In this document: one piece after another, positions 1 through 64,000 of the stretch
How the letters are laid out: each line of letters opens with the position of its first letter
Numbering within the stretch: position 1 is the first letter of the stretch
Virus record (IMG/VR): IMGVR_UViG_3300023278_003531
Location: 62,001 to 126,000 of that record
Strand: one strand, 5' to 3'
Length of the DNA stretch: 64,000 nt
From: a virus
Notes under the pieces: generated by a model
Told to the model about the DNA's origin: nothing
What the model saw: only the letters and a program-made list of their open reading frames with translations
Database searches by the model: none
Program-made: the position numbers and the translations under genes

Positions 1-3000
1 AGTTTTGGACACTCAGCTGGCGACCCCCAATATCGGTAAAGTCGTCAGCTAATTTATTCATACCCCTAATCATCTCAAGTTGGCCTGCTGAGGTTTTCTC
101 TCCAGAGCCAGCTAGACGCTTCTTTTGCTCGGAGGTCATGGAGTCCCCGGCTTTGGCCATGTCCGTAACTGAAGTTTCGAAGTCAGACATCTGCTTCTCT
201 ATCTTATTGAGTGTGTCCAGATCTCGATTTCTTTTATCTGAGGTTCCTGCAGTCCCTCGAAGAAGTTTAGCAAACTCAGGCACTGCGACAGCTAGCTTCT
301 CCAAACCACTGAGTTCTTTAAAGGACTTGCCGAGATCTATGCTGGGGACAGCGCCCATACCCTTCATCGCGCCGCCAGAGCCTGTTATAAATTTGTTCTT
401 GTTAGCTTCGGCCCGTTCGTAGTCGGCAGCGGCCGTAGCTGCGTCTTTTAAGGTAATGTTAAGCTTCTCTTGCATCTTCTGGTAATTACCCAGAACAGAG
501 AGGAAGAAACCCTCCTTCTGTAGTGTCGTTGCAAGCTGCAGAACTTCCTGAGTAACTACCTTTAGTGCCTTCCCGGAAGATGCTTGTCTCTTGTAAGTAC
601 CCTCAACATCCGTAAGTAGGTCTTCTCCGTACTCCTTGGTGAGGGCATTGAATTCGGACTGAATGTCTGCCAACCTCTGCATGTCCTCTGGAAGAGAACG
701 CATTACTCTCTGCTCCACAGACAGTTCTTTCTCACTGGCGGGTCCCAAGTTAGGCATCCCTCCCGTAGGAATACGAACTCCCGCCATAGCACCCGAGTAC
801 TGCATGGTCATAATCTTCTTAGTGTGTGCCTCAGCGGCATCCACTTCCTTCTTGGTCCAGGTCATGAAGTGGTGTGCGACATCTGCCTTTTCCAACTCCT
901 TGACGACACCCTCCAATTCGGTGCCCATAACACTGGAGAGAGCCCCGGTGCTGGTTCTAAATTGCCAAATAGCCTTCTCGGTGCCTTCTTCAAGCGAGGA
1001 GAAAAGTGTCGTGACTCCTCCCGTTTTCAGGTCTGCAGCTGCTTGGGAAATAACGGCCATCTGACCCGCCTTAACTGGTGCTCCAGCACTGCCCGTTACC
1101 GCGCCTGAGCCGCTTGTAGCACCTATTCCTCTAGACAGGAATGCATTTGCTATAAGTCCAGAAGACTGAGTGTTCTGATAATCCAGAACCCCACCCAGGC
1201 CGGACTGCTTACCCATGAACTGGGTCATTACTGAACTACCAGTTGCCCCTCGACCGAAGGCACCCGCTTCCGCGGCATCGTTAATTTGACTTTGGAGTTG
1301 TGGGGTAATACTCCCCATAGCACTTTCCAAATCACCGAACTCAGGAATAGATTCAAAAACCCGTTTCATCTCATTGGCGGTGGCCAGAACTGCCTCGCGC
1401 TCAGCGCCTTCCTGCGCCACCAATTCATTCATTCTGGACTGGTTAACAAGGCTGTACTCACCAGACTTAGCCTGTTCGTTCATTATCTTCGAAAGTTTTT
1501 GAATTTCCTTTCTTGTGTCACGAAGCTTACCCATACCGCTTTGATCTTCGTTCGCGCCAGCCATGCCTCCAGTTGCGAAATTTGCAAACTTAGCGAAGCC
1601 CTGCTTCATGTTATCCAGTATTCCCTCCGCAGTGGTTAGCTCCTCTGCGAATTTAGATATAACATCTACCTTGAAGGCAGTGGTTATAGCGTTCTGGGCA
1701 TCTAATGCTGATACAGTAAGGGATTTGAAATTAGAATCTATTCCCAGAATGTAGTCGCCAGAATCTGAAATACCCTGGACCTTGGTAGGGTCTAGTGAAG
1801 CCATGCTATTACCTATGTCAGCCATCATGTTGTTGTACGTCTGGGCCGCGGTGGCGGCTCCCTTGAAGCGACCTTCACCTAATGCTGTACTCATAGCGGC
1901 ATCGTCCGCCATGGCTTCCTGAGCTTTCCCTACCTTAATAAAGGACAAAGCTAAACGATCAGCATTAACAGATTGGCTTCTTAGAGTCGACGCGGCGTCC
2001 TCGCTCCTCCCCATAACCTCCTCTACGGACTGCTCGTAATCTTTGGCTGATTGGGAGGCTTTCTGGTATGCCATATATGCACCGCCAAGAGCGGCGACAA
2101 CGGTCAGGATCGCGGCGGCGCCGACTGAGGTAACCATTGCGGCGCTGAAACCTTTCTGAGCGACGGTAGCGCCTAAGAATCCCTTTTCAGCCAACTTTGT
2201 TACAAGCGACGTTCCGAGAAGACTATTCCCCAAACCATCAACTGCTCTTCTGGTGAGATGGGCAGTACTAGCGAATTTAGTCATCTCCTCAGTGCGGCCA
2301 GTCCCAGCACCTGCGGCGTCCCAGCCAGTCTTAGCGCTTGATTTGATTCCCGAGAGCAACTTAAAGGTACTGCTTCTACCCCCGCCAGTAGTACTCACCT
2401 CGTTACCTGAGAAAACATCCATAGTATCTGCGATCAGGTCAGCAGCCTTGTGGAAAGCCAATCCCATCGCAACAGCACCCATGGTGCTCTTCATAATCAT
2501 GGGGTGTAGATCACCGACGAGTCCAACTAGTTTGGAGACACTCTGAATTGCACCAGTTGCCAATCCGAGACCGGTCTTACCAAACTCTAGTACAAGACCC
2601 TTAACACTTTCCTTGAGAACCGTAACATTCTTGGTGAATGTTTGCATCGCCAATCGGTTCTTTCTCATAGCAAAGCCCTGCGAGTTAGCAGCGTCAGCGC
2701 TAGCAAGCAAGGCTTCGTCGAAGTTATTCATCAAGACGATGAATGAGTTATAGTGTCTAATACCCGCCATTGCTTGAGCTAGATTGACTTGCTGTGCGCG
2801 AGTCATTCCGTCCCAAGAACCGGCTAATTCCTTGAGTATGCCCATAGCGGGTTTGAAATCACCGCCCACCTCCATACTACCAACGCCCATCTTGCCAAGT
2901 TCCTTCTGCGCAGTAGGCCGTCTCATCGCGCGGAACATGAACTTGGTGCTGGTTGCAACTTCCTTACCAGATTGTCGAGTTACAGCACCAATTGCAGTAA

Positions 3001-6000
3001 CCACTCCCATGAAGTCTTCAAAACCCACACCCGCCACTTGGGCGGCAGCACCGGAACGCTTAACCGCGTCTGCTAGATCCTTAGCTGTAATAGCGTGCCT
3101 GGCTGCAACAGCTGCCCAGGCATCAACAAACTCAGCCGACCCTGACACAGAGTCCCCGAAAACTTTATGAGCTGCTGTGAGAGCTTCCGTAGCTTCTACG
3201 GAAGTCAGAGTGGTAACATTAACAGCGAGCATGGTAGCGCGTGTGCGCTCCATGATCTTATTCATCTTCAAACCCTGCTGACCATAGACAACCATACCGT
3301 CTAATACATCTTCAATGCCAATTCCAAACTCGGATGCAAAATCAGATGCGGAATCCTGCATACGTTCGAAGTTGGTAACCGAGGTGTCCATCACCTTCTT
3401 CAACGCAGTGACCTTAGTCTCAACTTCGGTAATAACAGTGACCATTTGTCGAAAAGCTCTGATAGTACCATAAACGATACCGGTAGCAAATCCCCACTGA
3501 ACCACTCTTCTCAGAGAGTTTCTCATATGTCCAGTAAATTCTTTAGCGGCACTACCTGCGTTAGTAAGAGACACTACGTACTCATCACCGAACCTACGAG
3601 CAGACATTGTCAGTTTTTCAAGAACCGTGTTGCTCTCCTGATCTACAATCGGAAAGGACCCCTCTTTGGAAATTCTATTACCACCAATAGGCTTGAATCC
3701 CTGCTTGTGCATGGCGGTTAGCTGCTTTCCCCACTGCTCAGCTTGCGCTTCAATGTCTCTTCTCTGCTTATCATAAGACGCCTTCAGATCCATCCCGCCT
3801 GTTGCAGCAGCTTGAATGGGGCGGGAATCAGCAGCAGCGCGTGCGTGCTCTTCCGTAGTTCTGGGAACGGTACCTAACTTCTCATATGCTTTGTGTGCCT
3901 TATTTGCCATGTCGGCCATTGCTTTGAGAATGTTTACTTGTTCGGAGTCGGGGCCACTGATTGTACCCATGAGAGATGACATTGCTTTTAGAATCGAGGA
4001 AACCTTACCTAAGTTCTCTACAAGTGTCTCGGGGGACTGAGCAAGTTCATCCCAAATCTGAGTCCAAACCTTGGTCTTACTAATGCCAGCCTCAATCTGA
4101 TCCTTGGCGCTCATCAAGGTTTCACCCAGGCCTCCAAATTTTTCTTTGCTCTCACCACGACCCGCACTCTGCTTGATGATATCAGACCATGCAGATTTTC
4201 CAGGCTGAATTCGTAATTCGTCCGCGGCGGTGGGGAGCATTGCGCCAGAACGGCCCATAGCAATACCTGTCTGTTTGAATGTACCAGGTAGTTTAGTCTG
4301 CCCTAAAACCGCATACATTTGCTGAATAGTGTTGTTGAAGTGCTCTAGTAGCTCGGCGAATTCGGGGGTATCTGCCGCTCCTGAATCCCGAACCTGCTTT
4401 ATCATCTCTTGAAGACCCTTACCTTTGTTGATATACATCTGAAGCTCGGCAGCTTGGAATTCCTGCATCGCCGAGAGATACGCCTCGTTTCCCCGACGAC
4501 CACCACCACCTGCATCTTCGCCGACATCCTTCAATCCTTTCTTATATCCGAAAGCGGTTTCCTGGTAAATCTTCTTCATGTCTGCCATTCGGGCAGGATC
4601 TACCCCACCCTCCTGTCCCATCTCACTGAGCATCAATCGCATAGACTCGGCGGGGACTTCCATTCCCGAAATGTTCTCGCCGGGGAATGAGATAGGACCC
4701 GCAGTGCGGGTACGTCCACCTTTTCGCTCACCGGCGACCAGCTTGAGATTATTACGTGCCTCCTTCAATGCCTGGTCAAATAATATCAACTCATCACTGA
4801 GCTTCCTATTGAGTTCTGCTCCGGGGTATCCTCCGGCAGAACGTATTTTATCCTGCGCCTCACCCCGGACCGTCTGTCCGTGGGTTTTAGTCACAGATGC
4901 TATCATACCGCCAGCCTGTTTAAGAATATTTCCAGAAATACCACCAACCGCCTCATCTAATTCAGAAAACATCTTCATTAGAGCTTTTTGTACTTCGTCG
5001 GGGATGTCTCCGAAGATCTCCATCCACTTGGATGGGTTAGTAAGATGGGCTAGCAGCTCTTCAGCGACCATCTCGAAGTATTTCGTACCCTGTGCCTGTA
5101 TGGCTTCATCCGCAGTTTTACCTGCAAACTCTTTCAAATTACCTATACCAGAAACCTCAGCACCGCCACCACTCTCCCTTCGGATCTTACTCAACAGCTT
5201 TAATTTATCAGCGTTACGCCCTACCATTGTTAGTTGATTTGCCGCCTTTAGTATTAACGGCGCCGCCTGGCCTATAGCGGTACCACCATCGACGAGGGAG
5301 GCAGATATCTCATTGATACCAGATCTAACAGTCTTAGCACTCTTATGTATATTCTCATGAGCCAGTGTAGCACCCATATTGGATATAGCTTGGGTAACGA
5401 ACTCTATACCTTTAGCAGTGGTCGGAATTTCCCCAGCGTCTATACGCCCAAGCATCTTCAGAGCCATTTCCAGAGGCTTCATTCGGGAGGTTGCGCCGAC
5501 GCTGATCTTTCCCTCGCCGGGGGCAGTTCCTGGTTTCTCACGATAAACACCCGCAACCTTCTTAGGATCTAAACCACTAGCAATAAAAAGCTCGTCGCTA
5601 ACTACACCGTACATTTGCTTGATATTAGCAATCCATGCAGAAAGTTTATCTACTATCTCTTTACCCACAGCAATAGGTTTACCCGGATCTTCTTCCAGAT
5701 CCACCCCACCCTTCAGCGCCTGGGCGGTGTCGCTAAACAGCGTGTTGAGAATCTTAGAAGCGCGATCCTCCAGAGGCAGCCCCTCCATCTCTCGGGTGCC
5801 CTTCCTTCTAGACAATGCATAGGATTCAGGAATAATCTCACGAGGATCTAATCCCTCTATCTTGCCTTGATTCTGGGCAGTTTTGGTAGTTCTTTGTCTG
5901 ACGTACTCTGCAGCCGATGACGGGCTAGCGCCTTTATCTATCATGGCCTGGCGGGCATTCTCCTCCAGCATTTCCTGCATGCGTTTGAGCTGACCTCTAA

Positions 6001-9000
6001 GATCCATCTTATCCAACAACTGCTGAATGACCTTCTCGTAATTACCCTTGTCTAATCCTTGACCCTCTTTGAGAACTCCCTCCTCAAGAGCCGTCTGTGT
6101 AAGTGCGGCTGGATCCTGAGACCTAAGCATGGGCTCCATCTCGGCAAACATTTGCTTATTATAACGTCCCATTTTACCAAAAGTATCACCACCCCCAGCA
6201 TCCATTCCTGCTATGATCCTAGCCATTCCGGAGGGTCCGGATGACAATGACTTTACAAGATCTTGTGGTCCCGCCATGTTGCCCGAACCGCTCTTAGCAG
6301 CTAAAGACTCATTAATGTTCATCATAATGTAATCGGAAGCTGTTGCAAATGCGTCTCCCGACATCTTAGCACCACCTACAACTGCGTTATAGAAAATGTT
6401 GAACACGTCCGAAAGAAGTCCTACAGAAAGCTTACCGCCGGTAAGTGCCAAGGTCTGCTCTCTTTCCGTTTCTGCGCTATCAGGCATGGCCACTGCGGCT
6501 TTATATGCATCCGGGCGCTTGGCGATTGCGCCGAATGCCTCGTTAGCGCCTTCCAAGCTAGAATAATCTTGATCTGCAGTTTCTATACTACCTATAATAT
6601 TACGCATAGCGGACTGCATGGAGAAACCGGTCTGTAAATAAATCTCCTTAGCTGTCTTCATGGCGTGTGCTGACTCTATCGTCATTGCCCCAAACAGCTT
6701 AGTGGCGTCACCGTCGAAGTCTAGGTTCATGGTTGCCGAATGAAAAGCATTAGTAAATTCATAAATAGCGCGGTTGGCTATTCCAAGATTCTTCCTAGCT
6801 TTGTCTGCGGCAGGACCCAGTCCGTTATTGGCTTTTATAACCTTCATAGAAGATGCCCGTAGGTCCTCAAAAGGTTTTTTTACCTTCTGAGCATCTTCGG
6901 TAGAGGACATTGCGAAGGTACCCGGAACACCCATCTTACCTTCAGGTAGTCGCCCCGTCTTATCCTCCATTATTTTAACAATCTGCTGGCTCGCGCCTCC
7001 TGTAACAGGATCGCGAAGATGCATACCTCTTTCCATAACCTTGTCAAGATCCTTCCCGCTTAGCTTCTGTCCCATAGCCTTAGCTTGTTTCTTAGCCAGA
7101 GACCGCATCGTTGCGTAGTCTTTCTTGCTGAGAAGAATACCGTCTCGGGGGAGGACGTCCTTAGTCACCTGGAGAGACTTCATTCTATCCAGAGCCTCAA
7201 GCGCATCACTCGTATCCGCACCTGCCTTTCCTAAAGCCTTAAGATGTCTTTCCGCTCTCTTTATCTCGGAAGACATATCTACTGCATACTCAATAGCTTT
7301 AGAGTACTGCGCGTTGGCGAGACCCGAGCCACGAGTCTGTGCTACCTTTCGAGACTCTTCAAATGCAGGAGTTCCTGAGGTTCTACCGAATCCCTGAGAG
7401 GTGACCTCTTGTAGGAGCTGTCCTTTTACCTGATCCTGTCTTTCCCATTGTTTTTCCGTAAAAGCAGGGTCTTCGGCAGAAGCTGTGCCTACACGCTTAA
7501 GTGCGGCTTCTACAAGATCTAAACTCTTAAACAAACCACCTGTGCTTGCTATTGATCCGGTTTTTTTATTCTCCGCCCTGAAACCAAGCACGTCGCGCAT
7601 TCTATTAATCTGTGCAACATCTCCCTTACCCCCACCCACATAATCTTCAGCGGACTGTCGATTAGTTTCTATCCTACCACCACGTCCAAAGTATTGTATA
7701 CCAGATTTCATCCCAAGACCTTTCATAGCCTTAACGAGAGGCATAAAAGTGTTCTTGAACTCCTTAACCATAGACTTGCCTTCGTCTGTATCCGGTCCCG
7801 CTTTCTTAATATCAGATATCTGCTGGTTCATTCTCTTAGTGAGGAATTCTGCAGATTCCCTATGCGCAGCCTCACTGTCTCTGGGAGTCAATTCTCCCCG
7901 GCCGCCTTTAATGTTCATGCTCTGCTGTCTAAGTTTTTCCAAAAGCCTGGTCAGTTTACTGGGATCCGCCAAACCTTCTTCGGTAGTACGCACATCCCGC
8001 TGGCCTACAGCCTTTCCCATTCCGGGGATAAAGAGCTCCTCTTGCCCTCCCCCTTTTTTAGGAAGCATCATACTAAAAGCCTGCTTCTGAAACTCAGGAT
8101 CTGCTAGAGTACCTTTCATCATATCAGGTTCGGCGAATCCTCCCGGCATTGGTGAAAAATCTTCAGGTTTCATCTTCTTCAGGTTAGAAACGACGCTGGC
8201 ACCAGCGCCGCTCATACTAAGAAGCATCTTGCGATAATCATCCTGCGCGGAGATTACATGTTTACTACTTTTGTTCTGGGCTGCCATTGCAAAGGATAGG
8301 GTTTCCGCTCTCTGCTCAAGAGCTTTCATTGCCACGGGGTCTATGAATCTATCACGCTCGATTGACTCTCCGGTCTGACCTTCCTTCTCGATTCGATTCC
8401 ACGCTAACCTACCTGTAAGTACCTTACCGATTCCACCCGCAGCCAGAGCACCTGAAGTTTTCTCGAATGCTGATTCGGGGTCAAGTCCTAACTCCTTACC
8501 CACCGCGCGGGCGGCGGGTGCCATCTCCAACCCGGGAGTTGCTTTCATAGCACCGGTTATCTTATCAAATATTGTTTGCGCAGCTACCTTACCTCCAGAA
8601 GCCATGCTGGTAGAAATCATTGCGATGATGTCTTGTAGGTCAGCACGTCTAATGAAACCTTCTGCGCTGGTAATTACGTCAGTGTCTTTACCTGCGCCGA
8701 ACTTTGCCATAGACTCGTCAGATACAACCTTAGCAATACTTTTACTTCCTGCAAAAGTTGAGAACTTAGAACCGGTAGTCGCTGCATTGAATTCATCGAA
8801 GACGATCTCGAACATCTTCCTACCATTTCTAAAGACCTGCTTTAATTCCTTGATCTCCGCATAAGACCCCTTAAGGTTAAACTCAATGTCTTTACCCGCA
8901 GCATCTATGCCTAATTTCTGACCCTTCTGTAATCCCATTCCTACGACTAGGTCTTCCGAAAGATTTGAAACCGTTTCTTTATCTTCCTTGTACATACCCG

Positions 9001-10930
9001 CACGTTTAGCTGCGGAAGCTCTCATCAAGATCTGATCTTCGTGAAGCTCCGGTATGTGTTTTTGAGACACTGCTGCAGTTTTAAAATTCAATGACGACGC
9101 AGAAATCTGACCCTGCTTCAATAGCTGCTTCATTAGAGGGGACACAATGTCAGGCATCTCACCGCCTTCCACCTTAGCAAATCCCTTCATAAAGTTAGTA
9201 CGCATCTGCTTACTAAACCCAGCACCACCTGCCAAGAGTTCGGCTACGGGCCTGGTCTGGACTTTACCTTGGACAGCCCCTCCCTCCGACAGACCACCAA
9301 GAGACTTAGCCATGTCAGCTGCGGCCTCCTCGGTGAGTCCAATCATGGAAACCACGTCGGCACCTGCGGCAACAAACTTACCGGAAGCGCGTGTCATGTC
9401 GTGGAGAATAGCAGCTATCTCACCGAGCTTACCAGCATCGGTGTCATGTTTCATTATCTTCTCGGTCTGTTTCTTGGAGGGGGTCCATTGAAGTTGGGAC
9501 TCTCCCCCCTTTATAAACTGACCCATAGATTGATGTTTCTCATATCTAGACGCATCCCCGCCAATTCTCTTTCTAATCATCGAACGCGTCATCTGAACAG
9601 CAGTTTCTTGGGACCTGCCTGCTCTTCTGGCAATTACTTTAAGTTCACCCTCAACACCCTCCAGGGCGTGAGTAATACTATCAAGCCTTGTTACGTTGTT
9701 TCCCTGAATCTTAAGAACACTACCTATTATCTTCTCTGAACCCGCACCTGTCTTAATGGTAGGGACGGAACCAGGAGCCACGCGTACATCCCCAGGAGAG
9801 GGCAACCCCAGAGCAGCCTGAAGATTTTTACCTTTGAAACTAGGTAAAGCTGTTTCTATATCCTTACCTAAACGAACAAGAGCTTTGGATACCGTCTTAG
9901 CAGTCTGTTCTGCCTGTGCTTGGTAGTCAACTCGACCCTGCGTCCCACGGGGAGGTGAAGTTCTAGCCTCCTCCCTCTTAACGGTAGCCTGCTTAGTTCC
10001 CCTGCTGTCTATTTTAGGAACACCAGTAACAGACCGGGTCTGGGGAGTAACCAAACTACTATCTCTCCGGCCTCCCGTTTCACTACGAGTAGTTCTATCT
10101 CTTTGGATATTTCTGTTGGTGGCGCCCGCAGCGGGTTGGTTTTTGATAGTCTGTCTGGGGTCTCTCTGCGCTTTTCCAGCTCCAGAACCAACAATGCCGC
10201 CAGTCAGCGCGGCTCCCTGCTTATTTATCTTAGAGATAAATCGGGATCGCGCTGCGGCGGCAGTTCTTTCAGCGGCGGTCGAAGCTTCAATCGCCTTTAT
10301 ATTATCTAAAGTAGCTTTTCTTTTGCGCTCCTCCAGTCTTACATTCTGCTCCAGGATACGACTAACTTTAGCCTGGGCACGTTGTAATTTCCTGGAAGTC
10401 TCAGTAGATTTATCACCTGCTTTTATTTCACGCGCAAGAGACTGGGCCCTCTTCTCAGCGGCTACGGCTGCTTTCTCGATACGCGCAACCCGTCCTGCTA
10501 AACCTGATTCTATTTTACCTAGAGTCTTGTCACTCTTAGAAGAGGACGCCTGTGCGGCAGTTCCAGCGCGCGATGGTGTAGATTTTACAGGTGTGGAAAC
10601 TTGTGTCTTAGACTGGCGCTGCGACTTATTAAGTGCAGCAGTTAGAGAAGATAAAGCAGATGTCATTTCTTTGGTAGACGCTTCAAAGCTCTTGAATTCA
10701 GACCTAAGTACTTTACGTACATCCTTGGCAAAGTCTGCGCCCTTGACGCCTGTAGCCCCAGCTGCAGCTTTAACTGATCCAGAACTAGGACCGATAGCTC
10801 CAAGATTAACACCTTTAAGTGCGTTCTGGGTAGCGGACTTAACGGCTTTCTTTATTTGACCTTCTAGACCTTTGATACTAGTCTGATCAAGTTCTAGATC
10901 TATACCAATCTTAAACTTTTCTTCTACCAA
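1..10930 (-). CDS. Giant tail tape measure protein (3' end beyond window)
   Basis: I read the whole minus-strand frame from 10930 to 2 and found no stop, so at least 3,643 codons belong to one gene that continues past base 1. It starts with TTG (VEEKFKIGIDLELD follows), ten bases after a GGAGG. Residues about 2500-2690 carry the TP901-type tape measure core (PhageMin_Tail), recognisable by AVAARHAITAKDLADAVKRS and GVGFEDFMGVVTAIGAVTRQ. A hydrophobic alanine/valine-rich stretch lies at about 2930-2950; the rest is mostly Ala/Lys/Glu-rich helix. Its position directly after the two chaperones is classical. The protein sets tail length and is expelled during DNA injection. Plus-strand ORFs over this region are shadows. 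By the usual ~1.5 Å per residue rule the tail would exceed 0.5 µm. Confidence 0.95.
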   Translation of the reverse strand, partial: MVEEKFKIGIDLELDQTSIKGLEGQIKKAVKSATQNALKGVNLGAIGPSSGSVKAAAGATGVKGADFAKDVRKVLRSEFKSFEASTKEMTSALSSLTAALNKSQRQSKTQVSTPVKSTPSRAGTAAQASSSKSDKTLGKIESGLAGRVARIEKAAVAAEKRAQSLAREIKAGDKSTETSRKLQRAQAKVSRILEQNVRLEERKRKATLDNIKAIEASTAAERTAAAARSRFISKINKQGAALTGGIVGSGAGKAQRDPRQTIKNQPAAGATNRNIQRDRTTRSETGGRRDSSLVTPQTRSVTGVPKIDSRGTKQATVKREEARTSPPRGTQGRVDYQAQAEQTAKTVSKALVRLGKDIETALPSFKGKNLQAALGLPSPGDVRVAPGSVPTIKTGAGSEKIIGSVLKIQGNNVTRLDSITHALEGVEGELKVIARRAGRSQETAVQMTRSMIRKRIGGDASRYEKHQSMGQFIKGGESQLQWTPSKKQTEKIMKHDTDAGKLGEIAAILHDMTRASGKFVAAGADVVSMIGLTEEAAADMAKSLGGLSEGGAVQGKVQTRPVAELLAGGAGFSKQMRTNFMKGFAKVEGGEMPDIVSPLMKQLLKQGQISASSLNFKTAAVSQKHIPELHEDQILMRASAAKRAGMYKEDKETVSNLSEDLVVGMGLQKGQKLGIDAAGKDIEFNLKGSYAEIKELKQVFRNGRKMFEIVFDEFNAATTGSKFSTFAGSKSIAKVVSDESMAKFGAGKDTDVITSAEGFIRRADLQDIIAMISTSMASGGKVAAQTIFDKITGAMKATPGLEMAPAARAVGKELGLDPESAFEKTSGALAAGGIGKVLTGRLAWNRIEKEGQTGESIERDRFIDPVAMKALEQRAETLSFAMAAQNKSSKHVISAQDDYRKMLLSMSGAGASVVSNLKKMKPEDFSPMPGGFAEPDMMKGTLADPEFQKQAFSMMLPKKGGGQEELFIPGMGKAVGQRDVRTTEEGLADPSKLTRLLEKLRQQSMNIKGGRGELTPRDSEAAHRESAEFLTKRMNQQISDIKKAGPDTDEGKSMVKEFKNTFMPLVKAMKGLGMKSGIQYFGRGGRIETNRQSAEDYVGGGKGDVAQINRMRDVLGFRAENKKTGSIASTGGLFKSLDLVEAALKRVGTASAEDPAFTEKQWERQDQVKGQLLQEVTSQGFGRTSGTPAFEESRKVAQTRGSGLANAQYSKAIEYAVDMSSEIKRAERHLKALGKAGADTSDALEALDRMKSLQVTKDVLPRDGILLSKKDYATMRSLAKKQAKAMGQKLSGKDLDKVMERGMHLRDPVTGGASQQIVKIMEDKTGRLPEGKMGVPGTFAMSSTEDAQKVKKPFEDLRASSMKVIKANNGLGPAADKARKNLGIANRAIYEFTNAFHSATMNLDFDGDATKLFGAMTIESAHAMKTAKEIYLQTGFSMQSAMRNIIGSIETADQDYSSLEGANEAFGAIAKRPDAYKAAVAMPDSAETEREQTLALTGGKLSVGLLSDVFNIFYNAVVGGAKMSGDAFATASDYIMMNINESLAAKSGSGNMAGPQDLVKSLSSGPSGMARIIAGMDAGGGDTFGKMGRYNKQMFAEMEPMLRSQDPAALTQTALEEGVLKEGQGLDKGNYEKVIQQLLDKMDLRGQLKRMQEMLEENARQAMIDKGASPSSAAEYVRQRTTKTAQNQGKIEGLDPREIIPESYALSRRKGTREMEGLPLEDRASKILNTLFSDTAQALKGGVDLEEDPGKPIAVGKEIVDKLSAWIANIKQMYGVVSDELFIASGLDPKKVAGVYREKPGTAPGEGKISVGATSRMKPLEMALKMLGRIDAGEIPTTAKGIEFVTQAISNMGATLAHENIHKSAKTVRSGINEISASLVDGGTAIGQAAPLILKAANQLTMVGRNADKLKLLSKIRRESGGGAEVSGIGNLKEFAGKTADEAIQAQGTKYFEMVAEELLAHLTNPSKWMEIFGDIPDEVQKALMKMFSELDEAVGGISGNILKQAGGMIASVTKTHGQTVRGEAQDKIRSAGGYPGAELNRKLSDELILFDQALKEARNNLKLVAGERKGGRTRTAGPISFPGENISGMEVPAESMRLMLSEMGQEGGVDPARMADMKKIYQETAFGYKKGLKDVGEDAGGGGRRGNEAYLSAMQEFQAAELQMYINKGKGLQEMIKQVRDSGAADTPEFAELLEHFNNTIQQMYAVLGQTKLPGTFKQTGIAMGRSGAMLPTAADELRIQPGKSAWSDIIKQSAGRGESKEKFGGLGETLMSAKDQIEAGISKTKVWTQIWDELAQSPETLVENLGKVSSILKAMSSLMGTISGPDSEQVNILKAMADMANKAHKAYEKLGTVPRTTEEHARAAADSRPIQAAATGGMDLKASYDKQRRDIEAQAEQWGKQLTAMHKQGFKPIGGNRISKEGSFPIVDQESNTVLEKLTMSARRFGDEYVVSLTNAGSAAKEFTGHMRNSLRRVVQWGFATGIVYGTIRAFRQMVTVITEVETKVTALKKVMDTSVTNFERMQDSASDFASEFGIGIEDVLDGMVVYGQQGLKMNKIMERTRATMLAVNVTTLTSVEATEALTAAHKVFGDSVSGSAEFVDAWAAVAARHAITAKDLADAVKRSGAAAQVAGVGFEDFMGVVTAIGAVTRQSGKEVATSTKFMFRAMRRPTAQKELGKMGVGSMEVGGDFKPAMGILKELAGSWDGMTRAQQVNLAQAMAGIRHYNSFIVLMNNFDEALLASADAANSQGFAMRKNRLAMQTFTKNVTVLKESVKGLVLEFGKTGLGLATGAIQSVSKLVGLVGDLHPMIMKSTMGAVAMGLAFHKAADLIADTMDVFSGNEVSTTGGGRSSTFKLLSGIKSSAKTGWDAAGAGTGRTEEMTKFASTAHLTRRAVDGLGNSLLGTSLVTKLAEKGFLGATVAQKGFSAAMVTSVGAAAILTVVAALGGAYMAYQKASQSAKDYEQSVEEVMGRSEDAASTLRSQSVNADRLALSFIKVGKAQEAMADDAAMSTALGEGRFKGAATAAQTYNNMMADIGNSMASLDPTKVQGISDSGDYILGIDSNFKSLTVSALDAQNAITTAFKVDVISKFAEELTTAEGILDNMKQGFAKFANFATGGMAGANEDQSGMGKLRDTRKEIQKLSKIMNEQAKSGEYSLVNQSRMNELVAQEGAEREAVLATANEMKRVFESIPEFGDLESAMGSITPQLQSQINDAAEAGAFGRGATGSSVMTQFMGKQSGLGGVLDYQNTQSSGLIANAFLSRGIGATSGSGAVTGSAGAPVKAGQMAVISQAAADLKTGGVTTLFSSLEEGTEKAIWQFRTSTGALSSVMGTELEGVVKELEKADVAHHFMTWTKKEVDAAEAHTKKIMTMQYSGAMAGVRIPTGGMPNLGPASEKELSVEQRVMRSLPEDMQRLADIQSEFNALTKEYGEDLLTDVEGTYKRQASSGKALKVVTQEVLQLATTLQKEGFFLSVLGNYQKMQEKLNITLKDAATAAADYERAEANKNKFITGSGGAMKGMGAVPSIDLGKSFKELSGLEKLAVAVPEFAKLLRGTAGTSDKRNRDLDTLNKIEKQMSDFETSVTDMAKAGDSMTSEQKKRLAGSGEKTSAGQLEMIRGMNKLADDFTDIGGRQLSVQN

Positions 10931-10957
10931 TTGTCCGTGTCCTCCACCGTTAGATTA

Positions 10958-12046
10958 TCATCTAGAGCCGCCCCTCATGGCAGACTTAGACTTAGCCCTT
11001 GAGCGTCTGTTCCTAGAACGACGACTATTAGGGTTAATAACTTCCACCTCTGAGGTTCCTTCAGCGATCTTTAGTCTTTCTTCACTATACGCTAATTTCA
11101 TATACTCAGGATGGGATGGTGTGATAATCAACTCCTCGCCTCTCTCCCATGCGTTTAACTTACCGCCCTTATTGCCTCCTCGACCTGCTGCCTTTCCTTC
11201 TGTCTTTTCCTGTTCTCTATTCTTAAAGTAATCACCCATGTACTCATCAAGCTTCTCGTCATCTTCTATTATTTCTTGAGAAGGCTGATCGTCTGGGAGC
11301 ATCTCATAAATGGACTGGTAATAATTACTCCAATATAAGAGAGACATTTGATCGGGGGTCAGGTCCAACAATCCATCTTGGAATAACTGCTGACCCATCT
11401 TAGTAGCTGCAGTGTATCTTATACGCCACAGACTATGACGCGCTAAAAAGCGAATGGATTTGGAGGGCAACCCCACGTTAAATTTAGTAAAGTTTTCAAA
11501 AAGAGAAGCTCTCAAATCATGTCGAGTCTCGTCTTCAAATTCCTTAAAAGTATCCCAAAAACGTTCTCCAGTTACTGCGTAAGTGGAAGCCCAGGTCAAG
11601 AATATAAAAGACTCCTCGTCCGCCTTCCTCTCCTGCGAAAGATAAAGAATATTATGAACCTTATTCTGAAGCGGCGCTGCTTGATCTTGGAGGCGCTCTA
11701 TGTTTTCCTGGATCTGATCTTTACGGGCATCAATTGATGTCATCTCCAGAACAGACGTCTGGGCCTCGATCTTCTCCTGTATCTCTTTCAGCGTATCCTT
11801 ATCTTCTTGAGTAGTTACCTTTTCAGACAACCCCTCTGCTTCTTCGAGAGTGGGAAGACCTTCCTCCTGCGCTGTGAGCAAAGCCTTGTCTCTCATATAG
11901 CGACTGAGAAGTAAATCTTGCGCTTTAGGAAAACAAAATATTATAAATTCTACTCCTCCAATGTAGTCTAGACGGGTAAGACGTTTGTTGGAAATTATAG
12001 AATCAAGCAAAGCCTCTATTTCCTGAAAAGGAAGCTCCTCAATCAT
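10958..12046 (-). CDS. Tail assembly chaperone-like protein, distal partner
   Basis: This 362-residue protein lies between the proximal chaperone and the tape measure, the slot of the second (gpT-like) chaperone component. Residues about 200-240 hold a WRIRYTAATKMGQQLF / LTPDQMSLLYWSNYYQSIYE segment of the type seen in distal chaperone domains. An acidic coiled-coil stretch occupies about 65-125, and the C terminus is very basic (SRRSRNRRSRAKSKS). The ATG follows the upstream TAA by two bases (TAATAATG), so translation is probably coupled. I found no canonical slippery heptamer at this junction. Chaperones of this kind coat the tape measure during tail tube polymerisation. The assignment rests on position and a weak sequence resemblance. 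Confidence 0.7.
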   Translation of the reverse strand: MIEELPFQEIEALLDSIISNKRLTRLDYIGGVEFIIFCFPKAQDLLLSRYMRDKALLTAQEEGLPTLEEAEGLSEKVTTQEDKDTLKEIQEKIEAQTSVLEMTSIDARKDQIQENIERLQDQAAPLQNKVHNILYLSQERKADEESFIFLTWASTYAVTGERFWDTFKEFEDETRHDLRASLFENFTKFNVGLPSKSIRFLARHSLWRIRYTAATKMGQQLFQDGLLDLTPDQMSLLYWSNYYQSIYEMLPDDQPSQEIIEDDEKLDEYMGDYFKNREQEKTEGKAAGRGGNKGGKLNAWERGEELIITPSHPEYMKLAYSEERLKIAEGTSEVEVINPNSRRSRNRRSRAKSKSAMRGGSR

Positions 12047-12048
12047 TA

Positions 12049-12921
12049 TTAAGCCTTGGGAGTTTCCTCAGGAGCGGGCTCTTCCTTCTTCTTTCGAGGA
12101 CGTCCTCGCTTCTTAGGTGCCGGCTTCACAGCAGCGGCTTTCTTCTTAGGAGCTTTCTTCTTCTTTGGTTTCGCATCTACTGCGTCCAAAGATAGCTCCT
12201 CAGAAGTATCTTCCTCCACGTCAGCGTCAGCATCAGGATTTTCCTCTTCTGCTTCTGCTCTTGCAGTGTCAATGGCACGGGTTAGTCTATCCTGTGCTAT
12301 GTCTCTAAGAGCAGACTGCTCAGGGGTATTCTCTAGGAAATTACTTTCTAATCCCTGAATCCAAAGCATGACTTCGAATCTGGACTTTACGGAAAGTGCG
12401 GAGTTCTCTTCATTCTGGTAAGAATCAAAGTCTTCCCAAAGAACAGAACCATCCTTCTCCTGGACAATACGGGATGTTAGATACTCGTTACGGGCGTCGT
12501 CTGCCAGATTCTCACAGGTGTTTCCCATAGGACCATTCACCTGCTGGTTAAGAGAAAACAACTCGTCGCGCAATCTAGCTATCTCAAGTGCTAGTCCCTC
12601 ACGTTCTAGTTCGGGGGCGGTATCACTAACGTTTTCTAGTTTAAATAGTTCGGAAGCTAGTCCGATCCTGGTACTCTCCACCTTCATCGCGTAGTCCTCG
12701 GAAAGAATACCCTTCTCTCTTAGAACATCCACCATCTGTGCTTGGGTAAGAAACCCATCTACGATGGCTTGGTTATAAATCTTAGAGTATTGCCAGTCTG
12801 CCTTTCGAACATCAGCAGCGCTTGGCTGTGCGATGAAGAAAGAAACATCTTCACCCTCCACGGGTGCGGTAAATTCACGTCTAGAATCCAGAACGTCTTT
12901 AACGTTTTTGGCAGTTGCCAT
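12049..12921 (-). CDS. Tail assembly chaperone-like protein, proximal
   Basis: This 290-residue protein follows the major tail protein and one small gene and precedes the distal chaperone and tape measure, which is the gpG position. The N terminus (residues 15-60, TAPVEGEDVSFFIAQPSAAD and following) resembles short chaperone domains that start from an edited structural precursor. The C-terminal 45 residues are a Lys/Ala/Pro tail with RGRPRKKKEE, an AT-hook-like sequence. The start ATG lies behind AAAAGGAGAATATAAA, a strong ribosome binding site. A frameshift into the next gene looks unlikely, because the -1 frame has a TGA seven codons before the end. Confidence 0.7.
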   Translation of the reverse strand: MATAKNVKDVLDSRREFTAPVEGEDVSFFIAQPSAADVRKADWQYSKIYNQAIVDGFLTQAQMVDVLREKGILSEDYAMKVESTRIGLASELFKLENVSDTAPELEREGLALEIARLRDELFSLNQQVNGPMGNTCENLADDARNEYLTSRIVQEKDGSVLWEDFDSYQNEENSALSVKSRFEVMLWIQGLESNFLENTPEQSALRDIAQDRLTRAIDTARAEAEEENPDADADVEEDTSEELSLDAVDAKPKKKKAPKKKAAAVKPAPKKRGRPRKKKEEPAPEETPKA

Positions 12922-12940
12922 TTTATATTCTCCTTTTCCT

Positions 12941-13231
12941 TTAAGCCTTCCTATTTGAACCTATTACGGGACGCTGGATTTCAATAACGTCCTCATTAGT
13001 AGGAACAAATAGTACCCGGTAATACATGTCAAGGTTTTTCTTAACGTCACGCACCGCGTTATTTGCAGATCTAAGTACCTTAGATCGGACAATCTTATAA
13101 CGTTCAGGATCTCCAATTGCTACTTCAACAATGTTGAGGATCTCGTCGGCGCTTCCCAGAACATTAACCTCTACCTCTTTCTTTAGTTTGTCTCTGGACC
13201 TCTCCAGAACTACATCTTCCTGTGAATTCAT
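12941..13231 (-). CDS. Small conserved-looking protein of the tail module
   Basis: This 96-residue, highly charged protein has alternating acidic and basic helices (RDKLKKEVEVNVLGSADEIL) and ends in VIGSNRKA. I do not recognise a domain. It sits between the major tail protein candidate and the proximal chaperone, with AAGGAG ten bases before its ATG, so it is a genuine operon member and probably acts in tail assembly. A structured leader of two hairpins precedes it. Confidence 0.75.
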   Translation of the reverse strand: MNSQEDVVLERSRDKLKKEVEVNVLGSADEILNIVEVAIGDPERYKIVRSKVLRSANNAVRDVKKNLDMYYRVLFVPTNEDVIEIQRPVIGSNRKA

Positions 13232-13265
13232 TAGGTAGCATCTCCTTCCCTTTTAATCCTATTCC

Positions 13266-13319
13266 TCCGGAAAGATCCGGAAGTCTGGTTACTGCCCTAG
13301 GATATACCCAGAACAGTAA
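13266..13319 (-). promoter_or_regulatory. Two-hairpin intergenic RNA after major tail gene
   Basis: On the minus strand, a TTACTG/CAGTAA stem (13289-13319) contains an inner CTGGG/CCTAG stem and is followed by a perfect TCCGGA-TCTT-TCCGGA hairpin (13266-13281) just before the ribosome binding site of the 96-residue gene. There is no long U run, so this is more likely an mRNA processing or stability element than a terminator. Confidence 0.5.
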
Positions 13320-13331
13320 TTAAGAATTGCC

Positions 13332-15212
13332 TTACGAAATTCGAGGTGCGTTCGGATTAATTTCGAATCCGGGGTCGGCGACGAGGTCACCAACATCAAC
13401 TTCACCAAGAATGGCGAATACTCGATTGGTGCCTCGGAAACCGTAGGTCTGACTTGCATTCTCTCCAAGGGAGAGATTGAATGCTTCGTCAGTGATTCGA
13501 AGATCCTTAGCAAGGACCGTCTTCAACGGTCGCTCACGATGTGTGTTAGTCTTAGAAGGTACTGCGGGGATTTCCGTCGGCGAACCGGACGGATCACCAT
13601 CAGGGTCTTCCGCGAGTCCATCATAATAATTGTATCGCGTTCCTCTCTGATAGTACTCATCTCCTACCATCTCACGAGTAACAACACGTCGTTCAGACCC
13701 AACACCACCAGCTTCCTCATCAGTCTGCTGGTAAATAAGTACTGCGAGATCAAGTCGCTGGTTAGCAGTCATGAAGTCAAAGATGGAAATTTCGTCGGTG
13801 GTTAGAGCGGTAAAGCCTGCCTTCTTAGAAGCAAAGGTGGCATACTCAGTAAGATCACCAGCGGTGGTTTCCATCGTTACAGTAAATGGAATTGGGAATG
13901 TTAGGGATCGATCATAAGGCCTTAGATGCGAGAGTTCGAAAAGAGGCTCACGAGTGAGATCTGCAGCAATAGTCACAGATTGTACTCGAAGAGCAATCTC
14001 GCCATCGAGATCAAAACCAGGGCCTAGAACATCTTTATCAATGAGGTAAATCTCAACTTGACCCTGTCGGACCGCTCCGACGTCCTCTGGCTTAGCAGCG
14101 GGGTCAATTTCGATCGGTGAGAAATATTCAGCATCACGTCGCGTAGCCATGTTGGAAGCAGCTGCAGTACTATTTCTAGCGGTCTGCGTAGTTCCATCCA
14201 ACTGACTGAAGGTGCTTGCAAAAGCGTTTGCGGCGTAAATTACGAACAGGATATCACCAGCGGACTTTACGTCTCCGTTCAAAAAAGCAACGTTAGATGA
14301 AAGATCGGTGGGATCAAATAACTCATTCGTAGAACTGTCATATACATATTTACCCGCCGTTGCTGCTGCTCCCGCCTCTACTGGAACTTCGAAAGAAGTC
14401 AAAGTAGAGTTGTTGAAGTAGCGAACAGACGGAGTACCAAAGGAATCGAATCTTAAGAATGACAACTGACCAGTAGAGCGGGTCGAAACCAACTCGGGGA
14501 CGGTTGCGTTCTCATCGAGTCCAATGAACACGGACGCCGAGGCCTTATCGACCTTGAGTCCCGTTCCGCCAGTAACACCACTGTTGGCGTCGGTCTCACC
14601 AGCGGCATCTGCATACACAAATTCCTCATTTGAAACAAATTTACCATCATTGACAAACCAGAACTTAGAGTCTGTCTCTGCGCCGAAGTTCTCGGCAGCA
14701 TTTGCCCCAGCTGAATATGTCCATTCAATAGAATTGATGAACACACGAGGCAGGTACATCGTCTGATCAATTGCATCATTCGAAGTACCAAGAGAGCACT
14801 CGCTCTGGATTGGTGCCCAAATCTCAACAGCCGAACCTGTCTCGCAGCCGGAAAGACCAAAATCGGTCAGGGCAATACCATGATAATAAGCAATTTCTAC
14901 TGCAGCGTCTCCAATACCACTTACAACGGTCAAGTGACCAGAAGCGGTAGTGGCACCTTTGTTAACAACACCGTCGAACTCAAGGTTCGCTAGGTGATAA
15001 AGATTAGACACTGAACCGAACTCGTCGGTCTCGAGGGTGACTGCGACAGTCGGGGAATCATCCACGACGTCGATGACTTTAAGCTGACCCAACTCGAAGA
15101 TATCTTCAGTGTTGAAGGTCGTAGTAGAGCCAAAAGTCATCACCCGATACAGTACATTACCATTTGCCCATACCGAATTACTTGGATATATAATTCGATT
15201 TCGTCTTGCCAT
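13332..15212 (-). CDS. Putative major tail (tube) protein
   Basis: The 626-residue protein is rich in Thr, Ser, Ala, Asp and beta-branched residues, with no signal peptide or membrane segment. Its position between the tail terminator-like gene and the chaperones is that of the major tail protein, and a 135-base leader precedes it with AAAAGGAGG before the ATG, consistent with very high expression. It is long for a tube protein (commonly 150-400 residues), so extra surface domains are likely; the middle (about residues 230-330) reads as a separate beta domain. A tail sheath is not supported by any motif I see, but cannot be excluded from sequence alone. Confidence 0.65.
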   Translation of the reverse strand: MARRNRIIYPSNSVWANGNVLYRVMTFGSTTTFNTEDIFELGQLKVIDVVDDSPTVAVTLETDEFGSVSNLYHLANLEFDGVVNKGATTASGHLTVVSGIGDAAVEIAYYHGIALTDFGLSGCETGSAVEIWAPIQSECSLGTSNDAIDQTMYLPRVFINSIEWTYSAGANAAENFGAETDSKFWFVNDGKFVSNEEFVYADAAGETDANSGVTGGTGLKVDKASASVFIGLDENATVPELVSTRSTGQLSFLRFDSFGTPSVRYFNNSTLTSFEVPVEAGAAATAGKYVYDSSTNELFDPTDLSSNVAFLNGDVKSAGDILFVIYAANAFASTFSQLDGTTQTARNSTAAASNMATRRDAEYFSPIEIDPAAKPEDVGAVRQGQVEIYLIDKDVLGPGFDLDGEIALRVQSVTIAADLTREPLFELSHLRPYDRSLTFPIPFTVTMETTAGDLTEYATFASKKAGFTALTTDEISIFDFMTANQRLDLAVLIYQQTDEEAGGVGSERRVVTREMVGDEYYQRGTRYNYYDGLAEDPDGDPSGSPTEIPAVPSKTNTHRERPLKTVLAKDLRITDEAFNLSLGENASQTYGFRGTNRVFAILGEVDVGDLVADPGFEINPNAPRIS

Positions 15213-15273
15213 ATCAGGTCTTCCTCCTTTTACGAGAATTTATTTGCCACATCATTGGGGGTAAAGTGTGACA

Positions 15274-15340
15274 CCACTAAAGTGAGGCTACTTTGGTGGA
15301 ATAAAAAAGGCCTATACCATACCTGGACGCTTCTGCGTCC
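15274..15340 (-). terminator. Hairpin and U-run between tail genes
   Basis: After the stop of the upstream gene, the minus strand has a perfect GGACGC-AGAA-GCGTCC hairpin (15325-15340), then a run of six T (15303-15308), then a second hairpin, CCACCAAAGT/ACTTTAGTGG with one mismatch (15274-15299). The first hairpin lies some 16 bases from the T run, so termination may be partial. The site probably separates connector transcripts from abundant major tail transcripts. Confidence 0.5.
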
Positions 15341-15347
15341 GTATTTG

Positions 15348-16187
15348 CTACAGAGAGTTGAAATCCAAACCCATTCTGTAAGATTCTGCCATGAAAGTTA
15401 CCTTAGAACGCCATTGATTAAGATCACTCCATTCCTGCCTAAAACTAATAGGCTCCGCTCTTACATTTCTGAAATGAAAAAGAGCATCATCGTTTCCATT
15501 GACCTGGAGAACATCTCCGGCCCAACCAGTATTATAAGTACCATCATAGTTGAGAGGCTCACCCTCTCTAAAGTCCATAACGGTTAAGTGTCTATTATAC
15601 AAAGCATCATAAATAAACTCAGTAAGATCATCCCGTTCAGAGCTGGAGGTAGCAAAGACATGGATGATCATGTTTCTGCGCGAGATTCTACCAGGCCCGA
15701 TCTGATAAGGATCTTTCTGGTATGCACCCATCTCCACCGCCACAATTGGACCATCTGGAGGATTAGTGCCAGGCCATCCATCAATTACAGATACGTAGTT
15801 TTGACTAAAATCAACCAGGGTAGGAACTCCGTCCGGAGTAGTAGTACCCCCACTGGCGACGAGTGCACCGTCAAGATAATTTATTGTGTAGTAGGAGCTG
15901 TCTATCACCCCTCCCACTTCGTTATATACAGTTACTCTGGTGGTTTGTTCGGTATTGGGAATCCCTGTCGTACAGAGAGAGTCCTGACCGTAAGCGTCAA
16001 AATAAACCCAACCCCGACCCTCGTCTAGAAAATTAGGGAGCCAGGTTATTGCTGCTTCAAACCGTGTCTTATCTGCGTTGTAGCTGAGGGGCGCATTAAC
16101 AATGTTCTCTACCCACTTCATGGGGAGAAGAACACCCTTCAACCAGTGCTGCAACGACTGGTCTTCCATGCGGGCTAGAGTTACCAT
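15348..16187 (-). CDS. Putative tail terminator / tail completion protein
   Basis: The 279-residue protein lies just before the major tail gene, where tail terminator or completion proteins are encoded. The sequence alternates short hydrophobic strands with Gly/Asp turns, and SERDDLTEFIYDALYNRHLT near residue 180 resembles the helix that packs in gpU-like terminators. Its ATG overlaps the upstream TAA by one base (TAATG), indicating translational coupling. No enzymatic motif is present. Function is inferred mainly from gene order. Confidence 0.55.
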   Translation of the reverse strand: MVTLARMEDQSLQHWLKGVLLPMKWVENIVNAPLSYNADKTRFEAAITWLPNFLDEGRGWVYFDAYGQDSLCTTGIPNTEQTTRVTVYNEVGGVIDSSYYTINYLDGALVASGGTTTPDGVPTLVDFSQNYVSVIDGWPGTNPPDGPIVAVEMGAYQKDPYQIGPGRISRRNMIIHVFATSSSERDDLTEFIYDALYNRHLTVMDFREGEPLNYDGTYNTGWAGDVLQVNGNDDALFHFRNVRAEPISFRQEWSDLNQWRSKVTFMAESYRMGLDFNSL

Positions 16188-16840
16188 TATAAACGCTTTC
16201 CCTCCCTTGCGGATTTGATTGCTTTAGTAATGAATGGTTTTAATTTAAATTCATTAATCGCCTCGGTAAAAATATCCAAAGGAGAAAGTCCAGAAAAGGG
16301 ATGCCTGACGGAAGCAAATGAGGTGAATTTACTCCACCCCTCCCTATCGAACTCATCACGGCTAATCATAAACCCTTCCTGGAATCTACCAGGAGTAGGA
16401 GGGGAACCTCCCTTCTGGGCGTAAAGTTCAGGAGTAATAAAAGCCCACTCTCCCAACAATCCCTCTATATAGAACACCACCCAGTCGAGCGGATTAAAAC
16501 TTTTAGGATCCCAATTACCATCCTCCGAATAACCTAAAAACTCCTTTTCTCCTAAACGAACTATAAGTCCTCGATCAGTAACCAGCAAGTTGTGTTCCAG
16601 GTCTTGCTCAAGTTTTGTCTTAAATTCTGTTCTCCAATAAGCGGGGTTAGTAGGATCTTCAGGCATACCCGACATTCTAGAAGAAAGATCATCATACCCA
16701 TCCATAATCATGTCAATTAGATGAGGCATAGCCTCCGTTCTAATAACCGTGACTACATTATGGTGGATGAGCTCCTGCCTCTTCTTGAGGATTCTACTTA
16801 ATCCAGACGTATCTATATTTAGATTTGCCTTAAACCCCAC
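16187..16840 (-). CDS. Putative head-tail joining / tail completion protein
   Basis: This 217-residue protein begins with a helical segment (LSRILKKRQELIHHNVV) and contains WDPKSFNPLDWVVFYIEGLL and PPTPGRFQEGFM, reminiscent of HK97 gp10-type proteins that sit between connector and tail. It ends in a basic tail (KAIKSAREGKRL). The start overlaps the previous stop, as in the rest of the joining cluster. The family call is tentative; membership of the neck module is well supported by order. Confidence 0.55.
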   Translation of the reverse strand: MGFKANLNIDTSGLSRILKKRQELIHHNVVTVIRTEAMPHLIDMIMDGYDDLSSRMSGMPEDPTNPAYWRTEFKTKLEQDLEHNLLVTDRGLIVRLGEKEFLGYSEDGNWDPKSFNPLDWVVFYIEGLLGEWAFITPELYAQKGGSPPTPGRFQEGFMISRDEFDREGWSKFTSFASVRHPFSGLSPLDIFTEAINEFKLKPFITKAIKSAREGKRL

Positions 16841-17520
16841 TATCTGCCTCCCAGACGGCCCCGCTGGTCAAGAATATCAGAGGCATTCTTGATTCTCTTT
16901 CTAGGATCATCATCTCTACTTAGTTTGTCACCACTTCCATAATTACCACTGGTACGCTGACCCTCATCTACTGTTTGCATCAGCGTCTCACACACAGCGT
17001 CCTCACCACCAAGTCCTCTAAGGAAAGGGGGCTTAAACTTGGCGAGCTTTACGTTGGTGTTTATAAAAAATATTTCATTGTTCAGAAGCAGCTCGTAGTT
17101 ACAAGGGAGCGTCTTGATGATTACCAGACTAACTCCCTCCTTACCAGCAGCTTCACTTTGAAAAGAACCCCTTCTTCCCGTCTCAGAGAAGAAATTAACC
17201 ATTGACTTGATGCAAATCTCCTTGTTAGTAAAGATCTGACCCTCTCCGATACATACCGGGCATCTCCCCTCTGTAAAACTGATAGGACTCAGGAGTCTAG
17301 AATCACTGGTACCTGCGAAGATGGTCGTGGGGGTAACGAATGTAGAATCAAAAACATTAGAAGAGTTCTTGTTGATGGAATCCCAAATACAGTTGGGGCA
17401 ATCCACGAACATAGGACTCTCCTGGACTACAACCAGATCCTGAGATAGGTCAGTTACCAGCTGCTGAACCTTCCTCTTATAATCCTTCTTCATCTTGCTA
17501 GTTACTAGTTTTCTCGGCAT
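16840..17520 (-). CDS. Cysteine-pair protein of the neck module
   Basis: The 226-residue protein contains CPNC near residue 39 and CPVC near residue 89, two CxxC knuckles that could hold one zinc ion. Around them are beta-strand-like segments (LSPISFTEGRC, VSLVIIKTLPCNYELLLNNE) compatible with a small stopper fold. The C terminus is basic and disordered. It lies between the connector gene and the gp10-like gene, so a head-completion or stopper role is likely. A zinc knuckle in such a protein is uncommon but not unknown in large phages. Confidence 0.55.
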   Translation of the reverse strand: MPRKLVTSKMKKDYKRKVQQLVTDLSQDLVVVQESPMFVDCPNCIWDSINKNSSNVFDSTFVTPTTIFAGTSDSRLLSPISFTEGRCPVCIGEGQIFTNKEICIKSMVNFFSETGRRGSFQSEAAGKEGVSLVIIKTLPCNYELLLNNEIFFINTNVKLAKFKPPFLRGLGGEDAVCETLMQTVDEGQRTSGNYGSGDKLSRDDDPRKRIKNASDILDQRGRLGGR

Positions 17521-18476
17521 TAGTCTATCCTAACGCCAGTAATATTGTATGAAGATGCATATCTAGCACACTCAACCAGGTAGTCTATCTTTCTCTTAAG
17601 ATCAGATAAATCCTCCGTTCGAGATCTAATCATCGCACTATTGTCGTAGGTGGTATCCCCATCAACGATCTTGAATGCTCCCTGTGAGACTTCTCTAATT
17701 TCCCCCTCAAGTAGAAGGATGGCTGCTTGCATGATTCTCATCTCAGTGGTTATTTGCGTCGCGGTGAGCCCACAACTGACTAGCAGATTCGCCGAGCGGT
17801 CATACGCCAGTAGGATCTCACGGTCAGAGAACCTGAAGTGATTATAATAAACGTCTAGAGACCCTGTAATGCACGGGCTAGTGCCACTAAAAGACAAAAA
17901 GCGGTAACCAATAACCTGAGGGTCAGCGATATCGGTCTTTTCAATACCATTGAGAAGTACCTTTTGAGGCCAAGCCTTCCACTCATTCATCTCCCAAGTA
18001 CATCCATTGGGATCGATCTGGGTGGCACAGGCGGCATTTGATTGTACATCAGAGGAGTCGTAAATGTCTCTCTCGATCAGACCACTGTCGCCTAGGGTAA
18101 GACGCAAAGACTCCACGATCTCCCTGTCATCGTCACTGAGGGCGATCTCCGGGGGATATGTAGCGGTAGTAGTAGGTACGGTGTATTCGGAAAAGATCCC
18201 AGTCTCCTGGGCCACTTCTGAGAATACACTGGAGATCAGGGTGCTGGTATTGTAATACTGCGCCTTGTAATACAGTGCCGGCGTACTAGTCAAATCGCAA
18301 TAGACAACAGAAGAAGAGACAGCCACCTCAGCGAGGAGACTGTAAGGTCCATTCACATCGGTAGCTCTAAATATTCGCACCACATCGAAAAGAGTCCCCA
18401 CTGCGGTAACGGAAGTCGCGGTTATTGTTAAAGTACCATTAACTATACTATCAATAACTGGCTTGAGTACTGACAT
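17520..18476 (-). CDS. Putative head-tail connector with FN3-like N-terminal domain
   Basis: Residues 1-95 read like a fibronectin type III-like beta domain (VVRIFRATDVNGPYSLLAEV, ALYYKAQYYNTSTLISSVFS). Residues about 115-318 are largely helical (LSDDDREIVESLRLTLGD, LKRKIDYLVECARYASS) and resemble connector proteins that dock under the portal. The start has GAAGGAGGAG before the ATG. The fusion of a surface-type domain to an adaptor is unusual. Adaptor function is inferred from position between capsid and tail completion genes. Confidence 0.55.
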   Translation of the reverse strand: MSVLKPVIDSIVNGTLTITATSVTAVGTLFDVVRIFRATDVNGPYSLLAEVAVSSSVVYCDLTSTPALYYKAQYYNTSTLISSVFSEVAQETGIFSEYTVPTTTATYPPEIALSDDDREIVESLRLTLGDSGLIERDIYDSSDVQSNAACATQIDPNGCTWEMNEWKAWPQKVLLNGIEKTDIADPQVIGYRFLSFSGTSPCITGSLDVYYNHFRFSDREILLAYDRSANLLVSCGLTATQITTEMRIMQAAILLLEGEIREVSQGAFKIVDGDTTYDNSAMIRSRTEDLSDLKRKIDYLVECARYASSYNITGVRID

Positions 18477-18513
18477 GTGTTAGGACTCCTCCTTCTTATT
18501 AGTGACGCACACT

Positions 18514-19044
18514 CTAATAAACTTCCTCCAGTCTTTTCATAACGAGGCGTCTATGTTCTTCTTTATTAGAAAAATGATTAGTCATGCTCAATGCTCTCTT
18601 CAAGATCTTACGGTCATTTGTATTATTGATTAGCGACTTGGCGTCTTCGATACTCGATTCAACTATTAGGCCTGACGTTACCTTTGCTCTCTCGTTTGCA
18701 TCCTTAGTTCGAGTAAATTTCTTTCCGGCCCCTTTCCCAGGTGTTACCTTCTTACGAACTTTAGGTACAGAAACTACTACTTCTGGTTCCCCCTTCTTGA
18801 CTTCTACTGCAGTCTCTCTATCTTCCTTGAAAAAAGGAACTCCTTCTTCTTTGTAAAAATTCCACCCATCGGCGGAGAAGTAGTTTTCCTTCAACCACTT
18901 GGCAAAAGCGACCCCCTTTTTCAAACCGCTACGCTCACCAACAGTTAGATACGCGTTATCTAGTGAGAGGATGCCGTTTATTGGTAAGGGCCTCTGTAGT
19001 TTAAAAATAGATCTATTTGTCTCGTTCTTAACAAAACCTTTCAT
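18514..19044 (-). CDS. Unknown basic protein near capsid genes
   Basis: This 176-residue protein has no recognised domain. An N-terminal beta-like part (residues 1-70) is followed by a Lys/Val/Pro-rich linker (KVRKKVTPGKGAGKKFTRTK) and a helical, charged C terminus (KRALSMTNHFSNKEEHRRLV). The linker suggests nucleic acid contact or flexible tethering in the virion. It is an ordinary member of the minus-strand structural operon. Confidence 0.7.
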   Translation of the reverse strand: MKGFVKNETNRSIFKLQRPLPINGILSLDNAYLTVGERSGLKKGVAFAKWLKENYFSADGWNFYKEEGVPFFKEDRETAVEVKKGEPEVVVSVPKVRKKVTPGKGAGKKFTRTKDANERAKVTSGLIVESSIEDAKSLINNTNDRKILKRALSMTNHFSNKEEHRRLVMKRLEEVY

Positions 19045-19054
19045 AAAATACTCC

Positions 19055-19399
19055 TTAATCCTTTATAATATTAACATACCTCTGGTCATAATATTTATCC
19101 GTCCATTTATCAACGATGTTGTGGATAACATTAGATAGTCTTTGGACTATGAACAAAGTAAAGAATAGATCCAAGTAACCGTTACCGGACATGGGCACAA
19201 CAGGTCTCGCTACGCAAACCACTACGGCTGCAACCCAAAAAGAAAAACAATAACCACAACTGAGTAATTCCCCAAACCAACTACCCCATTTAGAAACTAC
19301 AGCGCGAAGGGGTTTAAAGAGAACAGATTTAATTACTAGTTCCGTTAGCGCCTCAGTAATGAAAGCTGCTGCTAAAATATGTAAAAATATAAGACCCAT
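19055..19399 (-). CDS. DUF1360-like membrane protein
   Basis: The 114-residue protein has hydrophobic segments at about 3-25, 45-65 and 75-95. The SCGYCFSFWVAAVVV segment, with two Cys three apart followed by a Trp-containing membrane stretch, is the hallmark of the DUF1360 family found in many phages near structural genes. It is an inner membrane protein of unknown role, possibly in lysis control or exclusion. The gene lies between the unknown basic protein gene and the tandem paralogues. Confidence 0.7.
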   Translation of the reverse strand: MGLIFLHILAAAFITEALTELVIKSVLFKPLRAVVSKWGSWFGELLSCGYCFSFWVAAVVVCVARPVVPMSGNGYLDLFFTLFIVQRLSNVIHNIVDKWTDKYYDQRYVNIIKD

Positions 19400-19408
19400 G
19401 TAATTCTC

Positions 19409-19711
19409 CTATTCGTATATAATAGTAACGTCTATGTCCGCACTTAAAACCAACGTTAATCCGTTGTTTAGTGGGATGTCGAAACCAATACTCTTCTTGA
19501 AAGCATTTCCTGTGCCGATGGTGGATTGATAAACAATATCGCCCGAGGCGGCGCCGTTATTATACACTGTAATAGTGCTGCTGTTGGGATTAGAATTAAT
19601 CGAAATCTGGTGGAGCCATGCCTTAGCGCCCGTCTCGCGCAGTACGGTGGTGGACGCGAGGTCAACTCGGAACCATTTTCTAGCATCTCTGTAGTGGACA
19701 GTATTTGTCAT
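19409..19711 (-). CDS. Small beta-sandwich paralogue 3 of tandem triplet
   Basis: This 100-residue protein is the last transcribed member of three adjacent paralogues. All share a KWxR start, an LxxxG....AWLHxI segment, TVYNNGAASGD and a GLTLVLS...VTIIYE ending. The predicted all-beta character and the location among head/neck genes suggest a capsid decoration or surface protein. It has no signal peptide and no Cys. Similarity to its neighbours is visible over the full length, so duplication rather than domain sharing is the explanation. Confidence 0.75.
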   Translation of the reverse strand: MTNTVHYRDARKWFRVDLASTTVLRETGAKAWLHQISINSNPNSSTITVYNNGAASGDIVYQSTIGTGNAFKKSIGFDIPLNNGLTLVLSADIDVTIIYE

Positions 19712-19720
19712 TTGTACCTC

Positions 19721-20023
19721 CTACTCATATATAACGGTTAAATCTAACCCACCGCTACCAACTACAGTAAGACCCTTATCAAGTAATACATTAAAGTCAA
19801 ACACACGTGATTGGTTAGAGGCGAACCCGACATTAAGCACTGAGACGGGATCAGATGACTCTCCGGAACTATTATAAATCACAACCGTGGCCGGGTCGAA
19901 GGCCGTGTTAATTATAATTCTGTGCAGCCGTGCTGAATTACCATCACCCCTAATAACAGTGGTCCCTGCGGTACTAATACGTATCCATTTTCTATTTTCT
20001 CTATTAGGTTCTTCCATCCTCAA
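19721..20023 (-). CDS. Small beta-sandwich paralogue 2 of tandem triplet
   Basis: This is the middle member of the triplet, 100 residues, and the most diverged: the NNGAASGD loop has become NSSGESSD, while KWIRI, TVIRGDGNSARLHRIIINT and GLTVVGSGGLDLTVIYE are kept. The divergence suggests the copies have different partners or are evolving as host- or environment-facing decoration. The gaps to its neighbours are 9 and 5 bases. Confidence 0.75.
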   Translation of the reverse strand: MRMEEPNRENRKWIRISTAGTTVIRGDGNSARLHRIIINTAFDPATVVIYNSSGESSDPVSVLNVGFASNQSRVFDFNVLLDKGLTVVGSGGLDLTVIYE

Positions 20024-20028
20024 ACTCC

Positions 20029-20325
20029 CTACTCGTATACCACTGTTAGGTTCATCGGGGCACTCAAGACAATGGTTAGTCCGCTATCTAATCTAACATC
20101 AAACAGAAACGGGTTCCTAAGAGCGGCTGTATCCGTTAAAGTAATTAACGCAAAGACATCACCAGACGCTGCTCCATTATTATAAATTGTAACAGTTCCG
20201 GGTGCGGGATCACCTGGTATAATGGAATGAAGCCATGCAGTATTACCAGTGGCTCTTAGTATATTAGTACCTGAGGTCAATCGTGCCCATTTCCTACCTT
20301 CCCTGTAGAGTGGATTATCTGTCAT
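20029..20325 (-). CDS. Small beta-sandwich paralogue 1 of tandem triplet
   Basis: This is the first transcribed member of the triplet, 98 residues. It keeps KWARL, NILRATGNTAWLHSI, TVTIYNNGAASGD and GLTIVLSAPMNLTVVYE. The NNGAASGD loop is identical to that of paralogue 3, so copies 1 and 3 look closer to each other than to the middle copy. It lies directly after the HNH endonuclease gene, which seems to have been inserted between it and the capsid gene. Confidence 0.75.
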   Translation of the reverse strand: MTDNPLYREGRKWARLTSGTNILRATGNTAWLHSIIPGDPAPGTVTIYNNGAASGDVFALITLTDTAALRNPFLFDVRLDSGLTIVLSAPMNLTVVYE

Positions 20326-20342
20326 TTATCTTTTCCTTGTTG

Positions 20343-20855
20343 TTAAATTTCAGACATAAATTCTTCTGCGGTCTTAGTGTGTTTCCTAAGATTACAACTA
20401 GGACACGCAAGGCATAAATTAGACCAAGTGTGCTTACCTCCCCTAGAAAGGGGCAGTTTGTGATCTAAATGAGAATTTTCTTCAATAGAAACACTGCAAT
20501 AAAAACACATCTTATCTTGTACACACGAGAGTAGTTCTATCATGCCACTAAAAATAAATCCTAAATTATTATCCTTAAGTGCTCGTCTTTTTTGGGCATA
20601 TTCTCTAAATTTAAGTTTATTAGATTTCTGATATTCAGATTGTTTTGATGGATATTTATCCCTATAAGATTCACTATATTCTCTGTGCATTATTTTCTTT
20701 CTCTCTATGTTGCACTTATAATACTTATTATTTCTAAGTTTATCTATCTCCGATACACACTCTTTACACTGAGATTTAAATCCATTTTTAGAAGAACTAT
20801 TTTTATAGAATTCATTCTTTCTCTTTAGCACCTTGCATGTACTACATATTTTCAT
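20343..20855 (-). CDS. HNH homing-type endonuclease
   Basis: The 170-residue protein begins with a zinc knuckle (CSTCKVLKRKNEF...CKEC) and has a Lys/Tyr-rich helical linker. The C-terminal HNH module follows, with CFYC, LDHKLPLSRGGKH, CLACPSCNLRKHTKT (residues about 115-165). All HNH residues appear intact. It sits alone between the major capsid gene and the tandem paralogues, is AT-rich compared with its neighbours, and has a strongly folded 5' leader. This is typical of a free-standing homing endonuclease that invaded an intergenic site. Confidence 0.88.
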   Translation of the reverse strand: MKICSTCKVLKRKNEFYKNSSSKNGFKSQCKECVSEIDKLRNNKYYKCNIERKKIMHREYSESYRDKYPSKQSEYQKSNKLKFREYAQKRRALKDNNLGFIFSGMIELLSCVQDKMCFYCSVSIEENSHLDHKLPLSRGGKHTWSNLCLACPSCNLRKHTKTAEEFMSEI

Positions 20856-20868
20856 AAATACCTCTTGT

Positions 20869-20945
20869 AGCTAGAACGTAGGGACAGTTAGCGGGGAGAC
20901 TAACCTTTTTTAGATGCCTAGGCTATAGGAACCCACGCTCTAGCT
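20869..20945 (-). ncRNA. Structured leader RNA before the HNH gene
   Basis: On the minus strand, AGCTAGAGCGTGGG (20932-20945) pairs with CCCTACGTTCTAGCT (20869-20883), giving about 14 base pairs with one bulge and one G-U. Inside are two smaller hairpins: CCTA/TAGG (20917-20929) and GTTAG/CTAAC (20887-20904). The ribosome binding site AAGAGG lies just after the closing stem. It may control HNH translation, as hairpins do for T4 homing genes, or be an independent RNA. A TAATAT sequence lies just upstream of its 5' end. Confidence 0.5.
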
Positions 20946-21034
20946 TTTAATATTATGGGACCTAAAAAACCTACAAGAGCATTGTTTATCTAATCCCTAC
21001 CTACCGCGGGTCCCCTTATTACTTGCTCCCAAAA

Positions 21035-21058
21035 GGAGAAAGACGCTTACGCGCCTCC
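21035..21058 (-). terminator. Post-capsid hairpin with GUAA tetraloop
   Basis: Just after the major capsid stop, the minus strand folds as GGAG...CTCC enclosing GGCGC-GTAA-GCGTC, a five-pair stem with a GNRA-type loop. No U run follows directly; the first run of T is 60-70 bases downstream. It may stabilise the 3' end of the abundant capsid mRNA. The remainder of 20946-21081 shows no gene. Confidence 0.4.
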
Positions 21059-21081
21059 CCCCTAAGGGATTAACGCGATGA

Positions 21082-22149
21082 TTAACTTCGGTCAATAACA
21101 CCAAGCTGGGTCATTCGAGAGTCGAGAAGGGCGAACCCTACCTCTTCCCATCCGAAGAATCCCTGCTTCTGCTGTCGAAGCAAGCTCGGGTCATCGTGCG
21201 CCTCGAACTCCTTTCGTACAGGCATAACAAGCGAATCATTAACGGAGAGATCAAATCCATAGACCTGGGTCTCACCTGCAGTGGTAACGTTTCCGTTAGC
21301 ATCCACGGTGTTAATGTTCGTTGGGGTGTAATCATTGAAGTCGCCGGAACCATCTACCTGGAAGATACCATAAGAAGCGCCGTTCTGGTTGATGTTGAAT
21401 CGACCAGTAGCACCAAGCTGGAATACCTCATGTAGATTTACGTTCCAGATTCGACCCATACCAGCAGCCGTGAAAATCTCTCGGCGGGTGATCGGATCAA
21501 CCTGAGTATCGGTCCACTCACGAATGTCAGCGGCGTCCTCAGGGGAAATGTATAGGTCAGTAAGGGAGCGTCGAACTCTCTTCATTCCTACCATCATCAG
21601 GTTCAGGAGCTCCTTCGAGAGGAACTTCTCACCGGTAGATCCGGAGGGAACCTGGAAAACAGGAGCATTGCGAGCGCCAAGGAGACCCTGGCCTGCGAAG
21701 TCAGTAGTAGCACCGGGGACAATTACTCGCCATCCGGACTCCTCTTCGTAGTCTGCAATAGATCGTGCTGCGTTTCGAGCTGCTCGCTCGGGGATATCAA
21801 TGCGTGAGTCGCGTGCGTAGGTTACCTTCCAATCCGCAGATACTGCGATGGAGAAAGTAGGTACGTACACTTCCTCACCAACACCCTCAACGAAGTTCTG
21901 TGCGATATATCCGAGTCCCGGAAGTACGAATACCGGAACGTCGAAGTCGTCAGCAACTGGATATACAGCCTGTGCGCCTGGCGCCAATCGCTCAACAGCA
22001 AAGAGCTGTCGCATGATGGACGCGTCTCGAATCTCCTGGAGAATCGGGACAGTAAGAGCCTGCGCAAAGGCTTTGTATGCTTCAACACCCTCGGGAGTGT
22101 CGATAGCTGCAGTTGCTTGGAACATTTCCTGTAGCTTTGTTCTATCCAT
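21082..22149 (-). CDS. Major capsid protein, HK97-fold type
   Basis: The 355-residue protein lies between decoration/scaffold genes and the neck genes. It has a helical N-terminal arm, DVPVFVLPGLGYIAQNFVEG and VGEEVYVPTFSIAVSADWKV typical of the E-loop/P-domain region of capsid proteins, a long spine helix (DIPERAARNAARSIADYEEE), and a C-terminal QGFFGWEEVGFALLDSRMTQ ending of the kind found in large-phage capsid proteins. The start has AAAGGAGG eight bases before ATG, the strongest ribosome binding site seen here. The frame is intact, so the adjacent HNH is not intron-borne within it. Confidence 0.85.
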   Translation of the reverse strand: MDRTKLQEMFQATAAIDTPEGVEAYKAFAQALTVPILQEIRDASIMRQLFAVERLAPGAQAVYPVADDFDVPVFVLPGLGYIAQNFVEGVGEEVYVPTFSIAVSADWKVTYARDSRIDIPERAARNAARSIADYEEESGWRVIVPGATTDFAGQGLLGARNAPVFQVPSGSTGEKFLSKELLNLMMVGMKRVRRSLTDLYISPEDAADIREWTDTQVDPITRREIFTAAGMGRIWNVNLHEVFQLGATGRFNINQNGASYGIFQVDGSGDFNDYTPTNINTVDANGNVTTAGETQVYGFDLSVNDSLVMPVRKEFEAHDDPSLLRQQKQGFFGWEEVGFALLDSRMTQLGVIDRS

Positions 22150-22168
22150 GATAGAAACCTCCTTTGGG

Positions 22169-22675
22169 TTAGATTAGTAGTTTAATCCTGAGAGACGATC
22201 CTGCCGCTACAGCAGTCGCATCCAGGGTATTTTGGGCAACAGCAACAACGTTCTGCGTGGCAATGTTAATGCCATTCTTTGAATCAAAATCGACGGCGTC
22301 GCCATCGTCGGCAGGAATAACCCTACCAGCCTCGGTAACACCTAAAAGGTCACCGAACGCGTAAGTTGCTGATGTATCATAAAAAGTAGTATCATACAGA
22401 CCAAGGTGAGCGACGGCAACCGGATCACCGGTAAACGCGTCAGAACTGCCCAGATCACCAGGGAGTCGAAAACCCGTGGGGTGAGCCGAAGACTCAGCCT
22501 TCACGTTCTGCATGAGGAAACCATAAGGGTACGTATCGCTACCACTAACCACCATTACTTTTTCACTGGCGGATAGGGAAACAACAGCACCTGCGGTCGC
22601 AGTAGCATTTCCATTGGTCGAGTCGTGCACCAGGAACTGGTTCTGCGAAACTGGGTCGCGTGGAATGAATACCAT
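22169..22675 (-). CDS. Putative head decoration protein
   Basis: The 168-residue protein is Ala/Gly/Val/Ser-rich and all-beta in character (TATAGAVVSLSASEKVMVVS), with no Cys. A gene of this kind just upstream of the major capsid gene commonly encodes the capsid stabilising or decoration protein (gpD-like). The C terminus (ATAVAAGSSLRIKLLI) ends in a strand. Function is inferred from position and composition. Confidence 0.6.
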   Translation of the reverse strand: MVFIPRDPVSQNQFLVHDSTNGNATATAGAVVSLSASEKVMVVSGSDTYPYGFLMQNVKAESSAHPTGFRLPGDLGSSDAFTGDPVAVAHLGLYDTTFYDTSATYAFGDLLGVTEAGRVIPADDGDAVDFDSKNGINIATQNVVAVAQNTLDATAVAAGSSLRIKLLI

Positions 22676-22689
22676 GTTTCATTTCCTCC

Positions 22690-23571
22690 TTATTCGGATT
22701 TATTTTCGTTACGCGCTGCGTAACGATCCTCCCATGCTTGGGCAAGCTCATTCTTTAATGTGGGGTTAGCCACAATTTCCTGATCCACAGACTTGGCAAT
22801 TGCTTCGCCGAGAGAAAGCTTCTTAGAAGCAACTTCCTTAAGAGGCGCCTCTTCCTTCACAACTGCCTCTTCGGCATCAGCGTTCGCTTCCTCAGCAACT
22901 TCAGAAGCTGACGGGACTCGCCGCTCTCGGGTGACTTGCGCCATCTTCTGAGCAACATCGCGTACCATAGATACACACTTTTCGTCTTTCGGATCACAAC
23001 CAAGGCTTTCTGCGATAGAAGCAACTTCCTTCTCATCGAGTTCTGCCTCGGTATCTTCTCCTGCTTCTTCGGAAGAGGATGCGTACTTAGTCTTAAGAGC
23101 CACAAGTTCACTCTTGTACGCTTCAAAAGATTCGTCATCAAAACTTCGAACCTTAGCATACTGACGCTCGGCCTCGTCACCCTCAAGGGCAACACCTGCG
23201 TCTTCCAGGTCGGACATACGTCCGGCGGCAGTTTCCTCACGAGCGAGCGTCTCCAAAGCGGCCTCGGCCACCTCGGCTCGGCGAGATAGTGTTTCAATCT
23301 GCGCCTCAAGTTCAACGGTTCTCTCATTAGCTGCAACCTCTGCCTCAGATGGGGCAGTGGTGTCCAGCTGCGCAAGAGCTTCCTCGTACTCGGCAATCTT
23401 AGCGTCCTTCGCCTCAAGGGCCGCTCGTAGCTTCGCAAAAGTATCTCGTGCTTCAGTGAGAGCTTCCTCGGCTGCGGTTCGTGCGTGTGCCTCTTCGCGA
23501 GAAGATAGCACCTCATCGACCTTAGCCTGGACAGCATTGTTGAACTCTTCAGGAGTCATTTCCTTTGTCAT
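22690..23571 (-). CDS. Putative capsid scaffold protein
   Basis: This 293-residue protein is almost entirely charged coiled coil: residues 20-125 are Ala/Glu-rich heptads, followed by an acidic linker and a C-terminal helical, basic-to-neutral segment (KKLSLGEAIAKSVDQEIV). Acidic, helical, single-copy proteins just before decoration and capsid genes are the scaffolds of HK97-type phages; the C-terminal helix would bind the capsid protein. A single CDPKDEKC loop (near residues 190-197) is unusual for a scaffold. Confidence 0.7.
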   Translation of the reverse strand: MTKEMTPEEFNNAVQAKVDEVLSSREEAHARTAAEEALTEARDTFAKLRAALEAKDAKIAEYEEALAQLDTTAPSEAEVAANERTVELEAQIETLSRRAEVAEAALETLAREETAAGRMSDLEDAGVALEGDEAERQYAKVRSFDDESFEAYKSELVALKTKYASSSEEAGEDTEAELDEKEVASIAESLGCDPKDEKCVSMVRDVAQKMAQVTRERRVPSASEVAEEANADAEEAVVKEEAPLKEVASKKLSLGEAIAKSVDQEIVANPTLKNELAQAWEDRYAARNENKSE

Positions 23572-23738
23572 GGTCGCTCTTCCTCCTTTAATAGAGTTTA
23601 TATTGGCTTTGAAGTTTCGTCCCCCAACGTAACTTGTTATCTGCCGTGGCGTGCGCTTTGTGTCACGCTTCCTCTCATCTACTCCGTATCCTATTCCTTG
23701 GTTTTAATCCAGTAAACCAATTACTTAATACCTAATAC

Positions 23739-23812
23739 CTAGTGTCTTCGAAGACAATCTAGAAACCGTGTCAAACACGGCCTTGTGGTAACAGAGGCGC
23801 ACCCCTGTTACC
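23739..23812 (-). terminator. Three consecutive hairpins (terminator cluster)
   Basis: In minus-strand order: an 11-pair hairpin GGTAACAGGGG-TGCG-CCTCTGTTACC (23787-23812), then CCGTGT-TTG-ACACGG followed by TTT (23766-23780), then CTAG..TGTCT-TCGA-AGACA.CTAG (23739-23762). The middle one resembles a weak rho-independent terminator. The remaining 170 bases before the scaffold gene hold no ORF; they contain a TAATACC direct repeat and a GGTTT/AAACC stem, and a promoter there is possible but not evident. Confidence 0.55.
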
Positions 23813-23827
23813 GAATACTTGTGGTAA

Positions 23828-24352
23828 TTAACTAGGTAAATCCATTCCCAATAACTTAATAGAAATACTATCAGCGCTGGTTCCTGAAGAGAGAACTGTA
23901 GTAGTACTTCCAAACTTGAAACTGATCGATACAATATTGTTTGTTGCGTCAGTATAAGCCTGGTTAAGAATCAAAGTAGAATCTGCCACATTATTACCAT
24001 CGGTTCCACAGGCCACAAACTGTCCCCTGTAGGTCTTTTTAGCACCCGCAGAGCCGACCGACTCAAGGCCACCCGAAAAGTCCACCGCACTACCATCAAC
24101 AGGCAACTCCACACAATTAATACCATCAAAATCAGAGGTGCTGTCCATAAGTCTGTAATTAGATTTAGTGTCGTCTAGATTATACTGAGCGATGATAGAA
24201 CCTCTACCGGAACCCTCGGTTGCAATCTTCACTTCCTTACCCTTGACAACAAGTTTAAGCATGTCGTGGGCAGTGTATCCCGAAACCGTAACTTCGTTCG
24301 TCGAGGTCAAAGATCCCTCTGTACTAGCTAGAACTTCCCATTCTCCTACCAT
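23828..24352 (-). CDS. Unknown beta-rich structural protein
   Basis: The 174-residue protein is Ser/Thr/Gly/Asp-rich with repeated beta-strand patterns (LVVKGKEVKIATEGSGRGSI) and two Cys. No family is recognised. It is isolated between a terminator upstream and a hairpin cluster downstream and has AAAAGGAGG before its ATG, so it is probably made in large amounts as its own transcript. A decoration or head surface role would fit. Confidence 0.65.
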   Translation of the reverse strand: MVGEWEVLASTEGSLTSTNEVTVSGYTAHDMLKLVVKGKEVKIATEGSGRGSIIAQYNLDDTKSNYRLMDSTSDFDGINCVELPVDGSAVDFSGGLESVGSAGAKKTYRGQFVACGTDGNNVADSTLILNQAYTDATNNIVSISFKFGSTTTVLSSGTSADSISIKLLGMDLPS

Positions 24353-24401
24353 ACGTAATACCTCCTTTTAGTTTATTTTTTATTAAATAAACAAAGAAAG
24401 T

Positions 24402-24428
24402 AAAACGGCCCCTATAGGGTGGGGCCCG
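24402..24428 (-). terminator. Rho-independent terminator
   Basis: On the minus strand CGG-G-CCCC-ACCCTATA-GGGG-CCG forms a GC-rich stem with one bulged G and is followed immediately by TTTT and a T-rich tail (TTTTACTTTCTTTGTTT). It lies downstream of the 66-residue gene and before an 8-pair AT hairpin that precedes the next ribosome binding site. Confidence 0.7.
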
Positions 24429-24497
24429 GCCCTAATAAATATTACGACGCTCATAACTTCAAAGTGTGGTTATTTGAACTATTTAATAACTAAATGG

Positions 24498-24698
24498 TTA
24501 AGGTAACAGAACCGCTATACCACTAGTAACCACATCTACATACACACCACCAACAGGTACACCACTCGCAGTAGCATCGAGAGGACCATTAGCAGTTAAA
24601 AGACCGTTAAATGCAAGTGCTAATCCAAGTTTACCATCATCTCGGTACAGCTGTCCCACAGGGGTTACTGTAACGTTCTGCTGATCTGGCTTTGCCAT
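24498..24698 (-). CDS. Small hydrophobic beta protein
   Basis: The 66-residue protein is rich in Gly, Val, Ala and Leu (LGLALAFNGLLTANGPLD, GGVYVDVVTSGIAVLLP) without a clear membrane helix or signal sequence. The composition resembles small decoration proteins of the head module. It has AGGAGG before its ATG and is followed by a terminator. No family recognised. Confidence 0.65.
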   Translation of the reverse strand: MAKPDQQNVTVTPVGQLYRDDGKLGLALAFNGLLTANGPLDATASGVPVGGVYVDVVTSGIAVLLP

Positions 24699-24710
24699 AA
24701 CCTTCCTCCT

Positions 24711-25037
24711 TTATTCAGACTTTCTTGTAAAAATCAGCTGATCTTTTGTTATTTTAAATTCACCAATACTCGCTACAGCCTTCGATAAGAAGACAATAGT
24801 ATCTTGCCTATTAAGAAGCTCAACGGCTTGCTCAACGGCACGTTCCCGATCATCGCCGGCATCCACTATAGTAGGGCCAGATCCGACGAGTAAAAGAAAA
24901 CCAGAAGCTTTCTTGCGGTCAGCCATAGGATTTAACTCGTGAGCTTTCCTAAATGCGTCTATTTTGTGTCTGAATCTTTCGACAGAGTTGTCGGAAATTA
25001 CGGAAGAAGCGTCAATTGACTGGCTGCTAATTACGAA
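24711..25037 (-). CDS. -1 frame extension of the prohead protease candidate (71-residue ORF plus upstream open frame)
   Basis: An ATG-started 71-residue ORF occupies 24711-24926, but the same frame is open without a stop back to 25037, exactly where the A10 run at the end of the preceding gene lies. A -1 shift there joins 37 more residues (FVISSQSIDASSVISDNSVE and on) to MADRKKASGFLLLVGSG. The local ATG has no convincing ribosome binding site, unlike nearly every other gene here. I therefore read this as the C-terminal extension of a fusion of about 578 residues; separate initiation at 24926 remains possible. Confidence 0.65.
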   Translation of the reverse strand, partial: FVISSQSIDASSVISDNSVERFRHKIDAFRKAHELNPMADRKKASGFLLLVGSGPTIVDAGDDRERAVEQAVELLNRQDTIVFLSKAVASIGEFKITKDQLIFTRKSE

Positions 25038-26446
25038 TTTTTTTTTTCAGTCTCAATCACAAAATCCCTAAGAGAGTTTCGGAGAGACTGCGCCTCGTCA
25101 TGAAGTCGAACAATTTGATCTTGTCGTTCCGTTAGGGGCTCTACCGATGCGTCTACTTTATTAGTAACTGCGGGCAGAACAAGATCAGTGGTAAAACTAT
25201 TACCCGGTGTATTAGACAAGAATTCACGTACGGTCTTAGTAAATGCACCAGTGTCATCGGGGTTATTGGTCATAGAGTTTTTCTGATTTCGAAGACACTC
25301 GGGAGCTTTGGCGGTAGCACCAATAACAGGGCAGTGCTCCTCGAACAGAGCACAATAATGCTCCTGAATGACAGCACCTTCGGATTGATCTAGTGCGTTG
25401 TACTTGGTCAGTCTCTTCTTGAAACTTACACAGGTACCGTCAATATTGCTCCCCACATAACCTGGACCAGGAAGACCACCCCCACTCCAACGAGCGGCTA
25501 CTTCCTTATTAGGGCTAACCGTAAGTACTCTGCTGATTCCTCCGGTCTCCTCATCAAGCTCGAGATAAAGTTTAGGGGCATCTTCGTCCGTCTGAACTGT
25601 AGAAACCTCTACTAAATTATCTGCCATTTCGACCTCCTTGTCAACCTGGGTTTCCCCTGCGGTTTCAGAAAGTACTACTTTGTGTCCTCGGAGATTATCA
25701 ATCATTTCTAGATCCACAACCTGCTCTCCCTTCTCCATCTGCTCACGTCGAGCTGCTGTCTCCATGATGATAGAGTGGGGGTTTGCAGGATTCTTAACAA
25801 TACCCATCCCACTAAAGGTAATATGTCGAAGAACCCGCGCGACCTGTCGGACACCCATCTCCCTATGACCCGCCATTACCTTTACAAAACCACCTACCAG
25901 CTCATCAGGATCATACCCCAACGCCTGGGCCTCGTCACGTGTGATGATAGTATTGCCGATCTTAATGTCGAAGTCTTTAAAGAAACACTCCATGCTAACC
26001 TTCCACGCGCCTGCAGAAATTTCCTCTGCATACTCGGGGAAGCGCATCTTGTGGATAACACCTGCTACTGCAATGTCCATATCCACACCATCCAGATCCT
26101 GGGAAGCTTTTTCATAATCTGCCATAACTACCAGAGGATCAAACTGGCTACCATCCTTATACATATAAGCACATTCATAGATATGGCCGATGACCTTATC
26201 TTCCTCATGCTCGATATCAATGGCTTTATGCACTACAGTGTTGTGTGCCTTCATCATCTCTGATGGCAAGAAATGTGCACCATTCTTGTTAGTCCCTGCC
26301 GAGACCAGACAAGAGCGCATATATTGAAGATCCTGCTGCTTTTCATCAGGAAAAGCGAGCACGGCAGCTTTCTCCATCGCAGCCTTCTCTACCTCCTGCT
26401 CCACCTCAATGGGTGCATATACTCTAATCTTATTCTCTTCGACCAT
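25031..26446 (-). CDS. Putative prohead (capsid maturation) protease
   Basis: The 471-residue zero-frame product has an N-terminal domain (residues 35-240) with NKNGAHFLPSEMMKAHNTVV, a conserved His in AIDIEHEEDKVIGHI, and AGAWKVSMECFFKDFDI. The His and the Ser in VSMEC are plausible catalytic residues of the gp21/U9-like prohead proteases that release scaffold during head maturation. The C-terminal half holds four Cys (CVSFKK, YCALFEEHC, ECLRNQK) and an end helix. It sits between portal and capsid genes as expected. It ends KKNS right after an A10 run, where a shift to -1 would lengthen it by about 108 residues. Confidence 0.6.
   Translation of the reverse strand: MVEENKIRVYAPIEVEQEVEKAAMEKAAVLAFPDEKQQDLQYMRSCLVSAGTNKNGAHFLPSEMMKAHNTVVHKAIDIEHEEDKVIGHIYECAYMYKDGSQFDPLVVMADYEKASQDLDGVDMDIAVAGVIHKMRFPEYAEEISAGAWKVSMECFFKDFDIKIGNTIITRDEAQALGYDPDELVGGFVKVMAGHREMGVRQVARVLRHITFSGMGIVKNPANPHSIIMETAARREQMEKGEQVVDLEMIDNLRGHKVVLSETAGETQVDKEVEMADNLVEVSTVQTDEDAPKLYLELDEETGGISRVLTVSPNKEVAARWSGGGLPGPGYVGSNIDGTCVSFKKRLTKYNALDQSEGAVIQEHYCALFEEHCPVIGATAKAPECLRNQKNSMTNNPDDTGAFTKTVREFLSNTPGNSFTTDLVLPAVTNKVDASVEPLTERQDQIVRLHDEAQSLRNSLRDFVIETEKKNS
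25038..25047 (-). promoter_or_regulatory. A10 slippery run, probable -1 frameshift or slippage site
   Basis: On the minus strand the codons GAA AAA AAA AAT TCG TAA contain ten consecutive A. This offers an in-frame A-AAA-AAA heptamer for -1 ribosomal slippage, or polymerase slippage adding one A. Either event bypasses the TAA and enters the open frame that continues to 24711. I did not find an obvious stem-loop directly after it. Confidence 0.6.
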
Positions 26447-26626
26447 TTATTGTCCTCCCAACTCGGCTTCAGCTATTGCCGTGGCGGTATTCTCTTCTGA
26501 GTTTTCTTCGTCCTCTTTGAGAACCTTGTAAAGCTCATCTAACTTTTCTAAAGTCTGCTCACTTCTACGCTTAGTCTTTTGCTTAATCTCTGCTACTGTG
26601 GCTTCCATTGATTCTAGGTTTTGCAT
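26447..26626 (-). CDS. Small helical protein
   Basis: This is a 59-residue, Glu/Lys-rich coiled coil (EIKQKTKRRSEQTLEKLDEL) with an acidic C terminus. I chose the ATG at 26626 over the GTG at 26644 because the GTG overlaps the GGAGG that serves as ribosome binding site. Its position before the protease gene suggests a minor head or scaffold-like component. No family recognised. Confidence 0.65.
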   Translation of the reverse strand: MQNLESMEATVAEIKQKTKRRSEQTLEKLDELYKVLKEDEENSEENTATAIAEAELGGQ

Positions 26627-26644
26627 CGGATTTCTATCCTCCAC

Positions 26645-26887
26645 TTAGTCTGAATTCCGTTTAAAGACCTTTATCAAAAGATCTATTGAATCGTCCAGTT
26701 TGTGAGCGAGCTCTTCATAGCGTTCTTTGCTCTCGGTCACATCACTGATTCTCTCACGGTAGAGAGTTAGCAACTGATCTTGTAACTTATTTTTTTCTTG
26801 ATAAAGATAATAAATAACACTACATAGTCCGACTCCTATTAGAGCAAAAAGACCATGCGCCTTAAATATTTCATTTAAGAGATCCAT
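26645..26887 (-). CDS. Membrane-anchored coiled-coil protein
   Basis: The 80-residue protein has one N-terminal transmembrane segment (residues 12-30, LFALIGVGLCSVIYYLY) followed by a charged coiled coil (KNKLQDQLLTLYRERISDVT). This shape resembles hemolysin XhlA-type or Rz-like accessory lysis proteins and small phage membrane scaffolds. The location inside the head module argues against a canonical holin. GGAGGG precedes the ATG. Confidence 0.6.
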   Translation of the reverse strand: MDLLNEIFKAHGLFALIGVGLCSVIYYLYQEKNKLQDQLLTLYRERISDVTESKERYEELAHKLDDSIDLLIKVFKRNSD

Positions 26888-26905
26888 AAGACTTCTGCCC
26901 TCCTA

Positions 26906-27163
26906 TTATGCTTGTGATATTGGGGATTCCGGCGCGCAAAGGCCTAAGTTATTTAAAATAAATCCCTCAGGGCACTCAAGAGTGCCTACCGGTTCAGCCC
27001 CCTCCACATTAGTAATAGGGATACAAGAACCCGATTTCGGATCAAAGACTTCCTCAGGTCTACACTGCGGATGGAACTCCTGAGGATCAGTTATCTGACT
27101 TTTGTCAGACCATCCTCTTAGGATTTTCCCAAGTTGGCCGCGATGATCTGGCGAGCATGCCAC
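26906..27163 (-). CDS. Overlapping ORF carrying two cysteine modules (frameshift extension)
   Basis: The ORF is 85 residues from a GTG at 27163. Its first 46 bases overlap the end of the 780-residue gene in the -1 frame. It contains CRPEEVFDPKSGSC (C-x12-C) and CPEGFILNNLGLC, the same module as in the upstream protein. The GGGAAAA heptamer in the overlap would fuse residues 14-85 onto the upstream product, giving about 851 residues. An independent GTG start behind AGGAACATCTTTT is possible but weaker. Confidence 0.6.
   Translation of the reverse strand: MACSPDHRGQLGKILRGWSDKSQITDPQEFHPQCRPEEVFDPKSGSCIPITNVEGAEPVGTLECPEGFILNNLGLCAPESPISQA
27094..27130 (-). promoter_or_regulatory. Programmed -1 frameshift signal GGGAAAA with stem-loop
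   Basis: On the minus strand the zero frame reads TTG GGA AAA TCC TAA, so G-GGA-AAA is a canonical X-XXY-YYZ heptamer (27124-27130) two codons before the stop. Downstream is a perfect TCTGAC-AAAA-GTCAGA hairpin (27094-27109), optionally closed by GGAT/ATCC so that the spacer shrinks to about 8 bases. The -1 frame is exactly that of the overlapping cysteine-module ORF. Confidence 0.75.
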
Positions 27164-29460
27164 AAAAGATGTTCCTGAGCATCAGCGACTGCCTGGTCTG
27201 CATACCCATCTATCTTAGACGACCTGGCCAATGCATTTCGCAATCTTGCAACATCCACAGATGCGGTATCGTAAGAATCCTCTACATCTGGGGTATGGTG
27301 CATTAGATTACGTCGAGTATGTCCGACTAGGGAAGGAGGAAAAGCCTCGTTGGGTAGGTCCTTAGCGGCTACCTTGGACTTCTCCTTGTTTCCTTCCTCT
27401 GTCTCGTTTAGAATAACATCAAGAGCAGAGATTATCTTAGCAAGAGACATGTTACCCACAGTGTCTCCTACCGAGGCAGTGTTTCCTGGATTTTGAGGGC
27501 TGGAACCAGCAGGGCGACTTTTGTCCATGCTGTCCAGTGGGCGACAAATTTTATTCTTAGCATCCCAAATAGTGTCCTTAGGACAATCACTGGGGAGATT
27601 AAGTTTGCCAGCTGGAGCATCAACCAGTCCTTCTCTGTTTCCTGGGTTGGCATCAGCACTCTCATCTTCCGACTTACCCTTAAACGCACCCTTACGAGGC
27701 ATGCACTTTTTGGTAACAGGGTTCACGAACTGTCCCTCAGGACAACCAGGACCTCCCTTGTTACCCGGACCAGACGTGGTAGTCTGAGCCTCGTCCTCGG
27801 CGGACTTGGCTTTCTTCTTTTTCTTATTGTCTTTCTTGTCGTCTTTCTTATCTCCGTCTTTGCCCTTTTTCTTATCCAACATCTTCTGGATGAAGGGAGG
27901 TATGAATGCATCTTCCTCACTGGACTTCGTATTCTTACTGGAGTCTAGAGGATCACAATCTTGCTTATCCGCATTCCAGATAGTACCCTTAGGGCAATCC
28001 TGAGGCAGTCTAGCAGGTCTTCCCTCAGGCAAGGGAGTGATGTCTCTCTTAGCTGCTTTGCTAGTATCCATTTCGATGCACTTACGTGCACCGAAGTTGT
28101 ACATCTGGCCGGGAGGACACTGGAAATTAACAGGGTCTCTTCGACCCTCAGGCTGAACAGCCTGCTCTGTCTTGACAGCATCGTAAAATCCCTGCACCTT
28201 AGAGCAATTCTTAGACTCGGAACTCCATTCCATTCCAGGAGGGCAGGGTCCTTGATTTACCTCAGAAGACTGCTCCTTCTCATAGGAAGACATCCTCGCC
28301 GCAACAATCTCCTCACGAATAGGACGCATTAGGTCATTGATTACTTCAGCAAAATCTAAAGAAGTTTCAGCCTTAGCAAAATTATTGACCTCAATCTCAC
28401 ATGCCTTGGCACGTGCTAGAATCTTTCGTCTAAGTGATGCCTTCTCTGAGGAGGAGAGACCCTTCGCCTGGTTGAATCTGGACATCGCGTTTCTAACACG
28501 AGCGCAGGTGTCTAACGGAAACTTCCTCTTTCCAGGAACACCGAACGCACTGTCAGGCAGAGCATTACGCTGAGCGGATTTAATGGGCGCTGCAGACTCA
28601 TTACCTACCAAACTAGGAGAATCAACTGCGGTCGGGTCGTCGCCATACTCATAAACTTCCTGAGGAAGTGCGTGTCCAAAGTGCTGGGACTTATATCCCT
28701 TACCAGAAAACTCCTCAACTATATAACCAGCTACATCGTGAGAATGTACCTCGTCCCCATAACCCTCGACGGAAGTCTTACCATTACCAGACGCATCTAG
28801 TGTTACTAGATGGGTGTGGCCGTGAAGGGGATCGGGGGAAGTCATAGCAACCTTACCACTCAGATAACGTGCCAGCTCCTGCTTCTCATCCTCAGTAAGT
28901 GCTGCGGATGACATCAGGGTGTCCTTGTTTAGAGGGATACACTGCCTAAGCTTAAAATCAAAAAGCTGCTTAGGGGGGCACTGGAAATTAACAGTGTCTC
29001 GGCGGCCCTCAGGATCCATATTAACAATCTCCTGATGTCCCCCAGTTCCTGGAGCAGCTGCTTCTTCTACTACATACTCGTTAGCCTCAGTCATTGCAAA
29101 CTCATCGCTAGTCTCAGACTCTGCTTCTTCCAGAGTAACACATCGTCTCTGGATAAAAGAAAAAGTCGTGCCCGCTGAGCACGACTCCGGTTCATCCATA
29201 TCATCTGCGTCAATTGCGACCTCGGTCTGGGACAGAACCTCCACAGACGCGGTACCTCGCCACTCAGGGCCGTGATCAACATTCACACTTCGGCTCTCCA
29301 ACGTGTGATCAATGCTGCCCATGGGAAGACATCGACCACTTGCAGGATCCTTACGATGTCCTTCGGGACAGTCTTCGTTCAACTCAATAGCGAACTCTCT
29401 CATCTCTGTAAGAAAATCTAAAGGATTATTTCCCTCGTTTGATTTATTATTGTCGGTCAT
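27118..29460 (-). CDS. Head-module protein with repeated C-x12-C modules
   Basis: The 780-residue protein carries eight short modules with cysteines at 31/44, 94/107, 161/174, 406/419, 448/461, 489/502, 573/586 and 626/639, always exactly C-x12-C and mostly beginning CPxG or CPPx with an aromatic or Asn/Asp in the middle. Between them are a GHTHLVTLDASGNGKT...GDEVHSHDV histidine motif (213-243), an LPDSAFGVPGKRKFPLDTC helical domain (301-357) and a related partial copy near the C terminus (702-775), and a Lys-rich linker (529-551). It lies between portal and protease genes, so it is probably a virion or prohead component. I do not recognise the family as a whole. Confidence 0.7.
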   Translation of the reverse strand: MTDNNKSNEGNNPLDFLTEMREFAIELNEDCPEGHRKDPASGRCLPMGSIDHTLESRSVNVDHGPEWRGTASVEVLSQTEVAIDADDMDEPESCSAGTTFSFIQRRCVTLEEAESETSDEFAMTEANEYVVEEAAAPGTGGHQEIVNMDPEGRRDTVNFQCPPKQLFDFKLRQCIPLNKDTLMSSAALTEDEKQELARYLSGKVAMTSPDPLHGHTHLVTLDASGNGKTSVEGYGDEVHSHDVAGYIVEEFSGKGYKSQHFGHALPQEVYEYGDDPTAVDSPSLVGNESAAPIKSAQRNALPDSAFGVPGKRKFPLDTCARVRNAMSRFNQAKGLSSSEKASLRRKILARAKACEIEVNNFAKAETSLDFAEVINDLMRPIREEIVAARMSSYEKEQSSEVNQGPCPPGMEWSSESKNCSKVQGFYDAVKTEQAVQPEGRRDPVNFQCPPGQMYNFGARKCIEMDTSKAAKRDITPLPEGRPARLPQDCPKGTIWNADKQDCDPLDSSKNTKSSEEDAFIPPFIQKMLDKKKGKDGDKKDDKKDNKKKKKAKSAEDEAQTTTSGPGNKGGPGCPEGQFVNPVTKKCMPRKGAFKGKSEDESADANPGNREGLVDAPAGKLNLPSDCPKDTIWDAKNKICRPLDSMDKSRPAGSSPQNPGNTASVGDTVGNMSLAKIISALDVILNETEEGNKEKSKVAAKDLPNEAFPPSLVGHTRRNLMHHTPDVEDSYDTASVDVARLRNALARSSKIDGYADQAVADAQEHLLWHARQIIAANLGKS

Positions 29461-29477
29461 TTTCTAATGTCCTCCGT

Positions 29478-31355
29478 TTAACTAGATTTACTTGGCTTTG
29501 TTGGTTTTGTGTTTGGTTTTGTAGATTTAGCTCGGGGCTTACCCCGTCCCTTTCGAGGCCGACCCTCGCTCGGAGTTCCCGTAGGGGTTCTCTGAATGTT
29601 CTGAATATTCTTCTGCAGGGATTGGATCTGATCTTGCATGTTTTTCTGGAAATCTTTAAGATCATCTTCTGTAACTGTAGTAGGCTTACCCCCCGGAGTA
29701 CCATCGCTCGTAGGTGCAACAGCCCCGGGTGCAACCTTGGGGTTGTACGGAGATCCAATAATGCCCAGAACTCCTGCTTGAACTGCGGGCGACTCCTGGA
29801 GCATGTTAGCATACTCGTTAGAGAAGTCGAAACCAAGCTTCTCAATACCGGTTTCATAAGAAATGATTCTTCGATCAATCATACCCTGGATGACGCTCAT
29901 TAACATAATCTCATCCTTCAGAGTGTTCTCATCGAACCTAACCTTGGGATAACGATCGAAGCCCATTGCAAGTGCAACCTCTTCGTATTCGTGATCTATC
30001 CAACGTGTAACCACACGCCGGGCGTAATTAATCTCCTCAGCAAATGCCTTAGTGGCTGCCTCTATTGCCTTTGCGTTACCTGAAACCTCACCATCAATAA
30101 GGGCCCTAGTGACTCCCATGGACTGGCTTAGATCATCATTGACTTGTTCGAATTTACTCTGTCCTAGAATATTGTCAATCTCGGGAAAGGTGATCTTCTC
30201 TACCTCCAGGGTGTGGTTCCACACGACATCAAAACTCTTACTAGAAGTATCGAACAACTGAGCGATTGCTTCTAACTGGGACTGATCAGTAACCGGATGC
30301 TCATCATTACCAATAGTTATCTTAAGAATATAGTTTGTAATTCCATCCAAGGTGGAGAAATCTGCCTTCTTTAATTCTTCCTTGTAGCGAATATCATCCA
30401 AAGCCCTAGAAAGCTTAGGCTTGGGGTACCGCTCATAATCCTGACGTCGATAATCACACTTTCCTACCAACTCCGGTGGAAGCAGCACAGGTTTGTCCTT
30501 CTTTACCTGATCTTTAAGTTCTTTAGGTAGGCTGTTAAGAAAAGCCTTCTGCTCTTTAGTCAGCTTAGAAGTATTCTTAAGCATTTTTTTCAACTCTTTG
30601 AAAGCTTGAGGCTTAAGTAGAGTTTCTGTCTGGTTAAATAACAAAGGACCTTGGATAACTACTAATCTAGGATCTAGAATTGTGTATTGTAAGGGTATAA
30701 AAGCCTTAGACCATATTTTCTTAGCAGCGCCCCATTCCGTATGTGCTTGTAATTTCTGTAGATCAGAGGTAGTTGAGAACATATTAGCTTTGGCTACGCG
30801 CTTGATCGTCTTATCAAAATCTTCTGGCTTCAACTTAGGCGCAAACTTACCCGCAATCTTGAAGGTCCTTACAAGTCCTACTCTAAAGAAGTCAAAGAAT
30901 ATCTTCTCAACAGTTTCATGGAATCCAATCTCCCTAGTCCATGTATCATAAAAAAGTTTAATGGCGGGATCATCTATATCATTCTTAAAGCCCTTCGCGG
31001 CAAAGTTGGTTAGTGTGTCAATGACGGTGCCGATGTGTCCTTGAGAATGATAGGTATTAATTGCTGTATCGTAAAGCTGCTCGGGTCGTGCCTGTGTTAC
31101 TTGCGGCTTACCAATAAGTAGATCAACATCTACACGTCGAAGCCAATCTCGAGAAATATTACGACCGCCCGTCCAAAACTTCATAGGATGTGGGTCTCCG
31201 TCTTTTCCTGTAAGAAACGCTAACTCCTTAACACCCCTACCCTCGGGACCAACATCAATCTCCATGGAATGAGAACCATCACCATTATCCTCATAGGAGA
31301 GAACTTCAGCATTTTCTAGACCCGCATTAAGCTTCTCTTTAACATCGTCGGACAT
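29478..31355 (-). CDS. Portal protein
   Basis: The 625-residue protein directly follows the large terminase. It has the portal-like stretch DTAINTYHSQGHIGTVIDTL, a wing/stem region with PLQYTILDPRLVVIQGPLLF, and IPEIDN-type helices followed by YARRVVTRWIDHEYEEVALA near residues 450-480, as in many dodecameric portals. The C terminus is Pro/Gly/Lys-rich and disordered (RKGRGKPRAKSTKPNTKPTK). The ring forms the DNA entry vertex and binds the terminase. TerL stop and portal ATG adjoin. Confidence 0.85.
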   Translation of the reverse strand: MSDDVKEKLNAGLENAEVLSYEDNGDGSHSMEIDVGPEGRGVKELAFLTGKDGDPHPMKFWTGGRNISRDWLRRVDVDLLIGKPQVTQARPEQLYDTAINTYHSQGHIGTVIDTLTNFAAKGFKNDIDDPAIKLFYDTWTREIGFHETVEKIFFDFFRVGLVRTFKIAGKFAPKLKPEDFDKTIKRVAKANMFSTTSDLQKLQAHTEWGAAKKIWSKAFIPLQYTILDPRLVVIQGPLLFNQTETLLKPQAFKELKKMLKNTSKLTKEQKAFLNSLPKELKDQVKKDKPVLLPPELVGKCDYRRQDYERYPKPKLSRALDDIRYKEELKKADFSTLDGITNYILKITIGNDEHPVTDQSQLEAIAQLFDTSSKSFDVVWNHTLEVEKITFPEIDNILGQSKFEQVNDDLSQSMGVTRALIDGEVSGNAKAIEAATKAFAEEINYARRVVTRWIDHEYEEVALAMGFDRYPKVRFDENTLKDEIMLMSVIQGMIDRRIISYETGIEKLGFDFSNEYANMLQESPAVQAGVLGIIGSPYNPKVAPGAVAPTSDGTPGGKPTTVTEDDLKDFQKNMQDQIQSLQKNIQNIQRTPTGTPSEGRPRKGRGKPRAKSTKPNTKPTKPSKSS

Positions 31356-33200
31356 TTATCTCCCCTTCTTCTTCTTCGGCTTAGGTTTCAAAACTGCGGC
31401 TCCGCTTAGACGTACCTTCTTATCGTTCCCCGCCTCTGACATAACTCTTCTCTTGAAGGCATCGGGATCACGGGCTATTTCCATCTTATCCATTATAGCC
31501 TGAGGAATAACTCCTCCAAAAGCATCTTCCATCTCTAAGGATTCTTTATCGCGGCTTCGACCACGTACCACCCCTCCGTGGTGCATGATGTCCTCTGGCA
31601 TATCCTCTGTCCAGATCAAATCATAAATACAACGAGCTGCTAGAAAAAAAGCGGTGTAAAGATCCTTCTTCTGCTTCCCGTGACCTCCACCTTTAGGAAC
31701 ATCGAAATGCTGTTTTCCAGTAGGAGTCTCAGTAAGCTCGATAGATTGCATCTGGTTCTTCATATCCCTAATCGTGTGCCAAGAGTCCTCTTCAGGAATG
31801 GTACCGTCCGTTAATGCTTTCAGTTTTTCACTCTGGGGAACCGATGGGAATAGAATGTCTCGATGCTCTAGTAACCGTAAAGCGTCGTAATTAGATTCCG
31901 CAATGAACTCAGCAGAAAAATTGCACATCGTTAGCATATCACGACCTGCTTTTAACTGGTGAACCTCATCCTCGGGATCAAGTATGGGACCTGCTGTATG
32001 GTTGGTGGGATTCTCTGCAAGAATGTCTTTGATGGCGAGGCCGCCACCCTGGGAATCCATATAGATATGGGTAACATTGAATGCTGAGCAAAGGTCTTCG
32101 ATGGTTTGGGCCATCTTGGGAAAGGGTTGATTATGAATTTCTAATGCGTGAACGACTTTAGCGGGCTGTCCAATCTCTACAACCGCAATGGCAAAAGAGT
32201 CTTCACTTCTAGCAGGATCTATACCTAAACAATAAGACTTACCGGGAGATCCCGCAACCTGAGTTGAGAAAGATTTACTACTACATGCTTCCAACAGCGA
32301 CGCTCTGTAAAAAGCATCTGTGTCGGGAATAAAAGCAGCCTCGTATTCCATCCGGAACTCAAGGCTAGACATTTCTTTTCTTGCGGACTCAACGTTATCT
32401 TTATCGAGGAATCCGGTCTCTAGTAATTTATACGGAACTCTAAAAGCTGCGTACTTAGGATTACCTGCACGCATCTCATCACGGTAGATCTTGTACAGAT
32501 CATACATGTGATTAAAAGTGAAATAACCAGATGATGTAATTATAATTTGGTTGGCGCTGCTGTCAGCGTCCAGCTCCTCTTGGGTGATCAACCCACGCTT
32601 AAGAAGCTCCTTCTGCCTTTTGATCCTCTCTACATTCTCCATAGGATTGGCTACGGTAGCTGCCATAGGACGAATGACCATGTTAAAAATCTCGGGTGGA
32701 ATGTGGGGAAACTCATCACAAACAATAGTAAAGAAACGTGAACCACGAATCTTAGTACCGTCGCCTAGAGGTATCGCTTGTATTAACGACCCCGGCTTAC
32801 CCGCCACTGACTTAAATCTAATATAACAATTGTCTGATTGCTGGGTAGGTTTCTTCTCACACGCAGCTCGTAGGATCGGAGACCCTTGATACAAGCGCGT
32901 GCACTCATCAAAAATAAACTTAGATTGACGAAAAGTGGGTGCAATTAATCCTATCTTGTGTCCTGGATACAACATCCCTTTCAGTACAGCAAGCACAGCT
33001 TGGAGAAATGTTTTACCTGAACCACGACACATAATGGCGATGACGTTGCTCTTAGACCACATAGAGCGCAAGACTACTTTTTGGATTTTTGAAAGCTTGA
33101 GTCCCAATAGGTCTTCTGCTGCCATCTCGGGATATTCTCTATAGAACTCAATCAGCTCTGCTGCAGCTGATCTTAATTCCGGATCATCTTCGTTTAGCAT
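31356..33200 (-). CDS. terL: Terminase large subunit
   Basis: The 614-residue protein has the ATPase Walker A CRGSGKT at 58-64, an RQSK motif near 91, Walker B FFTIVCDE with D162/E163, a coupling SSGYFTF segment near 215, and a C-terminal RNase H-like nuclease domain starting GIDPARSEDSF near 328 with further acidic residues (YMDSQGGG, MLTMC). The end is a basic tail (KPKPKKKKGR). It packages DNA through the portal. Length and motif order are normal. Its start overlaps the small terminase candidate stop by one base. Confidence 0.95.
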   Translation of the reverse strand: MLNEDDPELRSAAAELIEFYREYPEMAAEDLLGLKLSKIQKVVLRSMWSKSNVIAIMCRGSGKTFLQAVLAVLKGMLYPGHKIGLIAPTFRQSKFIFDECTRLYQGSPILRAACEKKPTQQSDNCYIRFKSVAGKPGSLIQAIPLGDGTKIRGSRFFTIVCDEFPHIPPEIFNMVIRPMAATVANPMENVERIKRQKELLKRGLITQEELDADSSANQIIITSSGYFTFNHMYDLYKIYRDEMRAGNPKYAAFRVPYKLLETGFLDKDNVESARKEMSSLEFRMEYEAAFIPDTDAFYRASLLEACSSKSFSTQVAGSPGKSYCLGIDPARSEDSFAIAVVEIGQPAKVVHALEIHNQPFPKMAQTIEDLCSAFNVTHIYMDSQGGGLAIKDILAENPTNHTAGPILDPEDEVHQLKAGRDMLTMCNFSAEFIAESNYDALRLLEHRDILFPSVPQSEKLKALTDGTIPEEDSWHTIRDMKNQMQSIELTETPTGKQHFDVPKGGGHGKQKKDLYTAFFLAARCIYDLIWTEDMPEDIMHHGGVVRGRSRDKESLEMEDAFGGVIPQAIMDKMEIARDPDAFKRRVMSEAGNDKKVRLSGAAVLKPKPKKKKGR

Positions 33201-33874
33201 TAGTACCCGTCATCTTCCAGAACTTTATTTAGTTGCGCGGCGGTGTCATCCACCTCAGAAAGTAGTGACTGAACCCTGGCTTGCTGCTCACTCTTCTGCT
33301 GACGGTCGAACTGAACTACCAAATCAACGATGTTAACGTCTGAGTTGATTTTAGAATCTTTACGATCTACTCTCCGGCTGGACAGATTCTCTTTAGATAT
33401 TTGCTTACGTTTCCAAATCTTCTCTAGCGATTGCGATACTGCAATATGTGCCTGAGGGTCATTCTTTGTAGCCTGAAGCAATCTCATTTCCATTACGTCG
33501 CTTTTGGCTATTTCGAAGATATCATCCACATCGGCTGCGGTGGGCTCCTCGTTCTTGAAATCTGTCAGATAACTTACGACTATTCCTGTGAATCTCTTCT
33601 TCTCGGCAGGAGTGAAGACACCCCTCTGTGGAACAAGTCTCTTGATTAGATCGGGACTTAATTTGCGGCCCGCCGTAATTTCCTGCGCCTGGGCCTGATC
33701 CTCACCTTCCTCACCTAGGAGTTCGGGAACTAGAGGACCATCCTTTTGATACTGCTTTAGATTACTCCGGCTGTTAGCATTATTATAATTCTTACTGCCA
33801 GGATCTTTTTCTGCCTTTTTATCTAAATCTTTTTCGTCAATTTTAGGTTTCTTTGTCATAGGTTTGTCCGGCAC
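33200..33874 (-). CDS. Putative terminase small subunit
   Basis: The 224-residue protein immediately precedes terL with a 1-base overlap. NNANSRSNLKQYQKDG near residue 30 resembles the N-terminal motif of many small terminases, and helices at 90-215 end in a coiled coil (QQKSEQQARVQSLLSEVDDT). The start is uncertain: GTG at 33874 or ATG at 33859, neither with a good ribosome binding site, and both enclosed by hairpins. It would recognise the packaging site and stimulate TerL. Confidence 0.65.
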   Translation of the reverse strand: MPDKPMTKKPKIDEKDLDKKAEKDPGSKNYNNANSRSNLKQYQKDGPLVPELLGEEGEDQAQAQEITAGRKLSPDLIKRLVPQRGVFTPAEKKRFTGIVVSYLTDFKNEEPTAADVDDIFEIAKSDVMEMRLLQATKNDPQAHIAVSQSLEKIWKRKQISKENLSSRRVDRKDSKINSDVNIVDLVVQFDRQQKSEQQARVQSLLSEVDDTAAQLNKVLEDDGY

Positions 33875-33914
33875 AAACAGGTGTGAGAGGGAACTGTAGA
33901 CAGCTCGCCTCTCA
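33862..33914 (-). promoter_or_regulatory. Tandem hairpins over small terminase start
   Basis: On the minus strand GAGAGG-C-GAGCT...AGTTC-CCTCTC (33885-33914) forms an 11-13 pair stem with one bulge, followed at once by GTTTGT-GCCG-ACAAAC (33862-33878), which contains the GTG start. Occlusion of the initiation region is likely in the absence of another factor. Confidence 0.5.
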
Positions 33915-33943
33915 TCTAACTTACAATTTTTTTAATAGTTATT

Positions 33944-34441
33944 TCAACAAGGAGAGTGTCGGATTCGCTCTGTATGTCCTCTTTTCTCCAATTCCTTAAT
34001 CAACTTATCCTTCTCTTCGGGAGAACGCTGAATTAATTTAGTTGTCTTTGCCTTGTAACGTAAAAGCGGAGAATTAAAATCTAAAACCTTAACATATTCT
34101 ATCACCGACTGTATACGTTTTATAACACCCTCAATGTCACTAAAGACAGCACCTGCGGAGACCCTTAGAACTAAAATACCCGCATCTTCCCACAAACGTC
34201 GATCTCTATCCGAATCCCTACGCCTATTCACGGAAGATTTGTGCCAATTACCGTCTACCTCAACCGCTAGGTTTAGTTCTGGGGAATAAAAATCTAAAAT
34301 CCAATTAAGTACAGGTTCCTGAGATCTAAACGAATAACCCTCTAAACCCCGGGATAAGATATTCCAAAGTTTAGCCTCGGGGGGAGTTAGATTTTCACGA
34401 TATTTCGCTGCCATCTTTTCATTCCTACTAAAATATTTCAC
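33944..34441 (-). CDS. DUF559 / very-short-patch-repair-like endonuclease
   Basis: This 165-residue protein matches the DUF559 family of the PD-(D/E)xK superfamily: LTPPEAKLWNIL, FRSQEPVLNWILDFYSPELN, an AVEVDGNWH core with acidic residues, and DRDRRLWEDAGILVLRVSAG. D69-E78-D80-type residues are present. Such genes often act as free-standing mobile endonucleases in phages. It separates the small terminase from the NUMOD3 protein gene and ends in a Lys/Arg-rich tail. Confidence 0.8.
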   Translation of the reverse strand: MKYFSRNEKMAAKYRENLTPPEAKLWNILSRGLEGYSFRSQEPVLNWILDFYSPELNLAVEVDGNWHKSSVNRRRDSDRDRRLWEDAGILVLRVSAGAVFSDIEGVIKRIQSVIEYVKVLDFNSPLLRYKAKTTKLIQRSPEEKDKLIKELEKRGHTERIRHSPC

Positions 34442-34501
34442 TTATTCCCCCCTCCACGTCCTAGAGGTAAGTTAATTAAAACCATGTATTTTTCAATGTT
34501 A

Positions 34502-34990
34502 TCAATGGGATACAGCATTTTCAGCGGAGACGAATTTTTTCAAAAGGTGGACGCTGTCCAATAATTCTATTACTAGATCCTCCTGTGCGAAGATGGAGCT
34601 GCTGCTGTATTGGTATTTTATACACTCCTCGGGAACCGCTTCGATGGGTGTCGTCTCTATATATTTTCTAATATCCCGTAATTCCTTTTCGGACCTAACG
34701 TCCCGCATTGCTTGAAGTAATTTGACTTTATTCTTATCAAAAAATTCTTCAAAACCCGGATACTCCGATCTAATGGAAATAAAACGATCTAGACACTTCT
34801 GTTCCAATCCAAGAAGGCTTTCGGACAGTGCTGCGCGGTGTGCCACAGATTTGGATTTACCAGACATTGATTCACTAATTTTCTTTTTGGTACTGGGATC
34901 TTGTACCTGCCCCGTATGGGACACACTAATTTTATTTTTAGTTTCTTTAGAATGCTTGTAGCCGGGCTTACGCCCTTTAGCTCTAGTCAT
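34502..34990 (-). CDS. NUMOD3-containing protein, probable homing endonuclease relative
   Basis: The 162-residue protein starts at the ATG at 34990, one base after the NusG stop; the longer reading frame from 35089 would overlap nusG by about 100 bases. Residues 5-55 contain two NUMOD3-like helices, KHSKETKNKISVSHTGQ and STKKKISESMSGKSKSVAHR, DNA-binding elements normally found in GIY-YIG and HNH homing enzymes. No nuclease domain is visible in the remainder, which is helical and acidic. It may be a decayed homing gene or a repurposed DNA-binding protein. Confidence 0.65.
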   Translation of the reverse strand: MTRAKGRKPGYKHSKETKNKISVSHTGQVQDPSTKKKISESMSGKSKSVAHRAALSESLLGLEQKCLDRFISIRSEYPGFEEFFDKNKVKLLQAMRDVRSEKELRDIRKYIETTPIEAVPEECIKYQYSSSSIFAQEDLVIELLDSVHLLKKFVSAENAVSH

Positions 34991-34991
34991 T

Positions 34992-35525
34992 TTAGATATC
35001 CTGTACGACGGTATTTTGCAATTCACTCTTCCGCTCCACAAGGTCCTCCTTAAGGTCCTGATCCACCCCTTTACCCAAAAGCTGGGCACCTACTCGAACC
35101 TTGACCATTCCACCGCCGACGGATTTTACCTTCGCCTCAAAACCAGCGAAAGGCCCCTCGAGCAGAACTACAGTATCACCTTTCCTATACCTACTGGTCT
35201 TAATGTCCACAAGAAGTTTACCTTGGTTCTCTTCCATAATACGAATTTCATCCTCGGCAACGATACCGGGGTGATGGGTTGTTATCCAAGGACACTGACT
35301 CATTTTATGAAAAACTTGATCAGGATTATCATATCTGACAAAGAGATACCCCTCATATAGGGGGCTATCCTTAACTCTAACCCCCCGCTTGGTCACGATC
35401 TCCTGCTTTATCTGGGGGTAAAAATACTTATCTATTTCGGGGACATTCTTCCGTATGTGCGCGATAACGTTCTCGTATCTGTTCCTCTTGATTGACCAGG
35501 AATGCCATCGTTTTGCAGTATCCAT
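34992..35525 (-). CDS. NusG/RfaH-like transcription elongation factor
   Basis: The 177-residue protein has an N-terminal NGN-like domain: WHSWSIKRNRYENVIAHI, KYFYPQIKQE, SPLYEGYLFVRYDNPDQVFH, and PWITTHHPGIVAEDEIRIME. A KOW domain follows at about 120-155 (YRKGDTVVLLEGPFAGFEAK). Domain order and length equal bacterial NusG, so it should bind RNA polymerase and raise processivity or couple to ribosomes on phage late genes. It has its own promoter upstream and a GGGGAG ribosome binding site. The specialisation of the NGN sequence suggests an RfaH-like, selective role. Confidence 0.85.
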   Translation of the reverse strand: MDTAKRWHSWSIKRNRYENVIAHIRKNVPEIDKYFYPQIKQEIVTKRGVRVKDSPLYEGYLFVRYDNPDQVFHKMSQCPWITTHHPGIVAEDEIRIMEENQGKLLVDIKTSRYRKGDTVVLLEGPFAGFEAKVKSVGGGMVKVRVGAQLLGKGVDQDLKEDLVERKSELQNTVVQDI

Positions 35526-35550
35526 ATCTATCTCCCCGTCTCTAAAAACA

Positions 35551-35579
35551 ATTATAATAGGTATTTACGAAATACGCAA
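35551..35579 (-). promoter_or_regulatory. Sigma70-type promoter with dyad in spacer
   Basis: Minus strand: TTGCGT (35574-35579), 17-base spacer, perfect TATAAT (35551-35556). The spacer and -35 edge contain the inverted repeat GTATTT-CGT-AAATAC (35561-35575), a possible operator. It drives the NusG paralogue and the genes after it. Confidence 0.7.
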
Positions 35580-35587
35580 GCCAATTA

Positions 35588-36094
35588 TTACTTTTTCTTG
35601 TTTTCTTCTGCGGATTTACGATTCTCACGCATGTTTAGTATGTCCGTCGCGGATGCTAAAAAGCCCGGAATGAAGTCCCTATCCTCCCCGCGGGCCTCAG
35701 CTTCGGGGTTAGCTACCTTAGTGGATTTACCACAGTCTTCACAATATTTCATGTAAGTATGCTCTGATCCATAACTCTCATGTCCACATTCCGCACACGC
35801 TACTAGAACATTGGTTCTGTGAGAACGAACTACCCTCTTCTTGGGAAACGTGAAAGGTAGTCTATCCAGGATATGCTTATTCTTATCATTATGCTCATGT
35901 ATCATATTCTTGTACTTGGAAGAACCCATCTCCTGCTCAAGGGCGGATTCTCTGCGAGAGATTCCCGGATCCAGCTCTTTACCCATAAGTTCCGGATTCG
36001 ACTTAGCGATCTGCTCGCCAACCTTTTTAGAATCTCTCTTTATAGCATCTACGTTAATCGTAGTCTTGGGTTTATTACTCTTCTTCTTGGGCAC
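35588..36094 (-). CDS. Zinc-ribbon protein
   Basis: The 168-residue protein has a C-terminal zinc ribbon, CAECGHESYGSEHTYMKYCE with a second CEDC pair (residues about 110-135), after a Lys-rich helical N terminus and FPKKRVVRSHRTN. The rest is charged and likely disordered. The ribbon may contact RNA polymerase, nucleic acid or another protein. It immediately precedes the NusG promoter region; a regulatory role is an inference only. Confidence 0.65.
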   Translation of the reverse strand: MPKKKSNKPKTTINVDAIKRDSKKVGEQIAKSNPELMGKELDPGISRRESALEQEMGSSKYKNMIHEHNDKNKHILDRLPFTFPKKRVVRSHRTNVLVACAECGHESYGSEHTYMKYCEDCGKSTKVANPEAEARGEDRDFIPGFLASATDILNMRENRKSAEENKKK

Positions 36095-36104
36095 GAAATA
36101 CTCC

Positions 36105-36953
36105 TTAAGTAACGTTCACAGAAATGGTTGAAATACCTTCCGGTGTCCTAAGATACTGAGAAGGGTCTATCTCCAGCTGGGGGTTGGTAGCAGACGTGGA
36201 TCCTAGACGTCCTATCCGTCCGTCCTGGGAACTAACACCCCCTCGAAACTGACCTTCGAAATCATTGATAGCATCATCAAGAATGACTCCTTGGGCGGAG
36301 GTTTCTAAATTGAAAACTCTCGCCTCTATAGACATGGATCCCAGAGCCTGATCGCTAGGAATATTATAAAGGAAAGTAAAGACAGTAGCCTTAGTAATCC
36401 CCTGCTCGCCTCGTGGGAGATTTCGGCGATCGACCGCGGTACCGCTCACGTACAAAGTACAGGACATAATCGACTGGAGGGCGGTAGCCTCCACTCTAAT
36501 AGTTATTTGACTTCCACGAGAAACTGAAACCCCAGGAGCAGGTTCTAAAATTCTAGAAGTAGGAAATAGAGCTTGGAAATCAGAAGCAACCAGTTGTTCT
36601 CTTTCTAGAATCTGCGCCGCTTCAATTGCGGCGGCGTCAATAGATCGGGGCGGCGCTTCTGGTCTTAGATCTTTAATACTACCCACCCGAATAACTCGAA
36701 CAGGATTCAGAGGGTCTTGACCTTCAATGGGTACCAGACCCTTATATGATCTGAAGATATCACCTTTCTGGTCTGGACGCTCTTGCTCATTCCAATCTAT
36801 TTCTCGTCCTCGAGGATTATCTCCAAGAGGGTAAGTAGGGCGTCTCTTAGTAAATTGATTACCTTCAGCCGTACCACGCTCTACATTATCTGCTGCGAAG
36901 CTGTGACCAAGCCCACGCCCGTCAGTATCGGTTTTATCTCTTCTCTCTACCAT
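36105..36953 (-). CDS. Ig-like structural protein
   Basis: The N-terminal 100 residues of this 282-residue protein are polar and disordered (GRGLGHSFAADNVERGTAEG). Residues about 150-240 form an Ig/Big-like beta domain (VSVSRGSQITIRVEATALQS, FLYNIPSDQALGSMSIEARV). The C terminus ends ISTISVNVT. This composition is typical of capsid or neck surface proteins. The start overlaps the HNH stop by 20 bases, showing that the HNH gene was inserted tightly between two genes. Confidence 0.6.
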   Translation of the reverse strand: MVERRDKTDTDGRGLGHSFAADNVERGTAEGNQFTKRRPTYPLGDNPRGREIDWNEQERPDQKGDIFRSYKGLVPIEGQDPLNPVRVIRVGSIKDLRPEAPPRSIDAAAIEAAQILEREQLVASDFQALFPTSRILEPAPGVSVSRGSQITIRVEATALQSIMSCTLYVSGTAVDRRNLPRGEQGITKATVFTFLYNIPSDQALGSMSIEARVFNLETSAQGVILDDAINDFEGQFRGGVSSQDGRIGRLGSTSATNPQLEIDPSQYLRTPEGISTISVNVT

Positions 36954-37662
36954 TAGACAACTCCTTAAGAACTTTTATAAATTCCGCATCAGTTTTTGTA
37001 TGTTTCTTTAAATTACAATTAGGACACGTTAAAACAATATTCTTAATAAAGTTATTCCCACCCCTACTCAGGGGTATTTTATGGTCTCTATGAAATCCTT
37101 GCGAAATATCAACTCTACAATAATAACACTCACCCTGCTGCTCAGAATAAATATTTACTATCTCTTGCTGGGTATACCTACCTTTCGCGTTTTTAATAAG
37201 TGCACGTCTGTTGGCGCAGTAGGTGGCTTGATATTCTTTAGTGTGCGATAACCCGTGTGTACGAGAACGTATTCCTGTCAGTTCAGCACCGTAGCAGCCG
37301 CAGCTCACAGAACTTCCATTTCTAAGTTTAGTACCCCGCACCACTCCCATATTACCACATTCACAAACACAGCGGTATGTTAGTTCATTACCTCTACCAT
37401 CCCGACGCCTATTAACTATTTGTTCCTTAACTACCCATCGACCAAACTTAGTACCAAGTTTAATTTCTTTCCTGGCGGTTTCCACAACTAAGCAACCGCA
37501 ACTTGCAACGTTTCCTACCTTGAGATGGGAACTTTTGGCAGAGTGTAAATTACCGCAGTCACAAATACATTCCCATCTAATATGCTTACCGCCCCCTCCC
37601 GAAGTCAAAATCCTACTCAGCACAACGAGTCTCCCAAATCTTTTACCTTTCAGGTCATCCAC
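36934..37662 (-). CDS. HNH homing endonuclease with two zinc ribbons
   Basis: I place the start at GTG 37662 behind GAGAGGGGG, because the resulting DDLKGKRFGRLVVLSR beginning matches the family. Two CxC...CGC ribbons follow (WECICDCG...SCGC and YRCVCECG...SCGC), and a C-terminal HNH module: CYYC, HRDHKIPLSRGGNN, CPNCNLKKHTKT. The 242-residue protein overlaps the kinase stop by 8 bases and the next gene by 20. The C-terminal third is closely similar to the HNH gene near 20.4 kb, so the two probably share an origin. Confidence 0.85.
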   Translation of the reverse strand: MDDLKGKRFGRLVVLSRILTSGGGGKHIRWECICDCGNLHSAKSSHLKVGNVASCGCLVVETARKEIKLGTKFGRWVVKEQIVNRRRDGRGNELTYRCVCECGNMGVVRGTKLRNGSSVSCGCYGAELTGIRSRTHGLSHTKEYQATYCANRRALIKNAKGRYTQQEIVNIYSEQQGECYYCRVDISQGFHRDHKIPLSRGGNNFIKNIVLTCPNCNLKKHTKTDAEFIKVLKELSNGREKR

Positions 37663-38245
37663 TAATTTCAGACCCCCTCTCATCCAATCTTTGCCATCCA
37701 ATTTCCTCCGCAAGATCGCAAACGCTGAGAAAAAACTCATCCAAAGTACCGTTGTTCTCGATGATCTTGTAGTAGTCTGTGTAGTCCTGCATCGATGTCT
37801 CACTAGAATGATTGACGCCGACAGTAACCCCACTTCCTTCCCGGGTCACCTTGACTACAACACCACCTACTTTTTTTATTTTTTCTGCTTCGTTCGGATA
37901 ACGCACATCTGAAATAACAAACCTACTAAAACCCTGCGCTCTAAGTCGAGGGATAGTAATATTAAGAACCGTATCAATCCAAATGTCAGGATAAATCTCC
38001 CGCATCTTCTCACCCAATCCCTGCATAATCTCTCGAGGTGTAAGATTGTATCTGGGATCCACTTTCTCTTTGACGGAAACAGGACCGTAACACTGCTCGT
38101 ACGAAAGTCCAAAAAGACTACTTGCTGTACTTTTTAGAGCATCGGCAAACGCTACCCTTTTAACCCCAGGACGTTCTTCCAGGTACTCTGCCGCCGTATC
38201 TTTACCCACCTGGGCAGTAACTCCTAATCCTAAAATATCAATCAT
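37655..38245 (-). CDS. Deoxynucleoside monophosphate kinase
   Basis: The 196-residue protein has a P-loop, GLGVTAQVGKDTAAEYL (GxxxxGKD as in T4 gp1), then FADALKSTASSLFG, LTPREIMQGLGEKMREIYPD and VISDVRYPNEAEKIKKVGG, all typical of phage dNMP kinases. It converts dNMPs (for example dTMP from the neighbouring thymidylate synthase) to dNDPs. It forms one operon with DHFR and thymidylate synthase. GGAGGATTTAAA precedes the ATG. Confidence 0.88.
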   Translation of the reverse strand: MIDILGLGVTAQVGKDTAAEYLEERPGVKRVAFADALKSTASSLFGLSYEQCYGPVSVKEKVDPRYNLTPREIMQGLGEKMREIYPDIWIDTVLNITIPRLRAQGFSRFVISDVRYPNEAEKIKKVGGVVVKVTREGSGVTVGVNHSSETSMQDYTDYYKIIENNGTLDEFFLSVCDLAEEIGWQRLDERGSEISG

Positions 38246-38246
38246 T

Positions 38247-38552
38247 TTAAATCCTCCAACGATTTATCTTAGTCGCTTTTTCTAGTCGGCTTAAACCTTG
38301 TTTAATTCTATCTGACGATTTTTTTATATCAGCGTTACCCTTCTCTACCTTCTTAGTAATACGCTTGATCTCACCCTTCGCTTGATCTGAAGGACGAGAG
38401 TTAGGCATAATCGTAATATCTATCATAGCCTCTGGACAATCTATTCCTGATTTTCTACACTCACAATAACCCTTGAGGTAGTTCTCATAAGGACAAAAGC
38501 AGGCTACGTCTCCCTCCTCATCCAAATTTACTATAGCTCTAAAATAGGACAT
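38247..38552 (-). CDS. Small Cys-containing protein in nucleotide operon
   Basis: The 101-residue protein starts at the ATG at 38552, two bases after the DHFR stop; the longer frame from 38612 would overlap DHFR. Its N-terminal half has five Cys (VACFCPYENYLKGYCECRKS, then DCPEAM), arranged as a possible metal site. The C terminus is a basic coiled coil (IKRITKKVEKGNADIKKSSD). No family recognised. Confidence 0.6.
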   Translation of the reverse strand: MSYFRAIVNLDEEGDVACFCPYENYLKGYCECRKSGIDCPEAMIDITIMPNSRPSDQAKGEIKRITKKVEKGNADIKKSSDRIKQGLSRLEKATKINRWRI

Positions 38553-38554
38553 TA

Positions 38555-39091
38555 CTAGAGGGTACCTGTGAGGGGATGGGTACCAGTGTATCTGAATCTC
38601 TGATGGATACAATAACTAACATCCCCATGCTTTTCGTCCAACGCAACGTCTCTCTGGATAACCTTGAAATCAAATTCAGACCATTTAGGGAAAAAAGTGT
38701 CTCCCACATATCCCTGGTTATTGGGGATATTGGTAATATAAAGGCGATCTACTCTCTCCAAACACTGCTCGTACAATGACTGCCCTCCTATTATAAATAC
38801 CTCATGGTTGCGCATTCCTGCAAACTGTAAAGCGCCATCTATGTTATTAAATACGGTTGCGCCTTTTACTTTGTAGTCAGGATTAGATGAAAGTATGATA
38901 TTATCTCTCTTGGGAAGGGAACATCCAATAGATTCGTAGGTCTTACGCCCCATTACAACTGCATGACCTTTGGTGGATTCTTTGAACCAAACCATATCAG
39001 AAGGTATATGCCAGGGCAGCGTACCGTCCTTACCAATAACCATACGACCTTCCTTGTCCTTGGTGTATGCTACAATCATAGACAAGATCAT
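38555..39091 (-). CDS. Dihydrofolate reductase
   Basis: The 178-residue protein is of normal DHFR length: [40 protein letters not shown] (with the acidic Asp after the PWH region), [40 protein letters not shown], and LYITNIP. It regenerates tetrahydrofolate consumed by the adjoining thymidylate synthase, whose stop it overlaps by four bases (ATGA). All expected motifs are present. Confidence 0.93.
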
Positions 39092-39885
39092 ACTGCAACC
39101 TCCGCCTTAATGGGCGGGTAATGTCTGTAGTTGAGGAGAGAGATATCCTCATATCTGAAATCATCTATATTCTTGATGTCAGGATTAAGTAAAATCCTAG
39201 GGTGCTCGTGGGGACGACGTGTTAGTTGGGTAGTAACCTGCTTCATGTGGTTGTTATAAATATGAACATCACCGAAGGTATGGATAAACTCCCCCACCGC
39301 TAAATCACAAACCTGGGCGATCATCATCGTGAGTAATGAATAACTCGCAATGTTAAACGGCACTCCCAGAAACACATCGGCGCTACGTTGGTACATTTGG
39401 CAACTCAACTTCCCATCATTGACGTAGAACTGAAATAGTAAATGGCAGGGCGGGAGCTTCATGTTTGGAACTTCACTGACGTTCCACGCATTGACGATCA
39501 GTCGTCTTGAATTTGGATTACTCTTGATCTCCGCAATGACGTCCGATAGTTGATCCACCGGCTCTGTTCCCGGACGTCCTTGCCAATTACGCCACTGAGA
39601 TCCATACACGGGACCGAGGTCTCCATTCTCATCCGCCCACTCGTCCCAAATCCTAACTCCGTTGTCGTTGAGATACTTGATGTTTGTATCACCGCTAATA
39701 AACCAAAGGAGTTCATGGGCAATAGATTTGAAGTGGATCTTCTTAGTGGTGACTAACGGGAATCCTTTGGCTAGGTCGAACGCCATTTGGTATCCGAATC
39801 TACTGATAGTTCCCGTGCCTGTCCTATCTCCCTTACTTGTACCACCATCTTTTACAAAGGAAAGTAGATCTAGGTATTCCTGCAT
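39088..39885 (-). CDS. thyA: Thymidylate synthase
   Basis: The 265-residue enzyme has the size and motifs of bacterial ThyA: catalytic Cys147 in [12 protein letters not shown], Arg pair 127/128 ([11 protein letters not shown]), [16 protein letters not shown] with the dUMP-contacting Asn, [12 protein letters not shown], and [20 protein letters not shown]. Conservation of the tryptophan and Asn positions points to true dTMP synthesis rather than a hydroxymethylase. It is the first gene after the promoter at 40.0 kb; DHFR and dNMP kinase follow, completing the dTMP route. Confidence 0.95.
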
Positions 39886-39986
39886 TTTAAAGCTCTCCCA
39901 GTTTTGCTGTGCATTACCTTATCTATTATAAAGTACCTTACCTATCTTATACTATAACTATTAAACCTTTCGCTTTCGTCCCTGTT

Positions 39987-40015
39987 ACTATAAGATAATT
40001 ATTACCAAATGTCAA
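39987..40015 (-). promoter_or_regulatory. Sigma70-type promoter for the thyA operon
   Basis: Minus strand: TTGACA (40010-40015), a 17-base spacer and TATAGT (39987-39992), preceded by an AT-rich tract that could act as an UP element. The leader of about 100 bases to the thyA ATG is AT-rich and contains a further TATAAT near 39925 without a convincing -35. Confidence 0.8.
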
Positions 40016-40023
40016 GAAAAAAA

Positions 40024-40587
40024 TTAAATATTGTCTTTTTTTATTAGATTGTCTTTTGCCCAAAGAGGCTGAAGGTTAGTATAATGTACCGCCTTCAAAA
40101 AATCACCCCTATCAGACAGGTCAAAAGATGCCAAAGGTTTAACATGGTCTATATGCCACTCACCGTGGTTATTCCATGACATCCCCGGTTGGAACTTGGA
40201 TTCTAAATGATGTCTTAGAGTTTGTAAAGAACATCCCAAATCTTTCATGGCCGAACCGTTACGTCCAAAACGTAAGGAATTGACTACTCTACTTCTTAAA
40301 AGGCAGCGTATTTTAAAATCTAAATCCTTATGGTATCTGTTCTTTTTATATTCACGGTAATATCTACGCTGTTGGTCTTTGTGAGATTGCCGATATTGTT
40401 TTCTATAAACACTCAACTTCTCCCTATTCCCAGTAGCGTATAATTTGGCGTATTCTAATCTATCTACTTTATTTTTATTGTAGTACTCCTTAAAACAAGA
40501 CTTGCATCTAGGTGTGGGTTTATCTTTTGTCTGGTAAAAATCAGAAATATTTTTGGTTTTACCGCACCCGTTACAAAACTTGGTCAT
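40024..40587 (-). CDS. HNH endonuclease, zinc-knuckle type
   Basis: The 187-residue protein has an N-terminal zinc knuckle (CNGCGKTKNISDFY...CKSC), a Tyr/Arg/Lys-rich middle, and a C-terminal GEWHIDHVKPLASFDL / HYTNLQPLWAKDNL HNH domain. Very similar C-terminal sequence occurs in the frameshifted gene at 46 kb, marking recent copies of one mobile family. It overlaps the upstream 88-residue gene by ATGA and lies just before the thyA promoter. Confidence 0.88.
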   Translation of the reverse strand: MTKFCNGCGKTKNISDFYQTKDKPTPRCKSCFKEYYNKNKVDRLEYAKLYATGNREKLSVYRKQYRQSHKDQQRRYYREYKKNRYHKDLDFKIRCLLRSRVVNSLRFGRNGSAMKDLGCSLQTLRHHLESKFQPGMSWNNHGEWHIDHVKPLASFDLSDRGDFLKAVHYTNLQPLWAKDNLIKKDNI

Positions 40588-40850
40588 TTAGATTTATCTT
40601 CCTTTTCTAAGAAATCAGGCATCTGTGCGACAGCCTCTTCGTAGGTAATGTCGCCGGATAAATATTTGTTATAGGGGTGTTTGAAGTTAGGAAGAGTGCC
40701 ACATCCTGGACACGCCTGGGTTCCTCTACTGCCAAATTGATGCTTACCGGTTCCCGAAGCTTTCCAAAGAAATCTCTTACGACATCGCTTGTCTTGTTTA
40801 TGTGGCCTCTTCTTAACTCCGAAACATTGAACAATTCTATAGTCTGACAT
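40584..40850 (-). CDS. Small zinc-binding protein
   Basis: The 88-residue protein contains CFGVKKRPHKQDKRCRKRF and CPGCG, compatible with one zinc site of four Cys, then an acidic C-terminal helix (YEEAVAQMPDFLEKEDKSK). The basic middle may bind nucleic acid. No family recognised. It is translationally coupled to the downstream HNH gene by a four-base overlap. Confidence 0.65.
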   Translation of the reverse strand: MSDYRIVQCFGVKKRPHKQDKRCRKRFLWKASGTGKHQFGSRGTQACPGCGTLPNFKHPYNKYLSGDITYEEAVAQMPDFLEKEDKSK

Positions 40851-40863
40851 AAATCACTCCTAC

Positions 40864-41076
40864 TTAAGATCCCTTAACGGGTCCTAGATTACCAGGGCCC
40901 GGACGCGCCGGACCTCTGCGATGAATCGCACCTGAGTTGACATTCTCAGGGGTGTGTCCTGTGGTTTCCATGTATTCGTTTTCATAAGCCGCGACGACGC
41001 CTATAGCCTCCACATGATTTCTTCCACCCTCCAGATCTCGGGTTTCTGCTCTGGGTCGAATGAAGAATCCTCCCAT
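40864..41076 (-). CDS. Small unknown protein
   Basis: The 70-residue protein starts at ATG 41076, which overlaps the previous TAA by one base; a longer frame from 41136 would run into the upstream gene. The sequence (GGFFIRPRAETRDLEGGRNH) ends in a Gly/Pro-rich tail (RRGPARPGPGNLGPVKGS). No domain recognised. Confidence 0.6.
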   Translation of the reverse strand: MGGFFIRPRAETRDLEGGRNHVEAIGVVAAYENEYMETTGHTPENVNSGAIHRRGPARPGPGNLGPVKGS

Positions 41077-41483
41077 TAGTTTTCCTCCTCGGGGTCTATT
41101 ACCGGAATATCTGGTATTTGTAGATCGAACCCCCAATAAACTGTTTGGATTATAATTTCAGTTGCTTTTTTGGCAATGAAAATACTATCCACCTTCTCTC
41201 GCAACTCAGGAGAGGAGGTGTTTTCTAGTAAAGCGGCCACACGTTCCATGTGATCCACCTTGTTTAGGTAAGCTCCCAGAGGCTCACCTCTCACGGACAA
41301 ATGCTGCATAGTCCAATCAAGGGCATCTTGCAGGTCAAGCATCCTGGAGGACGCCTGCTCGATTTGTTCCATAATATGCGTCGTAGGTCGCCCCTGATCC
41401 AGATCGTTCGTTAGACGTGATTCTAGGACGTTTAGTTGGTTATCTAGAGAGTCTCTCTCCAGTACAGCTTCTCCGATTTTCAA
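41076..41483 (-). CDS. DIP1984-like helical protein
   Basis: The 135-residue protein starts KIGEAVLERDSLDNQLNVLE, the pattern of DIP1984/septicolysin-type helical proteins, and continues as helices with LDLQDALDWTMQHLSVRGEP and an acidic C terminus (IPDIPVIDPEEEN). The biochemical role of this family is not established. It is part of the run of small genes between the acetyltransferase and the zinc-ribbon gene. Confidence 0.55.
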   Translation of the reverse strand: MKIGEAVLERDSLDNQLNVLESRLTNDLDQGRPTTHIMEQIEQASSRMLDLQDALDWTMQHLSVRGEPLGAYLNKVDHMERVAALLENTSSPELREKVDSIFIAKKATEIIIQTVYWGFDLQIPDIPVIDPEEEN

Positions 41484-41493
41484 AACGGTTTTC

Positions 41494-41733
41494 CTAGTCT
41501 GTCTTTTCTTGGAAGTTTAGTTCTGGAGTAGCGTCTGGGTAATAGAATCTTTTATTCTCGACTAGGATTAGACCCTCGACCACAATCATAGCCGCCTCTG
41601 GATCTGGGCAAGAACAAACCCATTCTTTGTGTCCGCCTGTGTCCTCTACTTTATAAACCACGCTGGGGCCATTAGAAACCTCTACCACATAATTTCCTGT
41701 TTTTAAAGTCTGTACCTCTTCCTGTTCACCCAT
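41494..41733 (-). CDS. Small unknown protein
   Basis: This 79-residue, mostly beta protein (KTGNYVVEVSNGPSVVYKVE) has two Cys in WVCSCPDPEAAM, which could pair or join a partner's metal site. It overlaps the preceding gene by eight bases. No family recognised. Confidence 0.65.
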   Translation of the reverse strand: MGEQEEVQTLKTGNYVVEVSNGPSVVYKVEDTGGHKEWVCSCPDPEAAMIVVEGLILVENKRFYYPDATPELNFQEKTD

Positions 41734-42085
41734 TTGGCTTCTCCTTAATATTTACTTCTGTTATACCGTCCCACACCTTACCACCTAGATCAGGCTTGAA
41801 CCCATCCAACTCAACGCCAATTTCGCCCGCGGTGTGGAGTCCTTTTGGCGTAATAGTACTTTCGTCTAGTTTGTGACCGTCGGGTAGTTGGTACTCTTCC
41901 TTCTCGGATTGTTTAATGACGCCGTGATGCTTCCCACACTGAAAATGATTCACATCACTCATACCTGCATCGGGATCTACAAACATGGCCCGGTCGCCCT
42001 CAAAGCCTAGATTGCAAGGGGTACCGTCCTTATCTTCCCAATCACAAACGATTACCCAAATACCGCCTTCCCTCTTCTTAGACAT
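41726..42085 (-). CDS. Unknown protein with Cys/His cluster
   Basis: The N-terminal half of this 119-residue protein has WVIVCDWEDKDGTPCNLGFE and HFQCGKHHG, a C-C-C-H arrangement like a small zinc finger. The C-terminal half (LHTAGEIGVELDGFKPDLGG) is beta-like. It overlaps both neighbours by eight bases, indicating tight translational coupling with the acetyltransferase upstream. Confidence 0.6.
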   Translation of the reverse strand: MSKKREGGIWVIVCDWEDKDGTPCNLGFEGDRAMFVDPDAGMSDVNHFQCGKHHGVIKQSEKEEYQLPDGHKLDESTITPKGLHTAGEIGVELDGFKPDLGGKVWDGITEVNIKEKPNG

Positions 42086-42701
42086 GTCCTAACTCCTTGT
42101 GTGTGGTAAGATCTAAAAGCATTTCGGATCCGGAGCACTGACACTCTGCCCCGCACTTAATACATGGTTTATCTTCGTTGTGATAATTAACCCAATAATC
42201 TTCATAGGTTCTTATCAATTTTCCACCGGCCCGCCTAAAATATTTGAAAGCACTATTACCCGGACTGTTCATCCGGATATGACATACCCCCGCCACCGCC
42301 CCCATTCGTCTAAGCTCACCGACAGATTTATCTAAAAGCATTCTACCAAAAGCCTTACCTCTAAACTCCTCCTCTAGAGCATTACATTTGAAATAAGCTA
42401 CGTTGGAAGGTTCTGGTCCCCACTCTTCGGGGTGCAGTTCTAGAGGGTAATCTTCTATCCAGGTTCCAGGTGCGTACGTTAGTCTAAAACCTATTAATCT
42501 TTCCAGCGTACCGTCTCCCTCGTTGAAATATAAGGTAAAGCTGCAATTACGACCATCTTTCAAACTTCTCTTTAAGATAACTTCCATTTCCTCTTCAGTT
42601 ATATAATCTTTTCCAAAGATCTTATCACCCAAAGATGTAATAGATTTGAAGTCTTTTTCCCTCAAGAACCTAATGGAGTAGGTGTGATCCATTATTCCCA
42701 T
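42078..42701 (-). CDS. GNAT-family acetyltransferase with Cys-rich tail
   Basis: Residues 8-165 form a GNAT fold: beta1 YSIRFLREKDFKSITSL, beta4 SNVAYFKCNALEEEFRGKAF, the acetyl-CoA loop RGKAFGRMLL (an R-G-x-x-x-G pattern), and PGNSAFKYFRRAGGKLIRTY near the end. The C-terminal 35 residues contain CIKCGAECQC, a possible metal-binding tail that is not part of the standard fold. Substrate unknown; modification of a host protein, RNA or a DNA-base amine are open options. It is coupled to the 119-residue gene. Confidence 0.75.
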   Translation of the reverse strand: MGIMDHTYSIRFLREKDFKSITSLGDKIFGKDYITEEEMEVILKRSLKDGRNCSFTLYFNEGDGTLERLIGFRLTYAPGTWIEDYPLELHPEEWGPEPSNVAYFKCNALEEEFRGKAFGRMLLDKSVGELRRMGAVAGVCHIRMNSPGNSAFKYFRRAGGKLIRTYEDYWVNYHNEDKPCIKCGAECQCSGSEMLLDLTTHKELGHV

Positions 42702-42703
42702 AA

Positions 42704-42994
42704 TTAATTACCTTTATCCTTAAGATTATTTAATATTTTGATACATTCAATAATCTCTTCACCCTCCTCGTTAATACTTAGAACTATCTTTTCCGACTCT
42801 TCTTCCGAGATGTAACCCTCTTTGGCATTCTTAAGGGTTCTAATCACCAATGTGCGGAGAGAGTCCAGCCTTCTTTTGTACATATCTCGCCAAGCCGCAT
42901 ACTCGGCGGCACTCATTCGTTTCACCATAGGTTCTCCCAAGTGGATATGAATCTCATCGTGTACACGATCCAGCTCTCTATGAATTTTATTCAC
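42704..42994 (-). CDS. Small helical protein
   Basis: This 96-residue, all-helical, charged protein (VHDEIHIHLGEPMVKRMSAA, AWRDMYKRRLDSLRTLVIRT) has a coiled-coil C terminus. No family recognised. It lies two bases before the acetyltransferase ATG and after a Cys-rich small protein gene. Confidence 0.65.
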   Translation of the reverse strand: MNKIHRELDRVHDEIHIHLGEPMVKRMSAAEYAAWRDMYKRRLDSLRTLVIRTLKNAKEGYISEEESEKIVLSINEEGEEIIECIKILNNLKDKGN

Positions 42995-43011
42995 CAGGAT
43001 ATCGAAGTGCT

Positions 43012-43254
43012 TTATTTATATCTTTCGTACAGTAATTGCATAACATTCTTTTGACTAACTCCCCAAGTAGTAATTTTACCGCACCTGGGACAGGTAAATT
43101 GTGTGAAAACATCATTATCTATGTCGGGTTTTATCTTGTATAGTCCTAGAGCTTTATCATTCAAACTATTATCGCTAGCCTTCATGTTTTCCGGCACGAA
43201 CATTTCGTTCATGCATTGATCTGAATCGCAGATTATAGATTTCCATTCTTCCAT
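43012..43254 (-). CDS. Small zinc-finger-like protein
   Basis: The 80-residue protein has Cys pairs CDSDQC and CPRCG about 45 residues apart, a typical treble-clef or ribbon layout, between which the sequence is acidic and polar. The end (MQLLYERYK) is helical. A 5' leader with mutually exclusive hairpins precedes it. No family recognised. Confidence 0.65.
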   Translation of the reverse strand: MEEWKSIICDSDQCMNEMFVPENMKASDNSLNDKALGLYKIKPDIDNDVFTQFTCPRCGKITTWGVSQKNVMQLLYERYK

Positions 43255-43267
43255 AACTACTCCTGGT

Positions 43268-43300
43268 GACTCCCCGGACTACAAGACCGGAGAGTCTTGT
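43268..43300 (-). promoter_or_regulatory. Mutually exclusive leader hairpins
   Basis: The minus-strand leader can form ACAAGAC-TCTCCG-GTCTTGT (43281-43300) or GACTCTCCGG...CCGGGGAGTC (43268-43296), about 10 pairs, but not both, because they share GACTCTCCGG. The second abuts the AGGAG ribosome binding site of the 80-residue gene. This is the architecture of an attenuation-type switch. Confidence 0.45.
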
Positions 43301-43303
43301 ACC

Positions 43304-44107
43304 CTATCGTTTACGCCGCTTAGGTGGGAATTTAGTACCGCATGCTCCGCAGAATTTGTCGGATCTTCTTACCCTACTGATACCACAACCTGTACAGTAT
43401 ACAGGCAAGAACCTGGGGTTAAGACCGTGATCGGGTGTTCGTCGTTTCCGGGGCCCTTGTATCTTTAAAGTCAGGGTTGTTGGAAATGTAGAAGTTTCGA
43501 AGTCGGCACCCTCTACAAACCTTTGGTTAGAGTTACTTCCCTCTACTGTGGCACCTGCTTGTCCGGGGCTAGCTATGTAGTTGCTTTGAGCTACGCTTTC
43601 AGTACTGGACAAGGTAGAGTTGGAAGTAAAGGTCGTAGTAGTGGTGGCCCTATAACCCCCACCCGCACCAGTATTATCCACTATTGGGTAGGTTGGGTAA
43701 GTGGGACCTTTCGAAGGATAAACCGGGTAAATTGGAATATTCCAATTTAAGTTAATGGGATTTATCTGCTCCAGGTAGAATTCTACCTTTATGATACCAT
43801 TCTCAGTATCTGTGGGATCATTGACCCTGCTGTCCGATAGAGATACGAACTTGAAGCGATTTCCCTCCGACATACTTTCGTCCAGGAATCTTTCAAGATC
43901 TAGGGTTTCTCCTGCGTGTAGAATAAAGTCTCCGAGTCCGGACACCTGTCTTCCGTCAATCCACACACGCGCTTTTGCTCTTACATTGTTTTTGTTCTTA
44001 AGTCTAATCTTGTATTCCGAACCAAAAGGTAAAGTAATTTTACCATCGATTTCCCTAACTGGGGAATTATTCTTCAGAACAGCCAATACAAATTGCTGAT
44101 TGTACAT
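43304..44107 (-). CDS. Beta-domain protein with C-terminal zinc ribbon
   Basis: Residues 1-115 of this 267-residue protein form a beta domain (VLAVLKNNSPVREIDGKITL, YKIRLKNKNNVRAKARVWID, AGETLDLERFLDESMSEGNR). A Pro/Tyr linker (IYPVYPSKGPTYPTYPIVD) and a Ser/Thr-rich stretch follow, then a C-terminal ribbon YCTGCGISRVRRSDKFCGAC and a basic end (FPPKRRKR). Similar layouts occur in phage proteins of unknown function thought to be virion-associated. GGGAGGAAG precedes the start. Confidence 0.65.
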   Translation of the reverse strand: MYNQQFVLAVLKNNSPVREIDGKITLPFGSEYKIRLKNKNNVRAKARVWIDGRQVSGLGDFILHAGETLDLERFLDESMSEGNRFKFVSLSDSRVNDPTDTENGIIKVEFYLEQINPINLNWNIPIYPVYPSKGPTYPTYPIVDNTGAGGGYRATTTTTFTSNSTLSSTESVAQSNYIASPGQAGATVEGSNSNQRFVEGADFETSTFPTTLTLKIQGPRKRRTPDHGLNPRFLPVYCTGCGISRVRRSDKFCGACGTKFPPKRRKR

Positions 44108-44189
44108 TATGTCTTCCTCCCTTACATACGGGACGCCTACAGAACCCGCTTCATATTTTAGTAGGCATTTTGTTATCGGGGAATTAAAT

Positions 44190-45356
44190 TTAGGCCTCGA
44201 ACCTTCTACCTGAGAAGATCCCAGGATCCTTTCCCGCGAGTATCAAGTCTGCTGTTAATTCACCGGTCGCAAAAGTGAAACCCAATCCGTGTGCTGTAAA
44301 TCCTACGTTATAGAAAATCCTCGGGTCTTCGGACAATGATCCTACCAATGGATATCCATCAGCAGAAAAGCCCATAACCCCAGACCAGCGATAGTCAATT
44401 CGTTTCCCACGCAGAGTGGGGAAATGCTCATTAAGAAAACCTTCCAACTTCTCATGTATAGCGGGATTAACTTCATCTGAGAATCCGACCTCCCTTTCTA
44501 AATCGACGTTTCGGAAACCGCCAATGAGAACTCTTCCATCAACAAGCTGACGGAAGTAGTCAAGAACGAAGCTACAATATGATGGTTGTAAGAATGGTTC
44601 AACAGGCTCCGTTACAATAATCTGACCACGCATAGGTGAGACCTTGTCTTTGAACCACGGGAATAGCTGCTCAGACCAAGCGTTAGTACAAACCACTACA
44701 GCATCTGTCTTGATTCGTTTCTTGTTGGTTCTGACAACCAGGTTGTCTTCTTCTACATCGACCCCAAAGACTTCCGCGTCCTCCATTATTTGGACACGTT
44801 TTCCAGTTCTCAAGGCCAGGTGCCACAAGTATTTCATGGGATGAATCTCACCATCATCTGCGTAAAACGCCCCGCCATGGAAACCTTCGGTTCCAGAATA
44901 CGGCTCATCTCGCCATTCCACATTAACGCCTCGTGTTCGCAACGCGGCTACAGTTTCCTTAGTAACCGAGACCTCATGATCTGTTGCCGCTAGCGTCCAG
45001 CTCCCCAACTTGCGATATTCACAGAGTTCTTCTAACTTCTCACGTCCAAACTCCTCAAGCATGAGATTGTGATTATGCTCAGTGAATTTCCAAATACCCT
45101 CTGCCTTGCCTTCTCCATATGCAGTTGTCATACGAGAGAAGTGTTCGGTAGATCCGCAGGTAATAAACCCTGCATTTCTACCAGAGGCACCGTGTCCTAT
45201 CTTTCCCTTCTCAACCACAATGATATTGAGGGTGGGATCTTTCTTACTCAGCCAGTAAGCTGTGGATAGTCCTGCCAGTCCCGCACCGATAATCGTGACA
45301 TCGGCATTTAATTCCACACCCAATCCCACAGTGTCCTGCCAATAGGAAACAGACAT
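44190..45356 (-). CDS. FAD-dependent amino-acid-oxidase-like oxidoreductase (DAO family)
   Basis: The 388-residue protein has an N-terminal Rossmann motif ADVTIIGAGLAGLSTAYWLS with a following E (VVEKGKIGHGASGRNAGF), matching glycine/D-amino-acid oxidases and gamma-glutamylputrescine oxidases. The C-terminal FAD-contacting segment YPLVGSLSEDPRIFYNVGFT and AHGLGFTFATGELTADLILA is also present. It is full length and looks active. Such an enzyme is rare in phages: it may oxidise an amino acid or polyamine, or act as the flavin-dependent lyase described for thymidine hypermodification. It has its own leader and AAAGGAATT ribosome binding site. Confidence 0.85.
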   Translation of the reverse strand: MSVSYWQDTVGLGVELNADVTIIGAGLAGLSTAYWLSKKDPTLNIIVVEKGKIGHGASGRNAGFITCGSTEHFSRMTTAYGEGKAEGIWKFTEHNHNLMLEEFGREKLEELCEYRKLGSWTLAATDHEVSVTKETVAALRTRGVNVEWRDEPYSGTEGFHGGAFYADDGEIHPMKYLWHLALRTGKRVQIMEDAEVFGVDVEEDNLVVRTNKKRIKTDAVVVCTNAWSEQLFPWFKDKVSPMRGQIIVTEPVEPFLQPSYCSFVLDYFRQLVDGRVLIGGFRNVDLEREVGFSDEVNPAIHEKLEGFLNEHFPTLRGKRIDYRWSGVMGFSADGYPLVGSLSEDPRIFYNVGFTAHGLGFTFATGELTADLILAGKDPGIFSGRRFEA

Positions 45357-45371
45357 ATCTATATAATTCCT

Positions 45372-45647
45372 TTATGCGTACTTTATCTTTATTCCGGTTA
45401 TTAGACTTAACCAGCGCCTAACTCCCTCCATACCTGCTTCCCACACAGCGGCAGCTACGTCCCTACGTCCCGTCTGCTCATATACCTCATACATTAGGTT
45501 ATCCACCCGAGACAGCTCTATCAGGAGGATCTTTTGAATCTCTTCTAGTTTTTCCTTATCGAAATTACAAAGGAATGCTATCTCTAGAACTCCTTGGATA
45601 AATTCCAATCTCATCTCTAACTGATGGACGGGATCTAGTAAGTTTGA
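45372..45647 (-). CDS. Small helical protein
   Basis: The 91-residue protein starts from a GTG at 45647 behind GGGGGAG; the longer frame to 45728 would overlap the upstream gene. It is entirely helical (LEMRLEFIQGVLEIAFLCNF, KLEEIQKILLIELSRVDNLM). No family recognised. The gene lies directly before the FAD oxidoreductase gene. Confidence 0.6.
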   Translation of the reverse strand, partial: SNLLDPVHQLEMRLEFIQGVLEIAFLCNFDKEKLEEIQKILLIELSRVDNLMYEVYEQTGRRDVAAAVWEAGMEGVRRWLSLITGIKIKYA

Positions 45648-45675
45648 CACAAGTACTCCCCCCACCTCCCCGCTC

Positions 45676-46056
45676 CTATAAGTAAAATTCGTGTATTCCT
45701 TGATTATACGGATCGTCACTAATATCACAAATCTTAAAATCCTTAGACTTGGAATTAGACTCTACAATTACATATCCGTCAATTAAATGAATTAGAATAT
45801 CTATACCATCTTCTGTTTCTTCTAGAAAACCAACAGAGCTGCAAATTTGATGGGCTTTGTCGTACTTCATAATACCTTTATCCCAAAAGAGAAGTTCGAC
45901 ATCGTCTAAACAAAGCATAGTGAGAAGTTCTTGTCCTAGATTTTCCATGCCTACTAATAGAATCTTCTTGCCCCTGAAATCCTCTTTACCGTATGCACTA
46001 CGCACAGCTCCTCGAAGAAAGTTAAATATCTTAGTCGCATTTATTGTCATTGTCAA
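45676..46056 (-). CDS. Small Rossmann-fold protein
   Basis: The 126-residue protein contains DFRGKKILLVGMENLGQELL followed by DDVELLFWD, the beta-alpha-beta with an acidic end of NAD-binding domains (compare leucine/glutamate dehydrogenase or shikimate dehydrogenase C-terminal halves). No catalytic domain is attached. The C-terminal ILIHLIDGYVIVESNSKS stretch resembles VMVHLFNGMTLIMDED in the tiny gene at 55.1 kb. Role unknown; it overlaps the HNH gene end by 26 bases. Confidence 0.55.
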   Translation of the reverse strand: MTMTINATKIFNFLRGAVRSAYGKEDFRGKKILLVGMENLGQELLTMLCLDDVELLFWDKGIMKYDKAHQICSSVGFLEETEDGIDILIHLIDGYVIVESNSKSKDFKICDISDDPYNQGIHEFYL

Positions 46057-46769
46057 GTTCCACGGATTTACCTTTACGCAGGTTGTCTTCTGCCCAAAGA
46101 GGTTGAAGATTAGTATAATGACATACTATGTGGAGTTGCTTTTCATCTGCTAAATCAAAAGATGATAAGGGTCTAATATGATCGATATGCCATTCGCCAT
46201 AATTTTCCCAGGACATTCCCGGTTGAAATTTAGACTCCAGATAGGATTTTAGGTTTTCTATACTGCAGCCTAGGTACTCATTTAAATTTTTGTCTTTTCG
46301 GATATCTTTTAAAGCAGATCTTAGCCTAGATCTCATTGTAACTGCGATACGAAAATTGATATCGTTTTTGAACTTATACCTACGATACTCGTTAGATCGT
46401 TTTCGTACATGTTCTTTATTTTCTTTTAGCCACGCACGGTTGTATTCTTTAACGTGATTAGAATTTTTTGCTCTCCATCTTTTCAAACGTTCCTTATTTT
46501 CTATCTTGTGTTTAGTAAGGGAAGTTTGTGTGTATTGTTTTACTTTTTCGGGATTTTTCTTTCGCCATTCTGCTTGGTATTTTGAATTTATTCCTCTCCA
46601 TTTCTTATTACGAGATAATTCTGTTTGTTTTGTTCTTTTCATAATATTCTTTGCGGTGGATTTTATAACACTCCCTACACCAACTCGATAAACTATCTTT
46701 AGCGGTTTTAGCCACATAAAAATAATCTACAGATTTAGAAATTTTACATCTTCTACAGGTTTTCGTCAT
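46031..46769 (-). pseudogene. HNH endonuclease interrupted by a +1 frameshift
   Basis: An ATG at 46769 opens a zinc-knuckle N terminus (TCRRCKISKSVDYFYVAKTA...CREC) like that of the HNH gene at 40.0 kb, but the frame stops near 46610. The rest of the protein (NKKWRGINSKYQAEWRKKNP to GEWHIDHIRPLSSFDLADEK) lies in the +1 frame, as a 228-codon ORF ending at 46031. One surplus base near 46610-46640 explains this exactly (739 bases). The upstream gene overlaps the ATG by 17 bases. It could be a decayed copy, an assembly error, or a shifted gene still expressed. Confidence 0.75.
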
Positions 46770-47391
46770 CAAACTTTGGATTATCATTTAAAAGTTCAGT
46801 ATTCCAGTACGCTACATCCAAGAAATTCACCCACTCCTTGTGAGGAACCATTCCCAAAGGGATACTAATTGTTGGGTGCCACTTAGGCATGGATGGAGCG
46901 CTTAGCAATTTCCAGCCCATCTGACGAAGAGTTCTATCTCCCTTCTTACCATTACATTTGAAGCACGATGCTACGATATTGTCCCAGGTAGTTTTACCGC
47001 CCTTAGATCTAGGAATAACATGATCCAAATTAAGGTCGGCCCTAGTTGGGGAAATACCACAGTACTGGCATTGCCAATTGTCCCGTTCAAAGATGTTCTT
47101 TCTGCTAAACCTGACGTGTCTTTTGGGCAGTTTGTCATAAAGTGTTAGCACGATGACTCTCGGGATCTTGATGTTTATAGAGGGGGAGGAAATGAGTTCG
47201 GCAGAACTAACCTCAACCATCTGCTGAGAAACATCTTGCCAATCATTGAAATTATATGCCTGATAACTATCGGGGTCAATGGCTTTGGCGTGTCCTTGGT
47301 AGAGCAAGTTTATAGCTCTCTTTACAGAACATACCTGTATAGCCAACCAGCTCCGATTCAAAACCAAGGTATTGCCATTAAGTTTGCCCAT
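46753..47391 (-). CDS. HNH endonuclease, full-length bacterial type
   Basis: The 212-residue protein is of the widespread HNH type that starts with a LVLNRSWLAIQVCSVKRAIN domain and has the nuclease module IFERDNWQCQYCGISPTRAD, LNLDHVIPRSKGGKTTWDN, CFKCNGKKGDRTLRQMGWKL at about 100-165. All metal-binding Cys pairs and His residues are present. Homologues of this form occur in bacterial genomes as well as phages. It precedes and overlaps the frameshifted HNH gene. Confidence 0.88.
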   Translation of the reverse strand: MGKLNGNTLVLNRSWLAIQVCSVKRAINLLYQGHAKAIDPDSYQAYNFNDWQDVSQQMVEVSSAELISSPSINIKIPRVIVLTLYDKLPKRHVRFSRKNIFERDNWQCQYCGISPTRADLNLDHVIPRSKGGKTTWDNIVASCFKCNGKKGDRTLRQMGWKLLSAPSMPKWHPTISIPLGMVPHKEWVNFLDVAYWNTELLNDNPKFDDENL

Positions 47392-47437
47392 AACAAATTG
47401 CCCCTTTGTCTTACAACTATATGATATTATTTCTATA

Positions 47438-47797
47438 TTAGCAAGCGTTAGATCCTTTCCACCCTAACAAACCCTCTATGGCAGCGGTCGATCCCTCTGT
47501 AATAAATGATAATTGCGACACTGCGTCATAATCCATTGTGAAGGTACAACCCGCTCCTAGTTTGATATCATCTCCCGGAACAAAGCTCACCGCCGTTGTG
47601 GCATCCCCATCATTTACTCTGAAATAAATAGCTACCGAGCTGCTCTTATTTATAAGATGTAGCCTACGGGCAGGTGGGGTTATGGTAAAACCACTTGCCG
47701 TTCCTGTGATATCGCCTTCGAAGTATTTTACTTCATCGAACCCAAGTTCAAGGACAGCATCTACTAATCCTCCGCTATGGGCTATTTGAGTAGTCAT
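47438..47797 (-). CDS. Beta-rich virion-type protein
   Basis: The 119-residue protein consists mostly of short strands (EVKYFEGDITGTASGFTITP, RRLHLINKSSSVAIYFRVND) and resembles small decoration proteins. It is the last of the fibre-associated cluster. RLHLINKSSSVAIYFRVNDG recalls the RLHxIxxN pattern of the triplet at 19.4-20.3 kb, so a distant relationship is possible. Confidence 0.65.
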   Translation of the reverse strand: MTTQIAHSGGLVDAVLELGFDEVKYFEGDITGTASGFTITPPARRLHLINKSSSVAIYFRVNDGDATTAVSFVPGDDIKLGAGCTFTMDYDAVSQLSFITEGSTAAIEGLLGWKGSNAC

Positions 47798-47821
47798 TAA
47801 TTTTTACCTCTCTTGTACCCG

Positions 47822-49078
47822 TTATGCTCTAGTTATTCTTCTGCGCCGCCAATCGATTTCAATCTTGATCCGGGTGTCTAGAGTTGCATCCTCTCCGTCC
47901 ATGGAAGCATTCAATCTCTGGTCTCCACTATCTGCATCCCCTGGTCCCATGCATAAACCTATCGGAACACTTGCGTCATAATCAGGACGATTGAAATACT
48001 CCTGCATGACCTCAGTTATACCGCTACTGGAATGAGTAACGATACCGGAGATAGTTAGGAAAGAGGGCATACTGTCCCGCGAAACAGATCCAAAAGGAGC
48101 AACATTCTCAGTGACTCCGTCCTCATGAATTTGGGTGGGTAGATCAACGTCGATGGGGTAATTAACGTTATTGAACGCCTCCGGTATTCCGTAGGTGGAG
48201 GGAGAACCGTTAGGATATAAAGACGCCCCCGTGGTGTTTGCCTTGAACCCCCAAAGCACGTGAGTGCCTGCGGAGGTATTACCAGTCCAGTTCTTTGCAA
48301 GAACAACTGCGTATCTGGTGCCCGAGACAACATCTGCTGTAATACCTGAACCAGTAGTATGATCAAAACTGATTACAGACTCGCTGGTAGCGATAGTAGA
48401 CATAGCTTGGTAGTCTCCCAAACCAATCGATCCACCATCAATATCTGGTCTATCATCTGTTCCATCTTGTGAGAGAGTGTTGTAGTATTCAGGTCTCATT
48501 GCGTCTCCCGGATCAAACGCACTTCCCCCTTCTACCTTCCAAACAACCAAATTAGTAGTCGCTACAGTCCCCGTAGCGTCTGCTGTGAATGTCTGACACA
48601 AACTATCGGAAGTTAGCCAGAGATCATCATTTTCTGAATGAGTTACTGACCCATCTACAGCGATACCCGTCGCGGTGATTCCTAATGTAGCAGCCCCGGC
48701 GGTCTCACACTGAAACTGAAAATCCAGATGAGAGTTAGGGTGTCCGATCCACTGGGCTGTTCCAGAACCGGGTTGAGTCCATTTTCCATCATCAGCAAGA
48801 AGACTGGTATCTGCGGAAAATGCGGTGGAATCTACACGACTAGCAACGAACTTTATTCGAGCACCGGTCACCACCGCAGTTCTAGGAACAGGAGTACCAG
48901 ATACAGCTTCCAAAACAATTAGGATGGAGTGTCTCGCGAAAGGAGTTTTAGTAGCCCTCCCCCAGGCTACATTATCGGTATATAAGAATTCCGAATTTGC
49001 GAAATCTCCATTACTACGCGTGTCTGCATTTCCAGCTATATGGTTCATTTGGTTTGTCTGATATATGGTTGTTCTCAT
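47822..49078 (-). CDS. Probable tail-associated surface protein
   Basis: The 418-residue protein is Thr/Ser/Gly/Asp-rich and beta-like, with MRTTIYQTNQMNHIAGNADT at its start and a basic end (IKIEIDWRRRRITRA). It contains DGVTENVAPFGSVSRDSMPS and GLGDYQAMSTIATSES. It lies next to the 1,571-residue fibre, so it is likely a fibre-associated or baseplate accessory protein. No enzymatic motif; family not recognised. Confidence 0.6.
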   Translation of the reverse strand: MRTTIYQTNQMNHIAGNADTRSNGDFANSEFLYTDNVAWGRATKTPFARHSILIVLEAVSGTPVPRTAVVTGARIKFVASRVDSTAFSADTSLLADDGKWTQPGSGTAQWIGHPNSHLDFQFQCETAGAATLGITATGIAVDGSVTHSENDDLWLTSDSLCQTFTADATGTVATTNLVVWKVEGGSAFDPGDAMRPEYYNTLSQDGTDDRPDIDGGSIGLGDYQAMSTIATSESVISFDHTTGSGITADVVSGTRYAVVLAKNWTGNTSAGTHVLWGFKANTTGASLYPNGSPSTYGIPEAFNNVNYPIDVDLPTQIHEDGVTENVAPFGSVSRDSMPSFLTISGIVTHSSSGITEVMQEYFNRPDYDASVPIGLCMGPGDADSGDQRLNASMDGEDATLDTRIKIEIDWRRRRITRA

Positions 49079-49716
49079 TAGGGAGTCTTCTCGATGTATA
49101 ATACTTTTCGACCATCGGGCAGAAGATCAGGAGCATCGATGAGACGAAGACCACGGGCAGCAAAATCCAGATTCTTTACAGCGAGTTCTGAAGCCTGCAT
49201 CTTCTTGAATGCGTCATTGGCGCCCTCGGGCATTTCGAATCGTCTAAAATGCATTGTGACCATCTTCTTTTCAGTGGGGATCTTGGTCTCTAATAGGTAT
49301 TGAAATATTTCAAAAGTCCGATTCATCCAAGCATCAGAACCAGGATTACGTAAGAAAGGAGTTACAAGTGCGGATACTTGAATATCATTACCATTTCTTG
49401 AGATGAGTTTGATGCGTATAATGCTCAACCCGCCGATCAACTTACTATCCTCGAAAACACCAAAAAACAGAGAAGGGAAATCCCCTTCACCAATCTGAAC
49501 TCTTGAGAATCCTCGACTTCCTTTTTTGTTGGGATGGGAATCACATCTTATATCCCGATGCACCCCTCGATTTTTTATCATGCCTGACAACCTCGCAACC
49601 GCTCTGGATTCCATCTCATCTTTATTCACAAACACAAGATTGCCTACATTGAAGGTTCTGATTTTCACTTCTTCCCTGGGAAGCCTGGGCACACTATTAT
49701 CAATCAGTCGCGTCAT
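49078..49716 (-). CDS. Unknown protein of fibre cluster (possible acyltransferase-like fold)
   Basis: This 212-residue mixed alpha/beta protein contains FFGVFEDSKLIGGLSIIRIK and NDAFKKMQASELAVKNLDFA followed by RGLRLIDAPDLLPDGRKVLY, an arrangement somewhat like a GNAT-type beta sheet and last strand. The acetyl-CoA loop is not clear. It is located between two virion-type proteins, and could modify the fibre or be a chaperone. The fold suggestion is weak. Confidence 0.5.
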   Translation of the reverse strand: MTRLIDNSVPRLPREEVKIRTFNVGNLVFVNKDEMESRAVARLSGMIKNRGVHRDIRCDSHPNKKGSRGFSRVQIGEGDFPSLFFGVFEDSKLIGGLSIIRIKLISRNGNDIQVSALVTPFLRNPGSDAWMNRTFEIFQYLLETKIPTEKKMVTMHFRRFEMPEGANDAFKKMQASELAVKNLDFAARGLRLIDAPDLLPDGRKVLYIEKTP

Positions 49717-49725
49717 GGTATCTCC

Positions 49726-52700
49726 CTATATCAACGTCAGACTAAACTCGTCTGCTGTTCCGCTCTGTGTTGTGGTCTCCATCCAGACAAAGGAGTCAAC
49801 TGGAATATTTGGATTGTCGAAACTCGTGATGACCTCTCCAGTATTTCCGCTGTGAGTTGTAGTTCCTCCGGTGATGACTTCTGTTCCTACTCCCGATCTG
49901 GTAGGATCGTGTCTGACCGTCCAGGTAGCTCCGAGTGCTCCCGTTCCTCTGATGGAACCGATCAGCTTCTGAACTGTTCTGGCTGCTGTAGTGTAGAAGA
50001 AGAAAACATCCTCTCCGTTGAAGAGGTTCTCTACTCCAAGATTGTAAGGACCACCTACTGTATCCACATAGTTCTTCGTAGCGAGATCGTCTGAAGCGAC
50101 GGGATCGGCTCCACTTACTGTCGCACTGAATCCCCGAGTTCCATCGGCAAGAGCATACTGAGTATGATCATCATCGGGAAGACCGGTGAGTAATCCATGA
50201 TCTGTAATTCCTGCTCCACCTATTACTACTCCCCCTGGGAAGGAAGAGGGAGAAACTCCTCTCAGATCTGTATTGGCTATAATAGTCCAATTATTACTAG
50301 ACTGACGTCTAACGGTCAGACGTGATAGTAACCAACCCACTCCTGCATAGTCTCTGGGGATAGTATATAGAGCGGTGTTCTCAACATCATTGATAGCATT
50401 GGTGTTGTTGTTATAGCCGTCACCGGGGAGATTCAAAAACAGCTTGGTATCCGAATCATTCTCTGCTACTGCTCCCCACAAGACTACATTGAATCTGTCA
50501 TTTGCTCCGATGGACGAACCATCGCTATATGCTGTAATCTCTGACAGAGACTGGATAGTAGTATAGGGAGTAGTAAAGTCATTGAATACATAGATTAAAT
50601 CAGCTCCAGAGGTATCGATGGTAGGTGTAGAATGAGTATGGAGCTGATAGATACTACCCGCTGCGACCTGAATAGTAATATCATCTGGAGTTGGTCCGGT
50701 ATCTACCGTAGTAGTCAGGGCTGTTCCAGTTTGCCACTCTGCGTATTGTGATCTGATTCTCTCACTGATAGCGTGGATATGACCAATACCTCCTCGTGAG
50801 AGAGGTTCGTGATTATGATCTGTATATGCGTGGAGTTTCAATGGTCCATCGGTTTGAACCGTGGGTTCTGTTTGAACTATTACTCTTGCTACTCTCGCAT
50901 GTTCAGCTGCTGGGAATCCGCTGGTATTAGCAGTTAGAACAAGAGACCCTGCGCTTTCCAGTAGATATACCCAGTTTTCTTGTGGATTAATATCCGTTCC
51001 CGCAGCAGTTAGAATAACCGAATCCGGGACTGAGTGGGTGATATTTACCCCACTGATTTGAACAGTGTTGGTGCTCCCTCCGATTCTATCCAGAGTGAAA
51101 GTGATGTCTGCTCCATCGGAAGATACTGTGTATGTATTATCAGTCTCAGCGATGGTTCCATCATAAGCAAACTCTAAGTTTTCAAGGAAGGTGGTGTTAC
51201 CACTTAGTTCATTTAGGAAGGGAGTATTGATGGGGCTGACTAATATACTACCATTACTTACCCCAGAGGCAACAGCGAGCCCCATGAAGATTACTCTTTC
51301 AGTTCCTGTTGGTAGAACCTTTGTAAGTTCTCCTGGGGTATTGGAAACATAAAGTCTATCGCCTGGTGAAAATGCAGAAGTATCCACATCACGCACCAAA
51401 CCAAAGGTGGTTACATATCCATTACTATTGTTACTGATATCTTCAGTAGCAAGTCCGAAAGCTCCTGATGTGGGATCGGTTGCATCTGCTAATCCGACAA
51501 GGGGTCTGCCTGCCTGAATCCCTAGAATATTCACTGCGGTTCCGTCAGTTATAGTAGAACCGGTTGTATTCCGAGTCCTAACTAATTGCTCTTGACCTAC
51601 CTGGAGATTTACACTACCTCCAGGCATACCAAGATTCAGAGTTCCATCATCATCGTTCCAGGATAGTCTACCCTCTGTCGGGGTAATACCATTAACCAGA
51701 TTGAAGTCTATCCATCCGACATCACCAATCCGATTATCCGACATATCTAGCTCACCTTGTAGGGTGCCGGATACACCCTGAATGTGGGTTCCTGCTATAT
51801 CTCCTGCTACCGTCAGATTCTGAGCAATCCCCATTCCCGGAGTAGATCCTACAATTCCTGAGATTGTTACTCTTTCCACCCCTCCCCCAGTAAAACCGAG
51901 CACTGCGTTACCCTTACGATACATCCCCGTGTTGTGCTGCTGCTTGAATGAAAAAGGAGCATCACTCGCATTCCCATCCCCCGCATGAACTCGCTGAACG
52001 TCTTCGATCTTGAAGGAGTTACATTCCAAATGTGAACCAAGGACGGGAGATAGATCTTGAACTATCTCGGTTAGAAATGTTCCAGATGCGGCGAGGAACT
52101 CATCTCTGAATCCAGAAACTGTAATGTTTTGTCCCAATTCAGAGACACTTATTCCATCAGATCCTGAAATAATAACGTCACCCGTAATCGCATTTACTGA
52201 ATCAACATCAGAACTTTCGACAGCGTCTATCTGAGATTGAAGGGAACCAGAGGTGGCTACAAATTCATCTCTAAAACCGCTTATAGTTACAGTATCACTT
52301 CCTGAAATAACGGTATTGCCATCCAGTCCAAGTATCGCATCATTCTCATTTTTGGCGTATCGAGAGTGGTGGGCGTCTTCGGCTTCAGCGTGTGTTGTTA
52401 TATCTGTGTCTATTTCAGAAGATAGGGAACCAGATGCCGCAACGAACTCTGCATAGAATCCACTAATAGTATCTACATTGGATCCAGAGACAACGGTTAT
52501 TCCATCATCTCCTACAAGAGCGTTGGGAGTACTACCTGACCCTCCCCCGCCACCAGTGGAGGAAATAGTAATAGAGTTAGCCCCAGAAACTACTACAATG
52601 TTACTACCTGCAATAATAGCATCATTCTCATCCTTAGTATATCGGATGTGGTGCGCAGAAGTATCTGATGCGTGAGTGTTGATATCAGAATCAATCTCAG

Positions 52701-54441
52701 CAGCCAGAGTTCCGCTTGCGCTAACGAACTCGGTATAGAATCCAGACACGGTAATGGTTGAGGAACCAGAAATAACTGTAATCCCATCTGCACCTACAAT
52801 AGCAGTCGAAGCGGCGTCTATTGAACTCTGTAAAGCACCTGATGCACTAACAAACTCATCTCTAAACCCGCCTATTGCTATAGCACTGGCACCACTAATA
52901 ACGGTTATTCCATTTGAACCTACAAGTGGAAGGCCAAAACTAGAACTAATGGCAATAGCGGGGGATTCTCCAACATAGTTTTCGGTTGGGTTCCCCGCTC
53001 CGGCGCTGTAGAGAGCGTCGATTTCATCTAAGGTCAGCGCTTTGTCCCAGAATAGAATTTGGTCCAGAAGACCACTAAACGGACGGTCGCCTCCACCACC
53101 GTTGGGTTGATTTCCAATACATGTGTTGATTGAAGCCGAAGTGGGAACAAACCCTGTCTTTGAGTCAGTCGCCACTTCGACACCGTCGAGATAAATTTTG
53201 TAAGTACTTCCGTTGTACCACGTGATTAAGTGGTACCATGTTCCAGTACTTAAAGCGGAAACAGATGCCTGCACCTGTGTTCCAGTACCTAACGTACCTG
53301 TTGTTAGTCTAAAATTAATGGTCGTTGAGTTAGGTATCCCAGCCATAAACACATGGTCCGCGGTACTAGTACCGTCCGCTTTGGACCAAATACGAGTATC
53401 ACCGGCAAATGAGTCAGAATTAAACCAACCACTGATTGAGAATTCCGATACATTTGGAACATCTAATGTTCCTATATTAAATCTAGTACCACCTGCCCCG
53501 TCAAAGTCGGCGGCCTGCCCGAAACCTGATTTCCCTGCAGTGTATGTAACCCCTCCCGCGATAGTACCGTCTTGGGAGCCGAAGGAATCGTCTGTATTAT
53601 CTTCGAAATCGTAACCATTTGTTATATTCTGGTCGCCGGTAGTTGTTGTAACCGAGATCGACGCGTCTAATGCCTTGATCTTTTTAAACTCAAAAACGGG
53701 ACCTGTTTTTTGAAAAAATACGTCCTCGCCTAGGATTCCTATATTAGTACCAGATACAGCCAGGGATCCTGAAGCCGCTAGGAACTCCGCCCGGAAACCC
53801 GAAACCGTAGTTTCGCCCGCGGTGGGAGTTCCTGAGATAACAGTAATTCCATCTACACCCACCATCGCGTCCGAGACCGTACCGCCCCCACCTCCACCAC
53901 CGCCCGCAGTGGAAGATATGGTAATAATGTTAGTTCCTGACACGACTGTAACATTACTGCCTGCCACGATAGCGTCGTTTTCGTCCTTAGTGTATCTGAC
54001 GTGGTGCGCACTTGCGTCCGCGGCGTGTGTAATGATATCACCATCTATTTCCGAAGACAGGGTTCCAGAAGCGGCAACAAACTCTGTTCTAAAACCAGAA
54101 ACTGTGATTGTCTGGGATGCTGTCGAAACGACATTTCCATCAGTACCGTCTATTACAACCGCACCTACTACACTGTTTACGCTATCTACAGCACCTCCGC
54201 CCCCACCAACACCGCTAGTACTAATTTCTACAAAATTAGTTCCCGTAGTAACTACAATACCAGAGCCTGCGGTAATTAGTCCCTCTCCCGGAAAATAACT
54301 ATTGAAAGTTGTAACCAATTCGGTATCGTCACGCCCACCAGTTCCTGTAATAACTACCTCACCGAAAAATTCATTGAACTCTAGCTCACTGAGAAAATCC
54401 TCGTCCACTGATTGATGTTCTCTTATTCTAGTCTTTACCAT
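49726..54441 (-). CDS. Large tail fibre with LamG-like domain and repeated modules
   Basis: The 1,571-residue protein is the second largest here. Residues 80-270 and 490-760 contain repeated modules of the type GFRxEFVAASGSL, THAADASAHHVRYTKDENDA and VVSGTNIITISSTGGGGG; three HHxRY copies are clear. Residues about 270-485 are a LamG/concanavalin-like domain (SEFSISGWFNSDSFAGDTRI, GTWYHLITWYNGSTYKIYLD, FSGLLDQILFWDKALTLDEI). A shaft and DHGLLTGLPDDDHTQYALAD lead to the C-terminal receptor-type end (about 1430-1571). It probably binds host surface glycans. Confidence 0.85.
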   Translation of the reverse strand: MVKTRIREHQSVDEDFLSELEFNEFFGEVVITGTGGRDDTELVTTFNSYFPGEGLITAGSGIVVTTGTNFVEISTSGVGGGGGAVDSVNSVVGAVVIDGTDGNVVSTASQTITVSGFRTEFVAASGTLSSEIDGDIITHAADASAHHVRYTKDENDAIVAGSNVTVVSGTNIITISSTAGGGGGGGGTVSDAMVGVDGITVISGTPTAGETTVSGFRAEFLAASGSLAVSGTNIGILGEDVFFQKTGPVFEFKKIKALDASISVTTTTGDQNITNGYDFEDNTDDSFGSQDGTIAGGVTYTAGKSGFGQAADFDGAGGTRFNIGTLDVPNVSEFSISGWFNSDSFAGDTRIWSKADGTSTADHVFMAGIPNSTTINFRLTTGTLGTGTQVQASVSALSTGTWYHLITWYNGSTYKIYLDGVEVATDSKTGFVPTSASINTCIGNQPNGGGGDRPFSGLLDQILFWDKALTLDEIDALYSAGAGNPTENYVGESPAIAISSSFGLPLVGSNGITVISGASAIAIGGFRDEFVSASGALQSSIDAASTAIVGADGITVISGSSTITVSGFYTEFVSASGTLAAEIDSDINTHASDTSAHHIRYTKDENDAIIAGSNIVVVSGANSITISSTGGGGGSGSTPNALVGDDGITVVSGSNVDTISGFYAEFVAASGSLSSEIDTDITTHAEAEDAHHSRYAKNENDAILGLDGNTVISGSDTVTISGFRDEFVATSGSLQSQIDAVESSDVDSVNAITGDVIISGSDGISVSELGQNITVSGFRDEFLAASGTFLTEIVQDLSPVLGSHLECNSFKIEDVQRVHAGDGNASDAPFSFKQQHNTGMYRKGNAVLGFTGGGVERVTISGIVGSTPGMGIAQNLTVAGDIAGTHIQGVSGTLQGELDMSDNRIGDVGWIDFNLVNGITPTEGRLSWNDDDGTLNLGMPGGSVNLQVGQEQLVRTRNTTGSTITDGTAVNILGIQAGRPLVGLADATDPTSGAFGLATEDISNNSNGYVTTFGLVRDVDTSAFSPGDRLYVSNTPGELTKVLPTGTERVIFMGLAVASGVSNGSILVSPINTPFLNELSGNTTFLENLEFAYDGTIAETDNTYTVSSDGADITFTLDRIGGSTNTVQISGVNITHSVPDSVILTAAGTDINPQENWVYLLESAGSLVLTANTSGFPAAEHARVARVIVQTEPTVQTDGPLKLHAYTDHNHEPLSRGGIGHIHAISERIRSQYAEWQTGTALTTTVDTGPTPDDITIQVAAGSIYQLHTHSTPTIDTSGADLIYVFNDFTTPYTTIQSLSEITAYSDGSSIGANDRFNVVLWGAVAENDSDTKLFLNLPGDGYNNNTNAINDVENTALYTIPRDYAGVGWLLSRLTVRRQSSNNWTIIANTDLRGVSPSSFPGGVVIGGAGITDHGLLTGLPDDDHTQYALADGTRGFSATVSGADPVASDDLATKNYVDTVGGPYNLGVENLFNGEDVFFFYTTAARTVQKLIGSIRGTGALGATWTVRHDPTRSGVGTEVITGGTTTHSGNTGEVITSFDNPNIPVDSFVWMETTTQSGTADEFSLTLI

Positions 54442-54453
54442 TGTTATCCCGTA

Positions 54454-54798
54454 TTACCCGACCTTCAGAAATTGTAGAATATCGCTATTCCTGATATCAT
54501 ATACAAAGGATAGATTGCTGACGGCGGAAACGAAGAAAACATCTTTATCCACAGTCCCGCTGCTACCTGGAAGTTGGAGTATCCCATTTGTAAATGTTTG
54601 AGTATCGTCAATGAACTCTTGTACGCCAGAAACAGAAACTGGGCCTCCTACGGAAGTCCAGCCTACTCCTGGGGCATTAATGTCTATGGTAGTGCCTGCC
54701 GGGACAACGTCTCCTGTTCTAATCAAGAACAGTTTCTCGGTGGTTATACTACCACCGCTGCTGCTACTAACAGGGCAGGTGATTCCCAGCTCTGCCAT
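54454..54798 (-). CDS. Small fibre-associated protein
   Basis: The 114-residue protein has SSSSGGSITTEKLFLIRTGD, GTTIDINAPGVGWTSVGGPV and an all-beta C terminus (SFVYDIRNSDILQFLKVG). The middle (SVSGVQEFIDDTQTFTNGIL) resembles the VSG..EF motif of the large fibre, suggesting a related shaft segment or an assembly partner. It is preceded by the 32-residue ORF with a two-base gap. Confidence 0.6.
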   Translation of the reverse strand: MAELGITCPVSSSSGGSITTEKLFLIRTGDVVPAGTTIDINAPGVGWTSVGGPVSVSGVQEFIDDTQTFTNGILQLPGSSGTVDKDVFFVSAVSNLSFVYDIRNSDILQFLKVG

Positions 54799-54799
54799 A

Positions 54800-54898
54800 T
54801 TATCTTATGTCCGTCTTGGTGTCCTGGTTATTGCTACCAACACTAGTTACCGTCGCTGTGCTCCCGGTGATTACCTGGAAGTTTCTGAGAATGAACAT
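54800..54898 (-). CDS. Tiny 32-residue protein
   Basis: The ORF MFILRNFQVITGSTATVTSV (then GSNNQDTKTDIR) begins at an ATG overlapping the previous TAA by one base, with AAGGAGA eight bases upstream, and its stop leaves two bases before the next ATG. The fit into the operon is perfect, which is the main argument that it is real. The content is beta-like; function unknown. Confidence 0.6.
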   Translation of the reverse strand: MFILRNFQVITGSTATVTSVGSNNQDTKTDIR

Positions 54899-55104
54899 TA
54901 TGTAGTCTCCTTTTTTTCGTATTTACAATACTCCAAGGAAGTGCTGCAGACCTTAGACATGTTCTGCAGCTTCGGTACTGCAGTATCTAGGGGCGCCCCA
55001 CATCCTCCCGACTTAACGGCTCTTCTCCCACAACAACCTCGAGTGAAGTTCCACTTAAAATACTTACAATCTTCTTTATCGTAGTTCTTGATAACTGTAA
55101 CCAT
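54898..55104 (-). CDS. Small cysteine-rich protein
   Basis: The 68-residue protein has six Cys (positions 13, 24, 25, 35, 53, 60) with basic residues (GCCGRRAVKSGGCGAP). It has no signal peptide, so the Cys more likely bind metal than form disulfides. Start and stop each overlap the neighbouring gene by one base (TAATG). No family recognised. Confidence 0.65.
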   Translation of the reverse strand: MVTVIKNYDKEDCKYFKWNFTRGCCGRRAVKSGGCGAPLDTAVPKLQNMSKVCSTSLEYCKYEKKETT

Positions 55105-55265
55105 TACATAGCCTCATAGTCTGTTATAGATAAGAAATCATCCTCATCCATAATTAAAGTCATGCCGTTAAATAAATGAACCATTACTTGACGTACCGGA
55201 GTACCACCACAATTCCAAGTGTAGTATCCCCAATCCGCTATTACCTGATCCAATAATCTAATCAA
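55104..55265 (-). CDS. Small 53-residue protein, TTG start
   Basis: The frame starts at TTG 55265 behind GGAGAGGGGGG, stops at a TAA that overlaps the next ATG by one base, and has normal coding character (DQVIADWGYYTWNCGGTPVR, QVMVHLFNGMTLIMDEDDFL). No other ORF fills 55105-55304. The HLFNGMTLIMDED segment resembles HLIDGYVIVESN in the Rossmann protein at 45.7 kb. Function unknown. Confidence 0.6.
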   Translation of the reverse strand: MIRLLDQVIADWGYYTWNCGGTPVRQVMVHLFNGMTLIMDEDDFLSITDYEAM

Positions 55266-55304
55266 AGGGCGTTCCCCCCTCTCCGCGCAGGGCCCAAGTA
55301 CGCG

Positions 55305-55940
55305 CTATTGTATTGAGTTGGTAATCATTGTTAGAGTGCCAATATAACCACCACCGACGCTGCTATTAAGCATAATCTCTCGCGGCGGAGTTAACCACCC
55401 CGTATTGTCAGTAAGCGCAATCTTGGCTTCCATAAGACATAATAAAAGATCTGTTTTTCTATCAGGACCTAACGCCAGTCTATCATAACGCCATTGCCAC
55501 GAAGAATGACCAGCCGACATTGCTGCCCAGTAAAACCTTGCGGGAGTCAGAGACTTCCCAGAACTAGCCTTTTGGATCTCGAAGAACTGACGTGCTATCA
55601 TCTCAGCTCTGGAATAACTATCCTCGTTTCCTTGGCTTATACGGAAGAGTATCATCGCAGTCGCCAGATAGACGTCATATCCCTGAGGTTGTTTGATGTC
55701 CCCGCTGATAAAAATTACAGCGAAGTCCATGGTGCTATCTACCTTCTCTTTGAGAAGATCGGGATCACAGCCTTCCTTGGATACCACATAACTGTCACCT
55801 TCCGAACAAGCCGCATAAAGAGCAACCACCTCATTGTCTTGATCCGCCAAAGATCCCATAAGCATGGGAGTGGGGGCGGTAGTCTTACACGCAGAAAGCA
55901 ACAGCACACAGGCTGTTAGTAAAGAAACTATCCATTTCAT
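55305..55940 (-). CDS. Phage lipoprotein
   Basis: The 211-residue protein has a typical lipoprotein signal: MKWIVSLLTACVLLLSACKT, with lipobox LSAC at Cys18. The mature part is globular and helical (ARFYWAAMSAGHSSWQWRYD) with three more Cys. After lipidation it would be anchored in a host membrane, most naturally the inner leaflet of an outer membrane. Roles in superinfection exclusion or lysis fit; no close family was recognised. Confidence 0.8.
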   Translation of the reverse strand: MKWIVSLLTACVLLLSACKTTAPTPMLMGSLADQDNEVVALYAACSEGDSYVVSKEGCDPDLLKEKVDSTMDFAVIFISGDIKQPQGYDVYLATAMILFRISQGNEDSYSRAEMIARQFFEIQKASSGKSLTPARFYWAAMSAGHSSWQWRYDRLALGPDRKTDLLLCLMEAKIALTDNTGWLTPPREIMLNSSVGGGYIGTLTMITNSIQ

Positions 55941-55948
55941 AACGGCTC

Positions 55949-56626
55949 CTAAATTATGGTGTCAATTATTTCTAGTAATTCTTCGAAGCCCTCAGAGTTA
56001 AATAAAGACCAATCCCGCATGGCGGGGAAAAGATCCTTCAATGCCTCCAAAGCCTCGGCAAGATTGGTATCTACCTGAGGGTTATGGGATACCTTCTGTA
56101 TCTCCTGCGTTATTAGGGTTAGATTGGCTTGTAGTACTTCCTTGTTCCGCACGCAGCGGGTTTTAAGATACTCTCCATCTACGTGAGGATACTTCTCTTG
56201 CATAAACTCAAAGCTAGTAATAAAGGAAAAATCATTAAAGATTATTTCTAACTCCGCAATGGATTCAGCATTCCAATTGTTCTCAGCGCAAAGATACCCA
56301 TAGTGCTTATCTAGCTCTTCATCCATCTCAAACTGCAATCGCATAATGTTAGGGTCGATGGGTGGGTATTTAATCTGATCATATTCCTGTGAGAGCGCAA
56401 TGCGTTTCCAAATATTAAATCCCACCTCACCGAGACTGAGAATAGGTACAGCAATCGCCGCTGGGGGTATAAATGTAAGAACAGCTCTTAGTGCAGAAAC
56501 ACTCCTTAGTATATTGTCATCTGACAACATTCGAGGTTTGATCACTATATATTTAGGATCAACTTTCTGATCTTCTTTTTTAGTAGCCTTAAGTATCGCT
56601 AAGGCGGCTCCTAACCAATCTATCAT
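55949..56626 (-). CDS. Unknown protein with amphipathic/membrane segment
   Basis: The 225-residue protein is read from ATG 56626, nine bases after GGAGG; the frame from 56683 would overlap the upstream gene. A hydrophobic stretch VLTFIPPAAIAVPILSLGEV (about 50-70) may insert in a membrane. The rest is acidic and helical with repeated short helices to the C terminus (EGFEELLEIIDTII). Placement next to the lipoprotein gene suggests an envelope-related role. No family recognised. Confidence 0.6.
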   Translation of the reverse strand: MIDWLGAALAILKATKKEDQKVDPKYIVIKPRMLSDDNILRSVSALRAVLTFIPPAAIAVPILSLGEVGFNIWKRIALSQEYDQIKYPPIDPNIMRLQFEMDEELDKHYGYLCAENNWNAESIAELEIIFNDFSFITSFEFMQEKYPHVDGEYLKTRCVRNKEVLQANLTLITQEIQKVSHNPQVDTNLAEALEALKDLFPAMRDWSLFNSEGFEELLEIIDTII

Positions 56627-56666
56627 TACAAGTCGCCTCCAAAAGCGTTTTGCAAATTCAAAGGAT

Positions 56667-57077
56667 TTACTCTTCGGTTCCAAGGCCTGCGTCCTCGGCT
56701 TCGGTTCCTGTAAGATTTAACTTCTTATCCGCAAAATCCCGCGCCGCTTTCTGAGCTGCTGCCAGAGACGCATCCATGTTTTCAATTGTAGTCTTACCGA
56801 TTTGAATATTGTACTTATTGGCTGCAATCTCAATGGCCTCACCAATGATCCCTGAAGAGATCTCACTCGCCTCCGCCTCTGCGTTGTCGATGATGGCATC
56901 TAGAATAACGTCCCTCTTATCCTTACTGGACAGGTCGTGTCTAAAAGCAACACTAATAACCATAGGTAGGATAGCCTTTACCATCTCTTCTAGATGGTCG
57001 TCGTGTCTCTTCCAAAGTGCCTGAATCCAATCCCATGCCTTACTAAAAAAATCTCGCATTTTCTTTCTTATGCTCAT
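56667..57077 (-). CDS. Unknown helical protein
   Basis: The 136-residue protein has a basic N-terminal amphipathic helix (RKKMRDFFSKAWDWIQALWK), a hydrophobic segment LEEMVKAILPMVISVAF, then Ala/Glu-rich helices. This is compatible with peripheral membrane association. The four-base overlap with the 51-residue gene upstream indicates coupling. No family recognised. Confidence 0.6.
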   Translation of the reverse strand: MSIRKKMRDFFSKAWDWIQALWKRHDDHLEEMVKAILPMVISVAFRHDLSSKDKRDVILDAIIDNAEAEASEISSGIIGEAIEIAANKYNIQIGKTTIENMDASLAAAQKAARDFADKKLNLTGTEAEDAGLGTEE

Positions 57078-57229
57078 TTTTCCTCCATTATCACCCCAGA
57101 CTCTAGATGCAAGTACGCTGGTGATATTTTTTCTATGCGGATTCCGTCAGGATCCTTAGAGACAAGAAGTTTTCCGTCAGGAAGCTCGAACCAATTCACC
57201 GAGTCCCCAACCGAAACCTCCTCCTCCAT
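57074..57229 (-). CDS. Small beta protein
   Basis: The 51-residue frame starts at ATG 57229 (GGAG ten bases upstream) to avoid overlap with the gene ending at 57237. The sequence VSVGDSVNWFELPDGKLLVS resembles a small SH3-like beta barrel. Function unknown; earlier in-frame ATG codons at 57277 or 57322 are less likely. Confidence 0.5.
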   Translation of the reverse strand: MEEEVSVGDSVNWFELPDGKLLVSKDPDGIRIEKISPAYLHLESGVIMEEK

Positions 57230-57236
57230 AACAATC

Positions 57237-57503
57237 TTACTCCGCTCTAGTGCTAGAATCCCCTCCACTTTCTGCATCCCGTGTACGTTGGCGGGGTTTT
57301 CGTAATCGTTGTTTAACCTCATTCTCCGCTTCCTTCCTCTTTTCTACAAACTTGTCGAACTGTCTCTGCCTTGTGGTTATGAAATCTAGAACATCTAGGA
57401 GTTTAGGCCCCGAATGTCCTGTGAGCCCTACATGAAGTACGTCGTCATCTGGTTGTTCTACGCACCAGACTCTATTAGTATAATCTGTCAAAACTACGGG
57501 CAT
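57237..57503 (-). CDS. Small unknown protein
   Basis: The 88-residue protein starts at ATG 57503 behind GGAG; a TTG four codons earlier overlaps that site. The first half (VVLTDYTNRVWCVEQPDDDV) is beta-like, the second a basic coiled coil (KFVEKRKEAENEVKQRLRKP). No family recognised. Confidence 0.55.
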   Translation of the reverse strand: MPVVLTDYTNRVWCVEQPDDDVLHVGLTGHSGPKLLDVLDFITTRQRQFDKFVEKRKEAENEVKQRLRKPRQRTRDAESGGDSSTRAE

Positions 57504-57615
57504 GTCAATCTCCAATCGTTAATCAAACTCAAAACGAGCGTATAGGCAGGAACCGCCCCTGCGCTTTAAAAAAAACGGGAAGTCCTACCTATTCATTCAA
57601 TAATGTAAGTTGGGT
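57504..57615 (-). other. Intergenic region with T8 tract and hairpin
   Basis: No ORF is seen. On the minus strand CCCG is followed by eight T and then by GCAGG-GGCGGTT-CCTGC, a five-pair hairpin. The T run is not preceded by a strong stem, so a terminator is doubtful. I see no convincing promoter. Confidence 0.4.
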
Positions 57616-57849
57616 TTATTCTATCTTCTCAGATTCATTGACTACTACGTTGGTCAGGCTCTGTAGGTCTCTCTGTTGGTCCTCGGAGATCGACCACTTC
57701 TGAAGCTTAAGTCCCTGTGCAGTTACTGACTGGTGAAGAACTGAAGCCACTCTCTCCGTAATCCTTAACTCTGCAGGGCATTTAAGAGTAGCAATTCCAT
57801 CTTCTTCGTCTATTTCAACTTCTAGTTTTAGAATGATATTCTCTGCCAT
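57616..57849 (-). CDS. Small unknown protein
   Basis: The 77-residue protein is read from ATG 57849, just after the dUTPase stop, with GGAAGG before it; the 117-codon frame would overlap dUTPase. The first half is beta-like (ENIILKLEVEIDEEDGIATL, then KCPAEL) and the second helical (VLHQSVTAQGLKLQKWSISE). No family recognised. Confidence 0.6.
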   Translation of the reverse strand: MAENIILKLEVEIDEEDGIATLKCPAELRITERVASVLHQSVTAQGLKLQKWSISEDQQRDLQSLTNVVVNESEKIE

Positions 57850-57850
57850 G

Positions 57851-58294
57851 TTAATGCCTTCCGGTGGAACCAAAGCCACCATCGCCTCGCGTTGAGGTCG
57901 TGAGGTCGTCCTCTTCTTTATACGTAGTATAGAGAGGCCCTGCAAGAACCGCTTGTGCGATTCTATCACCTACCTCAACGCGAAACCTCTTTCTACCGTG
58001 GTTGATCAGGAGAACCCCAATTTCACCACGATAGTCCGAGTCTATTGTTCCTGGCGCATTCAGAACGGTAACTCCGTGCTTGAATGCCAGGCCGCTTCTT
58101 GGTCTAATTTGCATCTCCCACCCCTCAGGAAGCTCTACAGCAAGACCTGTCTTTACCAGTGCGTACTGTCCCGGCTTTATGACAACGTCCTCTACGGACG
58201 AAAGATCAGCGCCTGCAGACCCTTTAGTTTTATATACGGGAATAGTTGCGTCGGGGTGGAGTTTCTTAATCTTAATTCCACTTTTTCTCAACAC
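57851..58294 (-). CDS. dut: dUTPase (trimeric type)
   Basis: The 147-residue enzyme has all five dUTPase motifs: SAGADLSS (1), RPRSGLAFKHGVTVL (2) with LNAPGTIDSDYRGEI (3), GDRIAQAV (4) and the C-terminal RGDGGFGSTG P-loop-like motif (5). It hydrolyses dUTP to dUMP, feeding thymidylate synthase and preventing uracil in phage DNA. It follows a dUTPase-fold paralogue with a one-base overlap. Confidence 0.95.
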   Translation of the reverse strand: MLRKSGIKIKKLHPDATIPVYKTKGSAGADLSSVEDVVIKPGQYALVKTGLAVELPEGWEMQIRPRSGLAFKHGVTVLNAPGTIDSDYRGEIGVLLINHGRKRFRVEVGDRIAQAVLAGPLYTTYKEEDDLTTSTRGDGGFGSTGRH

Positions 58295-58728
58295 TAAGTC
58301 ACCTCAAATTTGATTTTACTCCCCTTCCTAATGGGGGTAGTACGCACAGGTTTCTTATCACTCACAGGTTCGATCTCTTCGATCTCGACCTTCGCCACTT
58401 GCGTAAGATAACCACGAGCTATGACCGCACCTTCCATTAAATGAAGGGGATTTCCTGCGTGATTTTTCACCGGAATCTCTAAGATCTGCCTTGGGACGGT
58501 GCCGTCTATTACCAGGGTGCCTGGAAACACCTCAGCAGCCTTCTCATAGATTGAGGGGGTACTGAAAATGGTTAGAACGTATCCAGGTTCTATTTCAAGA
58601 GTGATGTCCGTAGGGATCTTCTTTATTTCTGAAGATTGAATTATTACAGGTTTAGCACATACGAAAGTAAAAATGTTATCTTCGATCGGCGCCTCGACAC
58701 CCTTTTTATTGTGAAAGCCTACATTCAT
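58294..58728 (-). CDS. dUTPase-fold paralogue lacking catalytic motifs
   Basis: The 144-residue protein starts at ATG 58728 (AAGG seven bases upstream). It follows the trimeric dUTPase strand order: ITLEIEPGYVLTIFSTPSI, GTLVIDGTVPRQILEIPVKN and MEGAVIARGYLTQVAKVEIE. The aspartate-containing DSDYRGE motif has become DGTVPRQ, GDRIAQ has become GAVIAR, and the Gly-rich motif 5 is absent. It is probably not a hydrolase; it may assemble with dUTPase or bind a ligand. It is coupled to dut by one-base overlap. Confidence 0.6.
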   Translation of the reverse strand: MNVGFHNKKGVEAPIEDNIFTFVCAKPVIIQSSEIKKIPTDITLEIEPGYVLTIFSTPSIYEKAAEVFPGTLVIDGTVPRQILEIPVKNHAGNPLHLMEGAVIARGYLTQVAKVEIEEIEPVSDKKPVRTTPIRKGSKIKFEVT

Positions 58729-58740
58729 AATACGCCTTGA

Positions 58741-58770
58741 AACCGCCTGGGGCAAGGCCCCAGGTCGGTT
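58741..58770 (-). promoter_or_regulatory. Very stable hairpin in 5' leader
   Basis: AACCG-CCTGGGGC-AAG-GCCCCAGG-T-CGGTT forms 13 pairs with one bulged base. On the minus strand it is preceded by eight T and followed by TCAAGG, so it is not a standard terminator. It sits between the 98-residue gene and the dUTPase-fold gene's ribosome binding site and could be a processing or stability element. Confidence 0.55.
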
Positions 58771-58785
58771 GTAAAAAAAACTGGA

Positions 58786-59082
58786 TTACGAATTTCGTCC
58801 AGGGTTATTGCTAGTAGTAACTCCCGGAAGAGTTGCATTACCAACAGGCAGCTTACCTGATCGACCAGTACTGACGGTAGCATTGCCGGTGGAGCTACCT
58901 CGGATCTCCTGATTCTGGAAGTATCCTCGGTTCCACGCCATGCCGTGCTGTGCGCCTGTTACGGGGCCAGCCATGTCGGGGTTACGAGTTGACTCGGGCC
59001 CGAATCCATTAGCATTAGTGTCAAAAATTGCTGCAAGTGCGTCTAGGTTGACGACAGTGCCGTCGTGTTGTAGTACACCCAT
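58786..59082 (-). CDS. Small unknown protein under structured leader
   Basis: The 98-residue protein is rich in Gly, Asn, Ser and Thr (GFGPESTRNPDMAGPVTGAQ, SSTGNATVSTGRSGKLPVGN), probably disordered, with no recognised family. Its ribosome binding site GGAGGGAA is complementary to UUCCCCUCC in the RNA structure just upstream, so its translation appears to be switchable. Confidence 0.65.
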   Translation of the reverse strand: MGVLQHDGTVVNLDALAAIFDTNANGFGPESTRNPDMAGPVTGAQHGMAWNRGYFQNQEIRGSSTGNATVSTGRSGKLPVGNATLPGVTTSNNPGRNS

Positions 59083-59114
59083 GTTGTTTCCCTCCGTTAC
59101 ATTTTTTTTTATGT

Positions 59115-59225
59115 TATCTTGGGCTGTAGTAGTCGCCGGTGAGAAGGACCGGTTAAGTTAGGCACAGAAGGCCTGGATTAGTCTTGAAAAGACAATCACT
59201 CACTTATGGAGGGGAACCCAAGATA
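59115..59225 (-). ncRNA. Cloverleaf-like RNA element with anti-SD segment
   Basis: On the minus strand TATCTTGGG and CCCAAGATA (59217-59225 and 59115-59123) form a perfect nine-pair closing stem of a 111-base element. Inside are GATTGTCTT-TTC-AAGAC.AATC, AGGC-CTTCTGT-GCCT and CCGGT-CCTTCTC-ACCGG. Directly after the 5' strand lies TTCCCCTCC (59208-59216), complementary with one bulge to the ribosome binding site GGAGGGAA (59088-59095) of the next gene. There is no ORF. It is not a tRNA; a riboswitch-like regulator or a small RNA is likely. Confidence 0.55.
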
Positions 59226-59227
59226 TA

Positions 59228-59488
59228 CTATCTAGGAAGCTCAGCTTCGTCTATCCTAGATAAATTTGATAGGTTATTTCCCTCAGTTGCGTCCGCCTCC
59301 GTTCTAACAGCGTTATTACCATAAGCACGGAGTCGAACTGGTTTAAAACCATCCCAATGTCTAACTACTAGATTCTCGTCAAACGCGACGAGGGCGTTTA
59401 AATCCTTTTTACTTATAGTAAGCACATAATCTTCATCCGGTTCCACCTCTGCCAATACCTCTAAATCCACATATACTGTTTCGTCCAT
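59228..59488 (-). CDS. Small unknown protein behind own promoter
   Basis: The 86-residue protein is taken from ATG 59488 (AAGGAG seven bases upstream). The sequence YVDLEVLAEVEPDEDYVLTI, KKDLNALVAFDENLVVRHWD looks like a small mixed beta domain with an acidic, disordered C terminus. It is the first gene after the promoter at 59.55 kb and lies just before the structured RNA. No family recognised. Confidence 0.65.
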   Translation of the reverse strand: MDETVYVDLEVLAEVEPDEDYVLTISKKDLNALVAFDENLVVRHWDGFKPVRLRAYGNNAVRTEADATEGNNLSNLSRIDEAELPR

Positions 59489-59535
59489 TTCAAAACTCCT
59501 TTTCCTTGTGAGACGAAGTTTCCTCTCAGTTACCA

Positions 59536-59564
59536 ATCATAAGTTCTTTGGCCAAAGTTGTCAA
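59536..59564 (-). promoter_or_regulatory. Sigma70-type promoter with palindromic spacer
   Basis: Minus strand: TTGACA (59559-59564), 17-base spacer, TATGAT (59536-59541). The spacer contains the perfect 12-base palindrome CTTTGGCCAAAG, a strong candidate operator. It drives the gene starting at 59488 and probably the structured RNA and dUTPase genes beyond. Confidence 0.75.
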
Positions 59565-59582
59565 CCCTACCCAGCCATTTAG

Positions 59583-59813
59583 TTACTCCTGCCCGCCTCG
59601 AACTACGTTCTCTGCTTGGGGCTTACCGTCGTCTGCATGGACAAGATCGAATATAATAACCTCTCCCTGCTCCAGCTTCTTAAAGCCGTCCATGGTAATC
59701 TTAGTCCAATGAACGAATATATCCTGCTCTTTATCTTCGGCGTCGATCACCTCAGGGCTGTTAATAAAACCATATCCTTTCTTAGCATCAAACCATTTAC
59801 AAATACCTTGCAT
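59583..59813 (-). CDS. Cold-shock domain protein
   Basis: The 76-residue protein has the CspA-type fold: GICKWFDAKKGYGFI (RNP1 KGYGFI), DIFVHWTKI (RNP2 FVH) and LEQGEVIIFDLVHADDGKPQ, AENV near the end. It has normal CSP length when read from ATG 59813, behind GGAG. It would bind single-stranded RNA or DNA and melt secondary structure, which is of interest next to a structured RNA element. Confidence 0.92.
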   Translation of the reverse strand: MQGICKWFDAKKGYGFINSPEVIDAEDKEQDIFVHWTKITMDGFKKLEQGEVIIFDLVHADDGKPQAENVVRGGQE

Positions 59814-59885
59814 GATTGTACTCCTAAATTCCACGAATGGATTGCGGGAATTTCCCGTTATTTTAATTATATGTTTTTTATCTGA

Positions 59886-60647
59886 CTATAGGGATAATAT
59901 CTCAGGTTCATCCTCAGAAACACACACCATGTGTTCGATGTGGGTGGCTCTGGAGTAGTCCTTAGTTATAATCGTCCATTTGTCAGGTAGTACTCCTAGT
60001 TCCGCTCGCTGGTACAAAAGCATGGGTTCGAGGCAAAATACCATTCCGGGCTCCAAATCTATACCTTTATTGGATGCTCCAAAATTGGGTACTTGGGGCT
60101 CTTCGTGTACCTTCTGCCCGATAGCGTGTCCGCAGAACTGAAGTACATTCTCATATCCGCTGTGGTAAATAGAGGACTGTATAGCGTTACTGATGTCTCC
60201 TAGTTTGTTTCCGGGACGGCATTTATCAATACCCGCATCTAGTGCCGCACGGGTTGCGTCCATAATCTTCTGATCTTTCTCAGAAGCATCTCCTACGGTA
60301 AACAATCTTGCAAAATCCGCACACCACCCGTTCAGTACTACTCCGCAATCAATAGAAAGCATATCTCCCTCTTCGAGAGGTTCATCATCGGGTATCCCAT
60401 GAACGAGCACGTGGTTTTTGGAAAAACAAATACTAGCAGGGAAATCTGGAACTCCGGGAGGTCCAGGGTACCCTTTGAAAGCAGGCACCGCTCCGTGGTC
60501 TCTAATGTAGGAATCTGCCATCTCGTCTAGAAATGTTCCAGTTACTCCGGGGGCAGCGTTCTCCACTAGTAATGCTAAACAGCCGGAAAGAACTTTCGCA
60601 CTCTCCCGCATCTTCACGACCTGCTCGGGTGTTTTAATTACGGACAC
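59886..60647 (-). CDS. map: Methionine aminopeptidase, type I
   Basis: This 253-residue enzyme of usual type I length has all metal-binding residues: Asp in LSIDCGVVLNGWCADFARLF (two Asp), His in FCGHAIGQKVHEEPQVPNFG, Glu in GMVFCLEPML and Glu in THIEHMVCVS. VLVHGIPDDEPLEEGDM is the expected substrate-side loop. It starts at GTG overlapping the transglycosylase stop by 14 bases. It would trim N-terminal Met from phage or host proteins, and is a rare phage-encoded activity. Confidence 0.93.
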   Translation of the reverse strand: MSVIKTPEQVVKMRESAKVLSGCLALLVENAAPGVTGTFLDEMADSYIRDHGAVPAFKGYPGPPGVPDFPASICFSKNHVLVHGIPDDEPLEEGDMLSIDCGVVLNGWCADFARLFTVGDASEKDQKIMDATRAALDAGIDKCRPGNKLGDISNAIQSSIYHSGYENVLQFCGHAIGQKVHEEPQVPNFGASNKGIDLEPGMVFCLEPMLLYQRAELGVLPDKWTIITKDYSRATHIEHMVCVSEDEPEILSL

Positions 60648-61377
60648 GGTTGGGGAATTCTCCAGGAAGAATGAGAGTTACCTCAGTTAGACCTTCGCGT
60701 ACATCAACAATTACATCTACGTCGTCCTCTAGTCCTAGCAAACGAAGGACTTCTACGAGGGCTGCGTATTTACCCTCTGCCTTCTCAGAAGTATCAAAGG
60801 GATCGAGAGAACCTCGGTGCTTCTCTGACCCGAGAAGTTCATGCCAGGCTATATACCACTGGGTTACCTCAGGTGCGTAATGTGCTGCTTGGGATCTGTA
60901 TCTAGAAGGCAGTGCTTCAATTGCTGCAAGTGCGTTAGCGTGTCCTCCATGAGTAATCACAAGGTACGCAGCTTTACCCCCAGAATTGTAGAAAGTAAGT
61001 ACAGCCTCTAGTTGGACCTTCTTGTCAGTTACCTTACGATACTTCTTGTGGAACAACCACCAGAGAGTCGCACAAACTGCTTTCACTCCCAGATCAGGAT
61101 CTGACGCATCTCTCTTAGTAAAGTTTTCCAGTTCCAACGGATCAGGGCAATCAGGCATAGCAGCAATTTGAGCCACTTGCCTAGAACCGATCCCTGTCAT
61201 CTGCCCCAAACCGTAAGCCCCTGTGGGACTAACTGCTTCGGGTTTGAATCTAGATTCTTGGGTGATGAGGGCGCGAACGAGATTAGGATCCAGATCAAAA
61301 GATTTGGAGTGCTCTTCTATGTATATTCTGATTTCTCTTTCGCGACTCTTCGCACCCTGGGAAATAGTTACTGACAT
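60634..61377 (-). CDS. Lytic transglycosylase (SLT domain), lysis enzyme candidate
   Basis: The 247-residue protein has an SLT domain at about 30-170: catalytic Glu in LVRALITQESRFKPEAVSPT with GAYGLGQM, then AVLTFYNSGGKAAYLVITHG and LPSRYRSQAAHYAPEVTQWY. The C-terminal 60 residues (LLGLEDDVDVIVDVREGLTE) are a separate small domain. There is no signal peptide, so it needs a holin or acts as a virion enzyme. It cleaves peptidoglycan. Start overlaps the upstream stop (TAATG). Confidence 0.88.
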   Translation of the reverse strand: MSVTISQGAKSREREIRIYIEEHSKSFDLDPNLVRALITQESRFKPEAVSPTGAYGLGQMTGIGSRQVAQIAAMPDCPDPLELENFTKRDASDPDLGVKAVCATLWWLFHKKYRKVTDKKVQLEAVLTFYNSGGKAAYLVITHGGHANALAAIEALPSRYRSQAAHYAPEVTQWYIAWHELLGSEKHRGSLDPFDTSEKAEGKYAALVEVLRLLGLEDDVDVIVDVREGLTEVTLILPGEFPNRVRN

Positions 61378-62447
61378 TAGTCCCTCCGTGGGTTGCTTTC
61401 GTATCCGTAGTTGGCGGACACCTGCATAAATTCAGCTTTGCGTTGTAGTTCTTTGATATCTTCAGCACCTGCATAAGTTAGTCCGCTTCTTAGACCTCCG
61501 AGGAGATCGTTAATGGTATCCTGTGCAGAGCCCGTCACCGGGGCCCAGAAGTCAGTTCCCTCAGCAACTGTCTTCTCCTTCAAACCCCCGTAGAAATCGT
61601 TCTGGAAATCCGCACTTGCCTGTCCTCTGTACTTAGCTTGTCTTACAGGAACTCCCTCAGAAATGAAAGAGCAGTCTTCTATTTTATCCCCTGTGGTATA
61701 TACTGCATTACGTGGGTCTCTTTTTTCAGCAGCACTCTCCTCAGTCAGTGCAAATATTTTACCTATCATTACCGTACAAGCCCCTACCGCAAGAGCCTTT
61801 ACAATGTCCGAAGAGTTTCGAATCCCTCCGTCTGCAATAATTGGTACTCCAAGGTGTACAGCTTCATCCGCGCAGTTCTTAATCGCTGTAAATTGCGGGA
61901 CTCCGAACCCTGTGACGTTACGCGTAGTGCATGCAGCTCCTGGGCCGATACCAACTTTAACTGCATCCGCACCTGCATTAACAAGATCATGATAAGCACG
62001 CGCTGTGCATACATTTCCCGCGATGACTTCCAGGCTTGGACAAGTATTTTTAAGATAACTTATGGTATTAATCATTAACTCAGAGTGTCCATGGGCTACG
62101 TCCAATACTACGCCTTTTAAGTGATGCGCCTCGACAAATCTTTCTAATTCTTTAATACTCTCTTTACCTAAACCAGAACTTAAGAAACAGTTCGGAAAGT
62201 CTGACAACCACTTTATCTTCTGAGCAGAATCTGAAAATCTGTGAAATAAAGGAATTCCTCCATTCCCCACAACGACATGTGCAAGCTCCGTACCTATAAC
62301 AGTATCCATGTTTGCAGGAATTAAAGGCAGTTCTATTTTTGTATTCTTTGTAAGCCACGTAGTTAATTGGGGCTCGGCCCTGCTACCGACATTACTATAA
62401 CGAGGTACTAAGCATACATCATCAAAAGTTAAACCTCTGCTTATCAT
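61377..62447 (-). CDS. IMP dehydrogenase / GMP reductase homologue
   Basis: The 356-residue protein from ATG 62447 (ATGA overlap with the LAGLIDADG stop) has the IMPDH/GMPR barrel: LTFDDVCLVPRYSNVGSRAE, the cofactor and active-site loop VGIGPGAACTTRNVTGFGVP with the catalytic Cys, PIIADGGIRNSSDIVKALAV and ACTVMIGKIFALTEES, then a C-terminal GGLRSGLTYAGAEDIKEL. It lacks the CBS pair of classical IMPDH, so short IMPDH and GMP reductase are both possible. It would shift host guanine nucleotide pools. Confidence 0.88.
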   Translation of the reverse strand: MISRGLTFDDVCLVPRYSNVGSRAEPQLTTWLTKNTKIELPLIPANMDTVIGTELAHVVVGNGGIPLFHRFSDSAQKIKWLSDFPNCFLSSGLGKESIKELERFVEAHHLKGVVLDVAHGHSELMINTISYLKNTCPSLEVIAGNVCTARAYHDLVNAGADAVKVGIGPGAACTTRNVTGFGVPQFTAIKNCADEAVHLGVPIIADGGIRNSSDIVKALAVGACTVMIGKIFALTEESAAEKRDPRNAVYTTGDKIEDCSFISEGVPVRQAKYRGQASADFQNDFYGGLKEKTVAEGTDFWAPVTGSAQDTINDLLGGLRSGLTYAGAEDIKELQRKAEFMQVSANYGYESNPRRD

Positions 62448-62920
62448 GATGTACCTCCGTGATTTAATTCGCTCATTTCCAAATAACAACTATCCCTCTT
62501 CTCGGTGATTTCTTTAGGTAAAGTACTACCCTTTCCCCTCCCACCTTGAAACCGGGGAATCTTCATAAATCTATATGCTAGTTTTATCTGTTCTTTTTTA
62601 GTTACACAATAAGGGAATAGCAACTCTAAAATCTCTAATGTTTTATGGCTACAAACTGACCAGCCATATACTATCTTTCCTTTGACTGTTCGTCTTTTTA
62701 TTTCTAAACATTGCCCATCAAAAATCTCAGCAAGTTTTTCTATTGTGGGTTTGTGTGTCATTCTCACAGAAAGACGCAGTGTATAAGAAGGACTTCTTTC
62801 CCGTCTAGTTTTTGTCTTAGCTCCAGGATAAACTTTACCAACACAATTTACCTTTTGAATGAAAATACTACCTTCTCCATCCACTATTCCCGCAGCCCAT
62901 GCTAAATCTGTTTTCTTCAT
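62444..62920 (-). CDS. LAGLIDADG-type homing endonuclease
   Basis: The 158-residue protein has one LAGLIDADG motif, WAAGIVDGEGSIFIQ, near its N terminus, and basic DNA-contacting stretches (KTKTRRERSPSYTLRLSVRM, RRTVKGKIVYGWSVCSHKTL). Single-motif enzymes act as homodimers. Its stop overlaps the IMPDH start, so it is a free-standing mobile gene inserted in the operon. Confidence 0.85.
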   Translation of the reverse strand: MKKTDLAWAAGIVDGEGSIFIQKVNCVGKVYPGAKTKTRRERSPSYTLRLSVRMTHKPTIEKLAEIFDGQCLEIKRRTVKGKIVYGWSVCSHKTLEILELLFPYCVTKKEQIKLAYRFMKIPRFQGGRGKGSTLPKEITEKRDSCYLEMSELNHGGTS

Positions 62921-62987
62921 AATAATTCCTTTTCTTGTGTCCCATGTTTTTATAGAGTCTGGGACTGAACCCTATCTCTGGAGGAGA

Positions 62988-63146
62988 TTACTCAGGTCTC
63001 TGCGATGACTCCTCAACACAAAGAACCAAGACCGCCTTAATTTCAATAACCTCTTTGCTTTTAAAGGGCAGCGGTGCTTCCTCAAAAAGCGCAGCGCTGG
63101 AAATGGTTCCTGCGCACGTAAGGGCGTGTTCGGTTTTTTCAACCAT
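62988..63146 (-). CDS. Small 52-residue protein
   Basis: The ORF begins at ATG 63146 with GGAGG four bases upstream and reads VEKTEHALTCAGTISSAALF (then EEAPLPFKSKEVIEIKAVLV), ending in SQRPE. Its start overlaps the end of the upstream 35-codon ORF. No other ORF fills 62921-63272. Function unknown; the 67 bases downstream before the LAGLIDADG gene hold no further gene. Confidence 0.6.
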   Translation of the reverse strand: MVEKTEHALTCAGTISSAALFEEAPLPFKSKEVIEIKAVLVLCVEESSQRPE

Positions 63147-63246
63147 AAACACCTCCATAGGTCTTAATTAGATACCCATCCTTCTGGATGTCTACGTCTG
63201 ACCTAAAGGACGTAGCCAAATCTAACTCCTTGTCTGATGGGAGCAT
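63139..63246 (-). CDS. Possible 35-residue protein or structured leader
   Basis: The ORF MLPSDKELDLATSFRSDVDI (then QKDGYLIKTYGGVYG) has GAGGG just before its ATG and overlaps the next gene by eight bases, as coupled genes do. The same sequence folds into AGAT...ATCT enclosing TACGTC/GACGTA and CATCC-AGAA-GGATG hairpins (63170-63223). It may be a leader peptide, a structured leader, or both. Confidence 0.4.
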   Translation of the reverse strand: MLPSDKELDLATSFRSDVDIQKDGYLIKTYGGVYG

Positions 63247-63272
63247 TCGCCCTCACCAGTTAAATAATAAGA

Positions 63273-63470
63273 CTAATCTCCCGTAACTTCAATGTTGATT
63301 CCACCGGAACCGTAAGGACCCTTCTTTTTTCTCTTCTTTTTCTTGTCCTCGATTGCGGTAAATCGTCTAGTCTTCTCAGACTCCTTAAAGTCCCGGTCTG
63401 CTTTCCAATCCTTAGCAAACTTCTCGCGATCTTTTTGATCGGCGGGAATATGTTGTCTATGCTCTACCAT
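63273..63470 (-). CDS. Small basic protein
   Basis: This 65-residue, very polar protein (DQKDREKFAKDWKADRDFKE, KKKKRKKKGPYGSGGINIEV) is probably disordered and may bind nucleic acid. Its start overlaps the cupin stop by one base. No family recognised. Confidence 0.65.
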   Translation of the reverse strand: MVEHRQHIPADQKDREKFAKDWKADRDFKESEKTRRFTAIEDKKKKRKKKGPYGSGGINIEVTGD

Positions 63471-63832
63471 TAAATCCTCCCATAGTTATCACGGATTCTT
63501 TCCATGTCCGACTCGTCGAAGTCACCAAAAGAAATCTCCATAAATCTAACGTCAAAGCCCTCATTAACATTCTTGACAGAATGCAAAGTGCCTCTTGGTA
63601 TCCAGATAGGGTATTCCCCTACAGCAACGTCTCGCATGAAGATAGTCTCATCACCTACTAGAGCTATAAGTCCCTGATCTAGTGCTATCCACATCTCATC
63701 TCTGTTAGTGTGTTTCTTATAGGACAATGAATGTCCTGCTTTCACTTTAATGATTTTTACAGTAGTTTTTTCGTTCTCACAAAACTTTACGAACTCACCC
63801 CAAGGTCTAGTGGAGACAGTGGGCTCTTCCAT
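63470..63832 (-). CDS. Mannose-6-phosphate isomerase-type cupin
   Basis: The 120-residue protein matches the C-terminal cupin of bifunctional mannose-6-phosphate isomerase/GDP-mannose pyrophosphorylase: STRPWGEFVKFCENEKTTVK, GHSLSYKKHTNRDEMWIALD, YPIWIPRGTLHSVKNVNEGF, and the ending DESDMERIRDNYGRI. The His/Glu metal ligand pattern (KHTNRDE, later H) is present. A free-standing cupin of this kind in a phage might modify surface sugars or be a metal-binding scaffold. It is the first complete gene of the window. Confidence 0.85.
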   Translation of the reverse strand: MEEPTVSTRPWGEFVKFCENEKTTVKIIKVKAGHSLSYKKHTNRDEMWIALDQGLIALVGDETIFMRDVAVGEYPIWIPRGTLHSVKNVNEGFDVRFMEISFGDFDESDMERIRDNYGRI

Positions 63833-63894
63833 ATTTAAACCCCCTATAAATATTATGAAACTTATTTTAGTAAAACTATATGGTATCTACTGTA

Positions 63895-64000
63895 TTACTC
63901 CATAGACGCAGCGAGAGTAAGTCCATTACTCACCGCGTGCAGTGGATCCGCTGCGTGCCTAACCTCTGAAATCTCGATAGGCATGTTCACCGCGCCCAGG
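63895..64000 (-). CDS. C-terminal end of a gene beginning outside the window
   Basis: The open frame on the minus strand from the window edge to a TAA at 63895-63897 encodes about 34 residues (VNMPIEISEVRHAADPLHAV, SNGLTLAASME). The composition is normal coding sequence and the frame is free of stops. The PLHAV.NGL ending recalls the tail of actin-like plasmid or phage proteins, but that is only a guess. The 60 bases to the cupin gene are AT-rich without a convincing promoter. Confidence 0.6.
   Translation of the reverse strand, partial: LGAVNMPIEISEVRHAADPLHAVSNGLTLAASME

Follow-up and report, generated by a model that had tools for sequence, protein, structure and literature searches.

A candidate programmed -1 frameshift at the end of a cysteine-module gene lying between the terminase and major head protein genes of uncultured phages

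Results

The window (the whole 64-kb stretch of viral DNA analysed here) contains a gene for a modular protein that very probably ends in a programmed -1 ribosomal frameshift. Wherever the gene end was readable, in 20 loci out of 20, exactly one codon separates an X XXY YYZ heptamer from the stop codon, and a homologous extension in the -1 frame follows the heptamer. The comparison shows the predicted slip site, its position and the frame of the extension to be under selection across a diverse group of uncultured phages. We infer that it is the ribosome that slips, as well as how efficiently it does so; the long form would presumably be a minor component of the head, and the virion location and function considered for the protein are likewise presumptive.

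The gene and its junction

Upstream of this gene (hereafter the zero-frame gene), the gene for the terminase large subunit (31356-33200; phrog_2, 1.7e-28) and a gene for 625 aa that gave no informative match are present, and the major head protein gene (21082-22149; phrog_2522, 1e-12) is located downstream. 'Head module', as the earlier note had called the protein's surroundings, is therefore a statement on position. Directly after the major head protein gene there is an HNH/endonuclease VII-like gene (20343-20855, minus strand; phrog_1035, 7e-30). The zero-frame protein matches the Pfam families CBM_14 (1.3e-15) and DUF6582 (1.1e-7) as well as phrog_16160 (6e-12), a family annotated as of unknown function. 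The features of the junction are as follows.

29460-27118, minus strand: zero-frame gene, 780 codons, with eight C-x(n)-C modules (CBM_14-like), DUF6582 and a His-rich stretch (HGHTH...HSHDV)
27130-27124, minus strand: putative slippery heptamer G GGA AAA, at the same position in 20/20 loci
27120-27118, minus strand: zero-frame stop TAA; the gene end reads TTG GGA AAA TCC TAA
27115-27110, minus strand: 5' strand of predicted stem S1, GGATGG, 8 nt past the heptamer (supported by the family, not significant in the window alone)
27074-27069, minus strand: 3' strand of S1, CCATCC (supported by the family, not significant in the window alone)
27094-27109, minus strand: inner hairpin, TCTGAC (27109-27104), AAAA, GTCAGA (27099-27094), inside the wider stem S1
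27079-27085, minus strand: 5' strand of a possible pseudoknot stem S2, CCTCAGG (window, L002 and L012 only)
27052-27058, minus strand: 3' strand of S2, CCTGAGG (window, L002 and L012 only)
26906-27124, minus strand: -1 extension after the slip, 72 codons with two cysteine modules; stop at 26908-26906

The heptamer, the hairpin and the open -1 frame that the earlier note had pointed out are all found at this junction, on the minus strand. Its reading of 72 open codons, two further modules (ten in all) and a form of about 851 residues was reproduced from the sequence as well; the predicted fusion has 851 residues because 779 zero-frame residues are joined to the 72 of the extension. Read by eye, the two modules of the extension (14 and 13 residues) resemble the eight zero-frame modules in style; the match of the extension to CBM_14 (E 0.022) is below the family cut-off. 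The whole -1 ORF spans 26906-27163 on the minus strand.

ORF ends throughout the 64-kb window were scanned for a heptamer within the last 25 codons combined with at least 40 open -1 codons, and three cases emerged. The third, at 16187-16189, was rejected: its GGGAAAG stands immediately ahead of an ATG and resembles a ribosome binding site. This motif (16187-16220, minus strand) lies near the end of a 217-aa ORF with a -1 opening of 279 codons and probably serves the overlapping ATG gene.

Relatives and conservation of the slip site

A profile made from the window protein and its close IMG/VR relatives L002, L008 and L012 (76%, 74% and 73% identity, respectively) retrieved 26 loci and one GTDB contig, and a profile of the extensions retrieved 19 loci, six of them new. 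Among 25 loci inspected, 15 extend to the end of the gene, nine are cut off by the end of their contig and one (L034, a partial contig) stops early with a TAG at the contig edge, without the heptamer; according to their match coordinates, L003 and L039 finish ahead of the junction. The 20 loci counted comprise the window, 18 IMG/VR contigs (L002, L008, L012, L019, L020, L021, L022, L023, L026, L027, L028, L036, L043, L050, L053, L056, L058 and L059) and one GTDB contig (L040, WJJK01000045.1). The latter is binned as Candidatus Altiarchaeales, which may be a host link or misbinning. Repeats were counted once (L016 equals the window, L017 equals L002, L018 and L048 equal L012), and so were L020 and L025, which are not identical over 14,301 bases but have the same junction and extension. 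Nineteen of the 20 junction stretches (63 nt) are distinct; L019 and L021 are close loci. Furthermore, an IMG/VR contig of 297,725 bp is identical to the window over the compared stretches (up to 15,413 bases) and may come from the same sample. Measured from the match start in 14 loci, the zero-frame gene has 705-899 codons.

In tblastn searches of 50,697 phage records, the zero-frame protein of L020 had no match at E 1e-5, and that of the window had one partial match in a Streptomyces phage, which covers residues 270-331 only and overlaps the DUF6582 match (302-359).

Conservation of the heptamer and the overlap in relatives had been proposed in the earlier note as a check, and the heptamer is kept throughout, as G GGA AAA in nine loci and as A AAA AAA in eleven. 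When codons were shuffled within each of 14 genes, 27-60 of 5000 shuffles placed an in-frame heptamer (X XXA AAN or X XXT TTN) in the last four codons; its placement at the gene end is not chance. In a tree of homologues of a neighbouring protein, P0003 (19 rows), the two heptamer types are split by one weakly supported branch (49/96). With one change of type on this tree, the types therefore mark clades and not many independent gains. The branch lengths of the tree indicate a long divergence during which the slip site stayed. The slip site is a feature of the cysteine-module family rather than of DUF6582 neighbours in general, since it is missing in the distant L005 (4644-5831). This locus, a Lys/Asp-rich ORF of 395 codons, matches residues 297-367 only (the DUF6582 region) and has neither a heptamer in its last 25 codons nor such an extension. 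The next ORF there begins at an ATG two bases past the stop; by eye, its start resembles P0003 (NIEHQKEKVVGHI).

Frame of selection and start codons

Protein conservation lies in the zero frame up to the slip site and in the -1 frame past it, i.e., coding selection switches frame at the heptamer. Just upstream of the site, the window and L002 agree at 10/14 residues in the zero frame and at 4/11 in the -1 frame. Past the site, synonymous identity (identical codons among codons for the same residue) was higher in extension codons 1-24 than in codons 25-72, and higher than in the whole zero-frame gene, in 13/13 pairs, and higher than in the last 60 zero-frame codons in 10/13 pairs but not in the other three; these pairs share sequences and are not independent. 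For codons 1-24 versus 25-72, the values are, e.g., 0.90 versus 0.44 for the window and L002 and 1.00 versus 0.65 for L019 and L036. The window and L002 differ at few of the 80 bases from the heptamer on, whereas many third positions vary in the flanks.

The -1 ORF could instead be a separate gene, initiated either at the GTG of position 27163 or through re-initiation close to the TAA. In the window this GTG (at -33) has an AGGA 9 nt before it, and L002, L008 and L012 have the GTG as well. However, it is missing in 16/20 loci and derives from zero-frame Leu-Trp codons, and it is the stretch between it and the heptamer in which the window and L002 agree at only 4/11 of the -1 residues. Moreover, 12/20 loci have no ATG, GTG or TTG downstream of the last -1 stop and ahead of the first cysteine of the extension. 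Besides the four loci with the GTG at -33 (the sequence of L008 ends before the first extension cysteine), starts occur in L026 and L027 (ATG at +113 and +110), L056 (GTG at +8) and L059 (GTG at +59). In five loci (L020, L050, L059, L022 and L058), only 0-9 nt of open -1 frame precede the heptamer. Among the 20 loci, no family member was found with the extension as a separate, well-initiated ORF, the arrangement that the earlier note had named as evidence against frameshifting. Given the start-codon survey and the 4/11 identity, we rejected an independent start at GTG 27163 as a general mechanism, and we regard a separate gene as very improbable.

Slightly less probable still is slippage of the polymerase on the A-run, by which an inserted base would yield the long protein from an altered mRNA. 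Eleven loci do have A7-A8 at this site. Runs of 4-6 A, which are too short for polymerase slippage, are all that the other nine loci, including the window, possess. An in-frame X XXY YYZ heptamer with a constrained downstream region also fits tandem tRNA slippage better.

The least credible explanation is a former single ORF broken by a frame change in the window, through assembly error or decay: the window extension is the shortest of 19 and has no C-terminal domain, but 19 further loci break at the same codon, synonymous conservation past the site is raised rather than relaxed, no close relative with one continuous ORF was seen among the loci examined, and the identical 297,725-bp contig, together with a layout common to diverged relatives, makes an assembly error very unlikely.

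Downstream RNA structure

Structures stimulating -1 slippage are expected about 5-9 nt downstream of the slip site. In the family, stem S1 starts 0-2 nt past the stop codon, and its 3' end falls at about +46 to +50. It reads GCGGATGG/TCATCCGC in L019, L020, L021 and L036 and GCGGGTGG/CCACCCGC in L040, and L023 has a counterpart of different sequence (GCACTGAGG/CCTCAGTGC). Over eight sequences, 93.8% of the S1 cells are paired; in L040, one pair has changed on both sides, from A-U to G-C. The hairpin on which the earlier note had relied is present, but it is only part of the downstream element: it is shorter in the L019/L020 group and absent in L040, while the wider S1, to which the note did not point, is kept more widely.

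When S1, the hairpin and S2 were taken together, the share of paired cells was reached by 2/500 shuffles and the covariation score by 1/500. The doubly changed pairs (two) were reached by 250/500 and the further pair types (five) by 497/500, so that covariation is thin. In synonymous shuffles keeping the extension protein, 16/19 loci were more stable than the mean, six of the 19 with P <0.05 (L008 was too short); L026-L028 were less stable than the mean and have no S1. The P values for the stability of their own S1 were 0.22 for the window, 0.22 for L002 and 0.10 for L012. Fisher combination over ten representatives (L012, L020, L022, L023, L026, L040, L053, L056, L058 and L059; hand-picked before the tree was made, misses included) gave P = 7e-6, or 1.2e-5 with the window replacing L012; the method presupposes independent sequences, whereas L012 and L040 sit on a common branch of the P0003 tree. 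Free folding of eight loci resulted in z values of -6.0 (L040), -3.9 (L059, with another structure), -2.3 (window), -2.3 (L012), -2.0 (L023), -1.6 (L056), -1.3 (L026) and 0.0 (L020). The window, if folded freely, preferred other pairings over S1.

Two further pairings were considered for the family. A nested stem, GAGGAT/ATCCTC, was rejected as the family stem: it fits the window and L002, in which it may indeed form, and pairs only 66.7% of cells over the eight sequences, versus 93.8% for S1. S2 was rejected as a family-wide pseudoknot; it is intact in the window, L002 and L012, and at 71.4% of cells (eight sequences) it is therefore kept as a close-clade possibility only. A search of 24600-29600 against Rfam gave three matches at E up to 1, all below the gathering scores and none at the junction. 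These comparisons suggest that a putative downstream stimulator is likely present in the family; in the window it may take the form of S1 or of another pairing.

A putative second recoding site

Two small genes beyond the first site, a second site is found at the end of the next large gene.

25031-26446, minus strand: P0003, 471 aa, conserved, the next large gene
25038-25047, minus strand: putative second slip site, ten consecutive A containing A AAA AAA in frame (A9 or A10 in 19/19 loci)
24711-25034, minus strand: P0003 -1 extension, 107 codons plus stop

In the window and 18 relatives, the -1 frame of P0003 continues for 104-116 codons past the stop codon and encodes a conserved protein. No start position is common to all 19 of these extensions, and the ORF called in the window at 24711-24926 begins at an ATG that is absent at this place from the 18 relatives. 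No consistent RNA structure was found at the second site, and the synonymous excess was inconsistent (11 pairs). Given A9-A10 in all 19 loci, polymerase slippage is a serious rival here and would be as likely as ribosomal slippage. The designation of P0003 as a prohead protease was dropped, since the profile search of the PDB gave one match only (E 1.2) and the predicted structure had a pLDDT of 35.

What the extension carries

The first cysteine modules are common to the extensions, which then diverge. Of the 19 seen to their stop codon, 15 end in a helical domain (KMERC...AICRSRL), which has no Pfam family of its own in the six scanned. The predicted structure of the L020 extension has a mean pLDDT of 65 with confident C-terminal helices; nothing in the PDB matched it at an E value of 0.001 or lower. 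In nine of the 20 extensions, including that of the window, Pfam scans detected no Ig family.

At the end of the L012 extension there is a Dps domain (PF00210, the Ferritin family of Pfam, 1e-21; best match to a solved Dps 9.7e-31), in which NFHWNV, LH.MF and IAERIRALGF are kept with the H, H, D and E positions of the H...H...D...E ferroxidase pattern. We take these four residues to be the ferroxidase ligands. The Ferritin family was found in 5/30 IMG/VR records, in all five at the locus of the cysteine-module gene. Three of these loci have Dps-like ORFs beside the extension, starting at -1, +4 and +11 nt relative to the first base of its stop codon, respectively:

L050, 1433-1957: Dps-like ORF
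L056, from 5335: Dps-like ORF
L059, from 5315: Dps-like ORF

In L037 (4196-6109), two tandem Dps domains lie inside the zero-frame protein, between the third cysteine module and DUF6582. Neither the window's record nor the 297,725-bp record has a Ferritin match. Absence of Dps elsewhere is weak evidence, because the 30 records covered, all from IMG/VR, include many short fragments and do not extend to the L040 genome.

The extension of the window is the shortest of the 19 (72 codons, followed by L058 with 82; L008 is cut). It stops before the linker, part of which is retained in L002, whereas L058 ends soon past the second module. As the extensions of relatives go on into a helical domain or, in one case, Dps, that of the window is a shortened form. 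The interpretation of the earlier note is partly supported: strongly for the predicted -1 frameshift, while its hairpin turned out to be less than the whole element, the extension it described is reduced compared with those of the relatives, and the fixed ratio in the prohead or virion that it proposed is conjectural.

Discussion

The junction most probably works as follows. Most ribosomes would stop at the TAA and release the 780-residue protein, while some would slip back one base on G GGA AAA, with help from an RNA structure lying a few bases further on, and produce the 851-residue form with its C-terminal extension. The extension may act as an arm present on a set share of the copies and meant for C-terminal cargo, a helical domain or Dps; the phage of the window would have retained the arm and lost the cargo. 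A more far-reaching scheme, which we consider doubtful, is that the share of long forms is set by two recoding sites that follow each other in the head region, and that the arm, with Dps fused to it or encoded next to it, brings this protein, which stores iron and protects DNA, into the prohead. Ribosomal slippage would then fix the ratio in which Dps is packaged along with the genome, and the phage of the window would retain both sites without the cargo.

Coat genes of several phages (T7/T3 gene 10, Lactobacillus phage A2, Listeria phages A118, A500 and PSA) are described in PMC5009743 as slipping near their end. According to the same account, the shift is -1 (+1 in PSA), and a share of the copies gains a C-terminal extension, some of these being Ig-like. 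The predicted event resembles these cases, as far as they are described there, in that a slip near the gene end would add a C-terminal part to some copies. However, the slipping gene is not that of the major head protein, and the parts added are cysteine modules followed by a helical domain or Dps; the extensions scanned matched no Ig-like family. For the tail assembly chaperones G/GT, PMC3483164 gives a GGGAAA-type or AAAAAA-type heptamer before the stop; tail chaperones are also covered in PMC7230728. The heptamers of the present family are of the types named there and likewise lie ahead of the stop. In contrast to the chaperone genes, which are placed among tail genes beside that of the tape measure protein, the gene lies between the terminase and major head protein genes (the tape measure gene was not located), and its zero-frame protein is long and modular. 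Dps genes in phage genomes are reported in PMC8008677; in the present family, Dps would be attached through the -1 frame (L012), or is present twice in the zero frame (L037) or encoded just past the extension (L050, L056, L059). Among the open-licence papers listed, covered by titles and abstract openings, there was nothing on this gene family or on a frameshift-joined Dps. The family thus appears to represent a known mechanism, the extension of phage structural proteins by frameshifting, with a new kind of cargo.

What distinguishes it from the known cases is another slipping gene, other added domains and a second recoding site. Both extensions escape ordinary ORF calling, the first lacking a start codon ahead of its first cysteine in 12/20 loci and the second lacking a start shared by all 19 of its loci. 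With 20 loci, two heptamer types and two sequence solutions for the stem, the natural alignment makes the putative stimulator testable. If the arm is in the capsid, the placement of Dps at this locus would open the protection of packaged DNA to direct experiment.
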